Shown in pieces: positions 1 through 64,000 of a DNA stretch of 64,000 nucleotides. This DNA is from Peptococcaceae bacterium BRH_c8a. Its GTDB lineage: Bacteria; Bacillota; Desulfotomaculia; Desulfotomaculales; Desulfallaceae. How positions within the stretch are numbered: the first letter of the stretch is position 1; each line of letters begins with the position of its first letter. Below the pieces are notes generated by a model, which saw only the letters and a program-made list of their open reading frames with translations, was not told the origin of the DNA and did not search any database. The stretch covers positions 62,001 to 126,000 of the forward strand of contig LADP01000005.1 in the NCBI GenBank assembly GCA_000961575.1, read 5' to 3'. The position numbers and the translations under genes were made by a program.

Positions 1-452
1 CCTGCCATCACCAGGATGCCCAGTATTATATAGGTGCCCACGGTACCAAAACTGTACATGAATACGTAGCCCAGGGCGGCGCCTGATAATCCTCCGCCGC
101 CACCCTGCAGACCGGTGCTAAAGGATTCGGCCAGGGGAACATTCCGATGCAAAAAAATCTGTAGGCTGCCGAAAAATATCACCAGCCCCCAAAGACGTGA
201 ATTGATCTGCCATTTCTCACGGCGCATAAGCTTAATTCCGGCCAGGGCCAGGATTAATAAAAACGCTATGTAACCCTTGCCGGCCAGAATTTGCATGCCC
301 TGCTTAATCAGCATGCCGACAGTACCGACGGAACTGGTAAAAATACCGGCCAGCCCGATAAGTGACAGCGCTATCAGGGCCAGGCCGGCGAGATCCTTTT
401 TATAGTCGTTCTCCGGAGGTTGCGTTGTTTTTCTTTTATAGTGTTTAGCCAA
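1..452 (-). CDS. ftsK: DNA translocase FtsK/SpoIIIE, N-terminal part (runs off window)
   Basis: Reading leftward from a TTG at 452, about 150 codons stay open to the window edge. The TTG is preceded, 7 nt away, by a strong GGGAGG SD. The product has a basic N-terminus (LAKHYKRK), then several hydrophobic segments typical of the four-helix membrane domain of FtsK/SpoIIIE, with a Gly-rich stretch (GLQGGGGGLSGA) between helices. The motor domain would lie outside the window, so the family call rests on the membrane domain only. FtsK/SpoIIIE proteins pump chromosomal DNA across division or sporulation septa. No ATG exists at the start, so an ATG-only gene caller would miss it. Confidence 0.75.
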   Translation of the reverse strand, partial: MAKHYKRKTTQPPENDYKKDLAGLALIALSLIGLAGIFTSSVGTVGMLIKQGMQILAGKGYIAFLLILALAGIKLMRREKWQINSRLWGLVIFFGSLQIFLHRNVPLAESFSTGLQGGGGGLSGAALGYVFMYSFGTVGTYIILGILVMA

Positions 453-655
453 TGTGAGCCCTCCCGAAAATTGGGGAAAATAAGCTGTGTGTAACCATTT
501 AAATGGGGTAAAAGATCGAAAAAACACTCAAGGGAAGCTTACCATAAAATGGGCGTAAGGGCAAGCCAATGCCCGCCTGGAGCATGAGACGAAAGTCCAA
601 AGTCGTGATCACCTTCGACCTTTGAATTTAGACCTTAGACAGAATAGCGCATTGT

Positions 656-2641
656 TTAATTTTCTTCCCAATACAAATCTATACGGTCACCTGCACTTAT
701 CTTTTGGGTATACCGGGCCGGGGCTCCGTTTAATTTCATTACTAGAGTACCCCTGGGCTGAGTGGTATCGATTTGCATGTAATTGAACACATCCACAAAA
801 ATAGTCTCTTGTTTCTGTGGCAGTAATAGTTCTTCTCCGTTCAGTGTAATTTTCATTTCGTCCGGCATCTGATTGGATGTGGCAATCTCAATTACAGCAC
901 CGTCCGAAACCACGGCTGATGCTAATGCTCCCCGGCCGTTAACGCGTATTTCCTTTTCGGAACAGTTCATCCCCTGTTTAGCAGCAACCGCCTCCACGGT
1001 GGGTATCAACACATCCAGTTTGTCACCAGGCTTTAGCAAGGCGTCTGGTTCTGCCTGCCCCCCGTTTAGTGTAGCCCGTGGCGACCAAGTGGTTTGCTTG
1101 CCGTTAAACCGGATAGCGATGGTATCGCTTACGGGCAAAAAATCTGCCACTCTAGCCGAGGCATCACGGCCCTGGGTAGCTTTTATAACGATAATTTCAT
1201 CGCCGTCCCGGACGGGTGATTGCAGATTAGCGTCCTGGTCATTGACCAGAATCCGGGCGTGCTCGGCCAGGTCACCAAAGACGATGTGTTGCCGGCCGTT
1301 TAATATAAACTTTAAATCCCGTCCGTTTTTGCCAATCAGGTTTCGGGGGTCAAAACGGATTAACCCTAAGGCCTGCGACACATTAATGTTTTTAGTGTTA
1401 AACAGTTTATATGCGCTGCCGTTTATTTTCACAGTCATAAACTCATAACCCATTCTAGCCAAGGCCACTGTGGCAATACCCACCACTGTAACTCCTTCCG
1501 GCCCTGCAAGGGGATCATTTTCAAGGCCGGTCACATGGCGCAAAAAACTTCTGTCCCGTACCACAACCCGGTGGTGATCAATCTGCAGGCGACGCGCCAG
1601 CCTTTCCGTCAGGGTGGGGATCCTTGAGCCGCCGCCGACACAGAATACCGATTTGGGCGGCGTCCCGCCGTTGAGTTCCAGTATTTCGGCACTAACGGTG
1701 TCGATTAACTTGTCCAGAACATAATCAATGGCTGACAGCACTTCTTCCGGGGCAACGGTGTTGGTCATACCCAGGATGTCGGTATAGGTTATTTCACCCT
1801 CTTGCGCCAGCGCTCGCTTGATTTTCTCTGCTTCACTGAATTCTACCAGCAGTTTCTCCATGATGGGCTCGGTTATTTCGTCACCGGCAATGGGCACCAT
1901 GCCGTATGCCACTATACTTCCGTCCCTGGTGATAGCAATGTCTGAGGTGCCGGCGCCGATGTCCACCATAGCCAGGTTTAGTAGGCGGAAACTGGGCGGG
2001 ATGGCCACGTCGATGGCAGCGATGGGCTCCAGGGTTAGATTAACCGGTTCCAGGCCGGCCCGCTGCAGTACGGCGTACAGACTGTTGACCACGGATGCGG
2101 GGAGGAAGGTGGCTACTATTTCTGCGCCAATAAGCCGGCCTTTGTGGCCTTGCAAATTGGATACCGCCATGTTGTCAACCAGGTATCTGATTACACAATG
2201 TCCTACACAATAAAAATCTTCGCCCTCTGCACCTTGCCGGGTACCGTCCAGTTCGTGGTGCGCCTGCCTTAGTGCCGCTAATTCCAGCCCGCGGATGTCC
2301 AGGGTTTCTATTTCTCTGTCTGACTCATGTTCCATTTCCACCTGGCAGCGGACAGTCTTAAGCGATCGCCCCGCCGCCGCTACAGCCACTTTTTCCAAGG
2401 ACAGGCCGTTTTTTTTCTCCAGTTCCGCTTTAATTGAGGCCACCACTTTTGCTACCCTGGGGATGTCGTGTATTTGGCCGTCAAACATAAAGCGGCCCTC
2501 GTGTTCCATCATTTCCTGGGCTGCGATATGAAATTCATCACCATCCATGAACCCTGTAATACCAATTACGGTTCTGGTGCCAATATCGAGGGCAAAAATT
2601 AAATTTCCTACGTTTGGAGAAGTGGGTAAGGAAATGGACAT
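656..2641 (-). CDS. FtsA/PilM-like actin-fold ATPase with beta-grasp-like C-terminal repeats
   Basis: The N-terminal ~400 residues carry actin/Hsp70-fold ATPase signatures: FALDIGTRTVIGIT (phosphate 1), MVDIGAGTSDIAI (phosphate 2) and VFCVGGGSRIP (adenosine). This matches the FtsA/PilM group that links cytoskeletal or pilus systems to the membrane. FtsA is normally ~400-450 aa, whereas this protein is 661 aa. The extra C-terminus holds repeated units with an 'xxNG...' beta strand and an ending such as VRDGDEIIVI, LKPGDKLDVLI, VSDGAVIEIA or ISAGDRIDLYW, which look like ThiS/MoaD-type beta-grasp folds. The ATG at 2641 is preferred over 2659 because AAGGAT sits 8 nt before it. It may be a division or surface-structure ATPase, or an Hsp70-like scaffold; its role is unknown. 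Confidence 0.75.
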   Translation of the reverse strand: MSISLPTSPNVGNLIFALDIGTRTVIGITGFMDGDEFHIAAQEMMEHEGRFMFDGQIHDIPRVAKVVASIKAELEKKNGLSLEKVAVAAAGRSLKTVRCQVEMEHESDREIETLDIRGLELAALRQAHHELDGTRQGAEGEDFYCVGHCVIRYLVDNMAVSNLQGHKGRLIGAEIVATFLPASVVNSLYAVLQRAGLEPVNLTLEPIAAIDVAIPPSFRLLNLAMVDIGAGTSDIAITRDGSIVAYGMVPIAGDEITEPIMEKLLVEFSEAEKIKRALAQEGEITYTDILGMTNTVAPEEVLSAIDYVLDKLIDTVSAEILELNGGTPPKSVFCVGGGSRIPTLTERLARRLQIDHHRVVVRDRSFLRHVTGLENDPLAGPEGVTVVGIATVALARMGYEFMTVKINGSAYKLFNTKNINVSQALGLIRFDPRNLIGKNGRDLKFILNGRQHIVFGDLAEHARILVNDQDANLQSPVRDGDEIIVIKATQGRDASARVADFLPVSDTIAIRFNGKQTTWSPRATLNGGQAEPDALLKPGDKLDVLIPTVEAVAAKQGMNCSEKEIRVNGRGALASAVVSDGAVIEIATSNQMPDEMKITLNGEELLLPQKQETIFVDVFNYMQIDTTQPRGTLVMKLNGAPARYTQKISAGDRIDLYWEEN

Positions 2642-2821
2642 GGTTGCGCATCCTTTCATGGTATAAATATTTAGAGAATTGCCTAAATTATAACATTGTT
2701 TTATTATAGGTACTAAAATTTTTATTAAAAGGTTTTTGATTTTGCAGGATTGAGTAATATTTTGTCGAAATGTATAAGTGAAAATTTCCGCTTTTAATTA
2801 TTTACTTTCTTGTTCTTCTTC

Positions 2822-2849
2822 GAAACCCTTTAGGGGTTTCTTTTTTTTG
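2822..2849 (+). terminator. Hairpin with T-tract, plus-strand orientation
   Basis: GAAACCC / GGGGTTTC arms with a 3-4 nt loop are followed on the plus strand by eight T. This is a classical intrinsic terminator shape, but both flanking genes are on the minus strand. It may end antisense transcription or back up the larger lgt hairpin. Confidence 0.5.
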
Positions 2850-2878
2850 TTGTAAAAAAAGGGTTCATCCTAAAGTTA

Positions 2879-2924
2879 AAGGTTGGGTTTGGATGTTTAA
2901 TAGACAACATCCAAACCCAACCTT
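2879..2924 (-). terminator. 19-bp perfect hairpin after lgt
   Basis: Perfect 19-nt arms (2879-2897 and 2906-2924) with an 8-nt loop lie 31 nt beyond the lgt stop. On the minus strand a T7 run follows only about 20 nt later, so this is a strong hairpin rather than a textbook terminator. The position suggests it ends or protects the lgt transcript. Confidence 0.6.
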
Positions 2925-2954
2925 CGATTAAATATGTGCGTAGACATGGCTTTT

Positions 2955-3746
2955 TTAGATTTTACGTCTTCGGTTAAAGCTTAAAGTACTGTTTCGGCGC
3001 CTCAAAACCACTATACCGATAATACCAATTAGTATCAATAGCAGGCTGACCAGTTGGGCCACCCGAAAGGGCCCCAGCATTAGACTGTCGGTGCGAATGG
3101 ACTCGATAAAGAAACGTCCTGCTGAATATAAAATCAGGTACAGAAAGGCTACTTCCCCTGCCGCCTTTTTACGGGGCCAGTAAAAGTAAAGAAAAAAGAA
3201 TACGCCCAGATTCCAAACTGACTCATATAGGAAGGCGGGGTGGTAATACTGGCCGTCTATGTACATCTGATTCTTAATGAAGTCTGGAAAAGAATTAATG
3301 AACTGCTCTGTTACAGGTCCGCCGTGCGCTTCCTGGTTGATAAAATTGCCCCACCGGCCGATGGCCTGTCCCAGGATTAGGCTGGGTGCTACAATATCAG
3401 CAGTAATCCAGGGTGAGATATGGTACCGGCGCACGTAAAACAGACCTGCCAGCAAGCCGCCCAGAACACCGCCGTGGATGGCCAGCCCACCGTGCCAGAT
3501 GGCTAGTGCGGAAAGGGGGTCGCCGCGGTATGCATCCCAGGTAAATATAACATAATATAACCGGGCGCCAATTATAGCGGCAGGTATGATTAAAGTCACC
3601 ATATTAAGGATGTGATTGGGGTCGATATTGTTGCGTTCTGCCCGGCGGTAGGCCAAGGCTATGCCGATGAGAAAGGCAGTGGCCATTATGATGCCGTACC
3701 ACCTGACCGGCAGCGGCCCGATATTTAGGGCGACAGGATCGATCAT
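2955..3746 (-). CDS. lgt: Prolipoprotein diacylglyceryl transferase
   Basis: Integral membrane enzyme that transfers diacylglycerol from phosphatidylglycerol to the lipobox cysteine of prelipoproteins, the first step of lipoprotein maturation. The 263-aa product is a normal length for Lgt. It shows the HGGLAIHGGVLGG motif around residue 85 and the Lgt signature GRWGNFINQEAHG around residue 131, with about seven hydrophobic helices. The ATG at 3746 is preceded by a GGAGGG SD. Several lipoprotein substrates are in this window: the ThiY-like, SsuA-like and TrpX-like binding proteins. It appears to be monocistronic. Confidence 0.97.
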   Translation of the reverse strand: MIDPVALNIGPLPVRWYGIIMATAFLIGIALAYRRAERNNIDPNHILNMVTLIIPAAIIGARLYYVIFTWDAYRGDPLSALAIWHGGLAIHGGVLGGLLAGLFYVRRYHISPWITADIVAPSLILGQAIGRWGNFINQEAHGGPVTEQFINSFPDFIKNQMYIDGQYYHPAFLYESVWNLGVFFFLYFYWPRKKAAGEVAFLYLILYSAGRFFIESIRTDSLMLGPFRVAQLVSLLLILIGIIGIVVLRRRNSTLSFNRRRKI

Positions 3747-3945
3747 TTATATTCCCTCCATAATATTTCCCTGAAAATAACACCTAACCCCTTACCAAAT
3801 TCGAAGACATTAGGCTTCAATCATGGCTGGGTAAACACAGTATATTCTAACACAGGAAGACATAGCAAATCCAACCAAGGGATTTCTAATGTATAATAAT
3901 TATTTTTTTAAGCATAATTTTAATGCTTGGGAAAGGAGGGATAAA

Positions 3946-4059
3946 ATGGCCAAGAACAAGGAAAAGAAAAAAGGCAAAAAGAAGGAAGGATTTAATTTTG
4001 AATTGGGAGCGCCCCTGGGTGTAGAAACGGATAAAGACAAAGCAAACAAAAATAAATAA
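3946..4059 (+). CDS. 37-aa lysine-rich small protein (hypothetical)
   Basis: A short reading frame starts at ATG 3946, 5 nt after a strong GGAGGG SD, and ends at TAA 4057-4059. An intrinsic terminator with a T-run follows 29 nt later. The product begins MAKNKEKKKGKKKEG and continues with a short non-basic stretch (FNFELGAPLG). SD, ORF and terminator together argue for a real gene. I do not recognise the family; an RNA-binding or ribosome-associated role is only a guess from its charge. Confidence 0.6.
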   Translation: MAKNKEKKKGKKKEGFNFELGAPLGVETDKDKANKNK

Positions 4060-4088
4060 TCGCGGCGTAAAAGACATAGCAACTTTTT

Positions 4089-4116
4089 GCCGGTTGTTTA
4101 AACCGGCGTTTTTTTA
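4089..4116 (+). terminator. Intrinsic terminator of the 37-aa gene
   Basis: GCCGGTT (4089-4095) and AACCGGC (4101-4107) arms with a 5-nt loop, followed by a T-run. It lies between the plus-strand small gene and the convergent DUF1294 gene. Confidence 0.8.
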
Positions 4117-4129
4117 TTTGCCGTTTTGG

Positions 4130-4369
4130 TTATGACTGCAAATATACATAAATGCCAACCTGAGCCAGCAAAATCAGGGGCAGGCCGATAGTAAACCGAC
4201 GATGCAGTGTCTTGTGTCGGAAAAGATGCACCCCCAGCAACGCACCTGCAGTACCCCCAACCAGAGCCATAAAAAACATTTGTTTTTCCGGAACGCGCCT
4301 TTTCCTGAGCCGAGCCCGTCGCTTGTCCAAACCGAAAATGCAAAATGTAATGATATTAATTAGCGCCAC
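4130..4369 (-). CDS. DUF1294 family small membrane protein
   Basis: The pattern FGLDKRRAR, RVPEKQ, GGTAGALLG and FRHKT matches DUF1294, a family of ~85-100-aa membrane proteins of unknown function with 2-3 helices. The GTG at 4369 gives 79 aa and has no SD at the right distance. The same frame continues upstream as (I)LLVYV, which resembles the usual N-terminus of the family, and an AAGGAG SD lies just before CTG 4381 and ATA 4384. The true start is probably one of these non-AUG codons. Confidence 0.8.
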   Translation of the reverse strand: MALINIITFCIFGLDKRRARLRKRRVPEKQMFFMALVGGTAGALLGVHLFRHKTLHRRFTIGLPLILLAQVGIYVYLQS

Positions 4370-4488
4370 ATAAACAAGCAGTATTGGTCACTCCTTAGTC
4401 GAGAACGTGTAAAAGGTTTTGGGAATATGTTTTTAAGATTACCCTAAAGTTAAGCATATCATTGATTGGTTAAATTGATTAAACAAAT

Positions 4489-4743
4489 TTACCGGTGGTG
4501 CGGCATCTTGCGCACCACTTCAATGGCCCTGGTAACCATGCGCAGGGCATCCACCCTGTACTGGGTCATGTTAGACTTGATGCTTTCACCCTCCGCCGTA
4601 ACCACGTAAGACGGGGGCAGGTTGTTCAGGGCAATAGCTGATACATCCAGGCGGCACCTGGTACAGGCGCACATTTTACCTGCCTGGGCCATGTCAGCAA
4701 CAATATCGATTACCAGTTCTTCCATTACGTTTACCAGACGCAC
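4489..4743 (-). CDS. comFB: Late competence development protein ComFB family
   Basis: 84 aa beginning MRLVNVMEELV, with the paired cysteines CACTRCRLDVSAIALNNLPP and PSYVVT of ComFB-like proteins. The CxCxxC pattern suggests metal binding. In Bacillus subtilis comFB lies in the comF competence operon, but no other com gene is adjacent here. The GTG start at 4743 follows an AAGGGGG SD at 7 nt. Family assignment is good; the role is unknown. Confidence 0.8.
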   Translation of the reverse strand: MRLVNVMEELVIDIVADMAQAGKMCACTRCRLDVSAIALNNLPPSYVVTAEGESIKSNMTQYRVDALRMVTRAIEVVRKMPHHR

Positions 4744-4848
4744 TTTGCGACCCCCTTTTGCAGATGTGGGAAAAAACAGGATACTATTATATACAAGTTA
4801 TCGTGAAAACCAGGTCATAAGTTGACAGTCACCAGCAATTATTTTTTA

Positions 4849-4877
4849 TTGACAGGGTGATAATTTATTTATATTAT
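4849..4877 (+). promoter_or_regulatory. Sigma-A promoter of trpE
   Basis: TTGACA at 4849-4854, a 17-nt spacer and TATTAT at 4872-4877. Transcription would start near 4884, about 20 nt before the (G/U)AG array. Confidence 0.85.
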
Positions 4878-4903
4878 ACTTTTAACATTTAAATATTGTA
4901 CAT

Positions 4904-4949
4904 TAGTTGAGTAGAGTAGAGACGAGTTTTTTTGTTTAGCTTAGGTGAG
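4904..4949 (+). promoter_or_regulatory. TRAP-type (G/U)AG repeat array in trpE leader
   Basis: Triplets UAG/GAG start at 4904, 4909, 4914, 4919 and 4924, and after a U-rich gap at 4937, 4942 and 4947. Within each block the period is exactly 5 nt, as in RNA bound by the 11-subunit trp RNA-binding attenuation protein (TRAP). The last GAG lies where it could pair with CUCA in the following terminator, so bound TRAP would block an antiterminator. No TRAP (mtrB) gene is in the window. Confidence 0.85.
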
Positions 4950-4971
4950 CCAGCGGTCATTTGTAATGCAG

Positions 4972-4997
4972 CGGCACTCATTTAGGTGCCGTTTTTT
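4972..4997 (+). terminator. Attenuator terminator of trpE leader
   Basis: CGGCAC (4972-4977) / GTGCCG (4986-4991) stem with an 8-nt loop and six T. The 5' arm overlaps GGC and CUCA, which can pair with GUGAGCC at 4945-4951 in an alternative antiterminator. Confidence 0.85.
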
Positions 4998-5051
4998 ATA
5001 TTTTACTGGCAGTAATAAGTTAAAAGCGTGACCCTAAAAGGAGATGATTTT

Positions 5052-6503
5052 ATGATTCAGCCGGGAGAACAGGAATACCAATCTCTGGCCAGGCAATATA
5101 ATCTGGTTCCGGTTTACACCGAGTACCTCACTGATACTGAAACGCCCATTACCCTTTTTCTCAGGCTGGCAGGTGACGGCCCGGCATGCCTGCTGGAAAG
5201 CGTTGAAGGGGGACGCCACCTGGGGCGTTATTCATTTATAGCCATGGATCCGTTGGCCACCTTTATTTCAACAAATGGCAGGGGCCGGGTGGTTTACCCC
5301 GATGGCAGAGAACAAGATGCCGACGGCCCGCCCCTGGAGGTACTGGAAAAGTTAATGAGTGGATTTAAAGTGCCCCCGGTACAGGAACTACCTCGCTTTT
5401 ATGCTGGTGCGGTAGGTTTTGTAGCTTACGATGCAGTGCGTTCCCTGGAAAAGCTGCCCGGTAACCCCGCTGATGAGATGAAAATCCCGGACTGTTTGCA
5501 GTTCCTGCCCGGGTCAGTGATAATTTTTGATCACGTGCGGCACACCGTCACTTTCGTGGTTAACTACCCCGTGGACGGGGCTGAACCGGAGGTCACTTAC
5601 AGGCGCTCGTTGGCCAGGTTGGAGCAAATGAAGGCGACCCTAAAAAAACCACTCCCGGAGCCCGACGGTTTTTCTTTGCATAGTGAAATCCAGTCGGATC
5701 TGCCCGAGGAAGAATTTGTGCGCCGGGTGCAGAAGGCGCTGGATTATATTAAGGCTGGGGACATAATCCAGGTGGTACTGTCACGCCGCTATTCCATGGG
5801 TTTCGCCGGGGATGACTTTGCCGTATACCGGCGGCTGCGCAGCGTGAATCCATCACCATACATGTTCTACTTTAACTTGGGTGATATCAAGGTAATCGGT
5901 TCCTCGCCTGAAATGCTGGTGCGAGTAGAAAACGGGATGGTGACTACCTGCCCCATTGCCGGAACCCGACCCAGGGGGAACAGCCCGGCCGAAGATACCG
6001 CTCTGGCTGAGGAAATGCTGGCCGATGAGAAGGAACGGGCTGAACACCTGATGCTAGTGGATTTGGGCCGTAATGATTTGGGGCGGGTCTGTGTTCCGGG
6101 CACCGTCCGGGTGCCCCGTTTTATGGATGTAGAGTACTTCTCTCACGTGATGCATATAGTGTCCCGGGTGGAGGGAAAACTAGGGTGCGGTACCGGCGCC
6201 TTGGGCGCATTGGGGGCCTGTTTCCCGGCGGGAACGGTTAGCGGCGCGCCCAAAGTGCGAGCCATGGAGATAATCGACGAGTTGGAACCCTATCGACGGG
6301 GCGTTTATGCCGGGGCCGCCGGGTACGTGGGGTTCAACGGTAACATGGACACCGCCATTTCCATCCGCACCCTGGTCATTAGGGGCGGCACTGCCTATAT
6401 CCAGGCCGGCGCCGGTATAGTTGCCGATTCGCAGCCTCAACTGGAATGTTTGGAGATCGCCAACAAGGCCGGGGCCATATTCCGTTCTCTGGGGCTGGAA
6501 TAA
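5052..6503 (+). CDS. trpE: Anthranilate synthase component I
   Basis: Converts chorismate plus glutamine-derived ammonia to anthranilate, the first committed step of tryptophan synthesis. The 483-aa product has the chorismate-binding signatures SPYMFYFNL, IGSSPEMLVR, PIAGTRPRG and LMLVDLGRNDLGRV. The N-terminal LLES motif (residues near 50) is the usual tryptophan feedback site. The ATG at 5052 follows AGGAG at 8 nt; a GTG at 5028 lies before the SD and is rejected. Its glutaminase partner is trpG, which has a separate promoter and leader 219 nt downstream. Expression is probably set by the TRAP attenuator upstream. Confidence 0.97.
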   Translation: MIQPGEQEYQSLARQYNLVPVYTEYLTDTETPITLFLRLAGDGPACLLESVEGGRHLGRYSFIAMDPLATFISTNGRGRVVYPDGREQDADGPPLEVLEKLMSGFKVPPVQELPRFYAGAVGFVAYDAVRSLEKLPGNPADEMKIPDCLQFLPGSVIIFDHVRHTVTFVVNYPVDGAEPEVTYRRSLARLEQMKATLKKPLPEPDGFSLHSEIQSDLPEEEFVRRVQKALDYIKAGDIIQVVLSRRYSMGFAGDDFAVYRRLRSVNPSPYMFYFNLGDIKVIGSSPEMLVRVENGMVTTCPIAGTRPRGNSPAEDTALAEEMLADEKERAEHLMLVDLGRNDLGRVCVPGTVRVPRFMDVEYFSHVMHIVSRVEGKLGCGTGALGALGACFPAGTVSGAPKVRAMEIIDELEPYRRGVYAGAAGYVGFNGNMDTAISIRTLVIRGGTAYIQAGAGIVADSQPQLECLEIANKAGAIFRSLGLE

Positions 6504-6511
6504 AAAAGTCA

Positions 6512-6540
6512 TTGACAAAAACTTTTGGCAGTAGTATAGT
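6512..6540 (+). promoter_or_regulatory. Sigma-A promoter of trpG
   Basis: TTGACA at 6512-6517, a 17-nt spacer and TATAGT at 6535-6540, starting 9 nt after the trpE stop. It gives trpG and the downstream trp genes an independent start. Confidence 0.85.
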
Positions 6541-6580
6541 CATAGTCAATTAGTAAATAACAGGTAATTTTATAGTTTTT

Positions 6581-6630
6581 GAGATTAGTTGAGTTTAGCC
6601 TAGTTTAGTCCCTAGTAGAGCTGAGATGAG
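6581..6630 (+). promoter_or_regulatory. TRAP-type (G/U)AG repeat array in trpG leader
   Basis: Ten UAG/GAG triplets start at 6581, 6586, 6591, 6596, 6601, 6606, 6613, 6618, 6623 and 6628. The spacing is 5 nt throughout except one step of 7. This is nearly a full set for the 11 RNA pockets of TRAP. The last GAG plus CGG at 6638-6640 can pair with CCG and CUCA in the terminator 5' arm, giving an antiterminator that TRAP binding would prevent. Confidence 0.9.
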
Positions 6631-6650
6631 ATACGATCGGTTTATTAATG

Positions 6651-6678
6651 CCGGCGCTCATTTGAGTGTCGGTTTTTT
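6651..6678 (+). terminator. Attenuator terminator of trpG leader
   Basis: CCGGCGCTC (6651-6659) and GAGTGTCGG (6664-6672) pair over 9 bp with two G-U pairs and a 4-nt loop, followed by six T. Its loop and arms resemble the trpE attenuator, so the two leaders may be duplicates. Confidence 0.88.
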
Positions 6679-6722
6679 GCGTTTTTTTACCGGGAATGTC
6701 CCCAACTGAGGAGGTTTTAATC

Positions 6723-7313
6723 TTGCTGCTGATGATCGATAATTACGATTCCTTTACCTATAACCTGGTGCAGTACCTTGCTCAACTGGGAGAAAAAGTG
6801 TTGGTGCGGCGGAACGACTGCATCACCGTGCCGGAAATCCATTCCTTAAGGCCCGATTACCTGGTATTGTCCCCCGGTCCGGGTATACCGGATAATGCCG
6901 GCATTATGGTCAGCGCCATCAGGGATTGTGCCGGCATTATCCCTCTGTTCGGGGTTTGCTTGGGACTACAGGCCATCGGCCGGGCCTTTGGCGGTCGAGT
7001 GGTGCGGGCTAACCGGCCCATGCATGGCAAAATATCTCTGGTTTATCATGACGGCGGAACAGTCTTTTCCGGACTTCCGTCACCCTTTAAGACAGTGCGT
7101 TATCATTCGCTGGTGGTGGAGCGGGAAAACCTGCCCAAGTGTCTTGAAATCAGCGCCTGGACCGGCGAAGGTGAAATAATGGGACTGCGGCACCGTGAAT
7201 TGCCGGTTGAAGGGGTGCAGTTTCATCCCGAGTCAATGCTCAGCGAGTACGGCATGGAACTGCTAGGCAACTTTCTTGGCGTAAATACAGCCAGGGTAAA
7301 AAGAGTCAGCTAA
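6723..7313 (+). CDS. trpG: Anthranilate synthase glutaminase component II
   Basis: Class-I glutamine amidotransferase that supplies ammonia to TrpE; in some Firmicutes it also serves 4-amino-4-deoxychorismate synthase (PabA role). It shows IDNYDSFTYNLVQYL at the N-terminus, the nucleophile-cysteine motif GVCLGLQAIG and the His-Glu motif VQFHPES. The frame is open from 6666, but that region overlaps the terminator. TTG 6723 lies 8 nt after GAGGAGG and is the best start, giving 196 aa. No separate pabA is visible in this window, so dual use is possible. Confidence 0.95.
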   Translation: MLLMIDNYDSFTYNLVQYLAQLGEKVLVRRNDCITVPEIHSLRPDYLVLSPGPGIPDNAGIMVSAIRDCAGIIPLFGVCLGLQAIGRAFGGRVVRANRPMHGKISLVYHDGGTVFSGLPSPFKTVRYHSLVVERENLPKCLEISAWTGEGEIMGLRHRELPVEGVQFHPESMLSEYGMELLGNFLGVNTARVKRVS

Positions 7314-7315
7314 AA

Positions 7316-7373
7316 GAATTTCAACCATGCAGCAGCTGGTGACTGACAACCAAGACCGGGTTTGTTGAAATTC
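7316..7373 (+). other. Structured trpG-trpD spacer, 10-bp inverted repeat
   Basis: GAATTTCAAC (7316-7325) is repeated inverted as GTTGAAATTC (7364-7373), enclosing 38 nt with a smaller TGGT/ACCA hairpin. There is no T-run. It ends 3 nt before the possible TRAP site at the trpD ribosome-binding site and may be an RNA processing or translation-control structure. Confidence 0.5.
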
Positions 7374-7376
7374 TCA

Positions 7377-7399
7377 GAGATGAGAGGAGGAGAGCTTAG
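7377..7399 (+). promoter_or_regulatory. Possible TRAP site overlapping trpD SD and start
   Basis: GAG/UAG triplets begin at 7377, 7382, 7387, 7392 and 7397, exactly 5 nt apart. They run through the AGGAGG SD and end on the first base of the GTG start. Five triplets are few for tight TRAP binding, and a purine-rich SD can create some by chance. Confidence 0.45.
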
Positions 7400-8436
7400 T
7401 GTTCAAGGATTTGCTTAACAAAGTGGCGCGGGGAGAGAATTTGTCTGAAGCCGAAGCGTCCGGGGCTATGGAGCTAATCATGGAGGGATGCGCCACGCCG
7501 GCCCAGATAGCCGGACTGCTTACGGCGCTAAAGCTAAAAGGGGAAACCATAGATGAAATCACCGGTTTTGCCCGGGTAATGCGCAGCAAGGCCACCCCGG
7601 TGACCAGCAGTCACCCGCTGCTGGTGGACACCTGCGGCACTGGCGGGGACGGGGCCAACACATTCAATATTTCCACTGTCACGGCGCTGGTGCTGGCCGG
7701 AGCCGGGGTTAAAGTAGCTAAACACGGTAACCGTTCGGTCTCCAGTCGCTGTGGTAGCGCTGATGTGCTGGAGGCACTGGGAGTCAATCTTGCATTGGAA
7801 CCCGGGGAAGTGGCAGACTGTTTGGACCAGGTGGGCATTGCCTTCCTGTATGCTCCTGTATTGCACGGGGCTATGAAGCATGCCGCCGGTCCGCGCCGGG
7901 AACTGGGCTTTCGGACGGTGTTCAATATTCTTGGCCCGCTAACCAACCCGGCAGGTGCCCGGGCGCAGGTGCTGGGCGTATACAGTGCCTCGCTGGTACG
8001 GGTGATGGCCGAGGTGCTGCTGCGGTTGGGAGCGGAACGGGCCTTTGTGGTGCACAGTTCCGGCGGGTTGGACGAAATGTCGCCTGTCGGGCCGGCAGCA
8101 GTTTGTGAGATCAGAAGCGGCCAAGTCTATGAATACGTTTTTGACCCTGCAGGCTATGGATTTGCTAATGTAGGGGTCGAGGAATTATCCGGCGGTTCTC
8201 CCGCGGAGAACGCTGTTATTGCACGAAATATACTGACTGGTGAGCCCGGGCCAAAACGGGACGCGGTACTGATGAACGCCGCTTTAGGAATTATGGCGGC
8301 GGGTGCGGCTAAGGACTTTACCACCGGGCTGGCACTGGCTGCCCGGAGCATCGATAACGGGCTGGCCCGGAACAAGTTGGAAGAATTAATCCGGTTTACC
8401 ACTGGGTGCCGAAAAGCCAGGGCGGCCGGGTTATGA
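7399..8436 (+). CDS. trpD: Anthranilate phosphoribosyltransferase
   Basis: Transfers phosphoribose from PRPP to anthranilate, the second step of tryptophan synthesis. The 345-aa product is of normal length and shows VDTCGTGGDGANTFNIST (PRPP site), AKHGNRSVSSRCGSADVLEALG and GPRRELGFRTVFNILGPLTNP. The GTG start follows AGGAGG at a normal distance. It is translationally coupled to trpC, since its TGA overlaps the trpC ATG. Confidence 0.97.
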   Translation: MFKDLLNKVARGENLSEAEASGAMELIMEGCATPAQIAGLLTALKLKGETIDEITGFARVMRSKATPVTSSHPLLVDTCGTGGDGANTFNISTVTALVLAGAGVKVAKHGNRSVSSRCGSADVLEALGVNLALEPGEVADCLDQVGIAFLYAPVLHGAMKHAAGPRRELGFRTVFNILGPLTNPAGARAQVLGVYSASLVRVMAEVLLRLGAERAFVVHSSGGLDEMSPVGPAAVCEIRSGQVYEYVFDPAGYGFANVGVEELSGGSPAENAVIARNILTGEPGPKRDAVLMNAALGIMAAGAAKDFTTGLALAARSIDNGLARNKLEELIRFTTGCRKARAAGL

Positions 8437-9248
8437 AACACGACATATTACGTAGAATTGTAGCCTTTAAAAAAGAGGAAGTGGCAGCGGCCCGGCGGCA
8501 GCGGCCGCTGCAGCAAATAAAAGAGCGCTTGGATGATGCGCCGCCGGCCCGTAGTTTTGCAGACCCGCTGCGGCTACCCGGGGAAGTGGCCCTGATTGCC
8601 GAAGTAAAAAGGCGCTCCCCGTCCCGGGGATTAATCCGGGCGGACTTTAACCTGGTCAAAATTGTGACCGCCTACCGGGATGCCGGGGCCGACGCCATTT
8701 CAGTGCTTACCGACAGCGAATTTTTTGGCGGTTCCCATGATTACCTGGCTGCAGCCAGGCGGATAACCGGCCAGCCGCTGTTGCGCAAAGATTTTATCAT
8801 ATATGACTACCAGGTATATGAATCCCGGCTGCTGGGGGCCGATGCAGTGCTGTTGATTGCCGGGATCTTGCCCGGTGATACGCTGGGCGAGTTGATTGAG
8901 CTTACCCGCAGCCTGGGCATGGAAGCGCTGGTGGAGACCCGCACGGCCGAAGAAATTGAACGGGCCTTGGTGGTTGGGGCAAAGGTAGTGGGCATCAATA
9001 ATCGCGACCTGCGGACTTTCCAGGTGGACTTAAACACCACGATAGAGTTGATGGGCCACATTAATGACCCTAGTGTTACAGTGGTCAGTGAGAGCGGTAT
9101 CCGAACCAGCTCAGACATTGAACGGCTGGGTGCCCGGGGAGTTCACGCCGTGTTGGTGGGCGAGACCCTGATGGCAGGTAGTGACCTGCGGGCCGGTGTC
9201 CGGTATCTTAAAGGCTTGGCAAGCGAGAGGGCGGCGGTCGAAGCGTGA
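8433..9248 (+). CDS. trpC: Indole-3-glycerol-phosphate synthase
   Basis: Closes the indole ring from carboxyphenylaminodeoxyribulose phosphate. TIM-barrel motifs are clear: LIAEVKRRSPSRG, SVLTDSEFFGGS, LLRKDFIIYDYQVYES, GINNRDLRTF and VVSESGI. The ATG at 8433 overlaps the trpD stop (ATGA); a GTG at 8406 in the same frame is inside trpD and less likely. The product is 271 aa. Confidence 0.96.
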   Translation: MKHDILRRIVAFKKEEVAAARRQRPLQQIKERLDDAPPARSFADPLRLPGEVALIAEVKRRSPSRGLIRADFNLVKIVTAYRDAGADAISVLTDSEFFGGSHDYLAAARRITGQPLLRKDFIIYDYQVYESRLLGADAVLLIAGILPGDTLGELIELTRSLGMEALVETRTAEEIERALVVGAKVVGINNRDLRTFQVDLNTTIELMGHINDPSVTVVSESGIRTSSDIERLGARGVHAVLVGETLMAGSDLRAGVRYLKGLASERAAVEA

Positions 9249-9868
9249 TTACGAACACGCCGGTGCGGGTGAAAATATGCGGCATCAGCGATCCCAAGAC
9301 AGCGCTGGCGGCGACCGAAGCAGGGGCGGACGCCCTGGGGTTTGTATTCGCTCCCAGTCGCCGGCAGGTGACACCTGAGCAGGCCCGGGCCATTATTGAA
9401 ACCCTGCCGCCCTTTGTGGCTCGGGTGGGGGTGTTCGTGAACGCCGCGCCAACCAGGGTGACCGAAATTGCTTTACATTGCGGGTTAACTGCGGTGCAGT
9501 TAAGCGGTGATGAGCCGCCCGGTTATGACGCCTTGTTGAACATCCCGCTAATTCGGACGCTGCGGGTGGGCAACGGTCGGCCGCTGCCCGACCTCAAAGA
9601 ATACCGGGCCGGGGCCTTCCTGTTCGATACGTACCGGGAAGGAAGTTACGGCGGCACCGGCACCGCCTTTGACTGGTCTTTGTTAAAGAAAATAAATTGT
9701 CCCGGACCGCTAATCCTGGCGGGGGGGCTTGATGCTGTCAACGTACGTGAGGCTGTGCGCCTGGTAAGGCCTTACGCCGTGGATGTCTCCGGCGGAGTGG
9801 AAACCGGCGGGCGCAAGGATATCCAAAAAATCAAGGAGTTTATCAACTTGGCCAAGGGGGTTAATTAA
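9245..9868 (+). CDS. trpF: Phosphoribosylanthranilate isomerase
   Basis: Catalyses the Amadori rearrangement of phosphoribosylanthranilate. The 207-aa product has KICGISDPKTAL with the catalytic cysteine, LGFVFAPSRRQV, DTYREGSYGGTG and a C-terminal LAGGLDAVNVREAV/VDVSGGVE phosphate-binding region. The GTG start overlaps the trpC TGA (GTGA). Confidence 0.96.
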   Translation: MITNTPVRVKICGISDPKTALAATEAGADALGFVFAPSRRQVTPEQARAIIETLPPFVARVGVFVNAAPTRVTEIALHCGLTAVQLSGDEPPGYDALLNIPLIRTLRVGNGRPLPDLKEYRAGAFLFDTYREGSYGGTGTAFDWSLLKKINCPGPLILAGGLDAVNVREAVRLVRPYAVDVSGGVETGGRKDIQKIKEFINLAKGVN

Positions 9869-11140
9869 GTGAGTACGGTAGCGCATAAGGTAGCAACGGA
9901 ACACGCACAAAAAACGGTTACCGGTAACTGCGGGGCGGCAAATACGGCTTTACCTGACGACCGTGGTTATTATGGCGGTTTCGGGGGCACATTTGTGCCC
10001 GAAACAATTATGCCCGCACTGGAGGAACTAATTGACGCCTACCGCCGTTTTCGGGACGACAGTGATTTCAGGCAGGAACTGCAGTATTATCTGCAGCATT
10101 ACGTAGGCCGGCCTTCACCGCTGTATTTTGCCCGTGGTCTTACCGAATATTTGGGCGGCGCCCGGATTTACCTCAAACGGGAGGATTTGAACCACACCGG
10201 GGCGCACAAAATTAACAACACCGTGGGCCAGGTGCTTTTGGCCAGACGGATGGGCAAACAGCGGATTATCGCCGAGACCGGCGCCGGGCAGCACGGAGTG
10301 GCTACCGCCACCGTGGCGGCCATGTTTGACCTGCAGTGCGCTATCTACATGGGCGAGGAAGATATCCGCCGCCAATCCCTGAACGTTTTCCGCATGCGCC
10401 TTTTAGGGGCTAAGGTGGTACCGGTAACATCGGGCAGCCGCACCTTAAAGGACGCCATGAACGAGGCGATGCGGGACTGGGTAACCAACATTGACGATAC
10501 CTACTACTTGATCGGCTCGGTGGCCGGGCCGCATCCTTATCCCTCACTGGTCAGGGATTTCCAAAAGGTCATCGGTGAGGAGGCCCGCCGCCAGATAGTA
10601 GAACAGGCGGGGCGCCTGCCGGATTACGTGGTGGCTTGCGTCGGCGGGGGCAGCAACGCCATGGGTATATTTCACCCCTTTATTGAAGATGGCGGAGTAA
10701 ACCTGATCGGTGTGGAAGCCGCCGGACACGGACTGGATACCGACCTGCACTCCGCCACCCTTTCCAAGGGCCGCCCGGGAGTGCTGCACGGGTCGCTCAG
10801 CTATCTGTTGCAGGACGGAGACGGTCAGGTGATACCGGTGCACTCCATCTCAGCGGGCTTGGACTACCCGGGGGTGGGGCCGGAACACAGTTACCTGAAG
10901 GATTCTGGACGGGCCGTTTACGTTGCCGCCACCGACCGGGAAGCGCTAGACGCCTTTAAAATTCTGTGCCGTACCGAGGGCATCATCCCGGCCCTGGAAA
11001 GCGCCCACGCCCTGGCCGGGGCGGTTCGTCTGGCACCTGAACTGTCCCGGGACGAGATCATCATTGTTAATCTCTCGGGCCGTGGCGACAAGGACGTGCA
11101 CACAGTGGCCGAAGAAATGGGGGTGTCATTAAATGAATAA
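9869..11140 (+). CDS. trpB: Tryptophan synthase beta chain
   Basis: PLP enzyme that condenses indole with serine. Motifs include [14 protein letters not shown] (PLP lysine), [21 protein letters not shown] and GVEAAGHG. At 423 aa it carries about 30 extra N-terminal residues of low complexity before the conserved [13 protein letters not shown]. The GTG start abuts the trpF stop and follows AAGGGGG at 8 nt. It overlaps trpA by 8 nt. Confidence 0.97.
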
Positions 11141-11978
11141 AAACACTTTAAACAGCCGCCTGGCCACAGTGTTAAAAGAAGCGCTCCTGCGCGGCGAAAA
11201 GGGATTGATACCTTACATCATGGCCGGCGACCCCGACCTGGATACCACGGTTGAGCTAGCCGTCGCCATGGCACAAGCCGGAGCCGATGTACTGGAATTA
11301 GGGGTGCCCTTTTCCGACCCGGTGGCCGACGGACCGGCCATCCAGGCTGCGGCCCAGCGTTCCCTGGCGTCCGGGACTATACTCAAGGGTATACTGGAAG
11401 CGGTGGGAGAAATCAGGCGGCGCAGCGATATTCCGCTGGTGCTGATGACCTATTACAATCCTGTTTACCAATACGGAGTTAAACAGTTTATTAATGACGC
11501 AGCAAGGGTGGGGGTAAATGGTCTAATCGTGCCCGACCTGCCGCCCGAAGAGTGTGCTGAACTGCTGCAGGCCGGAGACGCCAGCGGTGTGGATCTGATC
11601 CCCTTGGTGACACCCAACACACCAGCTCGGCGTCTAGAGATGATTGCCCGGCGGGCCCGGGGTTTTGTTTACTGTGTCTCAGTGACCGGAGTTACAGGGG
11701 AACGAAATAGCATTGCCACCGGCCTGCCGGCCATGACTTCAGCGGTGCGCAAGTTTACCACGCTGCCGGTGGCAGTGGGGTTTGGCATCTCCACTCCGGA
11801 GCAGGCTGCCGAAACAGCCCGGTATTGCGATGCCGTAGTGGTGGGCAGCGCACTGGTGAAAACCATAGCCGAACGGGCAGGTTCCTCGGAATTGGTATTG
11901 GCTGTGGCCCGCCAAGTGCGGGAATTGAAAGACGCCCTTACCGGGCGGGAGGTGAAGAAAATTGACACCGCCATATAA
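11133..11978 (+). CDS. trpA: Tryptophan synthase alpha chain
   Basis: Releases indole from indole-3-glycerol phosphate and channels it to TrpB. The TIM-barrel motifs [42 protein letters not shown] and [10 protein letters not shown] are present, and 281 aa is slightly long. Its 3' end overlaps the DAHP synthase gene by 17 nt, so the two are coupled. Confidence 0.97.
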
Positions 11979-12768
11979 ACTGGCCAGCCGGGAAAGCAAA
12001 AAAGAAAACACTGTGGTGCGGGTGGGTGACTGCCTGATCGGCGGCGGTGAACCAGTGGTGGTAGCCGGGCCGTGCGCCGTAGAAGACGAGGAGATGCTGG
12101 TTAAACTGGCCTGCCGGATGAAACGGATGGGCGTGAATGTACTGCGCGGAGGGGCATATAAGCCCCGTACTTCGCCATACTCCTTCCAGGGGCTGGGCGA
12201 GGAAGGCCTGCGCATCCTCACCCGGGCGGGCCGGGTGGCCGGCCTGCCGGTAATTACTGAGCTAATCGACGTGCGTCAACTGGCGGAAGTATGCCGTTAC
12301 GCCGACATCATTCAGATTGGCAGCCGCAATATGCAGAATTTCGGGCTGCTGCGGGAAGTTGGGCGGACTAGTTACCCGGTGCTGCTGAAGCGTGGGCTGT
12401 CCGCCACCCTGGAGGAATGGTTGATGGCAGCGGAGTACATTCTGGCCGAAGGCAACAGCCAGGTGATTCTGTGTGAGCGGGGGATTAGGAGTTTTGAAAC
12501 CTACACCCGCAATACCTTCGACATCAATGCTGTACCGGCGGTGAAATACCTGTCCCACCTGCCACTGCTGGCTGACCCCAGCCACGGTACCGGCCGGCGG
12601 GAGCTGGTACTACCGGTGGCCAGGGCCGCCCTGGCCGCCGGAGCCGACGGGTTGATGCTGGAAGTACATCCCTGCCCGGAAAAAGCCCTGTCGGACGGCG
12701 ACCAGTCGTTGCTTCCCGATGACCTGGCCGGATTTATGAAAGCGCTGCGCGGCGCCCCCGCCGCCTGA
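11962..12768 (+). CDS. aroF: 3-deoxy-7-phosphoheptulonate (DAHP) synthase, trp-operon copy
   Basis: Condenses PEP and erythrose 4-phosphate, the entry step of the shikimate pathway. This is the type I-beta (KDOPS-like) form: [51 protein letters not shown] and DPSHGTGRR. At 268 aa it has only a short tail before the barrel and lacks the ~70-residue N-terminal regulatory domain of the second copy at 40304. The TTG start follows GGGAGGTG. Being last in the trp operon links carbon entry to tryptophan demand. Confidence 0.94.
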
Positions 12769-12790
12769 GACGAAGATTTCAAAATCGTAG

Positions 12791-12811
12791 GGGCACCCCT
12801 CGCGGGTGCCC
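12791..12811. terminator. GC-rich hairpin between convergent genes
   Basis: GGGCACCC / GGGTGCCC with a 5-nt loop, 22 nt after the DAHP synthase stop and before a convergent gene. It lacks a T-run, so it may be a repeat-type palindrome as well as a weak terminator. Confidence 0.5.
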
Positions 12812-12822
12812 GGTTCACGTTA

Positions 12823-13071
12823 TCAATGAATAACCGGATTCTCGGAACCGGAATCAGAATCGTCATCGTCTAGTTCTAATAAATTTTTTTCTTTACGATC
12901 CATCTCCGATAAGCGAGCATCCAAACGTTTGCGTTTTTTAGGAGCCGGTTGGCCCGGTGCCATCTCCCCGGGCCGGCCGTATTTTTTTTGCAGTTCTTCA
13001 AGTTGCTCTGGTGATAGGTGATAGCTGGTACACTTAGTTTGTAATTCCTTTCTGGGCTTTGCAAAGAGCAT
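12823..13071 (-). CDS. 82-aa charged hypothetical protein
   Basis: The ATG at 13071 lies 6 nt after a GAGGTG SD; a GTG at 13080 overlaps the SD. The protein has a mid-region HLSPEQLEELQKKYGRPGEM, then a basic stretch (PKKRKR) and an acidic tail rich in Asp/Ser. I do not recognise a domain. The SPEQLEELQKKYG segment looks like a short helix and could pack as a helix-turn-helix, but this is weak. Confidence 0.6.
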   Translation of the reverse strand: MLFAKPRKELQTKCTSYHLSPEQLEELQKKYGRPGEMAPGQPAPKKRKRLDARLSEMDRKEKNLLELDDDDSDSGSENPVIH

Positions 13072-13343
13072 CTTAATCACCTCGCATAAATTTGATAAAT
13101 CATTTTTGACTTAATGAACTTGTTATTTATGACTATGTTTTATAATTTCAACCACTTACATTCATCTCTTTATAGTTTAAATAGTTTACAAGGATATAAA
13201 CTGTGAGTTGATAACCAATATGGAATAATCAGGTTATTAGTGACCAGCCAAATTTGTTGCTTGCCTTGAAAGCATTGCTGTGTTATCTTAGTCATGACTT
13301 CAATATGCTTAAAAAAACATAACGCTGAACAGGAGCGGTTTAA
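13072..13343. other. Divergent intergenic region, AT-rich
   Basis: About 270 nt between divergent genes. It is AT-rich and must hold promoters for both, but I see no clear consensus pair, riboswitch or strong hairpin. Confidence 0.4.
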
Positions 13344-14090
13344 TTGTTGGCGGTAAAAGACCTTTTGCTGGTCAGGGGTAAAAAAACAATATTGCAGATT
13401 GACGAATTCAAGCTAAACCAGGGTGATAGAGTGGCATTAATTGGCCCCAACGGGGCCGGCAAAAGCACTTTTTTAAAAACCCTGGCTTTGTTGGAAAAAC
13501 CCACAGCGGGGTCGGTCTTTTTTCGTGGACAGTTGGTTAACAATATAAATACCCTGTCTTTTAGACGCCGTATGGCCGTTGTTTTTCAGGAACCACTGCT
13601 TCTAAATACTACAGTTTATAACAACGTAGCCCAAGGTTTGAAGTTTAGGAGTGTGGAGCGGGCCGATATTGACCGCCGGGTGAACTACTGGCTGAAGAAA
13701 TTGGGTATCACCGATTTGAGCAACCGAACCCCCTTGCACCTTTCCGGCGGGGAAGCCCAGCGGGTGAATTTGGCCCGGGCCTTTGTCCTCGAGCCCGAGG
13801 TGGTATTTCTTGACGAACCTTTTTCTGCCCTGGATTTTCCGACCCGGGTGGACTTACTAGAGAAATTGGGAGAGTTACTGACAAATACTGCCACCACTGC
13901 GTTGTTCGTGACCCACGACTTTATGGAGATTCCTTATTTAACCGACAATGTGGCTGTTATCGACGGCGGCTCGGTGGTACACCGGGGCGGGGTGCGGGAA
14001 ATTATGAAAGGCAGCGTGGCAATCCCGGCAGTGCGGCGGTTGCTCCGTCCTTATCAAAAGAGCGCCATGATGCGCGAGTATATGGGTTAA
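13344..14090 (+). CDS. ABC transporter ATP-binding protein, tungstate (TupC)-like
   Basis: 248-aa ABC ATPase: Walker A GPNGAGKST, Q-loop VVFQEPLLLNTTVYNNVA, signature LSGGEAQRVNLARA, Walker B VVFLDEP and switch VTHDF. The Q-loop region and LSGGEAQRV signature are closest to tungstate/molybdate importers of TupC/WtpC type as I know them. No permease or binding protein adjoins it, which is unusual. TTG 13344 follows AGGAGC at 7 nt. The substrate is inferred. Confidence 0.7.
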   Translation: MLAVKDLLLVRGKKTILQIDEFKLNQGDRVALIGPNGAGKSTFLKTLALLEKPTAGSVFFRGQLVNNINTLSFRRRMAVVFQEPLLLNTTVYNNVAQGLKFRSVERADIDRRVNYWLKKLGITDLSNRTPLHLSGGEAQRVNLARAFVLEPEVVFLDEPFSALDFPTRVDLLEKLGELLTNTATTALFVTHDFMEIPYLTDNVAVIDGGSVVHRGGVREIMKGSVAIPAVRRLLRPYQKSAMMREYMG

Positions 14091-14111
14091 CATAAATATT
14101 GCCGGATGGTA

Positions 14112-14140
14112 TTGATTACCGGGGATAATGTCATTATAAT
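14112..14140 (+). promoter_or_regulatory. Promoter of the thiamine operon
   Basis: TTGATT at 14112-14117, a 17-nt spacer and TATAAT at 14135-14140, just upstream of the TPP riboswitch. Confidence 0.8.
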
Positions 14141-14156
14141 TAAGTTAATCTAATAA

Positions 14157-14253
14157 AAACGGGGGAGCTCATGTTTATGGGCTGAGAAAGGGCTGAAGAG
14201 CACCTGACCCAGAAACCTGATCGGGGTAATGCCCGCGTAGGGAAGGTAATCTG
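14157..14253 (+). promoter_or_regulatory. TPP riboswitch (THI element)
   Basis: Conserved blocks occur in order: GGGGGAGCTC at the 5' end, GGGCTGAGA, CCTGACCC, ACCTGATC and the GGTAATGCCCGCGTAGGGAA core. This is a standard thiamine pyrophosphate aptamer. It precedes an intrinsic terminator, so TPP binding should stop transcription of the operon. Confidence 0.97.
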
Positions 14254-14259
14254 ATCATT

Positions 14260-14289
14260 AGCGCACCTTGCCCGGGGGTGCGCTTTCTT
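14260..14289 (+). terminator. Riboswitch-controlled terminator
   Basis: AGCGCACC (14260-14267) / GGTGCGCT (14277-14284) stem followed by a short T-rich tail, directly downstream of the TPP aptamer. Confidence 0.88.
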
Positions 14290-14355
14290 GATGCCTATTA
14301 TTGCCTAACGTATTAAGCAGATGGCCCTGGTGAACAAAGAAATGAAGGTGAACAG

Positions 14356-15003
14356 ATGCGCTGCGTGATTATAACTGGCGGAACGATCGAAGATTTACAG
14401 TGGCTGAGCGGGGTTATTAAAGAAAGAGACCGGATAATTTGCGTGGACGGCGGGGCCAAGTATGCCGCTGCCCTAAAGCTTATTCCCGACATAATTATTG
14501 GGGACATGGACTCTTTGGCACATCAAGAATTGGATCGCCTGGCCAGTCTGGGCGCTGCTGTCAGGGAATACCCGCCGGATAAAGATGATACAGATACCGC
14601 ACTGGCGGTGGCTGAGGCACTGTCCGGCAGTCCCGAAGAGATTATCATCGTCGGTGCGCTGGGAACCAGGTTTGACCATTCCCTGGCCAACGTGCACCTG
14701 CTGCGGGTGGCATTAGACTGGGGAATACAGGCGCGGATTATAAATGAGTACAACGAGATTAGCCTGGTGTCGCCGCACTTGCCTACCGTGGTTAATGGCC
14801 GGCCGGGAGAATTGTTTTCTCTGCTGCCCCTGACTGAAGAGGTCACCGGGGTAAATGTAAAGGGCGCCCGTTGGCCGCTGGAAAATGCCACCTTTAGAAT
14901 TGGCAATCCATACGGAGTGAGCAACCGGCTGGCAGCGGGGAAAGTAGTTATATCTCTAGATTCAGGACTGCTGCTGTTAATAAGAACAAGTGGAGGTTTA
15001 TGA
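14356..15003 (+). CDS. thiN: Thiamine pyrophosphokinase
   Basis: Converts thiamine to thiamine pyrophosphate using ATP. Typical motifs: VDGGAKYA near residue 35, PDIIIGDMDSL near 50, PPDKDDTDTALA near 77 and LGTRFDHSLANVHLL near 105. The 215-aa product has the usual length for the YloS/ThiN family. ATG 14356 follows an AAGGTG SD. It is the first gene after the TPP riboswitch and heads a salvage operon with the transporter downstream. Confidence 0.95.
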   Translation: MRCVIITGGTIEDLQWLSGVIKERDRIICVDGGAKYAAALKLIPDIIIGDMDSLAHQELDRLASLGAAVREYPPDKDDTDTALAVAEALSGSPEEIIIVGALGTRFDHSLANVHLLRVALDWGIQARIINEYNEISLVSPHLPTVVNGRPGELFSLLPLTEEVTGVNVKGARWPLENATFRIGNPYGVSNRLAAGKVVISLDSGLLLLIRTSGGL

Positions 15004-15006
15004 TAA

Positions 15007-15345
15007 ATGGAAAATAGTGTTAATAACTTGCAACAAAACCAACTTGCAACACCAGGCACTAAAGCGATAAACGTTAGTTTTCAGGTGATACCTAATGTGC
15101 CTGGTGGTGATGTTTACGCGGTGGTGGATCGGGCCATCGAGGTGGTGCAGCGATCCGGGGTCAAGTACGAGGTGGGGCCTATGGAAACCACTATGGAGGG
15201 CGAATTAAATGAGTTGTTGGAGGTGGTTAAAAAGGCTCAGCAGGCCTGTGTTGAAGCCGGGGCTGTCAGGGTAATGACCCTGATTAAAATCGATTATGCG
15301 CCCGGTGGTGTCACCATGGAAGAAAAGGTAGGCAAATACAGGTGA
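15007..15345 (+). CDS. MTH1187/YkoF-type thiamine-binding protein
   Basis: 112 aa with the family pattern VSFQVIPNVPG, AIEVVQRSGVKYEVGPMETTMEGEL and KIDYAPGGVTMEEKVGKYR. MTH1187-type proteins adopt a ferredoxin-like fold; YkoF relatives bind thiamine or its pyrimidine. ATG 15007 follows GGAGG and lies 3 nt after thiN. Its stop overlaps the permease start. It may be a cytoplasmic ligand trap or sensor for the importer. Confidence 0.88.
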   Translation: MENSVNNLQQNQLATPGTKAINVSFQVIPNVPGGDVYAVVDRAIEVVQRSGVKYEVGPMETTMEGELNELLEVVKKAQQACVEAGAVRVMTLIKIDYAPGGVTMEEKVGKYR

Positions 15346-16112
15346 TTAAAAGGTCGGTAAACAGAATTCCTGTTTCGGCGCTGGCTATTATGGCGGTGTT
15401 GCTGGTGTTCTGGGAGGCTGCCGTGCGTGTTACCGGCATGCCGGCCTGGTTTCTGCCTCCCCCTAGTCGGGTTTTTACCGCCTTGATGGAGACGCTGCCG
15501 CTGCTTTTGGAGCATTCACGTTACACTTTGCTGGCGGCGCTCACCGGTCTGACAATGGCCGTCCTGGTAGCGCTGGTTTTGGCGGTGGTCATGGCTTTGT
15601 CACCCCGGATCCGTCAGGGTGTCTACCCTTTGCTGGTGTTTTCCCAGACCATCCCCATCATTACCATCGCACCTCTTTTGGTCATCTGGTTCGGTTTCGG
15701 AATTATGCCCAAGGTGGTTGTGGTGACCCTGGTCTGTTTCTTTCCGGTGGCTGTAAGTATGGTTGAAGGCATGCAGGCGGCTGATGCCGACATGGTTAAA
15801 CTGTTACAGGTGATGGGAGCTTCCCGCTGGCAAATTATCAGGCTGATGCTGATTCCTGCCGCCTTGCCATCATTTTTTGCCGGGCTAAAAATAGCAGGCA
15901 CTTATGCAATGATGGGGGCTGTAATTGGCGAGTGGCTGGGGGCCAGCAACGGCCTGGGGGTTTTTATGACCCGTGCTGCGCACGCATACAAAGCTGACAG
16001 TGTCTTTGCAGCGATAATTATCATTTCATTAATTAGCCTGTTGCTGTTTGCCTTGATTGAACTGATAGCACGGTTGACTATTCCCTGGTATTACAATGAA
16101 AGGAGAAAGTAA
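15342..16112 (+). CDS. thiX: ABC permease for thiamine precursor (ThiX-like)
   Basis: 256-aa membrane protein with about six helices and the BPD-type EAA motif MGASRWQIIRLMLIPAALPSF near residue 165. The N-terminus FWEAAVRVTGMPAWFLPPPS is typical of the SsuC/ThiX permease group. The GTG start overlaps the preceding gene by 4 nt. Between the thiamine-binding protein and ThiY-like genes, it most likely carries hydroxymethylpyrimidine or formylaminopyrimidine. Confidence 0.88.
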   Translation: MIKRSVNRIPVSALAIMAVLLVFWEAAVRVTGMPAWFLPPPSRVFTALMETLPLLLEHSRYTLLAALTGLTMAVLVALVLAVVMALSPRIRQGVYPLLVFSQTIPIITIAPLLVIWFGFGIMPKVVVVTLVCFFPVAVSMVEGMQAADADMVKLLQVMGASRWQIIRLMLIPAALPSFFAGLKIAGTYAMMGAVIGEWLGASNGLGVFMTRAAHAYKADSVFAAIIIISLISLLLFALIELIARLTIPWYYNERRK

Positions 16113-16114
16113 AA

Positions 16115-17110
16115 ATGATTAAAAAAGCAATTATTCTTCTACTAGCTGTTGTGTTATTACTGACCGGGTGTTCCGCCGGAGGCGAGAATACCGGAGCGGG
16201 CAAGGACGAAACCCAAAACGTTACAGTAATGCTGGACTGGGTACCCAACACTAACCATACCGGCCTGTATGTCGCCCTAGACAAGGGCTGGTTTGCTGAT
16301 CAAGGGCTACAGGTGGAAATTATTGAACCCAGTCAGGGCGGTGCCACTGCGCCATTGGTAGCTTCAGGTCAAGCCCACTTTGGCGTGGGTTACCAGGAAG
16401 ATGTTACCCAGGCCAGGGCTAACGAAGTGCCGGTGGTCTCGGTGGCTGCGGTGATTCAGCATAATACTTCTGGTTTTGCGTCCCCCAAAGAAAAAGGCAT
16501 CACCCGGCCACTTAATATGGAAGGTAAGCGCTATGGCGGTTGGGGCGCCCCCACCGAGGACGCCATGTTGAAGGCGGTTATCGAAGGCGACGGCGGTGAT
16601 TTTAGCAAGGTAGAAATAATCAATACCGGCGTGGCCGACTTCTTTTCCGCTGTTGAGCGAGATATAGACTTTGCCTGGATTTACTACGGCTGGACCGGAG
16701 TGGAATCTGAACTTAGGGGCATGGAATTGGATTTCCTTGAACTACGTGAGTTGGAACCGGCTTTGGATTATTACACACCGGTACTTACAACAGGAGAAAA
16801 ACTAATTAAAGAAGATCCGGAACTGGTACGCAAATTTTTACGGGCTGTTTCTATGGGTTACGAATTCGCCATTGACAACCCGGAAGAAGCGGCCCAGATA
16901 TTGCTTAAGTATACACCGGAAACTGATGAAGAGTTGCTGCTGGCCAGCCAAAAGTACCTGAGCCCACGCTACCAGGACGACGCGTCGCGCTGGGGAGAAC
17001 AAAAAGTTCAGGTGTGGCAACGCTACGCCAGTTGGATGTACGAAAGAGAGTTGCTGCCGGAAATGATTGACCCCGATAAGGCTTTCACTAACGAGTTCCT
17101 GCCGGAGTAG
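16115..17110 (+). CDS. thiY: NMT1/THI5-like substrate-binding lipoprotein (ThiY-like)
   Basis: 331 aa with a lipoprotein signal (LLLTGCSAGG; Cys near residue 20). The mature part has the NMT1/THI5 signature VMLDWVPNTNHTGLYVALDKGW, then SQGGATAPLVASGQAHFG and VGYQED. The family binds pyrimidine precursors of thiamine, which fits the TPP riboswitch upstream. SD AAAGGAGAAAG precedes ATG 16115. Confidence 0.9.
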   Translation: MIKKAIILLLAVVLLLTGCSAGGENTGAGKDETQNVTVMLDWVPNTNHTGLYVALDKGWFADQGLQVEIIEPSQGGATAPLVASGQAHFGVGYQEDVTQARANEVPVVSVAAVIQHNTSGFASPKEKGITRPLNMEGKRYGGWGAPTEDAMLKAVIEGDGGDFSKVEIINTGVADFFSAVERDIDFAWIYYGWTGVESELRGMELDFLELRELEPALDYYTPVLTTGEKLIKEDPELVRKFLRAVSMGYEFAIDNPEEAAQILLKYTPETDEELLLASQKYLSPRYQDDASRWGEQKVQVWQRYASWMYERELLPEMIDPDKAFTNEFLPE

Positions 17111-17156
17111 TTACAAGTTTGCGTCTGGCAATGGGGTAAAGTAGCGAGGTGTTCCT

Positions 17157-17948
17157 GTGACAACCCGGGATAGTATAAACAAGTTTAAGTCTGACCCCGT
17201 TGTGTTGCTAGAGGGTGTGGCCAAAAGTTTTGTGGTGGGCGGAAGATCGCTGCCCATCCTGGACGAGGTCTCCGTGCGGGTGGGCCAAGGGGAATTTGTC
17301 AGCTTAATCGGCCCCAGCGGGTGCGGCAAGAGTACGCTGTTTAATATTATATGCGGGCTTGAGCGCCCCGACAGGGGCCGGGTAATCCTGGCGGGAAATG
17401 AAAATTTGCAGGCAGTGGATGCCGTTTCCTACATGCCCCAGAAGGACCTGCTATTGCCCTGGCGCACCGTGCTGGACAATGTCATCCTGGCCCGGGAAGT
17501 GGCCGGGGATGGACGCGATAAGGCCCGGCGGGAAGCGAAAGAATTAATGCCCCAGTTCGGCCTGGCCGGGTTTGAGAATAGTTACCCGGCCCAGCTTTCC
17601 GGCGGTATGCGCCAACGCGCCGCCCTGATGCGTACCATGTTAGCGCACCGAAATATCCTTCTGTTGGATGAACCTTTCGGGGCCCTGGATGCCATTACTA
17701 GAACTAAAATGCAACAATGGCTGTTGGAGGTCTGGAACAGTTTTAGGCGGGCCGTTTTTTTTATTACCCACGATATTGAAGAAGCCATATTTTTGTCGGA
17801 CAGAATATATGTACTAACGCCCCGGTCTGCCAGGGTAACTTTGCATCTTAATGTTAACTTGCCTAGGCCCCGCCGGTATGAGTGTGTTACTGCCCCGGAT
17901 TTTTTAGCGCTCAAAAAACAAATCATGCAGGCTTTAACCCCTGTTTAA
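17157..17948 (+). CDS. thiZ: ABC ATPase for thiamine precursor (ThiZ-like)
   Basis: 263-aa ATPase with Walker [10 protein letters not shown], a [19 protein letters not shown]-loop typical of the nitrate/sulfonate/taurine/thiamine-precursor group, [14 protein letters not shown] signature, Walker [12 protein letters not shown] and [11 protein letters not shown] 17157 follows GAGGTG at 5 nt. Its 3' end overlaps the convergent YaiI-family gene by 15 nt. Confidence 0.9.
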
Positions 17949-18407
17949 GTTCAACCTGTTCTCAATTAAACTAAGCAAACCGGCGGCGAAGCGTTCGTCG
18001 TCCTCTGCGGTACGCGGGCGTGGGCCACGGGTACGACCGCCGCCGCGCCGGAGCTTGGCTTTGACTTCGCGTTCCTCTAGCAAAAAGTCCATGGTTTCCG
18101 GGCGATATATCCGGCCTGCGGGGGAAATGGCTGCGGCCTTTCTGCCCAGCACCAAAGCCGCTAAACCCCAGTCCTGGGTAACCACGATGTCCCCGGCGAC
18201 TGTCATATTAATGACAGCTAAATCTGCTTCTTGGGAAGCGTCACCCACAGTAACATGGTGATCCGAGATTATATTGTGGTTGAAACTAGCCACGGTATGC
18301 AACGGTATTAAATGCCGGGCGGCCATTTTGCGGCACACCTGCATGGCGCCCCTGGGGCAGGCGTCAGCGTCCACGATAATTTTCAACGGTCTCACCGCCC
18401 GATTCAA
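17934..18407 (-). CDS. UPF0178 (YaiI/YqxD, DUF188) family protein
   Basis: Contains [35 protein letters not shown] and [16 protein letters not shown], with a basic Arg/Gly-rich C-terminus ([15 protein letters not shown]). This is the DUF188 family with a PIN-like fold and acidic residues, function unknown. The frame opens at TTG 18407, but the conserved protein begins [10 protein letters not shown], so TTG 18386 or GTG 18395 could be the start; none has a clear SD. Confidence 0.88.
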
Positions 18408-18455
18408 AATTGCCTAAAGACAAGTTAAAAAACCTAAACCTAATGCCTACTTATA

Positions 18456-18510
18456 TGTCATTTTAAACGAAGTGAAGAATCTTAGCTCTTCGCTGTATTC
18501 AGGATGAAAA
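18456..18510. repeat. Degenerate CATTCTGAGCG-type intergenic repeat
   Basis: GTCATTTTAAACGAAGTGAAGAATCT followed by an inverted TCTTCGCT...CAGGATGA half resembles the better-preserved copy near 26977. It lies between the YaiI-family gene and pckA ends. The copy is decayed. Confidence 0.5.
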
Positions 18511-18574
18511 ATTCCTAATCCTCATGTCCCTGATGGAGGGCATCATTTAAACTTTAAAAATGATTTTTTTTCAT

Positions 18575-18629
18575 CATAACGGTACTGGCTCCTTAATGCT
18601 TTTTTTATTAAGGTGCCAGTACCGTTATG
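18575..18629. terminator. Large palindrome downstream of pckA
   Basis: 23-nt arms (18575-18597 and 18607-18629) with one mismatch and a 9-nt T-rich loop. It is 66 nt past the pckA stop and could end that transcript. A T5 run follows on the plus strand. Confidence 0.65.
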
Positions 18630-18694
18630 TTTTTAATTTAACATTATAAAAAACTAACAATTAGCGTGAATGATTTAAACAAGCGCTATTTTTG

Positions 18695-20227
18695 CTATTT
18701 CTCAATAGCAGCGGTTATTTCCGGCTTCAGACCGGTATAACGGGCTAGCCATGCTTGGCGTTCTTCCCTTAGTTGCTCCACCATGGCGCGGTATTCCTCT
18801 GCTGAGTAATAGCTTGCCGGCTCATAGGCCTGCATATCCATTTCCGGCAGCATTTCCGGTACCAGATAGCCCCAGTCCGGGTCGGTCTTCCAGCTGATTG
18901 TCCCTTTGGCAATGTGCTTTAAAATAGTAGTGGAAGCGGCAATACTAATTTTAATTCCCGGACGGTTGCCGCCGACCCCGACGCTGCCGGTGTTTAACAG
19001 GTAACACTCGATATCCGGGTTGGCCCGTAGAATTTCCAGCAGGCGGTTTCCTTCTTCCCATTCAAGACCTACGATAAATGGGTTGGTACCTACTTCCCGC
19101 TTGGACTGGCCGGCTTTGGTAGGATCCCCGGCTGAGGTTTCTATTGATTCTCCCAGCATAAAAAAGGCTGCAGCCTGGGCTGGATCCAGTTTGGCCACCG
19201 GGGGGACAATTTTATCGTGCCGGGTGATGAAAATTAACCGGTGTGCCTTCTCCAGGTCAATCTGTTCATCCACGCCTTCAACGTCCTGACGGCGGATTAC
19301 CCCCCGGCCGTTTGACGTGAGCTCACTACTGTCAAAATCCACTGCACCGGCATCAGTTACTTTAACATTTTCAAACACAGCTTCCGGGCTCAAAGCAGCG
19401 CGGTAAAGCACTTTTTGTGACTCATCTAAACCCTCGGTCTTGATATAGAAACCTTTTTCCGTACCGTAGCAATAACCTGCAGGAGTAATCATTACCACAT
19501 CGTCCTGCCGGATGATGGCTCGTTCAGGTTCATCCATGTTATGGTTGTGCATAGTCAGGGTGGTTTTGCCGGTGCCGCTAAGTCCGAAAAGCAAGAAGCC
19601 TATATCTTTTAACTCTCCAGCAGTATTTTTCACCCGTAACATCTTGCTGCCGGCGTGCAGACCAAGACCACCGGCCTGTTTGGACCGGAACATGGCCATA
19701 CGCAGGAAAGATTTTTTGGCCTCCCCGAAATAGTCGGTGCCCAGGATGTAAGTAACGCCCGCCAAGGGATGGCAAAAGATAACCCGCTGAGGCCATTCCG
19801 GTACATAAATGCTGACCAGATCCGGCTCGGCGTCCGGATTAACAGGTGGAAAAAGCATCTGGTTCCATTTTAAAGGAATACGGGCATATGGAGATGTGAT
19901 ATACATTCTGCAATGCAGACTGAAATCAGGGTGCAGTCCCATCCTCCGGTCTAGCCTGATAACTTCCCGGTCTTTCAGATATTCGTGCACCTCATCCGCT
20001 ATTTTTTGCGCATCGGCGGCTGATATGCTCTGCTGATCCACGCCCAGAGGCACGCCGTCCTCCACGATAAAAGTTGCTTTGGCGCTGCGGTTACGAACAC
20101 TGGAGATAAAGCTGGTGCTGCCGTAAACGGTGGTGTTATTGCCTTCCCTGGCCATGGCTTTTAACTCGTCGTGGTCTGGGTTGGTAATTATGCCGCCAGC
20201 AACCAGCGGCTGCCGTTTGAAAATCAT
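18695..20227 (-). CDS. pckA: Phosphoenolpyruvate carboxykinase (ATP)
   Basis: Interconverts oxaloacetate and PEP with ATP/ADP, a gluconeogenic or anaplerotic step. The 510-aa product has the P-loop FGLSGTGKTTL, RHDKIVPPVAKLDPAQAAAFFMLGES and AGDPTKAGQSKREVGTNPF. ATG 20227 follows a GAGGTG SD. The closest type appears to be the ATP-dependent group in Firmicutes and archaea; cofactor choice is inferred. It stands alone with a palindrome behind it. Confidence 0.92.
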   Translation of the reverse strand: MIFKRQPLVAGGIITNPDHDELKAMAREGNNTTVYGSTSFISSVRNRSAKATFIVEDGVPLGVDQQSISAADAQKIADEVHEYLKDREVIRLDRRMGLHPDFSLHCRMYITSPYARIPLKWNQMLFPPVNPDAEPDLVSIYVPEWPQRVIFCHPLAGVTYILGTDYFGEAKKSFLRMAMFRSKQAGGLGLHAGSKMLRVKNTAGELKDIGFLLFGLSGTGKTTLTMHNHNMDEPERAIIRQDDVVMITPAGYCYGTEKGFYIKTEGLDESQKVLYRAALSPEAVFENVKVTDAGAVDFDSSELTSNGRGVIRRQDVEGVDEQIDLEKAHRLIFITRHDKIVPPVAKLDPAQAAAFFMLGESIETSAGDPTKAGQSKREVGTNPFIVGLEWEEGNRLLEILRANPDIECYLLNTGSVGVGGNRPGIKISIAASTTILKHIAKGTISWKTDPDWGYLVPEMLPEMDMQAYEPASYYSAEEYRAMVEQLREERQAWLARYTGLKPEITAAIEK

Positions 20228-20447
20228 TTATCGTCACCTCGATGTTTATTAAGAATAAGAATTGAATTCTGCGTTAAAAAGTCTACTCCTGCCTGCTGAG
20301 GAAAATTGTATACATGATTCATATCATATTTATTCCACTGCCTTTTTTATGATTAATTTTACTAAAAATCAAATTATAAAAAGGAAATGTAAAATTTAGG
20401 TAGAAAATATAAATTGTTAATATTTTACATGTGGAGGGAGCAAACAA

Positions 20448-21008
20448 ATGTTGACGGGAGAATCGATGATTTTAACCTGGATTAGCGTGGGTGCGGCCCT
20501 GAGTTTCCTTTTAACTTACCGTTTGGTAGGGGGGTTGTCCCGGAAAGACAAAGATGAGAAGGTTCGGGCTTTCGCGGTGGAAAATGAAGCACTAAAAAGA
20601 ACTAATAGTATATACCGTGAGCGGATTGATCAGTTGGAAGATACCTTGTTCAGCAATAAAAAATATCATGAGATGGCTAGGGAAATAGAAAAGCTTAGTG
20701 CCGGTAATTATGGTCTCCGCAGCAAGCTCAGAGATCTGGAATGCCTGGTGGAAGCGGAAAGAAAAAGAAACACCAGAGAACGGGTAGAATACCTGGAAAA
20801 AAAAGTTGAGCATCTTAAAAAGCAATTGAACGCTAAATTTGTGGATGACCGTGAAACTGTTGCGCAAAGTGCTATAATACCGGTGGAAATCATTCCCGCC
20901 GGTTCGGAAGTTGCTGTTGCGTTTGAAAACAGTCATTTCCAAAATAATGAACCAAATAAAAAGCGCAAAAGGAAGTGGTCCGCTATTGCACGGGCCAGGA
21001 AAATTTAA
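20448..21008 (+). CDS. Membrane-anchored coiled-coil hypothetical protein
   Basis: 186 aa with one N-terminal hydrophobic segment (ILTWISVGAALSFLLTY), then a long charged heptad-like stretch from about residue 30 to 130 predicted as coiled coil, and a basic tail (KKRKRKWSAIARARK). ATG 20448 follows a strong GGAGGGAG SD. I recognise no family. A structural or scaffold role at the membrane is possible. Confidence 0.65.
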   Translation: MLTGESMILTWISVGAALSFLLTYRLVGGLSRKDKDEKVRAFAVENEALKRTNSIYRERIDQLEDTLFSNKKYHEMAREIEKLSAGNYGLRSKLRDLECLVEAERKRNTRERVEYLEKKVEHLKKQLNAKFVDDRETVAQSAIIPVEIIPAGSEVAVAFENSHFQNNEPNKKRKRKWSAIARARKI

Positions 21009-21148
21009 GAATTTAATCCCTTAGCCGTAAATATTACTTATTTTTTGCAAAATTATTTAGTTTATATCTTGTCGCTGCACTCGTGAATTCCCATTCCGGC
21101 AACAGGACAAAATAAACCATATGCAAATACGGATCACGGAGGTCAGCT

Positions 21149-23695
21149 ATGTTTTATTTTCGCACCGTTTCAGTAAATCCGTTGTTACCTGAACGTATCC
21201 ATCGGCTAAGGGAGTTGTCCCGCAACTTGTGGTTCAGTTGGAACAAACAGGCCCGGGAACTGTTCAAGGACATGGACCCACGGCTTTGGGAACAGGTGGG
21301 CCACAACCCGGTAAAACTGCTGCTGCAGGTACGCCGTGAAGACTTGGATCGGGCAGCGTCGGACAAAGCATACCTGAGTAAATATGACGTTGTAATGAAT
21401 GAATTTGATGATTACATGAGCGGGGAAAAGTGGTTGCAGCGTTTGCACCCCCAGTATAAAAACCGTGTTATAGCTTATTTTTCTGCTGAATTCGGGCTGC
21501 ACGAGTCCTGCCCGGTATACTCCGGCGGCCTTGGTGTGTTGGCTGGGGATCACGCCAAATCAGCAAGTGATTTAGGCCTACCCTTGGTGGGAGTAGGTTT
21601 AATGTACCGGCATGGTTACTTTAACCAGCGTATCAACCGTGACGGCTGGCAGGAAGCAGTTTACCCGGATCTTAATTTCAACGAAATGCCGGTCTTGCCC
21701 GTGGTGGGGGAAAGTGGATTGGAAACCACCGTGGCGGTAGAGTATCCCGACCGCACGGTTTTTGCCAGGGTGTGGGAAGTTAAAGTCGGACTGACCCGAA
21801 TTTTTTTACTGGATAGCGACCTCCCATTAAACTTGAAGGAAGACAGGAAAATAACCGGTCAGCTATATGGCGGTGGCTGCGAAAATCGTATTGCCCAGGA
21901 AATCATGCTGGGTGTCGGGGGTGTGCGGGCTCTTAAAGCAATGGGTATTATTCCTTTGGTCTGGCACATTAACGAGGGACACGCTGCTTTTTTAACCCTG
22001 GAACGACTGCGAGAAATGGTGAGTGCAGGCATCCCGGCGTCTACGGCCAGGGATGCCGTCAGATCAAACACCGTCTTCACCACCCATACACCAGTGCCGG
22101 CCGGCCACGACGTATTCGACCGTCCTCTGGCGGAGAGTTACTTGCGCGAACTGTGCCGGGATACGGGTATGGAGTGTGAAGCTTTTATTGAACAGGGCTG
22201 GGACGCTCAGCAGGGTGAGTTCAATATGACCCTGCTGGCCATGCGTATGACCGGTTATTGCAATGGAGTTAGCAAACTGCATGGTGAAGTTTCCCGCCAC
22301 ATGTTTCACCGTTTTTATCCTGGTTTGCCGGTGGAAGAAGTGCCGATTACGTCAGTGACCAACGGAGTGCATGCTGATTCGTGGATTGCCGAGACCTGGA
22401 AAAACGTTTTTGACCGTTACCTGGGCCAGGGTTGGAAAGAGCCTGGAAATGCCGGCGACATTGGGTTGAAACTAAACGAGATACCGGATCGGGAAATTTG
22501 GGACGCCCATAACCGTTTAAAGGATAGTATGGTGCGGTTTGTACGGGAAAAAATGCGGGAGCAAAAGCATCGGCACCGTGAGAATCCCGAAGCAATGGCC
22601 GAAGTGGATAATGTTTTAATTCCCGGTGCCCTGACCATTGGTTTTGCCCGCCGGTTTGCCACCTACAAGCGAGCCACTCTAATTTTTAAGGAACCGGACA
22701 GACTGGCGTCTATTCTGAATAACCCCGACCGCCCGGTGCAGATAATTTTTGCCGGCAAGGCCCACCCGGCGGATCGCGCAGGGATGGAGTTAATCCGTAA
22801 TATTCTTGATTATACACATCAGGAGCATTTTCGTGGTAAAGTAGTTTTTCTTGAGGATTACGATATTAGCGTGGCCAGAAACCTCGTTCATGGTGTGGAT
22901 ATCTGGCTAAACACCCCTGTTTGGCCTATGGAAGCGAGCGGCACCAGCGGCATGAAAGCGGCTATGAACGGAGTGCTGCACTGCAGCGTGCTGGACGGTT
23001 GGTGGCCGGAAGGGTATAACGGTAAAAATGGGTTTAGCATTGGCCGCCCCAGTGATATGCAGTTTAACCAGCCTGACCAGGATCGGGATGACACCATCAA
23101 CCTGTATCGGGTTTTGGAAGAACTGGTGATTCCCCTTTACTACGACCGTCAGGATAATGTTTCTGCCCAGTGGGTGGCTATGATGCGCGAATCCATCCGT
23201 ACGGCTATTGAACACTTCAGCAGCGCCAGGATGGTTTCCGAATACACGGAACGTTTATACATCCCAGCCATAGATCGGGGCATTGCGTTTATGGAATCGG
23301 GCTTGGAAGTGGCCGAGCAAACCGGGCGTTTTAAAAAGTTTATGCAGGAAAACTGGCACCATGTGCGAGTGGATCATGTGGCCACCAATGGTAAGTGGAA
23401 CATGGAAGTCGGTGAAGAACTGGAATTGGAATCGGTAGTTAAGCTTGGCCCTATTACCCCGGAAAGTGTGACCGTGGAGATAACTTTTGGTGATGACCGC
23501 GGAGGTTATTTGGATCATCTTAAAACCCGGCCCATGGATTTGCAGGGACAGGTAGGGGAAGGGGCTTACCGGTTCGTGGGGCGACTGCCCCTGGGGCAGG
23601 GAACCTTTGGTTATACCGTACGGGTCAAGCCGGATTACCGGGACAGGGTAGCAATGTTTGATACGCCCCTGGTACGCTGGGCCGACAGTTTTTAG
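21149..23695 (+). CDS. glgP: Alpha-glucan phosphorylase
   Basis: Releases glucose 1-phosphate from glycogen or maltodextrin. The 848-aa protein has an N-terminal DUF3417 segment (RELSRNLWFSWNKQARELF) typical of the short alpha-glucan phosphorylase group, SAEFGLHESCPVYSGGLGVLAGDH, INEGHAAFLTLER and the PLP-lysine region EASGTSGMKAAMNGVLHCS. A C-terminal beta domain (EITFGDD...) is of the type found in this subgroup. A GGAGG SD precedes ATG 21149. It probably mobilises storage polysaccharide; no other glg gene is in the window. Confidence 0.95.
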   Translation: MFYFRTVSVNPLLPERIHRLRELSRNLWFSWNKQARELFKDMDPRLWEQVGHNPVKLLLQVRREDLDRAASDKAYLSKYDVVMNEFDDYMSGEKWLQRLHPQYKNRVIAYFSAEFGLHESCPVYSGGLGVLAGDHAKSASDLGLPLVGVGLMYRHGYFNQRINRDGWQEAVYPDLNFNEMPVLPVVGESGLETTVAVEYPDRTVFARVWEVKVGLTRIFLLDSDLPLNLKEDRKITGQLYGGGCENRIAQEIMLGVGGVRALKAMGIIPLVWHINEGHAAFLTLERLREMVSAGIPASTARDAVRSNTVFTTHTPVPAGHDVFDRPLAESYLRELCRDTGMECEAFIEQGWDAQQGEFNMTLLAMRMTGYCNGVSKLHGEVSRHMFHRFYPGLPVEEVPITSVTNGVHADSWIAETWKNVFDRYLGQGWKEPGNAGDIGLKLNEIPDREIWDAHNRLKDSMVRFVREKMREQKHRHRENPEAMAEVDNVLIPGALTIGFARRFATYKRATLIFKEPDRLASILNNPDRPVQIIFAGKAHPADRAGMELIRNILDYTHQEHFRGKVVFLEDYDISVARNLVHGVDIWLNTPVWPMEASGTSGMKAAMNGVLHCSVLDGWWPEGYNGKNGFSIGRPSDMQFNQPDQDRDDTINLYRVLEELVIPLYYDRQDNVSAQWVAMMRESIRTAIEHFSSARMVSEYTERLYIPAIDRGIAFMESGLEVAEQTGRFKKFMQENWHHVRVDHVATNGKWNMEVGEELELESVVKLGPITPESVTVEITFGDDRGGYLDHLKTRPMDLQGQVGEGAYRFVGRLPLGQGTFGYTVRVKPDYRDRVAMFDTPLVRWADSF

Positions 23696-23712
23696 CACTG
23701 TATCAAAGATAT

Positions 23713-23735
23713 AAGGGTGCCTGGGTGGCACCCTT
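23713..23735 (+). terminator. Terminator-like hairpin after glgP
   Basis: AAGGGTGCC / GGCACCCTT, 5-nt loop, 18 nt after the glgP stop; the T-run is weak (TTTACTTTGG). Confidence 0.65.
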
Positions 23736-23819
23736 TACTTTGGTCTTTTGTGAGTATAAAAATCTGGCACCGAGGCAAAGATAAAAAACGAATGTTTAAT
23801 CTATAAACCGGGTGAGAGC

Positions 23820-24512
23820 ATGCTGCTGGTAATTATCAGAACTCTGATTCTTTACGTTGCTGTGCTGGTGGTCATGCGCGTTATGGGCAAGCGGGAGATC
23901 GGTCAGCTACAGCCTATGGAACTGGTTGTAGCGCTGATGATCGCCGATCTGGCTGCCATCCCCATGCAAAACACGGGCATCCCCCTATTAAGCGGTCTGA
24001 TACCGATAATTGTTTTGATGGCGGCCCAGGTTACTTTGTCACTGATATCCATGAAAAGCCCCAAAATCCGAGACATTGTAGATGGCCGCCCCAGCGTGGT
24101 ACTTAAAAATGGCTGGATTATGGAATCCGAATTGCGCAGGCTGCGCTACAGCATTAACGATTTGCTTGAACAACTCAGGGCTAAAAATTTCCCCAACCCT
24201 GCCGACGTTGAATTCGCCATCCTGGAGACAAACGGTCAGCTTAGTGTCATTCCCAAGTCTCAGAAACGGCCCGTTCAGCCTTCCGACCTGCACATTGACA
24301 CCGATTACGAGGGCATGCCCCTAACCCTGGTATCGGACGGCGCGATAAATTTTAAAAACCTACACCAGGTAAACCTGGATGAAAAATGGCTGCGGGATGC
24401 ATTGCGAAAACAGGGGGTAGATGATTTTAAAAATGTATTTTTTGCCAACCTGGACACCTCCGGCCAACTTATTTACCAATTAAAAGCTAATGCGGGCAGG
24501 GGGCAGTTATGA
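23820..24512 (+). CDS. DUF421 family membrane protein (YetF/YdfR-like)
   Basis: 230 aa: three N-terminal helices with the conserved MRVMGKREIGQLQPMELVVALMIADLA region, then the cytoplasmic beta domain with GRPSVVLKNGWIMESELRRLRYSINDLLEQLR and VEFAILETNGQLSV. Function is unclear; B. subtilis YetF-type proteins are linked to spores and membrane stress. It overlaps the next gene by 4 nt, so the pair is an operon. Confidence 0.92.
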   Translation: MLLVIIRTLILYVAVLVVMRVMGKREIGQLQPMELVVALMIADLAAIPMQNTGIPLLSGLIPIIVLMAAQVTLSLISMKSPKIRDIVDGRPSVVLKNGWIMESELRRLRYSINDLLEQLRAKNFPNPADVEFAILETNGQLSVIPKSQKRPVQPSDLHIDTDYEGMPLTLVSDGAINFKNLHQVNLDEKWLRDALRKQGVDDFKNVFFANLDTSGQLIYQLKANAGRGQL

Positions 24513-24889
24513 GGGTTTATATTGCTGTGGCCGGTGTGATTGTGTTTTTACTCGGTCTAAGTTATTATACATTGCATGCCTTCAGAGATACGGCTGATCA
24601 AATGGGACATGAAATTAAAAATTTGGAGTCGGACATCTCCGGCGGTGACTGGGACGGTGCCGCGAATACCGTCAAATTGATGCAGCAGGATTGGGATCAG
24701 CACAAACAGTGGTGGGCCGTGTTTATTGACCACCAGGAAATTGATAATATCGATACGGCCCTGGCCCGGGCCACCATATACATAAAAGCCCGCGAGAAGG
24801 CCTTGGCCGGTGGGGAATTGGCTGTTTTAAAACTGATGTTGGAACATATACCTGAAAAAGAACGGATTAATTTAAAAAATATTTTTTAA
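24509..24889 (+). CDS. DUF4363 family small protein
   Basis: 126 aa with one N-terminal transmembrane helix and an exterior alpha-helical domain containing GGDWDGAANTVKLMQQDWD and WWAVFIDHQEIDNIDTALARA. This matches DUF4363, commonly found directly after a DUF421 gene in Firmicutes. ATG overlaps the DUF421 stop (ATGA). Confidence 0.88.
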   Translation: MRVYIAVAGVIVFLLGLSYYTLHAFRDTADQMGHEIKNLESDISGGDWDGAANTVKLMQQDWDQHKQWWAVFIDHQEIDNIDTALARATIYIKAREKALAGGELAVLKLMLEHIPEKERINLKNIF

Positions 24890-24901
24890 GGTTAATTAAA
24901 A

Positions 24902-24929
24902 GAATCCCCGGGCTTTTGCCCGGGGATTC
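24902..24929. terminator. Bidirectional terminator
   Basis: Perfect 12-bp arms GAATCCCCGGGC / GCCCGGGGATTC with a TTTT loop between convergent genes; a T-run follows on the minus strand. Confidence 0.8.
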
Positions 24930-24945
24930 ACTGCATGGCGAATAG

Positions 24946-26451
24946 TTAGGTTGACAGGTGCACCTGCTTAAGCAGTTTCGTAACCTCTTCAGAGGGTGGC
25001 GGCGTGACCAGCGAGACTACGATGTTTACCAGCGCGTTAAGTGGCGCGGCAACCAGGGCTGAACCCACAGCCGGGATATAGGTGGCCCACCACGCGTTGC
25101 CCATGAATATCATGGCCCCCAGGGATATTGCTAATCCGACAGACATGCCGGCGATGGCGCCGTACTTGTTTGAACGGCTCCACCATATCCCCAAGAGCAT
25201 GGTGGGAAACATAGCGCTACCAGCGATAGCGAAAGCCATGGCTACCAACTGGGCAATCAATGCCGGTGGTTTTAAGGCCACCAGGATGACCAGCATGCCC
25301 AAGACAAAGGTACCAATCCGGGCCACCTTCATTTGCTGGCTTTGTGAAGCACCAGGGTTGAAAATCTTGAAGTAAACGTCGTGGGAGATGGCCGCCGCAC
25401 CGGACATCAGCAGGCCGGACACCGTACTGAAACCGGCAGATACCGCGCCGGCAGCCAGGAAGCCCACAAACCAAACCGGTAGACCCGCTAATTCGGCCGC
25501 GCTAACGATGATTACATCAGCTACCGCCTGACCGCCGGCGGGGTTAAGCAATTTGCCGAAAGCCGCGTATGCTGGTGAACTCCAATAAAGCAGACCGATG
25601 AAGAACAAGCCCCATACCACTGACCAGCGGGCGCTCTTTTCATCGGGGGTAACATAGAAGCGCATCAACACGTGGGGCAGGCCGCAGGTACCAACCATCA
25701 GGGTAAAGGTCAGGGCGACCCACTGGTAAACCCCCTTTACAGCCCAAGGCAATGCAAAGTTGGGATCAGACAGCATGCATTGGTAGGTTGCCGCCCCGTA
25801 CCCAATCTGTGGAATGGCCCAGAAGAAGCCCAATTTCTGAGCGATGAAGAAAAGTGGGAATAGAAAGGCGCAAATAAGGATGATGTATTGGATTATTTGG
25901 TTCTTAGTCACGCCCAACATGCCGGACACTAGTACATAGGCAAGCACACAAAAAGTGCCGACGATTACCGAGGTGCTATATCCCCAACCGAAAATCCAGG
26001 CGAAAATCATGCCGATACCCTTATACTGGCCGACGCAATAAACGAAAGAAATAATGGCCGTTACCAGTGCGGACAGCGCCCGGGCGTACTGGGATTCAAA
26101 CCGGTCACCCACGAAGTCGGACGCAGTGTATTTACCGAAACGGCGGATCTGGCTGGCCATCAGGATTAGCAGGAGCACGTAACCGCCGGTCCAGCCCATA
26201 ACGTAACCTATACCATAATAACCTTGGATATAAACCAATCCCGCCATACCCATAAAGCTGGCGGCGGACATCCAGTTACTGGCGATGGCCATACCGTTGG
26301 AAAAGGCACCAATAGAGCGGCCGGCTGCCCAGTAGCCCTCGGTCTCTTTCACCTTGGAGGTAAAGCCCACCGCGATGAAAGTTACCAGGACTAGCGCAAG
26401 GATTATTGCAGGGGCTAATTTAAAGCCCGGAACAATACCAGTAAGTTCCAT
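24946..26451 (-). CDS. actP: Sodium:solute symporter (ActP/acetate-type)
   Basis: 501 aa with ~13 helices of the SSS family. Motifs include YWAAGRSIGAFSNGMAIASNWMSAAS at helix 2, TASDFVGDRFES and GGQAVADVIIVSAAELAGLP. The pattern is closest to cation/acetate symporters (ActP). The small-subunit gene just upstream marks the two-component type often listed as sodium:solute symporter plus DUF4212. Acetate or another short acid is the likely substrate, which would suit a syntrophic or sulfate-reducing anaerobe, but this is inference. Confidence 0.88.
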   Translation of the reverse strand: MELTGIVPGFKLAPAIILALVLVTFIAVGFTSKVKETEGYWAAGRSIGAFSNGMAIASNWMSAASFMGMAGLVYIQGYYGIGYVMGWTGGYVLLLILMASQIRRFGKYTASDFVGDRFESQYARALSALVTAIISFVYCVGQYKGIGMIFAWIFGWGYSTSVIVGTFCVLAYVLVSGMLGVTKNQIIQYIILICAFLFPLFFIAQKLGFFWAIPQIGYGAATYQCMLSDPNFALPWAVKGVYQWVALTFTLMVGTCGLPHVLMRFYVTPDEKSARWSVVWGLFFIGLLYWSSPAYAAFGKLLNPAGGQAVADVIIVSAAELAGLPVWFVGFLAAGAVSAGFSTVSGLLMSGAAAISHDVYFKIFNPGASQSQQMKVARIGTFVLGMLVILVALKPPALIAQLVAMAFAIAGSAMFPTMLLGIWWSRSNKYGAIAGMSVGLAISLGAMIFMGNAWWATYIPAVGSALVAAPLNALVNIVVSLVTPPPSEEVTKLLKQVHLST

Positions 26452-26508
26452 TAGTTTTCATACCCCCTCATACTCTAATGTTTCTATAAACAGACTGTTT
26501 TTAAATAA

Positions 26509-26847
26509 CTACTTATCTGAATACTTGTCGTAAATCTTCTGGATGTGGTAGCTGAAAACGGCGCAAAGAACGATGAACATAATAATGGTAAACTGAGCAG
26601 TGTACCAGTAGTGGAACGGAAACCCAATGAACTGGGCCCGGGTCAGGAAGCTTTCACCCTGGGCGTTTTCCTGGGTCAGGATCAACAGAATCTGAAAACC
26701 GTAGATGAGCACCGCCCATACAAACACAATCAGTCCGATGAACCTTACTTCATCCCTCATCTTGGCAGTAATGGGCTTAAAGAAGTTGATTTCGTCAGTC
26801 TGGCGAATAATTTCATCATGCTTTGAAATGATAATTTTGGGATCCAT
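26509..26847 (-). CDS. Sodium/solute symporter small subunit (DUF4212-like)
   Basis: 112 aa with two hydrophobic helices and FPFHYWYTAQFTIIMFIVLCAVF, resembling the small partner subunit of VC_2705-type symporters. ATG 26847 follows GAGGAGG at 6 nt; the GTG at 26862 overlaps the SD. It precedes the large subunit by 57 nt in the same direction. Confidence 0.8.
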   Translation of the reverse strand: MDPKIIISKHDEIIRQTDEINFFKPITAKMRDEVRFIGLIVFVWAVLIYGFQILLILTQENAQGESFLTRAQFIGFPFHYWYTAQFTIIMFIVLCAVFSYHIQKIYDKYSDK

Positions 26848-26939
26848 ATTATACCTCCTCACTCAAAAAAATTAATTATTATGAATTTAAAATTATGCCT
26901 GCTAAACGTTAAACATAACTACGCTCAAATGCCGAAAAT

Positions 26940-27082
26940 ACTGAAAAAGTCAGTTAATATGGCAATTACCCAAGATTGTCATTCTGAGCGTAGCGAAGAA
27001 TCTGAGCATTTAAAAATAGCTTTAAAGATTCCTCACTTCGCATCACTTCACTTAGAATGTCGCGGACCTGGACTTTTTCAGT
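26940..27082. repeat. Nested inverted-repeat element (MITE-like)
   Basis: Outer 12-bp inverted ends ACTGAAAAAGTC (26940-26951) and GACTTTTTCAGT (27071-27082) surround an inner palindrome beginning GTCATTCTGAGCGTAGCGAA and ending in CTTAGAATG. The 473-nt gap that holds it (26863-27335) has no convincing gene; a 100-codon plus-strand frame across it is a by-product of the repeat. Confidence 0.7.
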
Positions 27083-27335
27083 GGTTTCCCAATACCCCCT
27101 TTCTTAATAGTTTCGCGAATGACTATTATGAAGGATTGTATGAATATTGGTACTTATTAGAACTATTGATAATGATACTATAAAACAGATTGAATATTAA
27201 GAAAATTCAGTCTAATAGTCACATTGAATTCCTTTCCTGTTGTATTGCTCACTAAACGGTTTTTAAATAATGGTTATAGTAACCAAACCGCTTCCTTAGC
27301 ATATATTCCGCTGGGAGTGGTTTGCGAATTATGTT

Positions 27336-28778
27336 TCATGCCCGCCAAAACCGGACGCTTAATACCACCAGCACAGTGTAGATTTCCAGGCGGCCAACCA
27401 GCATGCAGAGGGATAGCAGCAGTTTCCCGGCCACGGGAATAAAGTCATAATTGTAAGCTGGACCCACCGCTCCGAAGGCGGGTCCTACGTTGCCCAGCGT
27501 GGCAACCACGGCTGCTATAGCGCTAAACAAATCTACACCCATGGAGGCGATGATAAGAATGGAAACAAGAAGCAGGGCAAAGTAAATAAAAAAGAAAGAT
27601 TGTACGCTTTCTACCAGTTCCTCGGGAATTACTTCCCGGCCCAGTCGTACAGGAATTACTGCCTTTGGGTGAATTAGTTTGGCAATCTGGCGGGAAGCAG
27701 TTTTAAACAGTATTAAGTAGCGAACGTTTTTAATACCGCCGCTGGTGGAACCGGCGCAACCGCCGATGAACATGAGCACAAACAAAATACCCTGACTTAA
27801 TAATGGCCAATGGTTGAAATCGGTGGTGGTAAAACCTGTAGTGGTTATGATGGAGACCACCTGAAAGGAAGACATGCGAAACGCTTCTTCAAGCCCGTAT
27901 CCATTGTAAGCTATTAAGTTAGCCCCGACCAGAATACAGGCCAACACAACTAAAGAAAGGTATAGGCGTGTTTCCGGATCCCTCCACATAGGGCGAAAAT
28001 TTCCTTGCAGGGCGTGGAAATGCAGTGCGAAGTTCATACCGCAAATGAGCATAAAAAAGATGATAATATAGTGTACCGCGGGATTGGCAAATGCGCCTAT
28101 GCTGGCATTATAGTTAGAATACCCACCGGTGGCCACAGTAGAAAAAGTTTGGATGAAGGAGTCGAACCATGAAAGCCCGGCTATTTTAAGCGCTACTATT
28201 TCCAGGACGGTAAATATAATATAAAGCTTGTACAACTCGCGGGCGGTTTGGGTTACCCGGGGCAGTACTTTACTTTTAGCCGGCCCGGGTATCTCGGCCC
28301 GAAACAATTTCATGCCGGCTAATTTTAGTGACGGAATTAAGGCTAGGGTGAGGACTATTACCCCCATGCCACCCAACCATTGGGTGAGGCTACGCCAAAA
28401 TAATATACTTTGGGGTAATTTTTCAATATCACTTAGTATTGTTGCCCCGGTGGTAGTAAACCCCGACATGGTTTCAAAAAAAGCGTTGACAAAGCTGGGG
28501 ATGGCTCCGGACAGTAGAAAGGGCAGGGAACCGAACATGGCCATGAACAACCAACTGGCAGTGGCAATAACAAAACCTTCTCGGTAACCTACAACGTTGG
28601 AGTGCACCTTGATGCGGCCCAGGGCGGCGCCAATTAAGCCGATGACAGATATAGAAATAACAAATGCCCGCATAGCGTCCTCGCGTAGGAAGATGGCGAT
28701 ACCCAGGGAAGGCAGCATGGCAACCGCTTCACATAGTAACACAAGGCCCAGGGTGCGTAAAATTAGTGCTTTATTCAA
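27336..28778 (-). CDS. trkH: TrkH potassium uptake channel subunit
   Basis: Membrane subunit of the Trk K+ uptake system, with four pore-loop repeats: MSGFTTTGATIL, STVATGGYS, TTTGFTTTD and ATLGNVGPAFG, each bearing the selectivity glycine. The frame opens at ATG 28802, but TTG 28778 overlaps the trkA stop (TTGA) and lies 9 nt after a GGAGG SD, so it is preferred, giving 480 aa. It is translationally coupled to trkA. Confidence 0.95.
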   Translation of the reverse strand: MNKALILRTLGLVLLCEAVAMLPSLGIAIFLREDAMRAFVISISVIGLIGAALGRIKVHSNVVGYREGFVIATASWLFMAMFGSLPFLLSGAIPSFVNAFFETMSGFTTTGATILSDIEKLPQSILFWRSLTQWLGGMGVIVLTLALIPSLKLAGMKLFRAEIPGPAKSKVLPRVTQTARELYKLYIIFTVLEIVALKIAGLSWFDSFIQTFSTVATGGYSNYNASIGAFANPAVHYIIIFFMLICGMNFALHFHALQGNFRPMWRDPETRLYLSLVVLACILVGANLIAYNGYGLEEAFRMSSFQVVSIITTTGFTTTDFNHWPLLSQGILFVLMFIGGCAGSTSGGIKNVRYLILFKTASRQIAKLIHPKAVIPVRLGREVIPEELVESVQSFFFIYFALLLVSILIIASMGVDLFSAIAAVVATLGNVGPAFGAVGPAYNYDFIPVAGKLLLSLCMLVGRLEIYTVLVVLSVRFWRA

Positions 28779-30127
28779 GCTGTTAGGCCTCCAAGACCAC
28801 ATAGGGTTTCGATGATGTGCACGTTGTGACCCAGGGCAAAAATCACCAGCCGATCGTTATCGTTGATGATATCGTTACCGCGGGGAATGATGGTTTTGTT
28901 GCCTCGTTGAATTGCTCCGATGATAGTACCGGCGGGCAGTCCGGACTTGTACAACGGCCTGCCCACAATTTTGCTGCCGGGCTGTACAACCAGTTCAATT
29001 ACTTCGGCTTTTTCATTAAGCAGCAGGAACAGGGATAGCACCCGACCGCCCTTAATAAAACGAAGTATCTCGCCTGCCGTAATCAGACGCGGGCTGATGG
29101 CGGCGTCGACCCCCAACTGTTCGACCAGCGGAGCGTAACCGGGGCGGCTGATTTTGGCAATCACCCGTTTGGCGCCCATTTGCTTGGCCAAAAGTGCCAG
29201 CAGCAGGTTTTCTTCGTCCAGGCCGGTGGTAGTGACGAATCCGTCTATATCGGCGACTCCCTCACGCCGAAGCACCTCCAGGTCGGAACCGTCGGTACAC
29301 AGCACTAAGGCCTCGGGTAGCTTTTCAGCCAGTTCCCGACACCGATCCTTGTTGCGTTCAATTATTTTGACCCGCATACCCTGCACACACAGTTTTTCAG
29401 CCAGATAAAAACCGATCCGACCTCCGCCCAGGATCATTACACTGTGTACCTTTTGCCTTTTCTTTTTTACTTTTGAGCAGACTTTGCTAATCGCATCAGA
29501 GTGCCCCAGCAGATAAATAACATCACCGGTTATAACCGTATCCTGGCCGCCGGGGATCAACATTTCGCCGTTTCGAGATATGGCCACAATCAGCATCGAG
29601 CGGGGCAAATCCATTTCCATTAGTTTTTTATTTACAAATAAAGTCATTGACTCATTAACTGATATATCTGCCAGTTGAACCCTGCCCCGGGCAAAAGGTT
29701 CCATGTGTACCGGTAGGGCCATAGTCAGCAGGCGGTTAATTTCAATGGCTGCAGAATAGTCGGGATTAATAATCATGTCAATGCCTAGATCTTCCTTACT
29801 AATTACCAGGTTGTTGGAATAATCCGGATCCCGAACCCTGGCGATGGTTCTGGGGATACCGATGCGCTTGGCCGTCATGGAGGCAATCATGTTTACTTCG
29901 TCACTGTTGGTGACAGCAATTAAAAGGTCGCTCTCCCGAACCACCGAAGAATTCAGCGTCTTGGCTGCTGAACCGCTCCCTCTGATACACAGGCAGTCAA
30001 AGTCCTCTTCTATTTTCTCCAACCGGGCATTGTCTTTATCGATCATTACCAGGTCATGGCCTTCGGCTAACAAACGGGTGGCTATCTCTTTACCCACCTT
30101 GCCGGCTCCGATAACGATGACTTTCAA
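28775..30127 (-). CDS. trkA: TrkA potassium uptake regulator
   Basis: 450-aa cytoplasmic NAD(H)/nucleotide-binding gate of TrkH. Two tandem RCK units are visible: VIVIGAGKVGKEIA at the start and MILGGGRIGFYLAEKL around residue 230, each followed by a TrkA_C domain (…AGTIIGAIQRGNKTIIPRG). TTG 30127 follows GAGGTG at 7 nt. First gene of the trkAH operon. Confidence 0.95.
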   Translation of the reverse strand: MKVIVIGAGKVGKEIATRLLAEGHDLVMIDKDNARLEKIEEDFDCLCIRGSGSAAKTLNSSVVRESDLLIAVTNSDEVNMIASMTAKRIGIPRTIARVRDPDYSNNLVISKEDLGIDMIINPDYSAAIEINRLLTMALPVHMEPFARGRVQLADISVNESMTLFVNKKLMEMDLPRSMLIVAISRNGEMLIPGGQDTVITGDVIYLLGHSDAISKVCSKVKKKRQKVHSVMILGGGRIGFYLAEKLCVQGMRVKIIERNKDRCRELAEKLPEALVLCTDGSDLEVLRREGVADIDGFVTTTGLDEENLLLALLAKQMGAKRVIAKISRPGYAPLVEQLGVDAAISPRLITAGEILRFIKGGRVLSLFLLLNEKAEVIELVVQPGSKIVGRPLYKSGLPAGTIIGAIQRGNKTIIPRGNDIINDNDRLVIFALGHNVHIIETLCGLGGLTA

Positions 30128-30302
30128 TTTAATTCACCTCTTAGGAATACTGCAGGTATTTTTGCCATCAATATTTAATTAGTACAGAGCATGAAAACAG
30201 TATAGTGCATGCGTACTCTTTTTTCAATCTGCTTTTAACACCGATCCTGGACGGTACCGGGAGTAAGAGAATGAATTGTAAATAGCTCCGGGGGTGTGTA
30301 AA

Positions 30303-30668
30303 GTGAACGATATTTGGTATCTGGGTGATGGCGTATGGGTGGTTTATACCGAGGATATGCAGACTGCCATGGATTTTGCGTCCATACCGGAGATAAAGCA
30401 CGTGACTACATATTACAATACCCTGGGAAAAAGAAAGGCGATGCAGTTCAGGTTTTTTCAGGGTTCTGATTTGCTCCCGGGGCGCTGTCTGCTGCACTAC
30501 GCCTGTCGATCCTTGGGATTGGATTTTAACCGGGCGTTGAATCTTCTTCTGGCTGAACCGGGTGTTCCTTACGGGATAGCCTACGGCGGTTATAGCTACC
30601 AGCCTGATATGTTTAATCTTTACGATGATTTTGAACCAAAACGAAAAAAAAGAAAAAAAAAGAAATAA
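30303..30668 (+). CDS. Hypothetical protein with lysine-rich tail
   Basis: GTG 30303 lies after a GGGGGTG SD at 6 nt and gives 121 aa. The first half is a compact soluble domain (DIWYLGDGVWVVYTED), the middle has aromatic repeats (YGGYSYQPDMFNLYDD) and the end is KRKKRKKKK. I know no family. The basic tail might bind RNA or membranes. Confidence 0.6.
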   Translation: MNDIWYLGDGVWVVYTEDMQTAMDFASIPEIKHVTTYYNTLGKRKAMQFRFFQGSDLLPGRCLLHYACRSLGLDFNRALNLLLAEPGVPYGIAYGGYSYQPDMFNLYDDFEPKRKKRKKKK

Positions 30669-30678
30669 CTACTAAGGA

Positions 30679-30751
30679 GTCAGAAGTTAGAATGAAGAAA
30701 CGTTTATCGTCTTTAATTATTCTGAATTCTGACTACTAACTACTACATTCC
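30679..30751. repeat. AGTCAGTAGTCAG-type intergenic repeat
   Basis: GTCAGAAGTTAGAATGAAG on the left and an inverted TTCTGAATTCTGACTAC on the right enclose a short AT-rich middle. Related copies lie at 36935, 46699 and 47574. Confidence 0.55.
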
Positions 30752-30791
30752 TGAATAATAACTATAAACTCCTAAAAGGTTAGGTGAAGAT

Positions 30792-31376
30792 GTGCTGTTT
30801 GGTTTTGTGGGTGAGGAAATCAAGAAAATTAAATATTATTACCGGGAAACCTTAACTTGTCTGGGTATTTTTGTGGTTGCCGCTTACGCCGGTTATATTG
30901 CAGCGGTGCTTTTAGGTGCAGGGCAGGCCGAGCATTATTTAGACATGGTTAAAAACATGGTGGTTGGCGAGGAAATGCCAGAGAACATTTTTTTGTTTAT
31001 TCTGGTCCGCAACTCCGTGGTTAGTTTGCTGGTTCTAATGGTGGGAATTTTTACTTACAGTATCTGGCCGGTAATGGTGCTGCTCTTTAACGGCGCTGTA
31101 AGCGGTTTCTTTGTCAAAATGCAGTCCTTTCTTTTTAACCGGTTTAGTTTTGAGATATGGGTTTTCGGGCTTTTGCCTCATGGTATTTTGGAATTGGGGG
31201 CCCTGTTTCTGGCCGCCGGTGCATCCTTTTATTTTCGCCGATTGCGAAAAACCGGGCATTTTAACTGGGCGGGTGTTATACGAACCTACCTGGTGGTAGT
31301 ACTTCCCCTGTTAGTGGTGGCGGCACTGATTGAAACTTTTATAACTCCGATTATAATTTACCGCTTTTTGGCTTGA
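30792..31376 (+). CDS. SpoIIM-like (DUF95) membrane protein
   Basis: 194 aa with about five helices. FGLLPHGILELGALFLAAGASF is the strong signature of the SpoIIM/DUF95 family. In SpoIIM the protein joins the DMP complex for peptidoglycan hydrolysis during engulfment; this shorter member may be a general paralog. GTG 30792 follows AGGTGA at 4 nt. Confidence 0.85.
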   Translation: MLFGFVGEEIKKIKYYYRETLTCLGIFVVAAYAGYIAAVLLGAGQAEHYLDMVKNMVVGEEMPENIFLFILVRNSVVSLLVLMVGIFTYSIWPVMVLLFNGAVSGFFVKMQSFLFNRFSFEIWVFGLLPHGILELGALFLAAGASFYFRRLRKTGHFNWAGVIRTYLVVVLPLLVVAALIETFITPIIIYRFLA

Positions 31377-31474
31377 TCGGTAATTTGCATCATTTTAAAG
31401 GATTTTCACCACCGGAAAACTAATATATTTATTAGCCGGGAAGAAGGGGATGCCCCGGGTTTGGAGGGGAATGG

Positions 31475-32374
31475 ATGATTCTTGTTACCGGTGGTACCGG
31501 CTTGGTGGGACGGCACCTAGTGCGTGCACTACTGGCCAAGGGGCATGATGTACGGTGTCTGGTTCGCTCAACAGACAAGGCCGGGCAGGTGTTACCTCCC
31601 GAGGTTGAACTGGTTCGTGGGGACATTAACGACCGCACAGCTGTTGACAAGGCCTGCAGGGGTATTGACAAGGTATTCCACCTGGTGGCTGTAATCAGGG
31701 AAAATGGTGCCAATACCTTTGAGCATATTAATGTTGAGGGCACGCTGAACTTGGTTGTTGCTGCTGGTCAGGCAGGCGTGAAACATTTTGTACACCTGAG
31801 CGCCCTTGGGGTCAGCGATAATCCGAAGTTCAAATACGCCTACTCCAAGTGGCGTGGTGAAGAAACGGTGCAGCAAAGCGGACTAACCTGGACCATTATT
31901 CGTCCATCAGTCATTTACGGGGATGGGTTCGGTTTTTTTGACCGGTTGGCTCAGTCTTTACGTTTCACGCCCCGCCCGTTTATACCTGTACCGGGTAAAG
32001 GTAACGCCCTTTTTCAGCCTATTTCAGCGGAGGATGTGGCCCGTTGCCTGATCAAACTAATTGAGAACCCGTCCATGATCGGTAAAATTGTTGAAATCGG
32101 CGGCCCGGAACACCTCAGTTATGTGCAGATGCTGGATCTACTGCTGGAACGCCTGGATGAAAAACGTTACAAGATTTATGTACCAATGTTTTTAATGCGT
32201 CTGACGGTACCGCTTATGGGCAGCCTGATGAAGGATCCGCCAGTCACTACAGTGGAATTGAAACAAATGGAATTGGATAATATAACCGATCCACAGGCGG
32301 TGGAAAAGATGTTTGGTTTTAAGCCCAGGGCGTTGCGTAACGGTCTGCGTTACCTAGAACCACCCGCCAGTTAA
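31475..32374 (+). CDS. Atypical SDR / NDUFA9-like NAD(P)-binding protein
   Basis: 299 aa. N-terminal Rossmann motif ILVTGGTGLVGRHLVRALL, then HLSALGV and YAYSKWRGEE (Tyr/Lys pair) and IIRPSVIYGDGFGFFDRL. This fits atypical SDRs of the complex-I NDUFA9-like group, which bind NAD(P) and act on nucleotide-sugar or quinone-related substrates. GGAGGGG SD precedes ATG 31475. A 33-bp-arm palindrome starts at the base after its stop. Confidence 0.88.
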   Translation: MILVTGGTGLVGRHLVRALLAKGHDVRCLVRSTDKAGQVLPPEVELVRGDINDRTAVDKACRGIDKVFHLVAVIRENGANTFEHINVEGTLNLVVAAGQAGVKHFVHLSALGVSDNPKFKYAYSKWRGEETVQQSGLTWTIIRPSVIYGDGFGFFDRLAQSLRFTPRPFIPVPGKGNALFQPISAEDVARCLIKLIENPSMIGKIVEIGGPEHLSYVQMLDLLLERLDEKRYKIYVPMFLMRLTVPLMGSLMKDPPVTTVELKQMELDNITDPQAVEKMFGFKPRALRNGLRYLEPPAS

Positions 32375-32441
32375 GGGGTCAGGCCCTGCATAACTGCATA
32401 GAAGCAATTTGCTTCTATGCAGTTATGCAGGGCCTGACCCC
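32375..32441. repeat. Perfect palindrome, 33-bp arms
   Basis: Arms 32375-32407 and 32409-32441 are fully complementary about a single central base. The outer ~25 bp read GGGGTCAGGCCCTGCATAAC and onward, the same as the copy at 48326 apart from one base, while the tip differs. It sits exactly between two convergent stop codons (32374 and 32453). Confidence 0.95.
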
Positions 32442-32452
32442 ACGCAAACCCC

Positions 32453-33721
32453 TTATTCTTTAATCCATTGATAGCCCTGGCTGTCCCAGGATGAGAAGTT
32501 ATTGAAATAAACGTTTCCAGTACATACCCCGTAGGTAGGATCCACCGACACGGTTACTCCGCCAATATTCAATTCCACCCAGGTGTGTGGGCCGCTGTCA
32601 CCCGGGTTAACCCCTTGGCCCTTGATTGTTTGGGCACTTAAGCTGGCTGCTTTGGCCAGGGTGGCGTAATAACGCACCAGCCCTTCGTCGGTACTCTTAC
32701 CAGTCTGCATTAACCCGGCAATGTCTGCTACCGCGTATTGCTCCAGCCCTTCGCGGGTGTCCCAGTCGTAATTAAAAACATGTATCATCAAGTTGTAAAT
32801 CATTCTGGCCCGCTGTAGCGGGTCATCGTATTTGTTTTGGTAAAAGACGCCTGCCTGGTTCAGCCTGTCCGCAGCATTGGCAGAAGTTAGCTGTACAGTG
32901 CGAGGGCGGTATACTTTCCCGGCCGGTTCAAGCAGGTACTTGTCGGCATCTGAAAAATCGGTATTGAAGACCCGGGTGACTATGGCTACGGTTTCCGCCC
33001 TGGTTACTTCACGATCCAGCCCGACGGTGCCGTCGGTATACCCTTTAAGGATACCTGCGCCAGCCAGCAGTGCCACGGGGTTCAGGTCGGTAAGAAAGTA
33101 ACCGGCATTATTAAAGAAATCTTCCTTGCCCGGGTCTTCGGGTAGGTAAGCGGTGGATTTGCGGTACCGTTCCGGCAGCCCGGTATACTCTTTAAACTTG
33201 ACGGCTTGTCGCCAGGCATTCTCATCCGGCATAGGAAGCTCAATGAACAGTCTGTTGTTTTCCTGTTTAAAATGGCCGCGTTCCACCAGAGAAGCCGCTA
33301 ACGCCAGCCAGGCCACCTCGTAACGGGTAGCCGGCGCATCGGGCTTGAAATGCCCGTCAGTATAACCAGGCAGGTAATTTGCTGCAGTGCTTAGGTACTC
33401 TTGACCCCAGCCCGAGTGGATGTCCGGATAGTCCGGGACGCCGCTGCCGCTTTCAGACAGTTTGGCACCGGCCGGGAATAGGGACAAGGCTATTTTGGCC
33501 AGTTCACGCCGGGAGATGTTTTGGGTGGGATTGAAGTTACCGTCTGGATAGCCGCCAATAACTCCCTTTCCAGCCAAGAAGAGAATATCGGCTTCGGCCC
33601 AGTGTCCTTTAATGTCCGGAAATTCCCCGGGCTGGGCGGCCGGAGAGACCGGAGGAAGCAGCGTTAACATGAATAAGATGATTACCACTGTGAAGACCAA
33701 CCTTTTGCCAACTGTGAACAT
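32453..33721 (-). CDS. SLH-domain protein with transglutaminase-like domain lacking Cys
   Basis: Exported: an N-terminal signal (LVFTVVIILFMLTLLPPVSPA). Three SLH repeats follow (FPDIKGHWAEADILFLAGKG, YPDIHSGWGQEYLSTAANY, LLAGAGILKGYTDGT), which anchor proteins to secondary cell-wall polymer. The C-terminus is transglutaminase-like, with HTWVELN and VDPTYG for the His and Asp of the triad. The segment GLVRYYATLAKAA aligns to the family GVCxDYAxL, so the catalytic Cys is Val. Probably catalytically dead and binding only. 422 aa. Confidence 0.85.
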   Translation of the reverse strand: MFTVGKRLVFTVVIILFMLTLLPPVSPAAQPGEFPDIKGHWAEADILFLAGKGVIGGYPDGNFNPTQNISRRELAKIALSLFPAGAKLSESGSGVPDYPDIHSGWGQEYLSTAANYLPGYTDGHFKPDAPATRYEVAWLALAASLVERGHFKQENNRLFIELPMPDENAWRQAVKFKEYTGLPERYRKSTAYLPEDPGKEDFFNNAGYFLTDLNPVALLAGAGILKGYTDGTVGLDREVTRAETVAIVTRVFNTDFSDADKYLLEPAGKVYRPRTVQLTSANAADRLNQAGVFYQNKYDDPLQRARMIYNLMIHVFNYDWDTREGLEQYAVADIAGLMQTGKSTDEGLVRYYATLAKAASLSAQTIKGQGVNPGDSGPHTWVELNIGGVTVSVDPTYGVCTGNVYFNNFSSWDSQGYQWIKE

Positions 33722-33740
33722 GATGTCGCTCCTTTTCTGT

Positions 33741-33928
33741 CATAAGTTGGGGACATTCCTTGACCCAAAGCCTTGACCTATAAGCTGAGGTGTGTCCCCC
33801 TTCATAAGTTGGGGACATTCCTTGACCCTAAAGCCTAGGCCTGTAAGCTAAGGTGTGTCCCCCTTCATAAGTTGGGGACATTCCTTGACCCCAAAGCTAT
33901 GGCCCATAAGCTAAGGTGTGTCCCCTTT
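33741..33928. repeat. Three tandem ~63-bp palindromic units
   Basis: Near-identical units start at 33741, 33803 and 33866, each beginning CATAAGTTGGGGACATTCCT and ending AAGGTGTGTCCCC. GGGGACA and TGTCCCC pair within each unit. A fourth decayed fragment (CATAAATTGAGGACATTCCT) is near 34710-34730. Confidence 0.9.
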
Positions 33929-33931
33929 CCT

Positions 33932-34702
33932 TTAAACTGTGATATATCTCTTCAGCCAAGCAAAACAAGCATCCCACACCTGCCTGTGATGCTGCGAAAA
34001 CTGGTGGTCGGCCCCGGAAATGTACAGAATTTCTTTGGGTTCTTTAGCACCGTTAAAAATTAGCCCGGCGTCAGCGGGATTCACCACATCGTCCTTTTCA
34101 CCCTGGATAACCAGCAGCGGGCGCGGTGAGATCCTGCCGGCCAGCGCAGGGATATCAAAACGATCCAGATTATCAAAAAAAGCTTTGCGAAGGTAAGCAA
34201 TACCCTCTTCACCGGCCAGGACGAAAAGATCTCCTTCATCGTCCACCGGACCCTCGGCAAATTCAGTAAACAACTCCATCAATCGGGCTGGTGCTGCCCA
34301 GGTGCAAACACCTGCTACCCGGGAATCGACAGCGCCGTGACATATTACCGTAGTGCCGCCAAAACTGCGTCCCATAGTAAACACAGGCCCCATGCCGGTT
34401 CCAACGCACCAGTCTACAGCGCTTCTCAGGTCGTCAACCTGGCCAGAGAGAGTTATATTTTCAAACAGGCCCTCGCTGTCACCATTGCCGCTAAAGTCGA
34501 ACAGCAGGGTGTTATAACCGCGGTCACCCAATTCTTCGCCCATGGTTTTGGCACTGCCCTCGCCTTCCTTGCTGCCCGTGAACCCGTGGCAAACTATTAC
34601 TACCGGTCCACTATGTCCAACTGGGGAATACAACAGGCCGGCCAGGGTCAGTCCCCGGCTGTTCTTAAACTGCATCTCCTGCCAACCCTTATTTAGGAAC
34701 AC
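33932..34702 (-). CDS. Alpha/beta hydrolase
   Basis: 256 aa. The oxyanion motif CHGFTGSK, nucleophile elbow GRSFGG, an acid region QGEKDDVVNP and the catalytic-His region SGADHQF form a typical serine hydrolase. The best start is GTG 34702, 7 nt after GGAGGT; the frame extends to 34741 through a repeat remnant and that N-terminus is probably not coding. An esterase or peptidase of unknown substrate. Confidence 0.88.
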   Translation of the reverse strand: MFLNKGWQEMQFKNSRGLTLAGLLYSPVGHSGPVVIVCHGFTGSKEGEGSAKTMGEELGDRGYNTLLFDFSGNGDSEGLFENITLSGQVDDLRSAVDWCVGTGMGPVFTMGRSFGGTTVICHGAVDSRVAGVCTWAAPARLMELFTEFAEGPVDDEGDLFVLAGEEGIAYLRKAFFDNLDRFDIPALAGRISPRPLLVIQGEKDDVVNPADAGLIFNGAKEPKEILYISGADHQFSQHHRQVWDACFAWLKRYITV

Positions 34703-34750
34703 GACATACACCTCCATAAATTGAGGACATTCCTCTACCATAGAACACGA

Positions 34751-35464
34751 CTAAAGCGTAATTTGGCGCCACTGTTTACCAGTTCTAACCTGGTATTCTT
34801 TGATGAGAAAAGCAGCGGCATAACCGCCGACTGCGGCAATGTCTTCGGTATGCAGATAACGATTGGCACTTGAATCAAAAAGTATATTGGCAGAACCCGG
34901 CAGTTCCTCGTCCGGGATCCATAGTTTTATATGCACAGGAAAGCGGGGTAAAGCTTGGAACACAGCAGATATGTCTGCATCGCCCCGGTCTGTCCCCCCC
35001 AACTTTGTAATGGCACTGCCTACAATAGCGGGTGATTTACCGGCAATCCATTTGCCAAGGGGGTAAATGCTTTCCCTTTGAAAAGCGTTAAAGAACACCA
35101 TCCCGTCTTCAAGCTCTCGATATGATATTTCCTGTCCCAAGAGCGGTGTTCCGTCTGCCCGCCCAAGATAGTTAAGTATTACCAACCGCCAACCCATAAT
35201 GGGCAGCAGGGTCGTCCCCCGAAAGGTAACGCAACCGTCGGGGTAAGACACTGATATCTCCCGGCCGAAACTGTTAACAGTAAACATTCCGGTTGCGGGA
35301 TTATAGTCAGAACCGCTTCGGGCGGCCATTTTCAGCGGATCCAGACTGCTAAAAAGTTTTAGCGATTTATCGAAGGCGCTTTTATAGTGGCCAATTTTCG
35401 CTTTACCGATCATGTAGGCTTGAGGTTCATTCACCAGTGTAAAACGCCCCTCTCTTGATATCAC
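34751..35464 (-). CDS. DUF3786 domain protein
   Basis: 237 aa with LLPIMGWRLVILNYLGRADGTPLLGQEISYREL, FFNAFQRESIYPLGKWI and FPVHIKLWIPDEELPGSANILFDSSANRYLHTEDI, matching DUF3786, a family found mainly in anaerobes and often near corrinoid or one-carbon proteins. No such partners are adjacent. The first possible GTG is 35464; GTG 35434 is an alternative. It overlaps the TPR gene upstream by 38 nt at most. Confidence 0.85.
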   Translation of the reverse strand: MISREGRFTLVNEPQAYMIGKAKIGHYKSAFDKSLKLFSSLDPLKMAARSGSDYNPATGMFTVNSFGREISVSYPDGCVTFRGTTLLPIMGWRLVILNYLGRADGTPLLGQEISYRELEDGMVFFNAFQRESIYPLGKWIAGKSPAIVGSAITKLGGTDRGDADISAVFQALPRFPVHIKLWIPDEELPGSANILFDSSANRYLHTEDIAAVGGYAAAFLIKEYQVRTGKQWRQITL

Positions 35465-36179
35465 TTATTATCGACTGGGTATCTAGGTGATCTTCGGGAT
35501 CCAGTGCAAGAAGTTGTTCCAATAATCGGGCTGTGTCGGAGACATGGCCTCGCCGCAGTTTAACCAGGGCCAGCCCGTGCACAGTCTGCAGGAAGGGTCG
35601 GTTGTTGACCCAATTCCAGGGCAACCGATCCTTAAATCCCGGGGGCAGCACCGACTGGCCGGTTTCATAGGCCCGCATGTAAAATTTTTCGGCACCTGTC
35701 AGATCGCCCCTGTCAGACTCAATGAGTGCTAAATTATTTAAGGCGTCGATAAAATACGGGCATTTTTTAACGATGCTGCTAAAGAGGCGCCCAGCCTTGT
35801 TAAGTTCCCCGGTCTGCATGTAACTGCAAGCCGAGCGTAACTCATCCGTTAAATTAAGCATTTCTCCCGGCCAGGCAAATTCCCACTCGTTGCGCCCTCT
35901 TTTTTCTAACCTGATCGGGTAGGGGTGCGGTATCTTTTTTCTACGCGGCCATGTTCTGCGTTTGGGAGAATGGGATAGTGGAGGTTCCTGCAACGAGCGG
36001 AACCATTGTTCATACTGCTCCCAGGCTGCACGCAAGCATTCTTCGTACCAGTTCATTTGTCTGGACTGGTATGAGCGCAGCAGCAGTTCATAAAGTTCTC
36101 GGGCTTCGCGTTCGCCACGTGCTTGTCCGGTTACCCAAAACATATCGGCTAATACCTGCTTGACCACGTTTTTTTCCAT
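35427..36179 (-). CDS. TPR-containing protein
   Basis: 250 aa. Two to three tetratricopeptide repeats lie in the second half (AGRLFSSIVKKCPYFIDALNNLA, GDLTGAEKFYMRAYETG, GHVSDTARLLEQLLALDPED). The N-terminal part is helical and Trp/Tyr-rich, with a basic middle (KRRTWPRRKKIP). ATG 36179 is used. TPRs mediate protein contacts; the partner could be the coupled DUF3786 protein. Confidence 0.8.
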   Translation of the reverse strand: MEKNVVKQVLADMFWVTGQARGEREARELYELLLRSYQSRQMNWYEECLRAAWEQYEQWFRSLQEPPLSHSPKRRTWPRRKKIPHPYPIRLEKRGRNEWEFAWPGEMLNLTDELRSACSYMQTGELNKAGRLFSSIVKKCPYFIDALNNLALIESDRGDLTGAEKFYMRAYETGQSVLPPGFKDRLPWNWVNNRPFLQTVHGLALVKLRRGHVSDTARLLEQLLALDPEDHLDTQSIISDIKRGAFYTGE

Positions 36180-36203
36180 AAGCCCACATCCCCGGTAGAC
36201 CAA

Positions 36204-36515
36204 TCTCGGTCAATACGGTTCCTGCTTTTGGTTATATGTTACAATCATCCTGGGTGTCGGGATAGCATCATGATCCTCTATTAGGTATATTATTTTCTTT
36301 TTTATCCCTGCTTTTTCCTGCCATTCCACTGGTTTAAATACATTCCCCACGTTCTTAAAAGAAGGCTTGCATTTTGCTTAGCGGTTTAGCTGGTGGTTTT
36401 ATCGCACCTGCAGGTATAACTAGTTTGTTGTCGAATGCTAAGTGTGTTATCTACACTCTGGAACGTATTTAAGTTAGTGTGTAAACACTTTTAACTTTCT
36501 GCAAGGAGTTACGAC
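36204..36515. other. Divergent intergenic region
   Basis: About 310 nt between the TPR gene and the gate-domain pair. I see no gene. Close to the gate-domain start, an imperfect inverted repeat AAGTTAGTGTG...ACACTTTTAACTT could be an operator. Confidence 0.35.
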
Positions 36516-36935
36516 ATGTTAACTGTTGCCACTTTTAAAAAAGGATTCCAGCGCGGTCTTACCACCACCTGGAATCTGGCCAAAGTAATTGTTCCGGTGT
36601 ACTTGATTGTGACCTTTCTTAAGTATACGCCGGTGATGGGAATAGTGGCCGGCTTTTTTGAACCACTGATGCACTTTTTTGGACTGCCCGGTGAAGCATC
36701 CTTGGTGCTGGTGCTGGGTAAACTGCTAAACATTTATGCTGCCTTGGGGGCAATTTCAACCCTGGAACTTACCGGACGAGAAATTACCATCATTGCCACC
36801 ATGTTGCTGCTGTCGCATAGTCTCCCGGTGGAGTCGGCGGTCTCCGGACGCACCGGAGTTAACGCCATGCTAATGACCGGCTTTAGACTGGTAATTTCGG
36901 TTATTTCCGGTCTGGTACTAAACTTAGTATTGTAA
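36516..36935 (+). CDS. Nucleoside-recognition (Gate) domain protein, part A
   Basis: 139 aa, mostly hydrophobic, with WNLAKVIVPVYLIVTFLKYTPVMG and LGKLLNIYAALGAIS. It resembles SpmA-type gate-domain proteins, which are usually encoded as a pair. GGAGT SD precedes ATG 36516. Together with the next gene it probably forms one transporter or channel; the ligand is unknown. Confidence 0.8.
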   Translation: MLTVATFKKGFQRGLTTTWNLAKVIVPVYLIVTFLKYTPVMGIVAGFFEPLMHFFGLPGEASLVLVLGKLLNIYAALGAISTLELTGREITIIATMLLLSHSLPVESAVSGRTGVNAMLMTGFRLVISVISGLVLNLVL

Positions 36936-36953
36936 GTCAGTAGTCAGTAGTTA
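36935..36953. repeat. AGTCAGTAGTCAG repeat
   Basis: AGTCAGTAGTCAGTAGTTA in the spacer of the gate-domain pair, starting within the stop codon of the first gene. Confidence 0.6.
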
Positions 36954-36980
36954 CCTAAATAGTAACAAGAGGTGTAAAAA

Positions 36981-37490
36981 GTGGACTGGTTGGGTTATTT
37001 GAGCGAAGCCCTGCCCGGTGCGGGACAAAACGTATTAATGATGGCTGCCATTGTTATTCCGGTGATGATTGTACTTGAGGTGGCTAGGGATCTTAAAATA
37101 TTGGATTGGATTGCCCAGCGGATGTCTCCTCTGATGGGTTTTTTTCACCTTTCACCTCAGGCGGCTTTCCCATTGTTGGTGGGTATTATATTCGGTATTG
37201 CTTACGGAGCGGGGGTACTGATAGAGGAAGCCCGCAGCGGCCGGCTGAGCTGGAAAGATATTTTTTTAATCAATGTGTTTCTTTCGGTATGCCACGCCGT
37301 GGTAGAAGATACCGCCCTTTTCATGGCGGTTGGTGCCAACGGGCTAGTAATATTGCTAGGTCGTATCATCGCCGCCATCCTTATTACATACCTAATCAGC
37401 CGCACCGCCTGGCTGCAACGAGAAAACCTGCGCCGCGGTGTGCCGGGTGCGGTCAATGCCGCTGGTGGTTCCGGCAACAAATGCTGCTAA
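36981..37490 (+). CDS. Nucleoside-recognition (Gate) domain protein, part B
   Basis: 169 aa, hydrophobic, with VIPVMIVLEVARDLKILDWIAQRMSP, GIIFGIAYGAGVLIEEAR and CHAVVEDTALFMAVGAN, typical of SpmB-like or split nucleoside-recognition proteins. GTG start after AGAGGTG. Immediately followed by a palindromic element. Confidence 0.8.
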   Translation: MDWLGYLSEALPGAGQNVLMMAAIVIPVMIVLEVARDLKILDWIAQRMSPLMGFFHLSPQAAFPLLVGIIFGIAYGAGVLIEEARSGRLSWKDIFLINVFLSVCHAVVEDTALFMAVGANGLVILLGRIIAAILITYLISRTAWLQRENLRRGVPGAVNAAGGSGNKCC

Positions 37491-37556
37491 GGGGTCAGGC
37501 TCTTAACTTTTAATTTACAAGGATTTCAATAAATTAATAAGTTAAGAACCTGATCC
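37491..37556. repeat. Imperfect palindrome starting at the stop codon
   Basis: GGGGTCAGGCTCTTAACTT (37491-37509) and AAGTTAAGAACCTGATCC (37539-37556) pair with one mismatch and one G-U. It starts on the base after TAA of the gate-domain gene and lies between convergent genes, like 32375 and 48326. Confidence 0.8.
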
Positions 37557-37576
37557 TGTTTTTAAAACTACTACTT

Positions 37577-39688
37577 TTACAATACGATTAACGCATCCAC
37601 CGCTAGGCAGCCTTTTGCTGTCACCAACAGCGGGTTGATATCCACCTCGGCAATTTCCGGGTGGTCGTGCAGCAGGGCGCCCAGCCTGATTAGGCAATCT
37701 GCCAGGCCTTCAATATCGCCGGGTTCCCGGCCCCGGGCACCGGACAGGATTTTATACGAACGGGTTTCCCGGATCATCTCCAGGGCTTCATGCCTGGCAA
37801 TCGGGGCCACCCGGAAAGAAACGTCCCGCATCAGTTCGGTAAATATGCCGCCCAGGCCGTACACTAGCACCGGCCCGAACTGGGGATCCCGCCTACCGCC
37901 GAGTATTACCTCGGTTCCGTCTGAAACCTGGCTCTGCAGCAGTATCCCGTTAATCCGGGCGTGCGGTATGCGGGTCATTACGTTGTCCATAATTTCGTTA
38001 TAGGCCCTCACCGCATCGTCTTTGGAATTAATATTCAACTTGATGCCCTCTAAATCCGACTTATGAGGCACGTCCGGCGATGCAATTTTCATCACCACCG
38101 GGTAGCCAAGCATTTCGGCCTGGTGGGCTGCTTCTTCCGGATTTTTGACCAGGGAGCGCCGGACTACGGGAATGCCGTAAGCTTCAATGATGTCCAGGGC
38201 TTCTTCATTTAAAGTGGGCAGCCCGGCGTTTAGGCTGGATTCCAGCGTGGAACTAACCAGACCATGGTCGATATTTACCGGCGGCAAGTAGACACTAAAA
38301 TCGGCACCCTTAACTGCGCTGTGATAATGGTAAAGCTGGGCCAGGCAATACATGGCGTTATCTGGCGAACCGTAAGCCACCACCAGGCCGGCTTCAGCAA
38401 ACCTGTCGGCGTATTTTACTTTATGGGGCCCGAATATCCACATGGCCGTTGGTTTTTGTGGGTGGCGAGCAGCCACGTCATTGATTAACCCGATTATATT
38501 CAACGGGTCGGTGTCCGGATCCAGGTAGGCTGGGGTGATACACAACACTGCGTCTACAGCATCGTCAGAGAGTATTTTATCCAGGGCGCCGGCAGTAACT
38601 TCCCGGTACCCCCGGGACATTCCGGCGGGCCAGATATCAGCAGGGTTACCAGGGTGCATCCAATCGGGAAAAACACTGTTCAGTGCTGACATGGTATCTG
38701 GTGAAAAACTTGCTATTTCCATAGCATGTTTACCAGCGGCATCAACCGCTATAATCCCTGCACCACCACTGATGGTAATAACTCCAACGCGCTTGCCTCG
38801 CATCTCCCGGTAGGTTGCCAGTGTCCGGTTGAGGTCAGCCATGTGGTCAGCACTATCAATCCGGATAACGCCGCTCTGGGCAAAGGCGGCCGAAAAAACT
38901 GCGTCTTCACCGGCCATGGAACCGCTGTGCGAACTGGCGGCCCGGGCTCCTTCCTCACTGCTGCCGGTTTTTAGCACCAGCACTGGTTTGTGGGGTGTGA
39001 TTTGGCGGGCGCACTCCAAGAACCGTCGGCCGTCCCGCACCCCTTCCATATGGATATTAATAACTTTTATTTGCGGATGTCCGGCCAGGTATTCCATGCA
39101 TTCAGTAAAACCAATATCGGCAGTGTTGCCGGTGTCGATGCCAATGCCAAGGCCGCCGCTGAAATCCGCCGAACCGGCCAAGAAGATACCGGACTGGCAG
39201 ATTACGCCCACGGGTGCCGGGTTGGTATCATAGGTGATGAATGAGGTATTGAAATTGATGAAAGTGTTCACCACGCCCAGGGTATTTGGTCCCACCACCC
39301 TGGTTTGGGTACCTTCAATAGCATCCAGGATTTCCTGATGCAGGCGCGGACCGTCCTCGTCTTCGGCATCAGAAAACCCCTGGGTAATAACGACCACGGC
39401 TGGAATGCTTTTGGCAACACACTGTCTGACCACGCCAGGAACGACTGTGCGCGGCGTGGCAATCACCGCTAGATCCACCGGTGCTTCAATTTCCAACACC
39501 GATTTGTAGGCCGGGATGTTCAGTATGGTACCGCCGCGGGGATTAACGGGATATATTTTCCCCTTGTAACCGATACCCAGCATTTGCTCCATAACGTTGA
39601 ACGCGCCGGGGCCGGTGCGGGAAGAAACACCAATCAGGGCTACCGATTGCGGGTTAATGAAAGGCTTTAGGTTAATTTGCTGTGCCAT
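37577..39688 (-). CDS. Acetate/acyl-CoA ligase (ADP-forming) family protein
   Basis: 703 aa fusion of alpha and beta subunits: CoA-binding domain (VALIGVSSRTGPGAFNV), ligase domain with phospho-His region (RAASSHSGSMAG), a second CoA-ligase domain (GLGIGIDTGNTADIGF) and a C-terminal ATP-grasp (GYPVVMKIASPDVPHKSDLEG). It would convert acyl-CoA plus ADP/Pi to acid plus ATP, or the reverse. ATG 39688 follows GGAGG at 7 nt. The substrate cannot be read from sequence. Confidence 0.92.
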   Translation of the reverse strand: MAQQINLKPFINPQSVALIGVSSRTGPGAFNVMEQMLGIGYKGKIYPVNPRGGTILNIPAYKSVLEIEAPVDLAVIATPRTVVPGVVRQCVAKSIPAVVVITQGFSDAEDEDGPRLHQEILDAIEGTQTRVVGPNTLGVVNTFINFNTSFITYDTNPAPVGVICQSGIFLAGSADFSGGLGIGIDTGNTADIGFTECMEYLAGHPQIKVINIHMEGVRDGRRFLECARQITPHKPVLVLKTGSSEEGARAASSHSGSMAGEDAVFSAAFAQSGVIRIDSADHMADLNRTLATYREMRGKRVGVITISGGAGIIAVDAAGKHAMEIASFSPDTMSALNSVFPDWMHPGNPADIWPAGMSRGYREVTAGALDKILSDDAVDAVLCITPAYLDPDTDPLNIIGLINDVAARHPQKPTAMWIFGPHKVKYADRFAEAGLVVAYGSPDNAMYCLAQLYHYHSAVKGADFSVYLPPVNIDHGLVSSTLESSLNAGLPTLNEEALDIIEAYGIPVVRRSLVKNPEEAAHQAEMLGYPVVMKIASPDVPHKSDLEGIKLNINSKDDAVRAYNEIMDNVMTRIPHARINGILLQSQVSDGTEVILGGRRDPQFGPVLVYGLGGIFTELMRDVSFRVAPIARHEALEMIRETRSYKILSGARGREPGDIEGLADCLIRLGALLHDHPEIAEVDINPLLVTAKGCLAVDALIVL

Positions 39689-39797
39689 TGTTTTACCTCC
39701 GGTTATTATGTTTAGTAATGAAAAAATATGACGAATAATCTTACTATTACATTTTAGCATAATTTAAGCATGCTGAATTACCATTCAAATAAAAAAC

Positions 39798-39826
39798 TTG
39801 CCAAGGTACATGAACAGATGTTATAT
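39798..39826 (+). promoter_or_regulatory. Promoter of the aroF2-pheA operon
   Basis: TTGCCA (39798-39803), 17-nt spacer, TTATAT (39821-39826), ahead of the T-box leader. Confidence 0.6.
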
Positions 39827-39854
39827 TGTTACATATTATTAAACCTGAAATTCA

Positions 39855-40158
39855 GTGAAGGGGAAAAGTAGGCTGGAAACAGGTCCCCAGGGAGGGAATG
39901 TCACCGACTGGAAGCATTCCCGGCCATGACCATCTGAAGTTCTCCCCGGAGAAGCCGGCTGAAATTTATAGGCGTTCCGAACATCCGCTTATATTGATTA
40001 GGCTTGGACGTATTCTTCCCACGTTACAGGGAAGAGGATATCGGAATTTATTCCCTTACTCCTACCGAGTGGATCTATATGTAAACAATATGGATCAACC
40101 GGGGTGGTAACGCGGTGGCAACGCCTCTCGTCCCTGTACGAGGGGTTTATTTGTTTTC
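39855..40158 (+). promoter_or_regulatory. Phe T-box leader: stem I and first antiterminator/terminator
   Basis: Stem I starts at GGGG (39860-39863) with an AGTA motif and pairs with CCCC (39944-39947). The specifier loop carries UUC at 39940-39942, a Phe codon. Distal AG-bulge and loop motifs (AGGGAGGGAATG, GACTGGAAG) are visible. A T-box core GGGTGGTAACGCGG follows (40102-40115), then terminator CTCTCGT/ACGAGGGG with a T-rich tail. Confidence 0.85.
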
Positions 40159-40217
40159 TGCGAGGAATTTTCCCGTATCTTTTTATGAGGGGGCCTGTAT
40201 TTATCTACGGGTCAACC

Positions 40218-40290
40218 AGGGTGGTACCGCGGAAGCAACCCGTCGCTTTCGTCCCTGTATGGGGATGAGGTGACGGGTTTATTATATTTA
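40218..40290 (+). promoter_or_regulatory. Second T-box antiterminator/terminator module
   Basis: AGGGTGGTACCGCGG at 40218-40232 is a perfect T-box motif, followed by terminator ACCCGTC (40238-40244) / GACGGGT (40272-40278). No second stem I fits in the ~70 nt between modules, so both seem to share one specifier. Confidence 0.85.
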
Positions 40291-40303
40291 CGGAGGGATT
40301 CTT

Positions 40304-41317
40304 GTGGTAATAGTAATGAAACTTAACTCTAGTCCGGAGCAAATTGAAAATGTGAATAACCGACTGCAAAACTGCGGGTTCCAGATTCAAATGATTCAGG
40401 GTGTGAAGCGGATCGTCATTGGGGCAGTGGGCGATAGGCAAAGCATAAACACATCCACCTTGGAAACCATGCCCGGTGTGGAAAAGGTGCTGCGGATCAT
40501 GAAGCCTTATAAAATGGTATGCCGGGAAGTGCGCGGGGAGGACACGGTAGTGCAAGTGGGTGATGCTGAGTTCGGCGGCAACCGACTGGCGATAGTGGCC
40601 GGGCCTTGCGCAGTGGAAACCAAGGAACAATTGTATGCTGCCGCCCGGGCAGTGAAAAATGCCGGTGCCACGGTTCTGCGAGGCGGCACATATAAGCCCC
40701 GGACTTCACCGTACAGCTTCCAGGGACTGGAGGAAGAAGGTCTGCACTTGTTGGCGGAGGCTGGCGCAGAAACCGGACTGGCTACTGTTACCGAAGTGGT
40801 GGACGAGGAAAGCATGCAGGTCGCCGCACGATATGTTGACATTTTGCAAATTGGCGCCCGGAATATGCAAAATTTCCGGCTGCTGAGATTAGCGGGTCAG
40901 GTGAAGAAACCGATCCTACTAAAAAGAGGTTTATCAGCCACTGTTGAAGAATGGCTGATGGCTGCTGAATACATTGTATCTGCGGGTAATGAGAACGTAA
41001 TCCTTTGCGAGCGGGGCATCCGTACTTTTGAGACCAGTACCAGGAATACCTTGGATCTAAGCGCTGTGGCGCTGGTTAAAACTCTGACTCACCTGCCGGT
41101 TATCGTGGATCCCAGTCACGCCACCGGCAAGCGTGAATTAGTGGGCGCCATGTCGCGGGCGGCGGTGGCAGCGGGAGCAGACGGGCTGATTATTGAGGTA
41201 CATCCCGACCCTTCGATGGCACTTTGCGACGGCCCTCAGTCCCTGAACCCCGAAGAATTTGATGAACTTATGCGCAGGTTGCATCCGCTGGCTGTTGCAG
41301 TAGGGCGAAAGATATAA
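40304..41317 (+). CDS. aroF: DAHP synthase, with N-terminal regulatory domain
   Basis: Type I-beta DAHP synthase of 337 aa. Residues ~1-70 form a ferredoxin-like (ACT-like) domain that confers feedback control in the Thermotoga enzyme. The barrel has [52 protein letters not shown] and DPSHATGKR. It is parallel to the trp-operon copy at 11962, which lacks that domain. GTG 40304 follows GGAGGG at 6 nt. Position before pheA and under a Phe T-box suggests control by phenylalanine. Confidence 0.94.
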
Positions 41318-41335
41318 AACGGAGGGAAACAAACC

Positions 41336-42481
41336 ATGAAGAAACTCGGCTACCTGGGTCCTCCGGGCACTTTTTCACATACCGCGGCCATGCAGTACGC
41401 CGCCGAAAATGACTTCCAGCCAGTTTGCTGTTCTGGGCTAGAAACAGTTTTTCGCCAGATCCAAGCCGGTCTAATGGATGCCGGGGTGGTGCCTGCGGAA
41501 AACTCCACTGGCGGCACGGTAGGCGAAACACTGGATCTGCTGTCAGCAGTGGAGGGTATCTATATTACGGGCGAGCTGCTGCTTCCGGTACACCAGCACC
41601 TGCTGGTGCGACCGGGCGTCAAGCTGCAGCAAATAAAAAAAGTCTACTCGCATCCCCAGGCTTTATCCCAGTGCAGGCATATGCTGCAGGAACAGCTACC
41701 AGGGATACCCGTAACCGAAACAGCCAGCACGGCCGCCGCCGCCCTTTTGGTGTCGGCGGCATCCTGGCCGCTTGCTGCTGCTGTGGGCTCGGTCAGTGCA
41801 GCCGAAAATTACGGGTTGGAGGTGCTTTGTTCAGATATCCAGGACAGCGGGGTCAACAACGTAACTAGATTTCTGGTGCTGGGTCGTAAAAAAACGGTAA
41901 CCTCCAACCCGGCCAGGACTTCCCTGGTGCTGGCTGTTAAGGATCGTCCCGGCGCTCTGTACCATATATTACGGGAGTTTGCCATGCGGAAGATTAATCT
42001 TACTCGTATTGAATCCAGACCCGCAGGAAATAAACTGGGCGACTACATTTTCTTTATTGATTTCCTTGGCCTGGATGACGACCCGGCGGTGCAAACTGCC
42101 ATCACCGAAATCGGCGAATTTGTTCTGTGGAGCAGGTTATTGGGTTCGTATCCTGTATACCGGGAACCGGAGGAAATAGAATCAGACAGCTCTGCCTTGA
42201 TGGAAGGAGAAGTTAACCTCTCCAATATCCGGGAAAAAATTGACTTGGTCGACAGTGAAATAATGCACCTTTTAACTATCCGGCAGCATTTGGTGGACGA
42301 AGTAGCTCGTTTCAAGGTTGGTAAAACTAAAATTGTGGATCGGCAACGAGAGGAGGCAATCGTTAACCGGGTCAGGGAGTTGGCTGCGGAAAACAACCTG
42401 GATCCGGCTATAGTGGAAAAAATTTATCGCTTAATCATCCGGGGCTCAGTACTTAGGCAGCGGGAATTAATCTCCCTTTAA
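41336..42481 (+). CDS. pheA: Prephenate dehydratase with ACT and C-terminal chorismate mutase
   Basis: 381 aa with three domains. Prephenate dehydratase (YLGPPGTFSHTAAMQYA; PAENSTGGTVGETLDLL; near residue 175 NNVTRFLVL) spans ~1-185. ACT (TSLVLAVKDRPGALYHIL; LTRIESRPAG) spans ~195-275. A chorismate mutase helix set (NIREKIDLVDSEIMHLLTIRQHLVDEVARFK...RQREEAIVNRVR) covers ~295-381. E. coli P-protein has the mutase first; here it is last. Makes phenylpyruvate from chorismate. Confidence 0.93.
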   Translation: MKKLGYLGPPGTFSHTAAMQYAAENDFQPVCCSGLETVFRQIQAGLMDAGVVPAENSTGGTVGETLDLLSAVEGIYITGELLLPVHQHLLVRPGVKLQQIKKVYSHPQALSQCRHMLQEQLPGIPVTETASTAAAALLVSAASWPLAAAVGSVSAAENYGLEVLCSDIQDSGVNNVTRFLVLGRKKTVTSNPARTSLVLAVKDRPGALYHILREFAMRKINLTRIESRPAGNKLGDYIFFIDFLGLDDDPAVQTAITEIGEFVLWSRLLGSYPVYREPEEIESDSSALMEGEVNLSNIREKIDLVDSEIMHLLTIRQHLVDEVARFKVGKTKIVDRQREEAIVNRVRELAAENNLDPAIVEKIYRLIIRGSVLRQRELISL

Positions 42482-42498
42482 TCATATTAATCACCGCA

Positions 42499-42618
42499 GG
42501 GGTCAGGTATGTGACCGTTTACAGGCTTTATATTGACGCGTCTCCAGGGCAAAGAGATAATAATATTATGAAAGATTGTCGAAGTCCATCTTGACTTGCG
42601 GCTAGATTTTCTTTGCCC
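42499..42618. other. pheA/kinase spacer with palindromes
   Basis: GGGGTCAGG (42499-42507) is a fragment of the palindromic family seen at 32375. Arms GGGCAAAGA (42547-42555) and TCTTTGCCC (42610-42618) could form a hairpin that overlaps the kinase 5' region. No clear T-run. Confidence 0.45.
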
Positions 42619-42648
42619 CGAACGCGTGATAAAAAGAACGTAAGGGTG

Positions 42649-44022
42649 ATGATTTTGCCTGTCAACCGGCAAAAAGGCCCCGGTGCCGGGTTATCGGACC
42701 GGGAACTGCACATGCTGTTGGAAATAACTAGGGTCATTACCTCCAGCCTGCCTTTGCAGCACCTGTTTGAAGTACTCCACGCCTATATGACTAAATTGGT
42801 GAAGTATAAAATTGGAGTATTATATATAAAAGAAAAAAGCAGGTTCAACATGAAGGCAGGAGTGGGTGCTGACGAAAAATACCTGGCCTCCCTGGGAAAA
42901 TGGGCTGGCACTAATTTTTTATTGAAAAAAATAAAAGCCAGCGGCCGACCATGGCGCTCGTCTCAGTTTATGGAACCGGAAATGATCCAAAAGCACCCTT
43001 TTTACTTAAAGGTACTGGCTCCGCTGGATGTTATGTACACCATGGGCGCGCCCATCAGGGAAGGTCATCAAATACTAGGCAGTATTCACCTGGGGCGCGG
43101 TATTAATGACGGTGATTTTACAGAAAGAGATATGCATATTTTAGAGGCGGTAGCCAATATACTCTCTCCGGCGATACTCAATATCCAAATACGCCGGGAA
43201 AGTTGGCAGTCCGACGATATCATTGTTTCAGGTTGTGGGCCGAATCCTACCCGGCAAGACCATGTAAACGGGAACGGGAACGGGAACGGGAACGGGGACG
43301 AAGAGCACAGAATGCGAGTCTTAAGTTCGGTATCCTCAGTAATGGCCAGTGAACTGCGCAATCCGTTGGCCAACCTGAAAATGTCCTTTTATTCTCTGGC
43401 CAGAAATTCAGCCACCGGGGTTATGGCCCGACAGGATCTGGAGCAGATGGATAGCTCCATCAAGATTATGGACAAAACTGTCAGCTTCCTAAATAATTTA
43501 TCCAGAACCCTGGATTTGAAACGGGAGTTACTAGATATTAATCACTTGCTTGATGAGGTATTGCAGGCACTGGCACCCATAGTAGATCCCGATGTAGTAA
43601 TAGTAAAGGATTATTCAAAGGTTTCCAAGTTGTTTATGGATCGGGGCAGGATGCATACTGTTTACGGTAATATCATTGAAAATGCTCTGGATGCCATGCC
43701 CTGCGGAGGACGCCTGCACATTACCACATCGGAGAATCAATCCTTTGTTAGTGTAATCCTTGAGGATAATGGTTTTGGGATGGAGAGGGAAATTAGCCGA
43801 CATATTTTTGAACCATTTGTTAGTGCCAAACCGAACGGTTTAGGGCTGGGGATGACAGTGTGCAGGAGAATCGTGGAGTCTCATGGCGGTACTATCAAGG
43901 TCCGCAGCAACCTGGGCAAGGGTACCGCTGTATGCATTGAAATGCCAGTGCACAATGAGGCACAGTTGCCGGGGAACGCGTTGACAAATGCTCAGGAGTC
44001 CCTTTTTACCAATTCAAAATGA
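42649..44022 (+). CDS. GAF-domain histidine-kinase-like protein lacking phospho-His
   Basis: 457 aa. GAF-like sensor ~20-180, an (NG)5 linker ~206-216, a dimerisation segment and a HATPase domain with N box NIIENALDAM, G1 EDNGFGM, F box IFEPFVSAK and G2 GLGLGMTV. The H box reads MASELRNPLANLK, in which the usual His before E-L/I-R-N-P is Ser234. It may be a pseudokinase or partner for another kinase. Start is unsure among 42613, 42649 and 42655. Confidence 0.85.
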   Translation: MILPVNRQKGPGAGLSDRELHMLLEITRVITSSLPLQHLFEVLHAYMTKLVKYKIGVLYIKEKSRFNMKAGVGADEKYLASLGKWAGTNFLLKKIKASGRPWRSSQFMEPEMIQKHPFYLKVLAPLDVMYTMGAPIREGHQILGSIHLGRGINDGDFTERDMHILEAVANILSPAILNIQIRRESWQSDDIIVSGCGPNPTRQDHVNGNGNGNGNGDEEHRMRVLSSVSSVMASELRNPLANLKMSFYSLARNSATGVMARQDLEQMDSSIKIMDKTVSFLNNLSRTLDLKRELLDINHLLDEVLQALAPIVDPDVVIVKDYSKVSKLFMDRGRMHTVYGNIIENALDAMPCGGRLHITTSENQSFVSVILEDNGFGMEREISRHIFEPFVSAKPNGLGLGMTVCRRIVESHGGTIKVRSNLGKGTAVCIEMPVHNEAQLPGNALTNAQESLFTNSK

Positions 44023-44030
44023 GTTATCAA

Positions 44031-44074
44031 ACGTAAAAAACCCGCCTGTTAATTGCCAGGCGGGTTTTTTACGT
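44031..44074. terminator. Bidirectional terminator, 18-bp arms
   Basis: Perfect arms (44031-44048 and 44057-44074) ending in A6 and T6; ideal in both directions between convergent genes. Confidence 0.93.
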
Positions 44075-44118
44075 GATGAAAAGTCAAATTTTTTTAATCA
44101 CTTCGTTGCCTCACTTTT

Positions 44119-44592
44119 TTAGTGTAACGATTTTTTATAATTATCTAAAAGTTCTTTGGATAACTGTTCCAGTTCTTTCTGGGTATTTTCATCGATTATT
44201 TCCTGCATCTCCATCATCTGTTCTTGCATGTCCTGGGAGATGGTGATCGGGATTTCGGCTCTGATAGCTAGGGCAATGGCGTCGCTGGGCCGAATATCAA
44301 TCAAGTAATTATCACCGCCGGATGCAAGGTATAATTCAGCGAAATAAGTGTTATCCTTGACGCTGGTTATTTCCACACCGGTTACCTGAGCGCCAAGAGT
44401 CTGACAGATGGTCAGGGTAATATCATGAGTCATAGGGCGGGGCGGCGGTTCTCCCTCCATGGCCATGGCTATAGAGTGTGCCTCCAGTAAACCGACCCAG
44501 ATGGGCAATACCTTTTGCTCAGTGTTGTCAGTTAGCAGGATGATGGGAGATCCGGAAATATCGTAAGCAATGCCCTTAACTTTAACGATCAT
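44119..44592 (-). CDS. Bifunctional nuclease family (DUF151) protein
   Basis: 157 aa from ATG 44592, 8 nt after GGGAGGT; an upstream ATG at 44649 is less likely. VKVKGIAYDISGSPIILLTD, LPIWVGLLEAHSIAMAMEG and RPSDAIALAIRAEIPI define the DUF151 family. Its plant relatives have nuclease activity; the bacterial role is uncertain. C-terminal acidic coiled-coil tail (MEMQEIIDENTQKELEQLSK). Confidence 0.9.
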   Translation of the reverse strand: MIVKVKGIAYDISGSPIILLTDNTEQKVLPIWVGLLEAHSIAMAMEGEPPPRPMTHDITLTICQTLGAQVTGVEITSVKDNTYFAELYLASGGDNYLIDIRPSDAIALAIRAEIPITISQDMQEQMMEMQEIIDENTQKELEQLSKELLDNYKKSLH

Positions 44593-44753
44593 AGGACCAT
44601 ACCTCCCGTGCAGTATAAATTTAACCTGGAGCCGTTGGTCCGTGCGCATATTCCGATTATTCGTTGATTAAGCCTAGATTTTGTTATTTTTAATTTAATA
44701 GTTACTATATAATATCAACGATAATACCGGTTGTAAAACGCTAAAGAATGCTT

Positions 44754-45095
44754 TTAACGCTGACGAAAGATTAAATTTAACAACCAGCCCACAATACCGG
44801 TGACTAACGCTCCCCAGAAAGCCCCTCCGAAACCGTAAACGTGGAACCCCGGCACCAGCAAGGAAGCTAAGTAAAAGGTGAGGGCGTTAATAATAAAAAT
44901 AAACAGCCCCAGAGTAAGCATGGTGAAAGGCATAGTCAGTAATACCAGCACGGGGCGGACAAAGGTGTTTATAATGCCCAGGGCGGCTCCGGCTAGGAAC
45001 GCCGGTAAAATTCCTACTATATAAACCCCGTCTAGTAGTCTGTCGGCCAGCACCACCGCCAACGCGTTGAGTAAAAATGTTAGTATCCAGTTCAT
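44754..45095 (-). CDS. PF04020 (phage holin IV-like) membrane protein
   Basis: 113 aa, four hydrophobic segments, GILPAFLAGAALGIINTFVRPVL and LTMPFTMLTLGLFIFIINALTFYLAS typical of the holin-IV/YvlD family. Usually chromosomal and not phage; its role is unknown. ATG 45095. Confidence 0.88.
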   Translation of the reverse strand: MNWILTFLLNALAVVLADRLLDGVYIVGILPAFLAGAALGIINTFVRPVLVLLTMPFTMLTLGLFIFIINALTFYLASLLVPGFHVYGFGGAFWGALVTGIVGWLLNLIFRQR

Positions 45096-45331
45096 TTTAT
45101 ACTTGAGCCTCTCAAATCCATTTCAATTTCGGCTTTAAAACATTCTATTAGATATTTTACCATGAAAGTACGGTTAAAATTATTTTTATCATTTAAGGAA
45201 TCAAAAGTTTTTGTGTTATAATGCCCAATGAGCATGTCTTAGGCCTATTTAAATGCATATTTGTTGCAAGGGCTGGAATAATGAAATTCGCTGTTGGTTA
45301 TCTTAATTAACTTTTTTTACCCTCAATGAAT

Positions 45332-45360
45332 TTGATGCGCTTATTCTGGTACAATATTGT
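45332..45360 (+). promoter_or_regulatory. Probable promoter of ttcA-like gene
   Basis: TTGATG (45332-45337), 17-nt spacer, TATTGT (45355-45360). It lies over the first possible start codon (45357), so the real start is downstream at 45420. The 324 nt up to 45420 otherwise hold nothing I recognise. Confidence 0.5.
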
Positions 45361-45419
45361 ATAATTCTTTGTTCATCAAATCATTCCTGCCAGAAAAATA
45401 TGAGCACAAGGTGACTGAT

Positions 45420-46217
45420 ATGATAGATTCGCACTTGAAATGGGTTAAAGGCAAGGTTAAAAGGGCTATTTTAAATTATGGAATGCTGGAAGACGGCGAC
45501 AGGGTGGCCGTTGGCCTGTCCGGTGGCAAGGACAGTATGGCACTACTACACTTGCTGTACCTCATTCGTAGGGAAGTACCGGTTAATTACACGCTGCATG
45601 CCATTTACATTAACCCTGGTTGGCCCGCCGAGGTTGAAGTAATGGACGAGTTTTGCCGGGCCAGGGATGTACCCTTTACCAATAAATTAACCGACATTGG
45701 GGAAGTGGTCTTTGAGCATCACAGTGATAAAAATCCCTGTGCATTGTGCGCCAACCTGCGGCGGGGGGCAATTAACAATACAGCCCGGGACTTGGGACTT
45801 AACAAACTTGCCCTAGGCCACCATTTGGACGATGCCATTGAAACATTTTTTATGAGTCTAATCTTTACCGGCCAGTTTAGAACCTTTTCACCGGTTACGT
45901 TTATGGATCGCAGCGGCATTACCCTAATCCGTCCGTTGATTTACCTGACCCAGCAAACAGTAAAGACGCTGGTGCAAAAACATGGGATTCCGGTAGTTAA
46001 GAGCCGCTGCCCGGTGAATGGACGAACCAAGCGGGAAGATATGAAAGAATTGGTAGGCTCGCTGGTAGAACTCTTCCCAGAATTAAAGACCAGATTTTTA
46101 TCTGCACTGCAAACTTTGGATCCGCAAAATATGTGGCCGCCAATGGTGTGCCGCAATATGCGTGATCTGCACGCACGAGAAAAAGACGGTAATGAAACAC
46201 CTGGGGAGGATTCTTAA
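45420..46217 (+). CDS. TtcA/PP-loop tRNA thiolation family ATPase
   Basis: 265 aa. PP-loop GLSGGKDSMALLHLL near residue 38, CxxC pair CALCANLRRG near 104 and GHHLDDAIETFFMS near 127 match TtcA-like tRNA 2-thiolation enzymes that bind a 4Fe-4S cluster. Target base is inferred from the family. ATG 45420 follows AAGGTGA at 5 nt. The next gene begins 2 nt after its stop. Confidence 0.88.
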   Translation: MIDSHLKWVKGKVKRAILNYGMLEDGDRVAVGLSGGKDSMALLHLLYLIRREVPVNYTLHAIYINPGWPAEVEVMDEFCRARDVPFTNKLTDIGEVVFEHHSDKNPCALCANLRRGAINNTARDLGLNKLALGHHLDDAIETFFMSLIFTGQFRTFSPVTFMDRSGITLIRPLIYLTQQTVKTLVQKHGIPVVKSRCPVNGRTKREDMKELVGSLVELFPELKTRFLSALQTLDPQNMWPPMVCRNMRDLHAREKDGNETPGEDS

Positions 46218-46219
46218 TA

Positions 46220-46684
46220 ATGAAGAAAAAGAGAGATGGGTACACTTTCGGCCTGGCTTTTACCGGTTTGACGATTTTTATGCTGATTTATACTTTTTTT
46301 TATACCAGCCAGTTCCGAATCATTCAGGGGCCTTCCGGCGTCTGGTTCCAGGCGATGGCACTGTCCATTACCGCCGTGCTGGCCGGTATGCTGATGGAAC
46401 TAAGCCGTTTTTGGGGCTTGATAATTGAGTTTAAAACGGATGCCGATTTGTTAATTCTGCAGGGGGTGCCGGCGGCCATTTTGGGTGTTATCCCCGGACC
46501 TTTTTGGCTTCAGGCCGGAGGAAATAATTTTCCCTTTATTTTCTTTGCCGACCCGGTGGTCACCGGTATATCGGGAGTCTGGCTAGGTATGGTCTTGTTT
46601 CGGGGCCTCTTCAACCACAAAAAAGTTAAGGAAAAAGAAGATGTAAAAGGTGACTTAAAAGGGAGGACACCTAAAAATGTATGA
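46220..46684 (+). CDS. Membrane hypothetical protein, ~4 helices
   Basis: 154 aa: helix pairs FGLAFTGLTIFMLIYTFFY and FQAMALSITAVLAGMLM, then LILQGVPAAILGVIP and GISGVWLGMVLF, with a basic cytoplasmic tail (HKKVKEKEDVKGDLKG). Co-transcribed with the TtcA-like gene. Family unknown. Confidence 0.65.
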   Translation: MKKKRDGYTFGLAFTGLTIFMLIYTFFYTSQFRIIQGPSGVWFQAMALSITAVLAGMLMELSRFWGLIIEFKTDADLLILQGVPAAILGVIPGPFWLQAGGNNFPFIFFADPVVTGISGVWLGMVLFRGLFNHKKVKEKEDVKGDLKGRTPKNV

Positions 46685-46698
46685 TTTATGTAACTACT

Positions 46699-46760
46699 TA
46701 GTAGTCGGTAGGCAGAATGAAAGAACGATTTATTACCTAATGGTATTGTAACTCCTGAAC
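46699..46760. repeat. AGTAGTCGGTAGGCAG repeat copy
   Basis: Diverged member of the AGTCAGTAGTCAG family, with AGAATGAAAGAAC inside it and ACTCCTGAACTGTTGAA on the right. Confidence 0.5.
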
Positions 46761-46849
46761 TGTTGAATAACTAAATAACATATTTTTTTTGCCAATAGGC
46801 AGGAAAATTATGTAAATTGTATAATGGTAAATAGTGGAGGTGTTGCCCT

Positions 46850-47572
46850 GTGCTTTTTGACAGGTACGGCGAAGTTTTGGTGCGCCTGGAAGAACTGGGC
46901 GCACGGGTAGGAAATTTGAACAACCGTGACAGGCAGGTGATGCAAAACTTGCTGGAAGAGCAGGAGTGGTTAAGCGCCACACTAGTAAAAAGGGCCAAAT
47001 TTTTATTAGAGGAAATAGACCGAAGTTTTGAAAAATTGTTTGATTGGATGATAACATTTTCGGATCTCATCGACCGGGCTTCCGGTCATGGCGGCACCCC
47101 CGCAGAGGTACTGCGGATGGAAAGGATGATGCAGGAGGCAGATGATCTGAGGGAACGCCTAAACCGAATGGTTACGGATCGGAACCAAAGGGAAGATGTT
47201 CCCTTCATTATTACTACCGGGACTGAGGAAAAGGGGGCGGGGCTGAAGCAGGACAAGGAACAGCTAAAGCTTTCGGTTGGGCGCTTATCGGGAGCCCGGC
47301 GGGAGGCCGCCCCGGCTAAAACGCAAGCGGAGATACTGTTGGAAACTGTACCGCCTTTTATACTGCCTGTCGGTTCTCGCGCCAATACTGATGCACCGGT
47401 GAAGGCGCCTGTGGCAGTAGTAAAAAAAATAAAGAAAAAAGACCGTAAAAAGAATAAAAACCGCGACATTCAGCAAAAATATTTGCCGCCAAAGGAATTG
47501 CTATCAGTTTTGGAGCAAAGAATGGCCGCTGCCTGTGGGGTTACCAAAGCTAAAAATGATGCCAAAAAATAA
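46850..47572 (+). CDS. Coiled-coil hypothetical protein with Lys-rich tail
   Basis: 240 aa. Residues ~1-115 have heptad patterns (LVRLEELGARVGNLNNRDRQ; EEQEWLSATLVKRAKFLLEE), then a variable Ala/Pro-rich region and KKIKKKDRKKNKNRD. GTG 46850. I recognise no family. Confidence 0.6.
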   Translation: MLFDRYGEVLVRLEELGARVGNLNNRDRQVMQNLLEEQEWLSATLVKRAKFLLEEIDRSFEKLFDWMITFSDLIDRASGHGGTPAEVLRMERMMQEADDLRERLNRMVTDRNQREDVPFIITTGTEEKGAGLKQDKEQLKLSVGRLSGARREAAPAKTQAEILLETVPPFILPVGSRANTDAPVKAPVAVVKKIKKKDRKKNKNRDIQQKYLPPKELLSVLEQRMAAACGVTKAKNDAKK

Positions 47573-47573
47573 A

Positions 47574-47748
47574 AGTCAGTAGTCAGTAGTCAGAATGAGA
47601 GAACGGCGAAAACACTTGAAGATTTATGGTATGTGAAGGCGCATTTGTAGCGCTTGGGTTTTATAAAAATTAAATTTATTTTGCAAGAGGTTGGCAACTG
47701 CTGGAAGCATATTCTCAGGAATTTTAGATTCTGACTCCTGAATTCTTA
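47574..47748. repeat. AGTCAGTAGTCAG repeat with inverted end
   Basis: Left end AGTCAGTAGTCAGTAGTCAG (47574-47593) and inverted right end GATTCTGACTCCTGAATTC (about 47727-47745), AT-rich interior. Fills most of the spacer between two hypothetical genes. Confidence 0.6.
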
Positions 47749-47826
47749 ATGCGTTATGCCTTGCATTTGGACACCGTATGGCATAAGATGGTGGGCGAAG
47801 GTAAAAATTAACACGAGGTGAACATT

Positions 47827-48321
47827 TTGCAGGATACAACAGGCAATTATTATGCAGAAGAAGGAACCGCCATTGTAGGCAAGTTCTTGGATGCTATAAA
47901 GAATGAGGATACCTTAACTTTCTGGAGTTTAATGGACCGGCGTGGGCAAGGATATTTCATGGGCATGTGGTTTTACGCCCTAGGTAATACTGACTTAAAC
48001 GCCATTTCAATGCTTGCTGAGGACGAAAATTTCCTAAAAGACGCTCTGGCAGCTATCGTTGGAGAACTGAAAACTAACTTGGGTGAACTGTCGGAAAACC
48101 CAACTATTGGTAAAATTCAATTTGCAGGCGATCTGCAGGCACTGGTGCCTGTATCTGCCTGTTGCGGTCCAGAGGGGGCCATGCGTACCGACCATGTCCC
48201 GCTGGTGATGGAACTTTCTTCGACCGGAAACGGGGAAGAAGGTCGGTTTGCCGGCAGCACAGTGGGCATGACCTGCTGGAAAATTGACGCCTTAAAGTGC
48301 TTCCGCGTGCAGAAAGCTTAA
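47827..48321 (+). CDS. Hypothetical protein (164 aa)
   Basis: TTG 47827 lies after a GAGGTG SD at 6 nt; a GTG at 47818 overlaps the SD. It shows FLDAIKNEDTLTFWSLMDRRGQGYFMGMWF, which resembles the helix start of NTF2/SnoaL-type folds, and a Cys pair (SACCGPEG). No firm family. A large palindrome follows 5 nt after its stop. Confidence 0.6.
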   Translation: MQDTTGNYYAEEGTAIVGKFLDAIKNEDTLTFWSLMDRRGQGYFMGMWFYALGNTDLNAISMLAEDENFLKDALAAIVGELKTNLGELSENPTIGKIQFAGDLQALVPVSACCGPEGAMRTDHVPLVMELSSTGNGEEGRFAGSTVGMTCWKIDALKCFRVQKA

Positions 48322-48325
48322 AAGG

Positions 48326-48396
48326 GGGTCAGGCCCGGCATAACTGCATAACTCAAATTATAAATTTGAGTTATGCAGTTATGCCGGGCCTGACCC
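48326..48396. repeat. Perfect palindrome, 34-bp arms
   Basis: Arms 48326-48359 and 48363-48396 are perfectly complementary around ATA. The outer part GGGTCAGGCCCGGCATAACT continues as in the 32375 copy; the tip is unrelated. It lies between convergent stops (48321 and 48405). Confidence 0.95.
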
Positions 48397-48404
48397 AACT
48401 TTAA

Positions 48405-49046
48405 TTAAGCTTTCTTTGCTAGGGCGCCTATGGGGCAAGCTTCGGCGCAGTCTCCGCAGCCCTGACACCCGCTATCACCCAGGGGTAGATCACCAAAGGT
48501 GGCGACAATACGTTCAAAGCCCCGGCGGGTAAAGCCCAATACACCGTTGCCGCTATGGCGGCAGGCCCTGATGCAGCGGCCGCACAGCACGCACTTATTG
48601 GGGTCGTACAATATGCCGGGGGCGCTATCATCCACCGGCAGCCCTTTATCCAAAACCGGCAAGTTTTTTGGCTTCAGCCTTAGTTTACGGGCCTTGGCGA
48701 TACGCTGTAATTCGCAGTTACCGTTGGCTGGGCAGTTTTTGCAATCTAGCCGATGGTTAGACATCAGCAACTCAAATCCTGCGGCCACAAGGGCATCCAC
48801 CCGTTCGCTGCGGGTTTTTACCACCAGACCTTCGGATACCGGCAGGGTGCAGGCGGGCATCGGCGCGGGACGCCCATCAACTTCTACGAAACACAGCCGG
48901 CATGATGCCGGCCTTTCTTTTTCATTACGCTCGCCGCACAAGTGGGGGATGTAAATATCATTATCCAAGGCTGTCCAGAGCAGCATTTCCCCCTCGGCAG
49001 CGTTGATTATTTTACCGTCAACGGTAAAGGTTATTTGATTGCCCAT
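48405..49046 (-). CDS. NADH dehydrogenase/hydrogenase gamma-type Fe-S protein (NuoG N-terminal/HoxU-like)
   Basis: 213 aa. 2Fe-2S ferredoxin domain (HLCGERNEKERPASCRLC), His-Cys cluster (HRLDCKNCPANGNCELQ) and two 4Fe-4S sites (CVLCGRCIRACRHSG, CQGCGDCAEACPIGAL). No molybdopterin or H-cluster domain follows. In NADH-linked hydrogenases or formate dehydrogenases it wires the flavoprotein to a catalytic subunit. It starts directly after the nuoF-like stop. Confidence 0.93.
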   Translation of the reverse strand: MGNQITFTVDGKIINAAEGEMLLWTALDNDIYIPHLCGERNEKERPASCRLCFVEVDGRPAPMPACTLPVSEGLVVKTRSERVDALVAAGFELLMSNHRLDCKNCPANGNCELQRIAKARKLRLKPKNLPVLDKGLPVDDSAPGILYDPNKCVLCGRCIRACRHSGNGVLGFTRRGFERIVATFGDLPLGDSGCQGCGDCAEACPIGALAKKA

Positions 49047-50966
49047 TTATTTAACCCCCTCCCCTTGCTCTCGCGCAGCCACTTCGCTGGGCGGAGAGAG
49101 TTTTACAATCGCCTCGTACTGGGGCGGGCAGGCCACCTTACAGCTGTCGCACTTGACGCATTTTTCCTGATCAATAACCTTAATGCGGTCTTCATTGGAG
49201 AAAATAGCCTCCACCGGGCAGCTGCCCAAGCAGGCGTCGCAAGAACGTTCGCATTTATCTGGCAGGATATAGTAAGCAATCAGATCCTTGCACATCAGGG
49301 AAGGGCAGCGACCTTCGTTGATGTGGGCTTCGTATTCATCCCGGAAATGTTTGATCGTGCTGAGCACCGGATTGGGCGCGGTTTTGCCCAAATTGCAGAG
49401 GGAGCCTTCTTTTACCCTGGCAGCCATTTCCATTAACAATTCAATATCTTCCGGCTTACCGTGGCCCTTAGTGATGCGCTCCAATATATCCAGCATATGC
49501 TTGGTGCCCAGGCGGCAGAAAGTGCACTTACCGCACGATTCCTTCTGGGTGAAATCCAAAAAATAGCGAGCTATTTCCACCATACAGTCATCCTCGTCCA
49601 GCACCACCATGCCGCCGGAGCCCATCATAGCCCCAGCCTCGGTCAGTGAGTCAAAATCAATGGGTGTTTCCAGTGCCGATTCAGGCAGGCAGCCACCGGA
49701 TGGGCCGCCGATTTGCACAGCCTTAAATTGTTTGCCGCCAGCTATGCCGCTGCCAACCTCAAAAATAAGCTCGTTTAATGTGGTGCTCATGGGTACTTCA
49801 ACCAAGCCGGTGTTTTCAATTTTACCGGCCAGGGCAAATATAGCGGTGCCTGGATTTTTCTCAGTGCCGATACTTTTAAACCAATCAGCGCCGTTATTTA
49901 TAATGTGTGGTACGTAGGAAAATGACTTAACGTTGTTAATCACTGTGGGTTTACCCCACAGGCCGGCATCGGCCGGGAAGGGCGGCTTGTGCGTGGGGAT
50001 GCCGGCCCGGCCTTCCATGGAGGCAATTAGAGCTGTTTCCTCACCGCATACAAACGCACCGGAGCCTTGAAAAATTTCAATATTAAAACTAAAACCCGTG
50101 CCCAATATGTTTTCTCCCAACAGGCCTTTTTCGTGGGCTTGCTGCACGGCCTGGTTAACCCGTTCCACCGCCAGGGGGTACTCGGCCCGAATGTAGATAT
50201 ATCCCTTCTCCGAGCCAACCGCCCGGCCGGCTATAATCATCCCTTCCAACAGCGAATGGGGGGTGGACTCCAGAATAGTGCGATCCATAAATGCACCGGG
50301 ATCCCCTTCGTCAGCATTACAGATTAAATATTTGGGCGTCCCCCCGGCGTTGCTACAGGTTTCCCACTTTAAGCCGGTAGGAAATCCGGCCCCGCCCCGG
50401 CCACGTAGCCCCGAAGCTTTTACAGTTTTAATGATCTCTCCGGGGTCGGCCTCAAGCACTTTAACCAGCGCACTGTAACCGCCGGTGGCAATATAATGTT
50501 CAATGTTCTGCGGGTCAATAAAGCCACACTGATCCAATACTATCTTGTTTTCGTGAATTCCTCTGGGGAAGTCCGAATAGGTGGGGAAAAAGTCGTTTGG
50601 CTCCAGGGCCACCAGGGCAAACTCGTAACCGGGGTCGCCGTCGGTAAGATAGTCTCTTACTATTCTGGCGCCCACACCCTCGTTCACGTTACCGTATGCT
50701 ATGGGAGGGAAACCCTCGTTGTAAATAACCATAATCGGTTCAGCGTAACAGTGTCCCATGCAGCCCACCTCAACCACATTGGCTTCCAACTGCAGGCGAC
50801 TCAGCTCGTTATTTATCTCTTCCACCAGTTTCAGTGCCCCTGCCGCCCGGCCGCAGGTGGCGGCCCCAATCAAAATTAACGGCTTCTCAAATAACTTGCC
50901 CCTGTTTTGTTCCGCTTCTTCTTTAAGTGTAGCGTAAACTGCGGCTGCCTGATTGTTACTGGCCAT
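49047..50966 (-). CDS. nuoF: NuoF-like NADH-binding flavoprotein with extra Fe-S domains
   Basis: 639 aa. Thioredoxin-like 2Fe-2S domain (~1-120), FMN/NADH domain with LRGRGGAGFPTGLKW and CNADEGDPGAFMDRT, FVCGEETALIASMEG, a 4Fe-4S site ESCGKCTFCRLGT and two C-terminal 4Fe-4S sets (CERSCDACLGSCP, CVKCDSCKVACPP). ATG 50966 overlaps nuoE. Typical of HydB/HndC diaphorase subunits of flavin-based enzymes. Confidence 0.95.
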   Translation of the reverse strand: MASNNQAAAVYATLKEEAEQNRGKLFEKPLILIGAATCGRAAGALKLVEEINNELSRLQLEANVVEVGCMGHCYAEPIMVIYNEGFPPIAYGNVNEGVGARIVRDYLTDGDPGYEFALVALEPNDFFPTYSDFPRGIHENKIVLDQCGFIDPQNIEHYIATGGYSALVKVLEADPGEIIKTVKASGLRGRGGAGFPTGLKWETCSNAGGTPKYLICNADEGDPGAFMDRTILESTPHSLLEGMIIAGRAVGSEKGYIYIRAEYPLAVERVNQAVQQAHEKGLLGENILGTGFSFNIEIFQGSGAFVCGEETALIASMEGRAGIPTHKPPFPADAGLWGKPTVINNVKSFSYVPHIINNGADWFKSIGTEKNPGTAIFALAGKIENTGLVEVPMSTTLNELIFEVGSGIAGGKQFKAVQIGGPSGGCLPESALETPIDFDSLTEAGAMMGSGGMVVLDEDDCMVEIARYFLDFTQKESCGKCTFCRLGTKHMLDILERITKGHGKPEDIELLMEMAARVKEGSLCNLGKTAPNPVLSTIKHFRDEYEAHINEGRCPSLMCKDLIAYYILPDKCERSCDACLGSCPVEAIFSNEDRIKVIDQEKCVKCDSCKVACPPQYEAIVKLSPPSEVAAREQGEGVK

Positions 50967-51489
50967 TATCTTCACCGCCCTCTGCTGCTGCGTTTTTCTT
51001 GTCCAGCTCATAGGAGAACAGTAAACCATCTACCCTGGTGGGAGTTATTTTACCGTTAACTTCTTCGTTATTTACCACCACCGGGGCCATGGTACAGCAC
51101 CCCACGCAGGCTACCCGTTCCAGGCTGAACTCCCGGTCTTCGGTGGTTTCGCCAACCTTGATCTTCAGCCGTCTTTCCCAGGCTTCCTGAATAATGTTGG
51201 CCCCGCGCATATGACAGGCGGTGCCCATGCATATTTTGATTTGGTTTTTGCCCGGGGGGGTAAGACGGAACTGGTTATAAAAGGTGATCACCCCGTATAC
51301 ATCTACAGCTGGGATATTGAAATGGGCGGCTACCTCCTGCATGGCCACCGGGGGAACGTAACCCAGCTTCTTCTGTACCTGCTGCAACACGGGAATCAGG
51401 TTGCCCCGGCTATCGTTAGGCCCGGACAGGATATCTCTGGTTGTGTCCACGGCTACTCTGGTTTCCTCCGCGGTTAATTTCAATCTCAT
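50956..51489 (-). CDS. nuoE: NuoE-like 2Fe-2S subunit
   Basis: 177 aa. N-terminal helical part (GNLIPVLQQVQKKLGYVPP) and thioredoxin-like 2Fe-2S domain with CMGTACHMRGA and CVGCCTMAPV. First gene of the module nuoE-nuoF-nuoG-like. The 185 nt upstream have no clear regulatory element. Confidence 0.95.
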   Translation of the reverse strand: MRLKLTAEETRVAVDTTRDILSGPNDSRGNLIPVLQQVQKKLGYVPPVAMQEVAAHFNIPAVDVYGVITFYNQFRLTPPGKNQIKICMGTACHMRGANIIQEAWERRLKIKVGETTEDREFSLERVACVGCCTMAPVVVNNEEVNGKITPTRVDGLLFSYELDKKNAAAEGGEDNGQ

Positions 51490-51674
51490 CGCTCCTGTAT
51501 AAAAAAATTACTGGAACGGCAGCGCTGTCTCCAGATTCAAATATAAACATATTAAGCCGTCCAGCCAACTTATCAATTATCTGAATTATAACATAACTAA
51601 ATTCGCAAATCCATATATACAAAAATTATAATTATGCTAAATAGTGTACTTTTTTACTCTAATGTTCGGGCAAA

Positions 51675-51983
51675 TTACCCATTTAAGAGGTTGTTCTCCA
51701 CCCAGTTACGCAGTTCTCCGTTAATATTATAGAGAGAGTCCAAGTTCATATTGGCGCCTTGTTCCTCGACAGCCCGAACCATCATTTCTTCCGGTGGTTG
51801 TTGCTTGTCCTGTAGAGTCTGGGTTTTACTAAGGCGATCTTTAATCATGTACAGGGCTAGACGGGGTTTTTTGTCGCATACATCTACCACAAAGGCATAG
51901 CCGCTATGCCTTTCACCTTTGAACTCGTCCTCCAACCGGAAATCCCAAAGTATGTTGTCTTTTATCTCCTGGTAAAAACTCAT
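51675..51983 (-). CDS. Hypothetical protein (102 aa)
   Basis: Soluble, charged protein (SFYQEIKDNILWDFRLEDEF...). The middle, PRLALYMIKDRL, and C-terminal NWVENNLLNG show no known domain to me. It starts at ATG 51983 with a modest SD and stands alone. Confidence 0.6.
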   Translation of the reverse strand: MSFYQEIKDNILWDFRLEDEFKGERHSGYAFVVDVCDKKPRLALYMIKDRLSKTQTLQDKQQPPEEMMVRAVEEQGANMNLDSLYNINGELRNWVENNLLNG

Positions 51984-52280
51984 ATCTCAGCACCATCCTA
52001 TCCGTTTTTATAATCAAAAAAATTTTAGCACAGTTAATGAAAATAAGCAAAAAATGATAGTTGGTGCTTATTAACGCTGGGGTGTGATATTGTTTTTAAC
52101 AGCACATCCCGTTCGCAATCATTTAAATATCCGGATTTGGTTTTGGTAATCCATGTTGGGGCGATTGTCTAGCTAGGAAACGGTTACATATTAAAAAGCA
52201 GCAGGATTTACTCGGGGAAAATAGAAATCATGTAACTTGTAGAAAAAAGAAAAATAAGAACGGAACCGGGAGGGGAAGAA
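51984..52280. other. Divergent intergenic region, ~300 nt
   Basis: AT-rich, without a convincing gene or hairpin. A GGGAGGGG SD closes it before the transporter start at 52281. Confidence 0.35.
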
Positions 52281-53258
52281 GTGTTTATTCGCAGAGGAAA
52301 TTTTATTTCGTTAACAATTTTGGCTTTACTGTTATTTATCCTGGGCGGCTGCGGCGGTGATAAACAACCGGCGGAGCAAGCATTGCCCACCTTGAAAGTG
52401 GGAATGATGCCCATTACAGATAACCTGCCCTTCTGGCTGGCGGAGGAAAATGGTTACTTTGCCGAAGAGGGGATAGAGGTAGAGTTAATCGGTTTTCCCA
52501 GCGCGCTGGAGAGGGACAGTGCTTTTACCGCAGGGCAGATTGATGCCGGCATCGGGGACATGCTGGCCGTTGCTGCCATGAATAACGCAGGTACCGAAGT
52601 GCGGGCTGTTTCGGTGGGCCAGGGTGCCACGCCGGGGGAAAACCGGTTTGCCATCCTTGCAGCGCCTGATTCCGGCATTACCAGCCCGGAGCAGCTTAAA
52701 AACGTACCCATTGCCATGTCACTAAACACCATCAATGAATATCTTACAGACCGGCTTTTGCAAACCCAGGGGTTGCAGTCCGGCGAAATTGTCAAAAACA
52801 GCATTCCCAAGCTGCCTCTAAGATTGGAAGCGCTTTTGAACGGCAGTGTTAAGGCGGCCACTTTGCCAGATCCCTTTGCCACTCTGGCAGAAATCAAGGG
52901 TGCCAACCTAGTGGTGGACAACATGGAAAATACCGTGGCTCAAACCGTGGTTATCGCGCGCAAGGCTACTCTGGATCAAAATCTAGCCGGAATGCAAAAA
53001 CTAATGCGGGCTTATGCCAGGGCGGTGGAAGATTTGCAAACCGACCCGCTGCAATACGATAAACTAATAGTTGAAAAAGCCCGGGTACCTGGTGAAGTAC
53101 TGGCCAGCAGTGTGCGCCCGTTAGCGCTTCATTTTACTGCGCCCGTACTGCCGGACGAGGCTGGCGTGAACGAGGTCATCCAGTGGATGAATGAACACCA
53201 ATTGCTGGACAAGGAGCTTGGATACGGGGATCTGGTTGACGATCGGGTGCTAAAGTAG
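52281..53258 (+). CDS. ABC substrate-binding lipoprotein (SsuA/NMT1-like)
   Basis: 325 aa with a lipobox (FILGGCGGDK; Cys near 24). Mature part: KVGMMPITDNLPFWLAEENGYFAEEGIEVELIGF and GQIDAGIGDMLAVAAMNN, as in nitrate/sulfonate/taurine binding proteins. GTG 52281 follows GGGAGGGG. Ligand unknown. Confidence 0.85.
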   Translation: MFIRRGNFISLTILALLLFILGGCGGDKQPAEQALPTLKVGMMPITDNLPFWLAEENGYFAEEGIEVELIGFPSALERDSAFTAGQIDAGIGDMLAVAAMNNAGTEVRAVSVGQGATPGENRFAILAAPDSGITSPEQLKNVPIAMSLNTINEYLTDRLLQTQGLQSGEIVKNSIPKLPLRLEALLNGSVKAATLPDPFATLAEIKGANLVVDNMENTVAQTVVIARKATLDQNLAGMQKLMRAYARAVEDLQTDPLQYDKLIVEKARVPGEVLASSVRPLALHFTAPVLPDEAGVNEVIQWMNEHQLLDKELGYGDLVDDRVLK

Positions 53259-54041
53259 GTGAATGTTACCGTGCACGACAATATGATGTTAGAAATAGAA
53301 GGGCTTTCCGTGGGTTACCGGCAGCCCAAGGGTGAGGTACCCGCGCTGCGTGACGTATCCTTTTCGGTGCCCCGGGGCGGAACCTGCGCCCTAATCGGAC
53401 CCTCGGGCTGCGGTAAATCCACGCTGCTGTACGTGCTGTCGGGTTTATTGAAACAGTTTGGGGGTCAAGTTATGGTGGAGGGGGCGCCGGTGGCACCCCT
53501 GCGCCGGCAGACCGCGCTGATTTTACAGGATTACGGACTTTTGCCCTGGAAAAAAGTATCCGATAACGTGGCGCTGGGCCTGGAAATCAGGGGCGTAGCC
53601 AAAGATGAGCAAACGGAACGGATTAGGCGGGTGCTCACCGAGGTGGGGCTGTGGGAGATGCGTGACCGTTTTCCGTCCCAGTTAAGCGGTGGTCAGCGCC
53701 AGCGTACCGGTATCGCCCGCGCCCTGGCCCTGGAGCCCGACCTGTTGCTGATGGACGAGCCCTTTTCATCCCTGGACGCTCTGACCAGGGAGCATCTGCA
53801 GGGTCTGTTGCTGGATATCTGGAACAGCAAGCGGATCACTGTGTTACTGGTAACCCACAGCATTGAAGAAGCCATTTTCCTGGGTCAAAAAATTGTCGTT
53901 TTGTCCGGCCATCCCGGGCAGGTCATCGACGTGGTGGAAAACCCCCGGGTAGGGCAGAAGGGCTATCGTAAAACTACTGAATATCATATTCTGACCTCAC
54001 AACTACGGGACAAACTGGAGCAAGTCGGGGACGGTTCTTGA
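53259..54041 (+). CDS. ABC ATPase (SsuB/TauB-like)
   Basis: 260 aa. Walker [68 protein letters not shown] immediately after the binding-protein stop. Substrate is undetermined. Confidence 0.9.
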   Translation: MNVTVHDNMMLEIEGLSVGYRQPKGEVPALRDVSFSVPRGGTCALIGPSGCGKSTLLYVLSGLLKQFGGQVMVEGAPVAPLRRQTALILQDYGLLPWKKVSDNVALGLEIRGVAKDEQTERIRRVLTEVGLWEMRDRFPSQLSGGQRQRTGIARALALEPDLLLMDEPFSSLDALTREHLQGLLLDIWNSKRITVLLVTHSIEEAIFLGQKIVVLSGHPGQVIDVVENPRVGQKGYRKTTEYHILTSQLRDKLEQVGDGS

Positions 54042-54098
54042 CTTGCTTGGTTGTAATTGAAAATTTTGACGGATACCGCCGAGTGGAGTTGTTAACAG

Positions 54099-54851
54099 AT
54101 GCGTGAGAGGCTTTACGTCAATACCTTTTGGGCCGGGGTTTCCATAGTCCTGCTGCTGGTAGCTTGGCATCTGCTGGCTTTGCTGCTGAACAAGGAAGCC
54201 CTTCCCGGGCCGCTGCCCTCTTTTGCTGCATTTTTTAGAGAGTTGCCCGGCGAATTATGGGGTCACTTCTGGATCAGCGGTTACCGGGTGGCGACAAGTT
54301 TATTGATTTCGCTGGTATTGGCTGTACCATGCGGTATGATCATGGGCCGGGAGGAAAAGGTGGACCGGCTGGCGGCGCCAATGATATACGTTATTTATCC
54401 GGTGCCTAAGATAGTTTTTCTGCCGGTACTGATGGCTCTTTTGGGATTGGGGGACGTTTCCAAAATCGCGCTGATCACCCTGGTGGTGTTTTTTCAAATT
54501 TTGGTACCTATTAGGGATGCCTCCCGGAGCATCAACCCGGCAGTGGTTAATTCCATCCGCTCCCTGGGGGCGGGACGCTGGCACCTATACAAACACGTGG
54601 TCTGGCCGGCGGTGCTGCCTGAAATGCTTACTGCGCTGCGCATTGCCTCGGGCACTGCTATAGCGATATTATTTATATCCGAAACTATCTCCAGCCAGGA
54701 GGGCCTTGGTTATTTCCTGCTGGACGCCTGGTCGCGTTACTCTTATCATGACATGTTTGCTGGTATTATAGCGTTAAGCCTGCTGGGTTTTGTAATTTAC
54801 ATGGCGCTGGATGGCCTGGAACGATATCTGTGCCCGTGGAAGTTTGTTTAA
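54099..54851 (+). CDS. ABC permease (SsuC/TauC-like)
   Basis: 250 aa with about six helices and EAA motif LGAGRWHLYKHVVWPAVLPEM. Completes a three-gene importer. The order binding protein-ATPase-permease is shared with sulfonate or nitrate uptake systems. Confidence 0.9.
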   Translation: MRERLYVNTFWAGVSIVLLLVAWHLLALLLNKEALPGPLPSFAAFFRELPGELWGHFWISGYRVATSLLISLVLAVPCGMIMGREEKVDRLAAPMIYVIYPVPKIVFLPVLMALLGLGDVSKIALITLVVFFQILVPIRDASRSINPAVVNSIRSLGAGRWHLYKHVVWPAVLPEMLTALRIASGTAIAILFISETISSQEGLGYFLLDAWSRYSYHDMFAGIIALSLLGFVIYMALDGLERYLCPWKFV

Positions 54852-54873
54852 ATTAGTAACCTAGGCAGAAAAA

Positions 54874-54911
54874 AAAGGACAGCTACCCATAATAGGCGGG
54901 AGCTGTCCTTT
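54874..54911. terminator. Bidirectional terminator
   Basis: AAAGGACAGCT / AGCTGTCCTTT with a 16-nt loop between convergent genes, flanked by A-rich and T-rich tails. Confidence 0.85.
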
Positions 54912-54920
54912 GCTTTTTAA

Positions 54921-55631
54921 TTATTGCCACGGTTTAGAACCCATATGCATGGCCGCCACCCCGCCGGTGTAAGATCGCACCTGCACATCTACCAACCCGG
55001 CAGTGCAAAACATTTCCGCCAGTTCGCGGCGGCCCGGGAAGTCGCTGGCTGATTCCTGCAGCCATGAATATTCCTTGTAACTGCGGGCAAGCATTTTACC
55101 CAGCACAGGCATAATGTAGCGGAAGTAAGCGTAATAAAACTGTCGGAATACCGGAATGGTGGGCTGGGACGTCTCCAGACATACCACTTTCCCGCCTGGT
55201 TTAGCCACCCGCTTCATTTCGCGCAGCACCTGCAAGTAGTCCGGCACGTTGCGCAGGCCAAAACCAATGGTGACATGGTCGAATGTGTCGTCTGCGAAGG
55301 GCAGTTCCATGGCGTTGCCGTGCACCAGCTCAACCTGGTCCAAATTAAGTTCTTTGACCTTTGCCGCCGCTATGTTCAGCATGTTCCTGCTAAAGTCCAG
55401 TCCGTAAACCCGGCCTTTGGTACCGACAGTTTCTGCCATGGCTATAGCCCAGTCACCTGTGCCACAGCATACATCCAGCGCGGTTTGCCCGGGTTTAACG
55501 TCCATACGCCGCATGGTATCCTTGCGCCAGGCAATGTGCTGCCGAAAGCTGATTACGGAGTTCATAAAATCGTATTTGTCGGATATTGATTCAAACACTT
55601 CATGAACACGTTTTTCTTTGGATTGGGCCAT
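54921..55631 (-). CDS. menG: Demethylmenaquinone methyltransferase
   Basis: 236 aa. SAM-binding [28 protein letters not shown] and [24 protein letters not shown] are typical of UbiE/MenG. Performs the last step of menaquinone synthesis. ATG 55631. Implies a respiratory quinone in the organism. Confidence 0.95.
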
Positions 55632-55652
55632 TACTCTTCTCCTGTTTATAAC

Positions 55653-56243
55653 TTACTTAAAGCTTATTCTATCCACCAGGCTGCCGAACCTTTCCCCGGG
55701 TTGGCCAGCGGTAAGAAAAATTTCCACGCAACGACGCAAGGCGCCGGCCACTTCATCTGCGCTGGCCAGAACCAGCATCTCGGTAGCCAGCCGGGGGTGA
55801 CGTCCAAGTTTGCCGCCGATTAGTACCCGGTAACCGGTTTTTTCAATTTGCATTGATCCAGTTGGGCAGGCGCGTGCACACAGGCCGCAACTTAGGCAGG
55901 CATTACGGTCAATTACCGCAACGCCGTCCTGAACGATGACCGCCTTTTCCGGGCAGGTTTGGACGCAAACACCACACCCGTCACAACCGCCCGCAACAAT
56001 TGGGCGGGCTTGTCCCTGGACGCCAAAGTCCTTAATTTGAGGCTGGCTGCAGGAATTGGGGCACCCGGCCACGGCCATATGAAACTTCTGGTGATGCAGC
56101 GGTCGGCCGGTGTCTATCCTGGTCGCGAGACGGGTATTAAATTCGCTGTCGTCCAGCACTTTGCGCAGGGTGCCGGCCAGGTTGTCCAGGTTGGCCAACC
56201 GGTTTGGGCAATCAAAACATTTTTTTATCGTGAAAAGATCCAT
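55653..56243 (-). CDS. Small siroheme sulfite-reductase-like ferredoxin protein
   Basis: 196 aa. Cys9/Cys12 and GCPNSC (Cys61/Cys65) form a C-x2-C...C-x3-C set like the siroheme-4Fe-4S site, and a 2[4Fe-4S] ferredoxin (Cys87-97 and 116-126) is inserted after it. Far shorter than a full sulfite reductase. It resembles the small DSR-like proteins of methanogens. Function is unknown; electron transfer or siroheme binding is likely. Confidence 0.75.
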   Translation of the reverse strand: MDLFTIKKCFDCPNRLANLDNLAGTLRKVLDDSEFNTRLATRIDTGRPLHHQKFHMAVAGCPNSCSQPQIKDFGVQGQARPIVAGGCDGCGVCVQTCPEKAVIVQDGVAVIDRNACLSCGLCARACPTGSMQIEKTGYRVLIGGKLGRHPRLATEMLVLASADEVAGALRRCVEIFLTAGQPGERFGSLVDRISFK

Positions 56244-56349
56244 ACTTTCTACCTCCCCGTTACTATTATAACTAAATCAATTTTAATGATTGTGGGAGGT
56301 CTTGCGCAGTTATCCCGCTTATGCTGGGCGTGTGATTTTGCTCACAACG

Positions 56350-56784
56350 TTAAAACTTCAACATCTTCAGGCCACTGGTCGGATCAAGCTCTTTACCGGC
56401 GCCGGCTCCTTTTATTTCCAACAGAATCACTTCGGCCACCAGGTAAACTTCCGATGTACCCCTGATGCAGCCCATGAGGGCTGTGTCGCCCCTGCCCAGG
56501 GCACCGTGTAAATGGAATAATGGTTCTTCGCCATCCCGAAACATAGTGCCAAGTCCGATTATTTCCCGGCCGTCATTGAAGTTGCGAAACATAGGCACCG
56601 GAGGCAGCACGCATTTCTCCGGGCCGGTCACCACGGTTGCTTCTTTCAAAGCCCCGATGACGTAGAAAACACCGGCTTCTACATTTTCCACCTGCACCAG
56701 CTGTTTTAGTTCGCCCAGCAGGTCGTCGCCGTGTTCCACCCGGGCCACAAAAACCCGGCCCAGTTCACCCTGGGAATATTTCAT
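56350..56784 (-). CDS. PPC/DUF296 domain protein
   Basis: 144 aa: ARVEHGDDLLGELKQLVQ, VIGALKEATV and the metal-binding LFHLHGALGRGD. The domain occurs in plant AT-hook proteins and in bacterial small proteins, often near NAD or metal genes. ATG 56784 lies 8 nt after GGGAGGG. Confidence 0.88.
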   Translation of the reverse strand: MKYSQGELGRVFVARVEHGDDLLGELKQLVQVENVEAGVFYVIGALKEATVVTGPEKCVLPPVPMFRNFNDGREIIGLGTMFRDGEEPLFHLHGALGRGDTALMGCIRGTSEVYLVAEVILLEIKGAGAGKELDPTSGLKMLKF

Positions 56785-56900
56785 CAATAACACCCTCCCG
56801 GTTACCGAACTGTTTTACCTGTTTAACTTTTACCAGTATATCATGCAGGGACAAAACTTTACAGAACCGGGGCACCCGGCTTTAGTCCGTATTATTTTTA

Positions 56901-56929
56901 TTGACAATATCAGAAAAATTTGATATGTT
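56901..56929 (+). promoter_or_regulatory. arsR promoter
   Basis: TTGACA (56901-56906), 17-nt spacer, TATGTT (56924-56929). The predicted start is at or next to the ATG 56936, so the mRNA may be leaderless. Confidence 0.75.
56907..56926. promoter_or_regulatory. ArsR-type operator 1
   Basis: ATATCA-N8-TGATAT fills the promoter spacer and overlaps the -10 box, ideal for repression. Confidence 0.75.
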
Positions 56930-56935
56930 GTGAGC

Positions 56936-57247
56936 ATGATCGATACAGTTAAAATTTCCAGGGCCTTGGGCGACCCGGTTCGGTACAAGATTATGCTGCT
57001 GTTGGCCAACAGCGAAAGTGGTTGCTGCCCACAACCCGGCACCAACGGGGCACTCCCGGGGCTATGTAACTGCGAAATAATGGCCCATACCGGTATGATT
57101 CAATCACGGGTTTCCTACCACATGAAGGAACTCACCGAAGCCGGATTGGTGACGGAGGAACAGCGGGGTAAGTGGAAATATTATTACATCAATACTGCTA
57201 CGCTGAAAGACTACGCCGGGAAAATTAAAGCAGATTTATTGCGTTAA
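56936..57247 (+). CDS. arsR: ArsR-family repressor
   Basis: 103 aa winged helix: ISRALGDPVRYKIMLLLAN, an unusual Cys-rich insertion (CCPQPGTNGALPGLCNCEIM) then IQSRVSYHMKELTEAGLVTEEQRGKWKYYYIN. Cys pairs could bind As(III). ATG 56936 has no SD, consistent with a leaderless transcript. Likely represses itself and arsM through matching operators. Confidence 0.9.
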   Translation: MIDTVKISRALGDPVRYKIMLLLANSESGCCPQPGTNGALPGLCNCEIMAHTGMIQSRVSYHMKELTEAGLVTEEQRGKWKYYYINTATLKDYAGKIKADLLR

Positions 57248-57283
57248 AGACAATCTGTCACAAGTGTTTTTCCATGGGTTGTT

Positions 57284-57303
57284 ATATCAAAAAAATTTGA
57301 TTT
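57284..57303. promoter_or_regulatory. ArsR-type operator 2 (arsM)
   Basis: ATATCA-N8-TGATTT, the same 6-8-6 layout and nearly the same spacer (AAAAAATT) as operator 1, just before the arsM SD. Confidence 0.7.
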
Positions 57304-57319
57304 TAAGGGAGTGTTTTTT

Positions 57320-58141
57320 ATGCCGGAAGATATTAGGGAAGAGGTTCGAAAGAGATACGCGCAGGCAATCAAGTTTAAGACAGGCTGCTGCGGCAGTGGC
57401 AGTGAGGGCATGTCTTGCTGCGGAGATTCCGCCTCCAAAGTGTCTGAGATGATTACCGGTAACCTTTATAATTACGAGGAGGTCAAGGGGCTTCCCGCCG
57501 AGGCGCTGGCTGCTTCTTTTGGCTGCGGCAACCCCACCGCCCTGGCTGAACTGCACGAGGGGGAAACGGTACTGGATCTGGGCAGCGGGGCAGGCCTGGA
57601 TGTACTGTTATCTGCCCGGCGAGTCGGCCCCACCGGGAAAGCTTACGGATTGGATATGACAGACGAGATGCTGGCCGAAGCCAGGGCCAACCAGGCCAAG
57701 GCTGGAGCAAAAAACGTTGAGTTTTTGAAAGGGCACCTGGAAGATATGCCCCTGACGGATAGCACAGTGGACGTGATTATTTCCAACTGCGTGATCAACC
57801 TGTCGGCAGACAAAGACCTGGTGCTGCGTGAGGCTTTCCGGGTGCTTAAACACGGCGGGCGGTTTGCGGTTGCGGATATTGTGCTGACCAGGCCCTTGCC
57901 ACCACAAATTCAGCAGGATCTGGCAGCTTGGACAGGCTGCGTAGCCGGCGCGCTGGTGGACAGTGAATACAAGGAAAAACTGGCCCGGGCAGGTTTTATA
58001 AACATAGGCGTGGAGAAAACCAGAGTTTACGAATTTAATGAGACAATGGCCCGGGAACTGCTCCCCGGCCTAACTCCAGAACAAATTCAAGGATTAGAAG
58101 GCGCCATAGTGTCGGCATTTATCCGGGCTGTTAAGCCATAA
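57320..58141 (+). CDS. arsM: Arsenite methyltransferase
   Basis: 273 aa. SAM motif [16 protein letters not shown]; the three conserved cysteines of As(III) binding appear as Cys69 (SFGCGNP), Cys157 (SNCVINL) and Cys207 (WTGCVAG). N-terminal Cys clusters ([12 protein letters not shown]) may add metal binding. Start ATG 57320 follows AGGGAG at ~8 nt. Methylates arsenite to volatile forms. Confidence 0.93.
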
Positions 58142-58159
58142 ACTTTATCCGCCATTATT

Positions 58160-58957
58160 TTAGGTAGCTAAAAGCATGCGGTCGTTTTCCAATGCTTTAC
58201 CGCTGGCTTGCTCAAACATGGCCAACAGGTCGGAAACCCGGGTGTTCTCCCGCTGGGAGCCGGATATGTCGATCAGTACCCGGCCTTCGTGCAGCATCAG
58301 TGTCCGGGTGCCGAATGACAGGGCCTGTTCCATGTTGTGAGTTACCATCATGGTGGTGAGTTTATTCTCTTCCACGATGGTTCTGGTTAGTTCCAGCACC
58401 TTGGCGGCGGTTTTGGGATCCAGGGCAGCGGTATGCTCATCCAGCAGCAGTAAACGTGGCGCGGCGATGGTGGCCATGAGCAAGGTCAGAGCTTGGCGCT
58501 GTCCACCAGAAAGCAGGCCCACCTTGCTGGGCAGCCGGTTTTCCAGCCCCAGGTCAAGCAATTCTAGCCGCTCTTGGAACAGTTGGCGGTCATTCCGAGT
58601 CACTCCCCGGCACAACCGGCGGCGCTGGCCGCGGCGCAGGGCCATGGAAAGGTTCTCCTCAATGGTCATCGAAGCCGCCGTGCCCATCATGGGGTCTTGA
58701 AACACACGCCCGGCGTATCCGGCCCTGACGTGTTCGGGTTGGCAGTGAATTTCCTGGTTGTCCAGTATTATGCGCCCCCGGTCAATGTCAATTACACCGG
58801 CAATAGCGTTTAACAGGGTGGATTTACCTGCCCCGTTGCCACCGATGATGGTGACTACTTCGCCCGGTTCCATTTGCAGGGAGATCTCCTGGATGGCCAC
58901 TCGCTCGTTCACTCCCCCGGGGTTAAATGTTTTGCCAATGGACTCAACAGCCAGCAT
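58160..58957 (-). CDS. ABC ATPase of TrpXYZ-type transporter
   Basis: 265 aa. Walker A GGNGAGKST, LLSGGQRQALTLLMAT signature, LLLDEHTAALDPKT (His in place of Pro after DE) and VTHNMEQAL. The D-E-H-T-A-A form is usual in this ABC group. ATG 58957 lies inside the permease 3' end, after AAAGGTG at 6 nt. Confidence 0.9.
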   Translation of the reverse strand: MLAVESIGKTFNPGGVNERVAIQEISLQMEPGEVVTIIGGNGAGKSTLLNAIAGVIDIDRGRIILDNQEIHCQPEHVRAGYAGRVFQDPMMGTAASMTIEENLSMALRRGQRRRLCRGVTRNDRQLFQERLELLDLGLENRLPSKVGLLSGGQRQALTLLMATIAAPRLLLLDEHTAALDPKTAAKVLELTRTIVEENKLTTMMVTHNMEQALSFGTRTLMLHEGRVLIDISGSQRENTRVSDLLAMFEQASGKALENDRMLLAT

Positions 58958-59852
58958 GTTTCTCACCTTTCCCTCGGGCGCGACCGTTTTTTAGGTAAGC
59001 CTTGAGTACCGGGGAGGCCAGGGCCAGTGCCACCAGCACCGCGGTGAACAGTTTTAAATCCGTGGGGGCCAGTCCGAGCTGCAGCACCATGGCGATTACC
59101 AACCGGTAGATTACTGAGCCGATGACCACGGCCACCAGGGCCCGCAACAATGTCATATGACCAATTAAAACTTCACCGATAATCACCGAAGCCAGGCCCA
59201 CAATAATCATTCCAATACCCATGCCAATATCGGCAAATCCCTGTTTTTGCGCCACCAGGGCACCGGAAAAGGCGATTAAAGCGTTACTCAGCGCCAGTCC
59301 GATCACTTTCATGGTATTGGTGTTAACACCAAGGCTGCGGATCATTTGTTCATTGTCCCCGGTGGCCCGCAAAGCCAGTCCCATTTCCGTTTCCAGGAAC
59401 CGGTAGAGGAACAGCACCACCAGGATCACCGCTACCGCGCCTAGAATAACCACACTTAACTGCTTGGTTACTCCCCAACTGATTATATCGGTATAAATGG
59501 TATCCATGCGCAGCAAGGAAATCATAGGTTTACCCATGACGCGCAGGTTAATAGAATATAGGGCGATCATGGTCAGGATCCCTGCCAGCAGCGGGGTTAT
59601 GCGCAGTTGGGTGTGTAGTAAACCGGTAACCAGGCCGGCACATGCTCCGCAAACCAGCGCCAGCATGGTGCCCAACCAGGGGTCGTTCCCGATGATAATC
59701 ATATGGGCTGCCACTGCGGCGCCCAAGGTGAAACTGCCGTCGACGGTTAAGTCTGGAAAGTCGAGGATACGGAATGTGAGGTAAACGGCTAGAACCATGA
59801 TACCCCAGAGCAGGCCCTGTTCCAGCACACCGGTGAATATGCTTACTGACAT
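58944..59852 (-). CDS. ABC permease of TrpXYZ-type transporter
   Basis: 302 aa with about eight helices: FPDLTVDGSFTLGAAVAAHMI, RATGDNEQMIRSLGVNTNTMK and GLALSNALIAFSGALVAQKQGFADIGMG, typical of the branched-chain-type permease in TrpXYZ-like systems. ATG 59852 is chosen because GGAGG precedes it by 6 nt. Confidence 0.9.
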   Translation of the reverse strand: MSVSIFTGVLEQGLLWGIMVLAVYLTFRILDFPDLTVDGSFTLGAAVAAHMIIIGNDPWLGTMLALVCGACAGLVTGLLHTQLRITPLLAGILTMIALYSINLRVMGKPMISLLRMDTIYTDIISWGVTKQLSVVILGAVAVILVVLFLYRFLETEMGLALRATGDNEQMIRSLGVNTNTMKVIGLALSNALIAFSGALVAQKQGFADIGMGIGMIIVGLASVIIGEVLIGHMTLLRALVAVVIGSVIYRLVIAMVLQLGLAPTDLKLFTAVLVALALASPVLKAYLKNGRARGKGEKHAGC

Positions 59853-59963
59853 TATTGCCTCCGCCATATCTCTTTTTTAATACCCATGACAAAAACTTTG
59901 CGACCGGGCGCCCCGGAAAAAGCCGAGAACGCCTGTCGCAGCGTTAAAATGGTTTAATTAAGT

Positions 59964-60968
59964 TTATTCGATAACCTGTGTCGCTTTAGCCTTCATTTCG
60001 TCGGAAATAGTAATGCCAAATCTTTCCGCAGCTTGCAGGTTAATCACAATATCGGCGCCTTTTTGTGCTTCTACAGCGATATCGGCGGGATTTTCACCAT
60101 TTAGCACCCGGAGCGCACTTTCTGCAGTCTGGCAGCCCAGTTTGTAGTAGTCAATGCCCAACGTGGCCAGCGCGCCTTCTTCAACGGAATTGCTCTCGCC
60201 GGCAATTACGGGGATTTTATTTTCTTCGGCAATCTGCAGCACCGCTGACAGGGAAGAGATAACCATATTGTCGGTGGGCAGGTAAATAGCGTCTACTTTA
60301 CCCATCAGTGATTGGGTGGCCTGCATTACTTCGTTGCTGGCGGTCACGGTGGCCTCATGCAGGGTAAACCCCAGATCCGGAGCCGCTTGGCGGGCAATCT
60401 TCACCTGCACTTCGGAATTAACTTCGCTGGAGTTGTAGATAATGCCAACGTTCTTAGCCTCCGGTACTAGTTCTTTAATCAGCGCCAGCTGGTCGGCTAC
60501 CGGGTTCATGTCGGTGGTGCCGGTAACGTTGGTACCGGGTTTTTCCAGGCTGTCCACCAACTTGGCTTCAACCGGGTCGGTTACGGCGGTAATTACAATG
60601 GGAATTTCGGTAGTTTCATTGGCCATAGCCATGGCTGACGGGGTGGCGATAGCCAGGATTAGATCTTTTTTGTCCTCGGCAAACTTGTTGGCAATGGACT
60701 GCAGGATGGACTGGTCGCCCTGGGCGCTTTGGTAATCCACCACCAGGTTTTCGCCGTCCTTATAGCCGCTTTCCGCCATAACGTCTAAAAAGCCCTGCCG
60801 GGAGGCATCCAGGGCCGGGTGTTCCACAATTTGAATAATGCCTAACTGTACTTGCTTAGATTCCTGTTGATCAGCCGGGGGTTGTTCCGCTTTTTCTCCG
60901 CCACCACCGCAGCCTGCCAGGGTAATGGCAATAACAAAAACCAGCACCATCATTAATAACTTCTTCAA
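59964..60968 (-). CDS. ABC substrate-binding lipoprotein (TrpX-like)
   Basis: 334 aa with lipobox (TLAGCGGGG; Cys20) and ABC_sub_bind domain: QLGIIQIVEHPALDASRQGFLD, IVITAVTDPVEAKLV, NVGIIYNSSEVNSEVQV and IPVIAGESNSVEEGALATLG. The family includes tryptophan binders, but the ligand here is inferred. TTG start after GGAGG. Confidence 0.9.
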   Translation of the reverse strand: MKKLLMMVLVFVIAITLAGCGGGGEKAEQPPADQQESKQVQLGIIQIVEHPALDASRQGFLDVMAESGYKDGENLVVDYQSAQGDQSILQSIANKFAEDKKDLILAIATPSAMAMANETTEIPIVITAVTDPVEAKLVDSLEKPGTNVTGTTDMNPVADQLALIKELVPEAKNVGIIYNSSEVNSEVQVKIARQAAPDLGFTLHEATVTASNEVMQATQSLMGKVDAIYLPTDNMVISSLSAVLQIAEENKIPVIAGESNSVEEGALATLGIDYYKLGCQTAESALRVLNGENPADIAVEAQKGADIVINLQAAERFGITISDEMKAKATQVIE

Positions 60969-60988
60969 AACCGCACCTCCTATAATTT

Positions 60989-61131
60989 AAAAAACTATAG
61001 ACGGCACGGCACGTAATGCCCTTTTAGCATTATACAAACGTCTTTGGTATGTAATATGGCCTGTCTAGCAACCACGTGCCATGCTGCCGTCCTGCTTCTC
61101 TAATGCTACATTAAGGGAAATAGTATGTCAA
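60989..61131 (-). promoter_or_regulatory. Structured leader and promoter of the TrpX-like operon
   Basis: Reading leftward: TTGACA (61131-61126), 17-nt spacer, TAGCAT (61108-61103). Then arms 61091-61085/61080-61074 pair with 61014-61008/61006-61000 around a ~59-nt loop, followed 5 nt later by U6 (60994-60989). It could be a conditional terminator. Confidence 0.65.
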
Positions 61132-61243
61132 TTACGTGTTTTGCTTATATCCGTATAATTAGCTAGGAATATTTTGGTACCCTGCTGCGGCTTAATTGTT
61201 TTTTAACAGCCTTATCCATATACATTATGATAGTTAAAAATTT

Positions 61244-61291
61244 AGAAAGGCTTACCCCAGTTAACCGGTGGAGGTGACCTTTCTTTTTTTT
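61244..61291 (+). ncRNA. Orphan hairpin with T8 tail (possible sRNA)
   Basis: AGAAAGG (61244-61250) pairs with CCTTTCT (61278-61284), with an imperfect inner stem, then T8. No gene precedes it and the MBL promoter is downstream. A weak TTGTTT/TATACA promoter-like pair near 61197-61227 could start a ~60-nt RNA. Confidence 0.45.
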
Positions 61292-61345
61292 CTTGCTTCC
61301 AAGGTGCGTTGAGAGATAAAAACAAAAAATAACTTAAAAAAACAT

Positions 61346-61374
61346 TTGACATTTAATTAGTTATAACATATAAA
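61346..61374 (+). promoter_or_regulatory. Promoter of the MBL hydrolase gene
   Basis: TTGACA (61346-61351), 17-nt spacer, TATAAA (61369-61374). AGTTATAA occurs twice around it and might be part of an operator. Confidence 0.75.
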
Positions 61375-61422
61375 TATATTGTATTTGATTTAAGTTATAA
61401 TTATCTGGGGGGAATGAGGAAA

Positions 61423-62388
61423 ATGAAAGTTTTACTAAAATCCATGGGTGTGCTAATCATCTTGTTTATTCTCATCAACGCTTACCTGGTGGCAAGGTTT
61501 TACCTGGGTCAACAGGAGGTGGTCCGGCACAACGAGGTGCTGGCCGGACAGAGTTTGGAACTTCCGGCTGTTGAGCGGTTGGAAATCACTCCGGTTATTG
61601 AGTTGCTGCCTGGCATGGAAGGGGTAAAAACAGAACCTGGTTTATCACTGTTGGTTAAGACCGAGCAAGACAATATTTTGTTTGATGTTGGTTATAACAA
61701 AGACAAAGCAGAAACCTCACCGTTGTTGCACAACCTGGAACTACTCAATGTGCATCTGGACGACATAGACGCCATTGCCATTAGCCATAACCACCCGGAT
61801 CATGTGGGCGGCATGGGGTTCAGAAACAGTGAAGTGATGCTGTCCGGTAAGCCGCTGGACTTGAAAAACCGAAACGTTTTTACTCCGGTTTCGATGTCCT
61901 GTGCCACGGCTAACACGGTTACCGTTGACAAACCCCAATTGGTCGGCGATGCAGTGGCCAGCACCGGACCGCAGGCCGTACAGGTTTTTCTAACCGGTAA
62001 GCTGCTGGAGCAGGCACTGCTGATAAATGTGAAAGACAAGGGACTAGTGGTGGTTTCTGGCTGCGGTCATCCTAACATCGTTCGGACAGTTGAAATGGCT
62101 CGGGAAATTACAGGGCTGCCGGTATACGCGGTGGTAGGAGGGCTGCACCTTTACTACACTGATATTCCGGCCGGTGTTTGGGGCAACATTATGGGCAGCA
62201 GCCGGTTGTTTAGCCGCAGCCCGAACCGCGAAGAAGTGGTTGAGACCGTGCGCCGGTTGAAAGAGCTGGGCATTCAAAAAGCGTTTATTTCTCCGCATGA
62301 CTCAGATCAACCGACTCTGCAAATTTTTAGCGACCAGTTTGGCGACGATTACAGTCCGCTTAAAGTTGGGCAAAAAGTTACCATATAA
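61423..62388 (+). CDS. MBL-fold metal hydrolase, membrane-anchored
   Basis: 321 aa with one N-terminal helix (GVLIILFILINAYLVA). ISHNHPDHVGGM is the HxHxDH metal site, CGHPNIVRTVE and GGLHLYY supply the other ligands, in the style of the dihydropterin-PRPP synthase-related MBL group. ATG 61423 is favoured over 61414. Substrate unknown. Confidence 0.85.
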   Translation: MKVLLKSMGVLIILFILINAYLVARFYLGQQEVVRHNEVLAGQSLELPAVERLEITPVIELLPGMEGVKTEPGLSLLVKTEQDNILFDVGYNKDKAETSPLLHNLELLNVHLDDIDAIAISHNHPDHVGGMGFRNSEVMLSGKPLDLKNRNVFTPVSMSCATANTVTVDKPQLVGDAVASTGPQAVQVFLTGKLLEQALLINVKDKGLVVVSGCGHPNIVRTVEMAREITGLPVYAVVGGLHLYYTDIPAGVWGNIMGSSRLFSRSPNREEVVETVRRLKELGIQKAFISPHDSDQPTLQIFSDQFGDDYSPLKVGQKVTI

Positions 62389-62446
62389 CGCTCTCAAACG
62401 CTTAATGTCAGTTATAATTATTTTGTATCTGCAGAGGAGGAAGGAA

Positions 62447-63283
62447 ATGTATCTTAATTTTAAGAAGAAAGACAGCGTAACCAGCATCCTGTTGTTTATA
62501 TTTAACGTATTCCTGGTTGAGCGGGACACCCGATCCATACCGTTAAAAAAAGTATTTGCTTTACTGGAACCATTTCAAAAAAGCGAAACCGCCATCAGAA
62601 TGGGTTTGTCCCGGGGGGTCCAAAGCGGATTACTGGTAAACTATCGCGAGGGTGGAGAGGTATATTACCGATTAACGGACGAAGCGGTGCGCGGTTTTGA
62701 ATACTGGCAGAACACGCTGGCCCGGTATAGGGAACGAATTAAACTACAGACCTCGGCTTGGGATGGTCAGTGGAGTATAGTGGCCGCTGCAGGCCGGGAT
62801 AAACGGCTCGGAGATGACCTGGCCGACCGGCTAATGCCGCTTGGTTACGGTTGTCTGGATAAAGATCTGTGGGTGTCGCCCTATGACATGAATCATCAGG
62901 TTATCGAATGTAGCCTCGCCAATGGACTGGCAAAATCTCTTTACCTCTTTCGGGGCCGGCTGGAAGGGAACCGCTCTCCGGCGGATATCGTCTCTGCAAC
63001 CTGGCCCGTAGAGGAACTGGCGCAAAGGTATGACTTACTGGCTAAAAATTTAACCGGGGCACTTAAGGTTTTAAATGCTCAGCAAACTGACGGGAGCGGC
63101 TTGCCTTTCTTGCACTTCTACGGCCTGGAGGTATTTGAACTAATCCAGGCAGATCCCCAGCTTCCCTTGGAGTTACTGCCGGGCGGCTGGCCAGGATTAC
63201 CAGTAACCCGGACGTTTTGGGAGGCCAGAGAGAAAATTATGCCCGCTGCAAACCAGTTTATTAATAGGGTGATAGCATCCTAA
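62447..63283 (+). CDS. PaaX-like transcriptional regulator
   Basis: 278 aa from ATG 62447 with a strong GAGGAGG SD. N-terminal winged helix (TAIRMGLSRGVQSGLLVNYREGG), WDGQWSIVAAA and a C-terminal PaaX-like domain. PaaX represses phenylacetate genes in Proteobacteria; the target here is unknown, perhaps the MBL gene. Confidence 0.82.
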   Translation: MYLNFKKKDSVTSILLFIFNVFLVERDTRSIPLKKVFALLEPFQKSETAIRMGLSRGVQSGLLVNYREGGEVYYRLTDEAVRGFEYWQNTLARYRERIKLQTSAWDGQWSIVAAAGRDKRLGDDLADRLMPLGYGCLDKDLWVSPYDMNHQVIECSLANGLAKSLYLFRGRLEGNRSPADIVSATWPVEELAQRYDLLAKNLTGALKVLNAQQTDGSGLPFLHFYGLEVFELIQADPQLPLELLPGGWPGLPVTRTFWEAREKIMPAANQFINRVIAS

Positions 63284-63361
63284 ACGGTGAGATTAAGTAA
63301 GATATTTGGCTTGATGCTATGATTTGCTACAAACGAGGGATAGTAAAAGAAAGAATAAAGT

Positions 63362-63389
63362 AAAGACAGGCCTTTAATAGCCTGTCTTT
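63362..63389. terminator. Bidirectional terminator
   Basis: AAAGACAGGC / GCCTGTCTTT, 8-nt loop, between convergent genes; overlaps the last bases of the next gene. Confidence 0.8.
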
Positions 63390-63879
63390 ATCCCTGGTTA
63401 TAGCTTATGAGCTTTTGAATATCGTCTTTAAGCAATGAGATGAGCTTTGGTACTGCACTCTTAGCAGTAAATGTTAGTCCTTCGCCAAAATCTAACTTTT
63501 CAGGCTCTACACCATAAATGGTTATCGCTTCTGGAAAGCCCGTAGTGCTTCTAGCCAGTTTAACAATACCTGGTAGGGATATGCCGTGGGCGTCCTGCTC
63601 AGGGCAATCTACAACATCCTCAATGTCCAGCCGATAAACACAGCCCGGATTACCCCCGGCTTGAAAGGCATCTATGGCAATTACATGCCTGGCTTGACTG
63701 ATCTCCTGGAGGTAATAGAAGACCGAAGTTCCCACCTCAATAATCAGCAGTTGCGGAGGCCACTCCATTTTTTTTAATTCATCCGCCACAAAGACGCCAA
63801 TCCCGTCGTCGCTCATAAGAGGATTACCCAACCCCAGGATAATAATTTCATAAGCTGGGTTCCTTTGTTTGTTATCCAT
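63388..63879 (-). CDS. Hydrogenase maturation protease (HyaD/HycI type)
   Basis: 163 aa with ILGLGNPLMSDDGIGV near residue 15 and VIAIDAFQAGG near 68, carrying the Asp residues that bind nickel. Cleaves the C-terminus of [NiFe]-hydrogenase large subunits after nickel insertion. No hydrogenase gene is in the window. Confidence 0.93.
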   Translation of the reverse strand: MDNKQRNPAYEIIILGLGNPLMSDDGIGVFVADELKKMEWPPQLLIIEVGTSVFYYLQEISQARHVIAIDAFQAGGNPGCVYRLDIEDVVDCPEQDAHGISLPGIVKLARSTTGFPEAITIYGVEPEKLDFGEGLTFTAKSAVPKLISLLKDDIQKLISYNQG

Positions 63880-63920
63880 AATACATATATATGAAGGATA
63901 AGAAAGTTAAGGAGTACATT

Positions 63921-64000
63921 ATGCAAAAAGAAGATTATATTAAGCGCTGTCAGGATTTGGCCGCTGGGCCTCAGTTTCAGCTTTCTAATTATGTGCTTTC
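63921..64000 (+). CDS. Partial CDS, start only
   Basis: ATG 63921 follows AAGGAG at 6 nt; the frame runs open to the window end (MQKEDYIKRCQDLAAGPQ...). Divergent from the hydrogenase protease. Too short to name. Confidence 0.6.
   Translation, partial: MQKEDYIKRCQDLAAGPQFQLSNYVL

Follow-up and report, generated by a model that had tools for sequence, protein, structure and literature searches.

Organization of the trp cluster

The stretch of DNA analysed here (the 64 kb window) carries trpE, trpG, trpD, trpC, trpF, trpB, trpA and a DAHP synthase gene, all consecutive. On the forward strand, trpE occupies positions 5052–6503, trpG, encoding the amidotransferase of anthranilate synthase, positions 6723–7313 with a TTG start at 6723 and a Shine-Dalgarno (SD) sequence GGAGG at 6710–6714, and trpD, trpC, trpF, trpB and trpA together positions 7399–11978; the DAHP synthase gene after trpA begins at 11962. 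The identities of trpE, trpG and trpD were obtained by tblastn against relatives, and those of trpC, trpF, trpB and trpA from their own sequence. Two promoter-leader-terminator units were recognized in the cluster, one ahead of trpE (leader 1) and one ahead of trpG (leader 2), the latter housed in a trpE-trpG gap of 219 nt. Both appear to be targets of TRAP, the ring protein familiar from textbooks as a regulator that binds RNA and studied chiefly in Bacillus. A second complete promoter-TRAP-terminator leader before trpG had been proposed in a first-pass annotation, and its coordinates proved correct.

Arrays of (G/U)AG triplets

Leader 2 contains eleven (G/U)AG triplets (array 2, 6573–6630, forward strand), not ten as first counted, which start at 6573, 6581, 6586, 6591, 6596, 6601, 6606, 6613, 6618, 6623 and 6628. 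Two of the start-to-start steps are wider (8 and 7 nt) and the rest are 5 nt. When the intergenic sequence was shuffled 5000 times with dinucleotides preserved, the longest chain averaged 2.4 triplets with a maximum of 7, and no shuffle reached eleven (0/5000). Moreover, array 2 is the sole chain of at least six triplets on either strand of the whole window, and it is conserved in the family. It thus has the about 7–11 short-spaced (G/U)AG triplets in leader RNA that mark TRAP targets, and at least seven triplets permit stable TRAP binding (PMC4027176).

In the trpE leader, array 1 (4904–4949, forward strand) comprises 8 (G/U)AG triplets: five at a 5-nt period, a 13-nt step, and then three. 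Taken alone it is statistically weaker, 22 of 5000 shuffles reaching eight under a looser spacing rule, and the case for it as a putative TRAP site rests on conservation. Upstream of trpE in one relative (L035, genome G343), the trpE-leader array seems to be broken by about 150 nt of inserted sequence.

A whole-genome search for five triplets at an exact 5-nt period matched only at the start of trpD, in the leaders of trpE and trpG, and in one TAGTT microsatellite, and the reversed pattern gave zero matches in the whole genome. Runs of at least four triplets at this period were present in the window's genome only in the trp cluster and at three other places, two of them TAGTT microsatellites and the third an isolated match; other TRAP targets there are therefore irregularly spaced or absent. 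One (TAGTT)n microsatellite (L131, G000:C35:55640-55697), apparently non-coding, presents about eleven TAG at perfect TRAP spacing; it could bind TRAP and is probably a chance simple repeat.

Promoters, terminators and antiterminators

As expected of a TRAP-dependent transcription attenuator, array 2 is preceded by a predicted promoter, TTGACA-17-TATAGT (promoter 2, 6512–6540, forward strand; TTGACA at 6512–6517, TATAGT at 6535–6540), with a predicted start near 6547. The trpE counterpart (promoter 1, TTGACA-17-TATTAT, 4849–4877, forward strand) keeps both hexamers and the distance between them in several members of the family. The two were the top two promoter matches in the first 16 kb.

Downstream of array 2 lies terminator 2 (6650–6679, forward strand), a 10-pair stem GCCGGCGCTC-ATTT-GAGTGTCGGT at 6650–6673 followed by a T-run at 6674–6679. 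Antiterminator 2 (6624–6663, forward strand) shares bases with both the final array 2 triplets and terminator 2: GAGATGAG, which holds the final triplets, is paired with CTCATTT from the 5′ arm of the terminator, and TCGGT and GCCGG form an inner helix. Likewise, CTCATTT in the 5′ arm of terminator 1 in the trpE leader (4970–4999, forward strand; 4970–4993 in a narrower delimitation) can pair with the last array 1 triplets, GGTGAG, as an antiterminator. In leader 2 the 3′ triplets thus form part of an antiterminator that is incompatible with an intrinsic terminator, as in TRAP-dependent attenuators; 36 related leaders were aligned. Across 47 leaders, the terminator stem has on average nine uninterrupted pairs and a T-rich tail behind them, and several stem positions change with pairing mostly retained. 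In the window's trpG leader, GGGAATGTCCCCAAC (6692–6706) looks like a remnant of a GGGGACA...TGTCCCC element that recurs in relatives' trp leaders (L032, L148).

In RNA folding, nascent leader 2 up to 6664 adopted the antiterminator, and the full leader, or a leader with its array masked as single-stranded, adopted the terminator. At equilibrium the terminator was favoured even without TRAP, with a probability near 1, and we therefore infer that regulation must depend on the antiterminator forming first during transcription. The shuffle z-score of antiterminator 2 in the window was moderate (-2.1). Since the antiterminator contact pairs are nearly invariant, covariation is no test of them, and a covariation count in the inner helix was abandoned because its position and length vary across the order. 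The combination AGCTKAGRTGAG-N12-42-CTCATTT is a specific signature, present in 28 of 113 genomes of the order and 25 of 398 phylum-sampled genomes; its reversed control had zero matches in any genome of either set.

TRAP and other regulators

The genome encodes TRAP, as a TRAP-dependent attenuator requires, in a single copy of mtrB (PF02081, E 6.8e-41) with dnaE-like and pfkA-like reading frames, one on each side. Residues 9–74 of MtrB align to solved TRAP structures, and the SEKL and KIRG motifs, home of the RNA-contact residues, are retained; these residues have been named as Glu36, Lys37, Lys56 and Arg58 (PMC4027176). TRAP genes were found in 200 of the 398 sampled phylum genomes, including all 15 of this order within that sample. 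No anti-TRAP was detected among 16 genomes of the family, and weak matches elsewhere in the order were mostly short stretches within frames of about 380 residues.

T-box control of the trp cluster was rejected, as none of 16 T-box matches genome-wide falls there. At 39846–40256 the window holds a T-box leader (92.7 bits, just below the gathering score) and, after it, another T-box match that is partial and limited to the antiterminator-terminator part. The genes downstream of this doubled T-box are a second DAHP synthase gene (40304) and a pheA-like one, so that the window has another doubled attenuator.

Conservation and origin of leader 2

Leader 2, with its promoter, array, antiterminator and terminator before trpG, is present in all 11 genomes that have the trp cluster within this family of sulfate-reducing-type Firmicutes; the remaining five members have at most a distant trpE and lack the leader 2 arrangement. 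No second leader was seen in the trp loci read from the rest of the order, where trpE-trpG spacing is mostly 10–60 nt. The synteny comparison called for in the first-pass annotation thus places the second leader throughout the cluster-bearing members of one family. Matches in a TrpG scan of genome contigs came mostly from unrelated phyla; the single one from the family was Desulfotruncus alcoholivorax (Desulfallaceae), whose trp locus has the same leader sequences as G410. In strain DSM 16058 of this species the locus (L148) has leader 1 as well as leader 2. For leader 2, the analysis directly establishes its sequence elements and how far they are conserved, and that the genome has TRAP.

Two attenuators in series had also been taken as a sign of leader duplication. 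That leader 1 was recently copied to give leader 2 is unsupported, as the two leaders of one genome (similarity 0.440) are no closer than leaders of different genomes (0.435). If leader 2 was born by duplication, the event would be older than the family; the data also allow the alternative that leader 2 is an older form that was kept and leader 1 has changed. Similarity to the trpE leaders of other families is 0.476 for leader 2 and 0.440 for leader 1.

Leader 2 as a probable independent transcription attenuator

We consider it very probable that leader 2 is a self-contained TRAP-dependent transcription attenuator that has a sigma-A-type promoter of its own and makes control of trpGDCFBA independent of trpE. 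From the sequence we infer that the promoter is used, that TRAP binds and that termination responds to tryptophan, as well as whatever effect there is on trpD. At low tryptophan, the last (G/U)AG triplets of nascent leader 2 would pair with the 5′ arm of the terminator, forming the antiterminator and letting RNA polymerase enter trpG. At high tryptophan, Trp-loaded TRAP would wrap the eleven triplets, no antiterminator would form, and transcription would halt at 6674–6679. Transcripts from the trpE promoter that read through trpE would also encounter terminator 2, so that trpG and the downstream trpD, trpC, trpF, trpB and trpA are predicted to be gated by leader 2 no matter which promoter they are transcribed from, and trpE by leader 1 alone. 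Separate tuning of TrpE and of the remaining enzymes, as suggested at the outset, is the natural reading of two such predicted leaders in series.

The independence of leader 2 hinges on promoter 2. Promoter-like hexamers are no proof of a promoter, as 28 such pairs were found in 16 kb where 14 were expected, and leader 2 could be an internal attenuator only, a second serial checkpoint with no functional promoter at 6512 and all transcription coming from the trpE promoter. This we regard as unlikely. The TTGACA-17-TATAGT sequence proposed for trpG was confirmed and matches the consensus at 11 of 12 positions, and its -35 TTGACA and 17-nt spacer are invariant in 11 of 11 family genomes with the trp cluster, although the distance from trpE to leader 2 ranges from about 8 to more than 150 nt. 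Furthermore, two chemotaxis-receptor-like open reading frames on the opposite strand part trpE from trpG in genome G418, yet trpG retains promoter, array, antiterminator and terminator; leader 2 therefore needs its own promoter there. The G418 arrangement is the strongest argument that the predicted promoter 2 works by itself.

Less probable still is that TRAP acts at trpG mainly through translation, with the ribosome-binding site of trpG on the read-through RNA blocked or hidden. This is the mode known from B. subtilis, where the trp operon is attenuated by TRAP at a single point and the protein blocks ribosome binding at trpG, trpP and ycbK (PMC11255114), in agreement with the contrast drawn in the first-pass annotation; moreover, two genomes of a sister family (L042, L044) carry triplets directly over the trpG start in place of a second leader. 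In the window, however, about 80 nt separate the end of array 2 from the trpG SD, an interval that holds an intact terminator and its T-run, and the trpG start has no array, its longest chain being 1. Finally, that leader 2 is a relict or simple duplicate without a regulatory role of its own can be practically dismissed: leaders 1 and 2 do have their layout and terminator core in common, but leader 2 is conserved in the family at least as well as leader 1 (0.586 versus 0.503), and array 2 is the longest in the window, whereas a relict array would decay.

A TRAP-like site at the start of trpD

Besides the two leaders, the cluster has a third TRAP-like site that was missed in the first-pass annotation. 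Array 3 (7377–7399, forward strand), in the sequence GAGatGAGagGAGgaGAGctTAGtg at 7377–7401, consists of five triplets at an exact 5-nt period over the trpD SD, the last of which overlaps the GTG start at 7399. Triplets thus cover both SD and start codon, as in the TRAP-regulated ribosome-binding sites of the trpG/trpP/ycbK type. The site recurs in the family, and a looser form is found across the order; some relatives have 6–7 triplets when steps of 5–6 nt are allowed. Among order loci, chains of at least three triplets at the gene start occur in 38 of 77 for trpD, 0 of 65 for trpE and 3 of 85 for trpG. TRAP control of trpD translation, which may add a weaker layer to the control by leader 2, is a reasonable but weak prediction, because the five triplets of the window fall short of the seven or more reported for stable binding. 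Directly 5′ of this site, an inverted repeat GAATTTCAAC...GTTGAAATTC occupies the trpG-trpD gap (7318–7376).

Comparison with known TRAP systems

The predicted leader 2 resembles the leader of the B. subtilis trpEDCFBA operon (PMC4027176, PMC3913778), which has a promoter, eleven (G/U)AG triplets, an antiterminator overlapping the 3′ triplets and a terminator, together with a TRAP gene. In contrast to the single attenuator before trpE in B. subtilis, two are found here in series, the second with its own predicted promoter before trpG. As in B. subtilis, trpG is predicted to be under TRAP separately from trpE, but where TRAP covers the ribosome-binding site of B. subtilis trpG and acts on translation (PMC11255114), a transcription attenuator is predicted here; it is the trpD site that resembles the ribosome-blocking type, although with only five triplets. 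The working parts are those of known TRAP attenuation, and what is new is the predicted arrangement, an independent trpG promoter-attenuator in series with that of trpE. No description of such an arrangement, or of TRAP leaders in this bacterial group, was found in the literature searched, the reach of which stopped short of the comparative Gram-positive trp surveys of Merino, Yanofsky and co-workers.

One protein reading two attenuators, of 8 and 11 triplets, and possibly a translational site would let nature itself show how sensitivity depends on the number of triplets and the spacing between them. The arrangement raises the question of why a cell would separately control TrpE and TrpG, subunits of one enzyme, and illustrates how a regulatory cassette can split an operon into separately tuned units.

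TRAP leaders beyond the trp cluster

Relatives also have TRAP arrays and terminators ahead of a second trpDC cluster, trpB, aroF, a pabA-like gene, a TrpP-like transporter, an NCS1-type permease, a TrpX-like ABC transporter, an aldehyde:ferredoxin oxidoreductase gene and a DctP-type transporter; these genes were named by sequence resemblance, the trp and aroF ones being matched by tblastn. Two genomes of another family (G070, G317) have two TRAP leaders in series, ahead of aroF and ahead of trpE and about 1.1 kb apart. Like the window, this pair, identified in the present analysis, places two leader cassettes in one tryptophan-related cluster, but trpG is uninvolved; serial TRAP leaders have therefore probably arisen more than once. 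We see an even chance that a broader picture holds, in which TRAP controls the trp cluster of the window's family three times over (by attenuation ahead of trpE, through a separate promoter-attenuator ahead of trpG, and by directly blocking trpD translation) and the TRAP leader is a modular cassette of Bacillota, sometimes serial, placed before trpE, trpG, trpB, aroF, tryptophan-uptake genes, a DctP-type transporter and aldehyde:ferredoxin oxidoreductase, giving a TRAP regulon larger than that of B. subtilis.

Leaders L303 and L304 lie ahead of ferredoxin-like and aldehyde:ferredoxin oxidoreductase-like genes, and at L303 this type of leader adjoins a trpB-type gene with a TRAP leader of its own. 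In several families, TRAP-protein leaders (L340, L353, L354, L358) stand ahead of genes for DctP-type (TRAP-type) transporters, which suggests uptake of tryptophan or a related compound.
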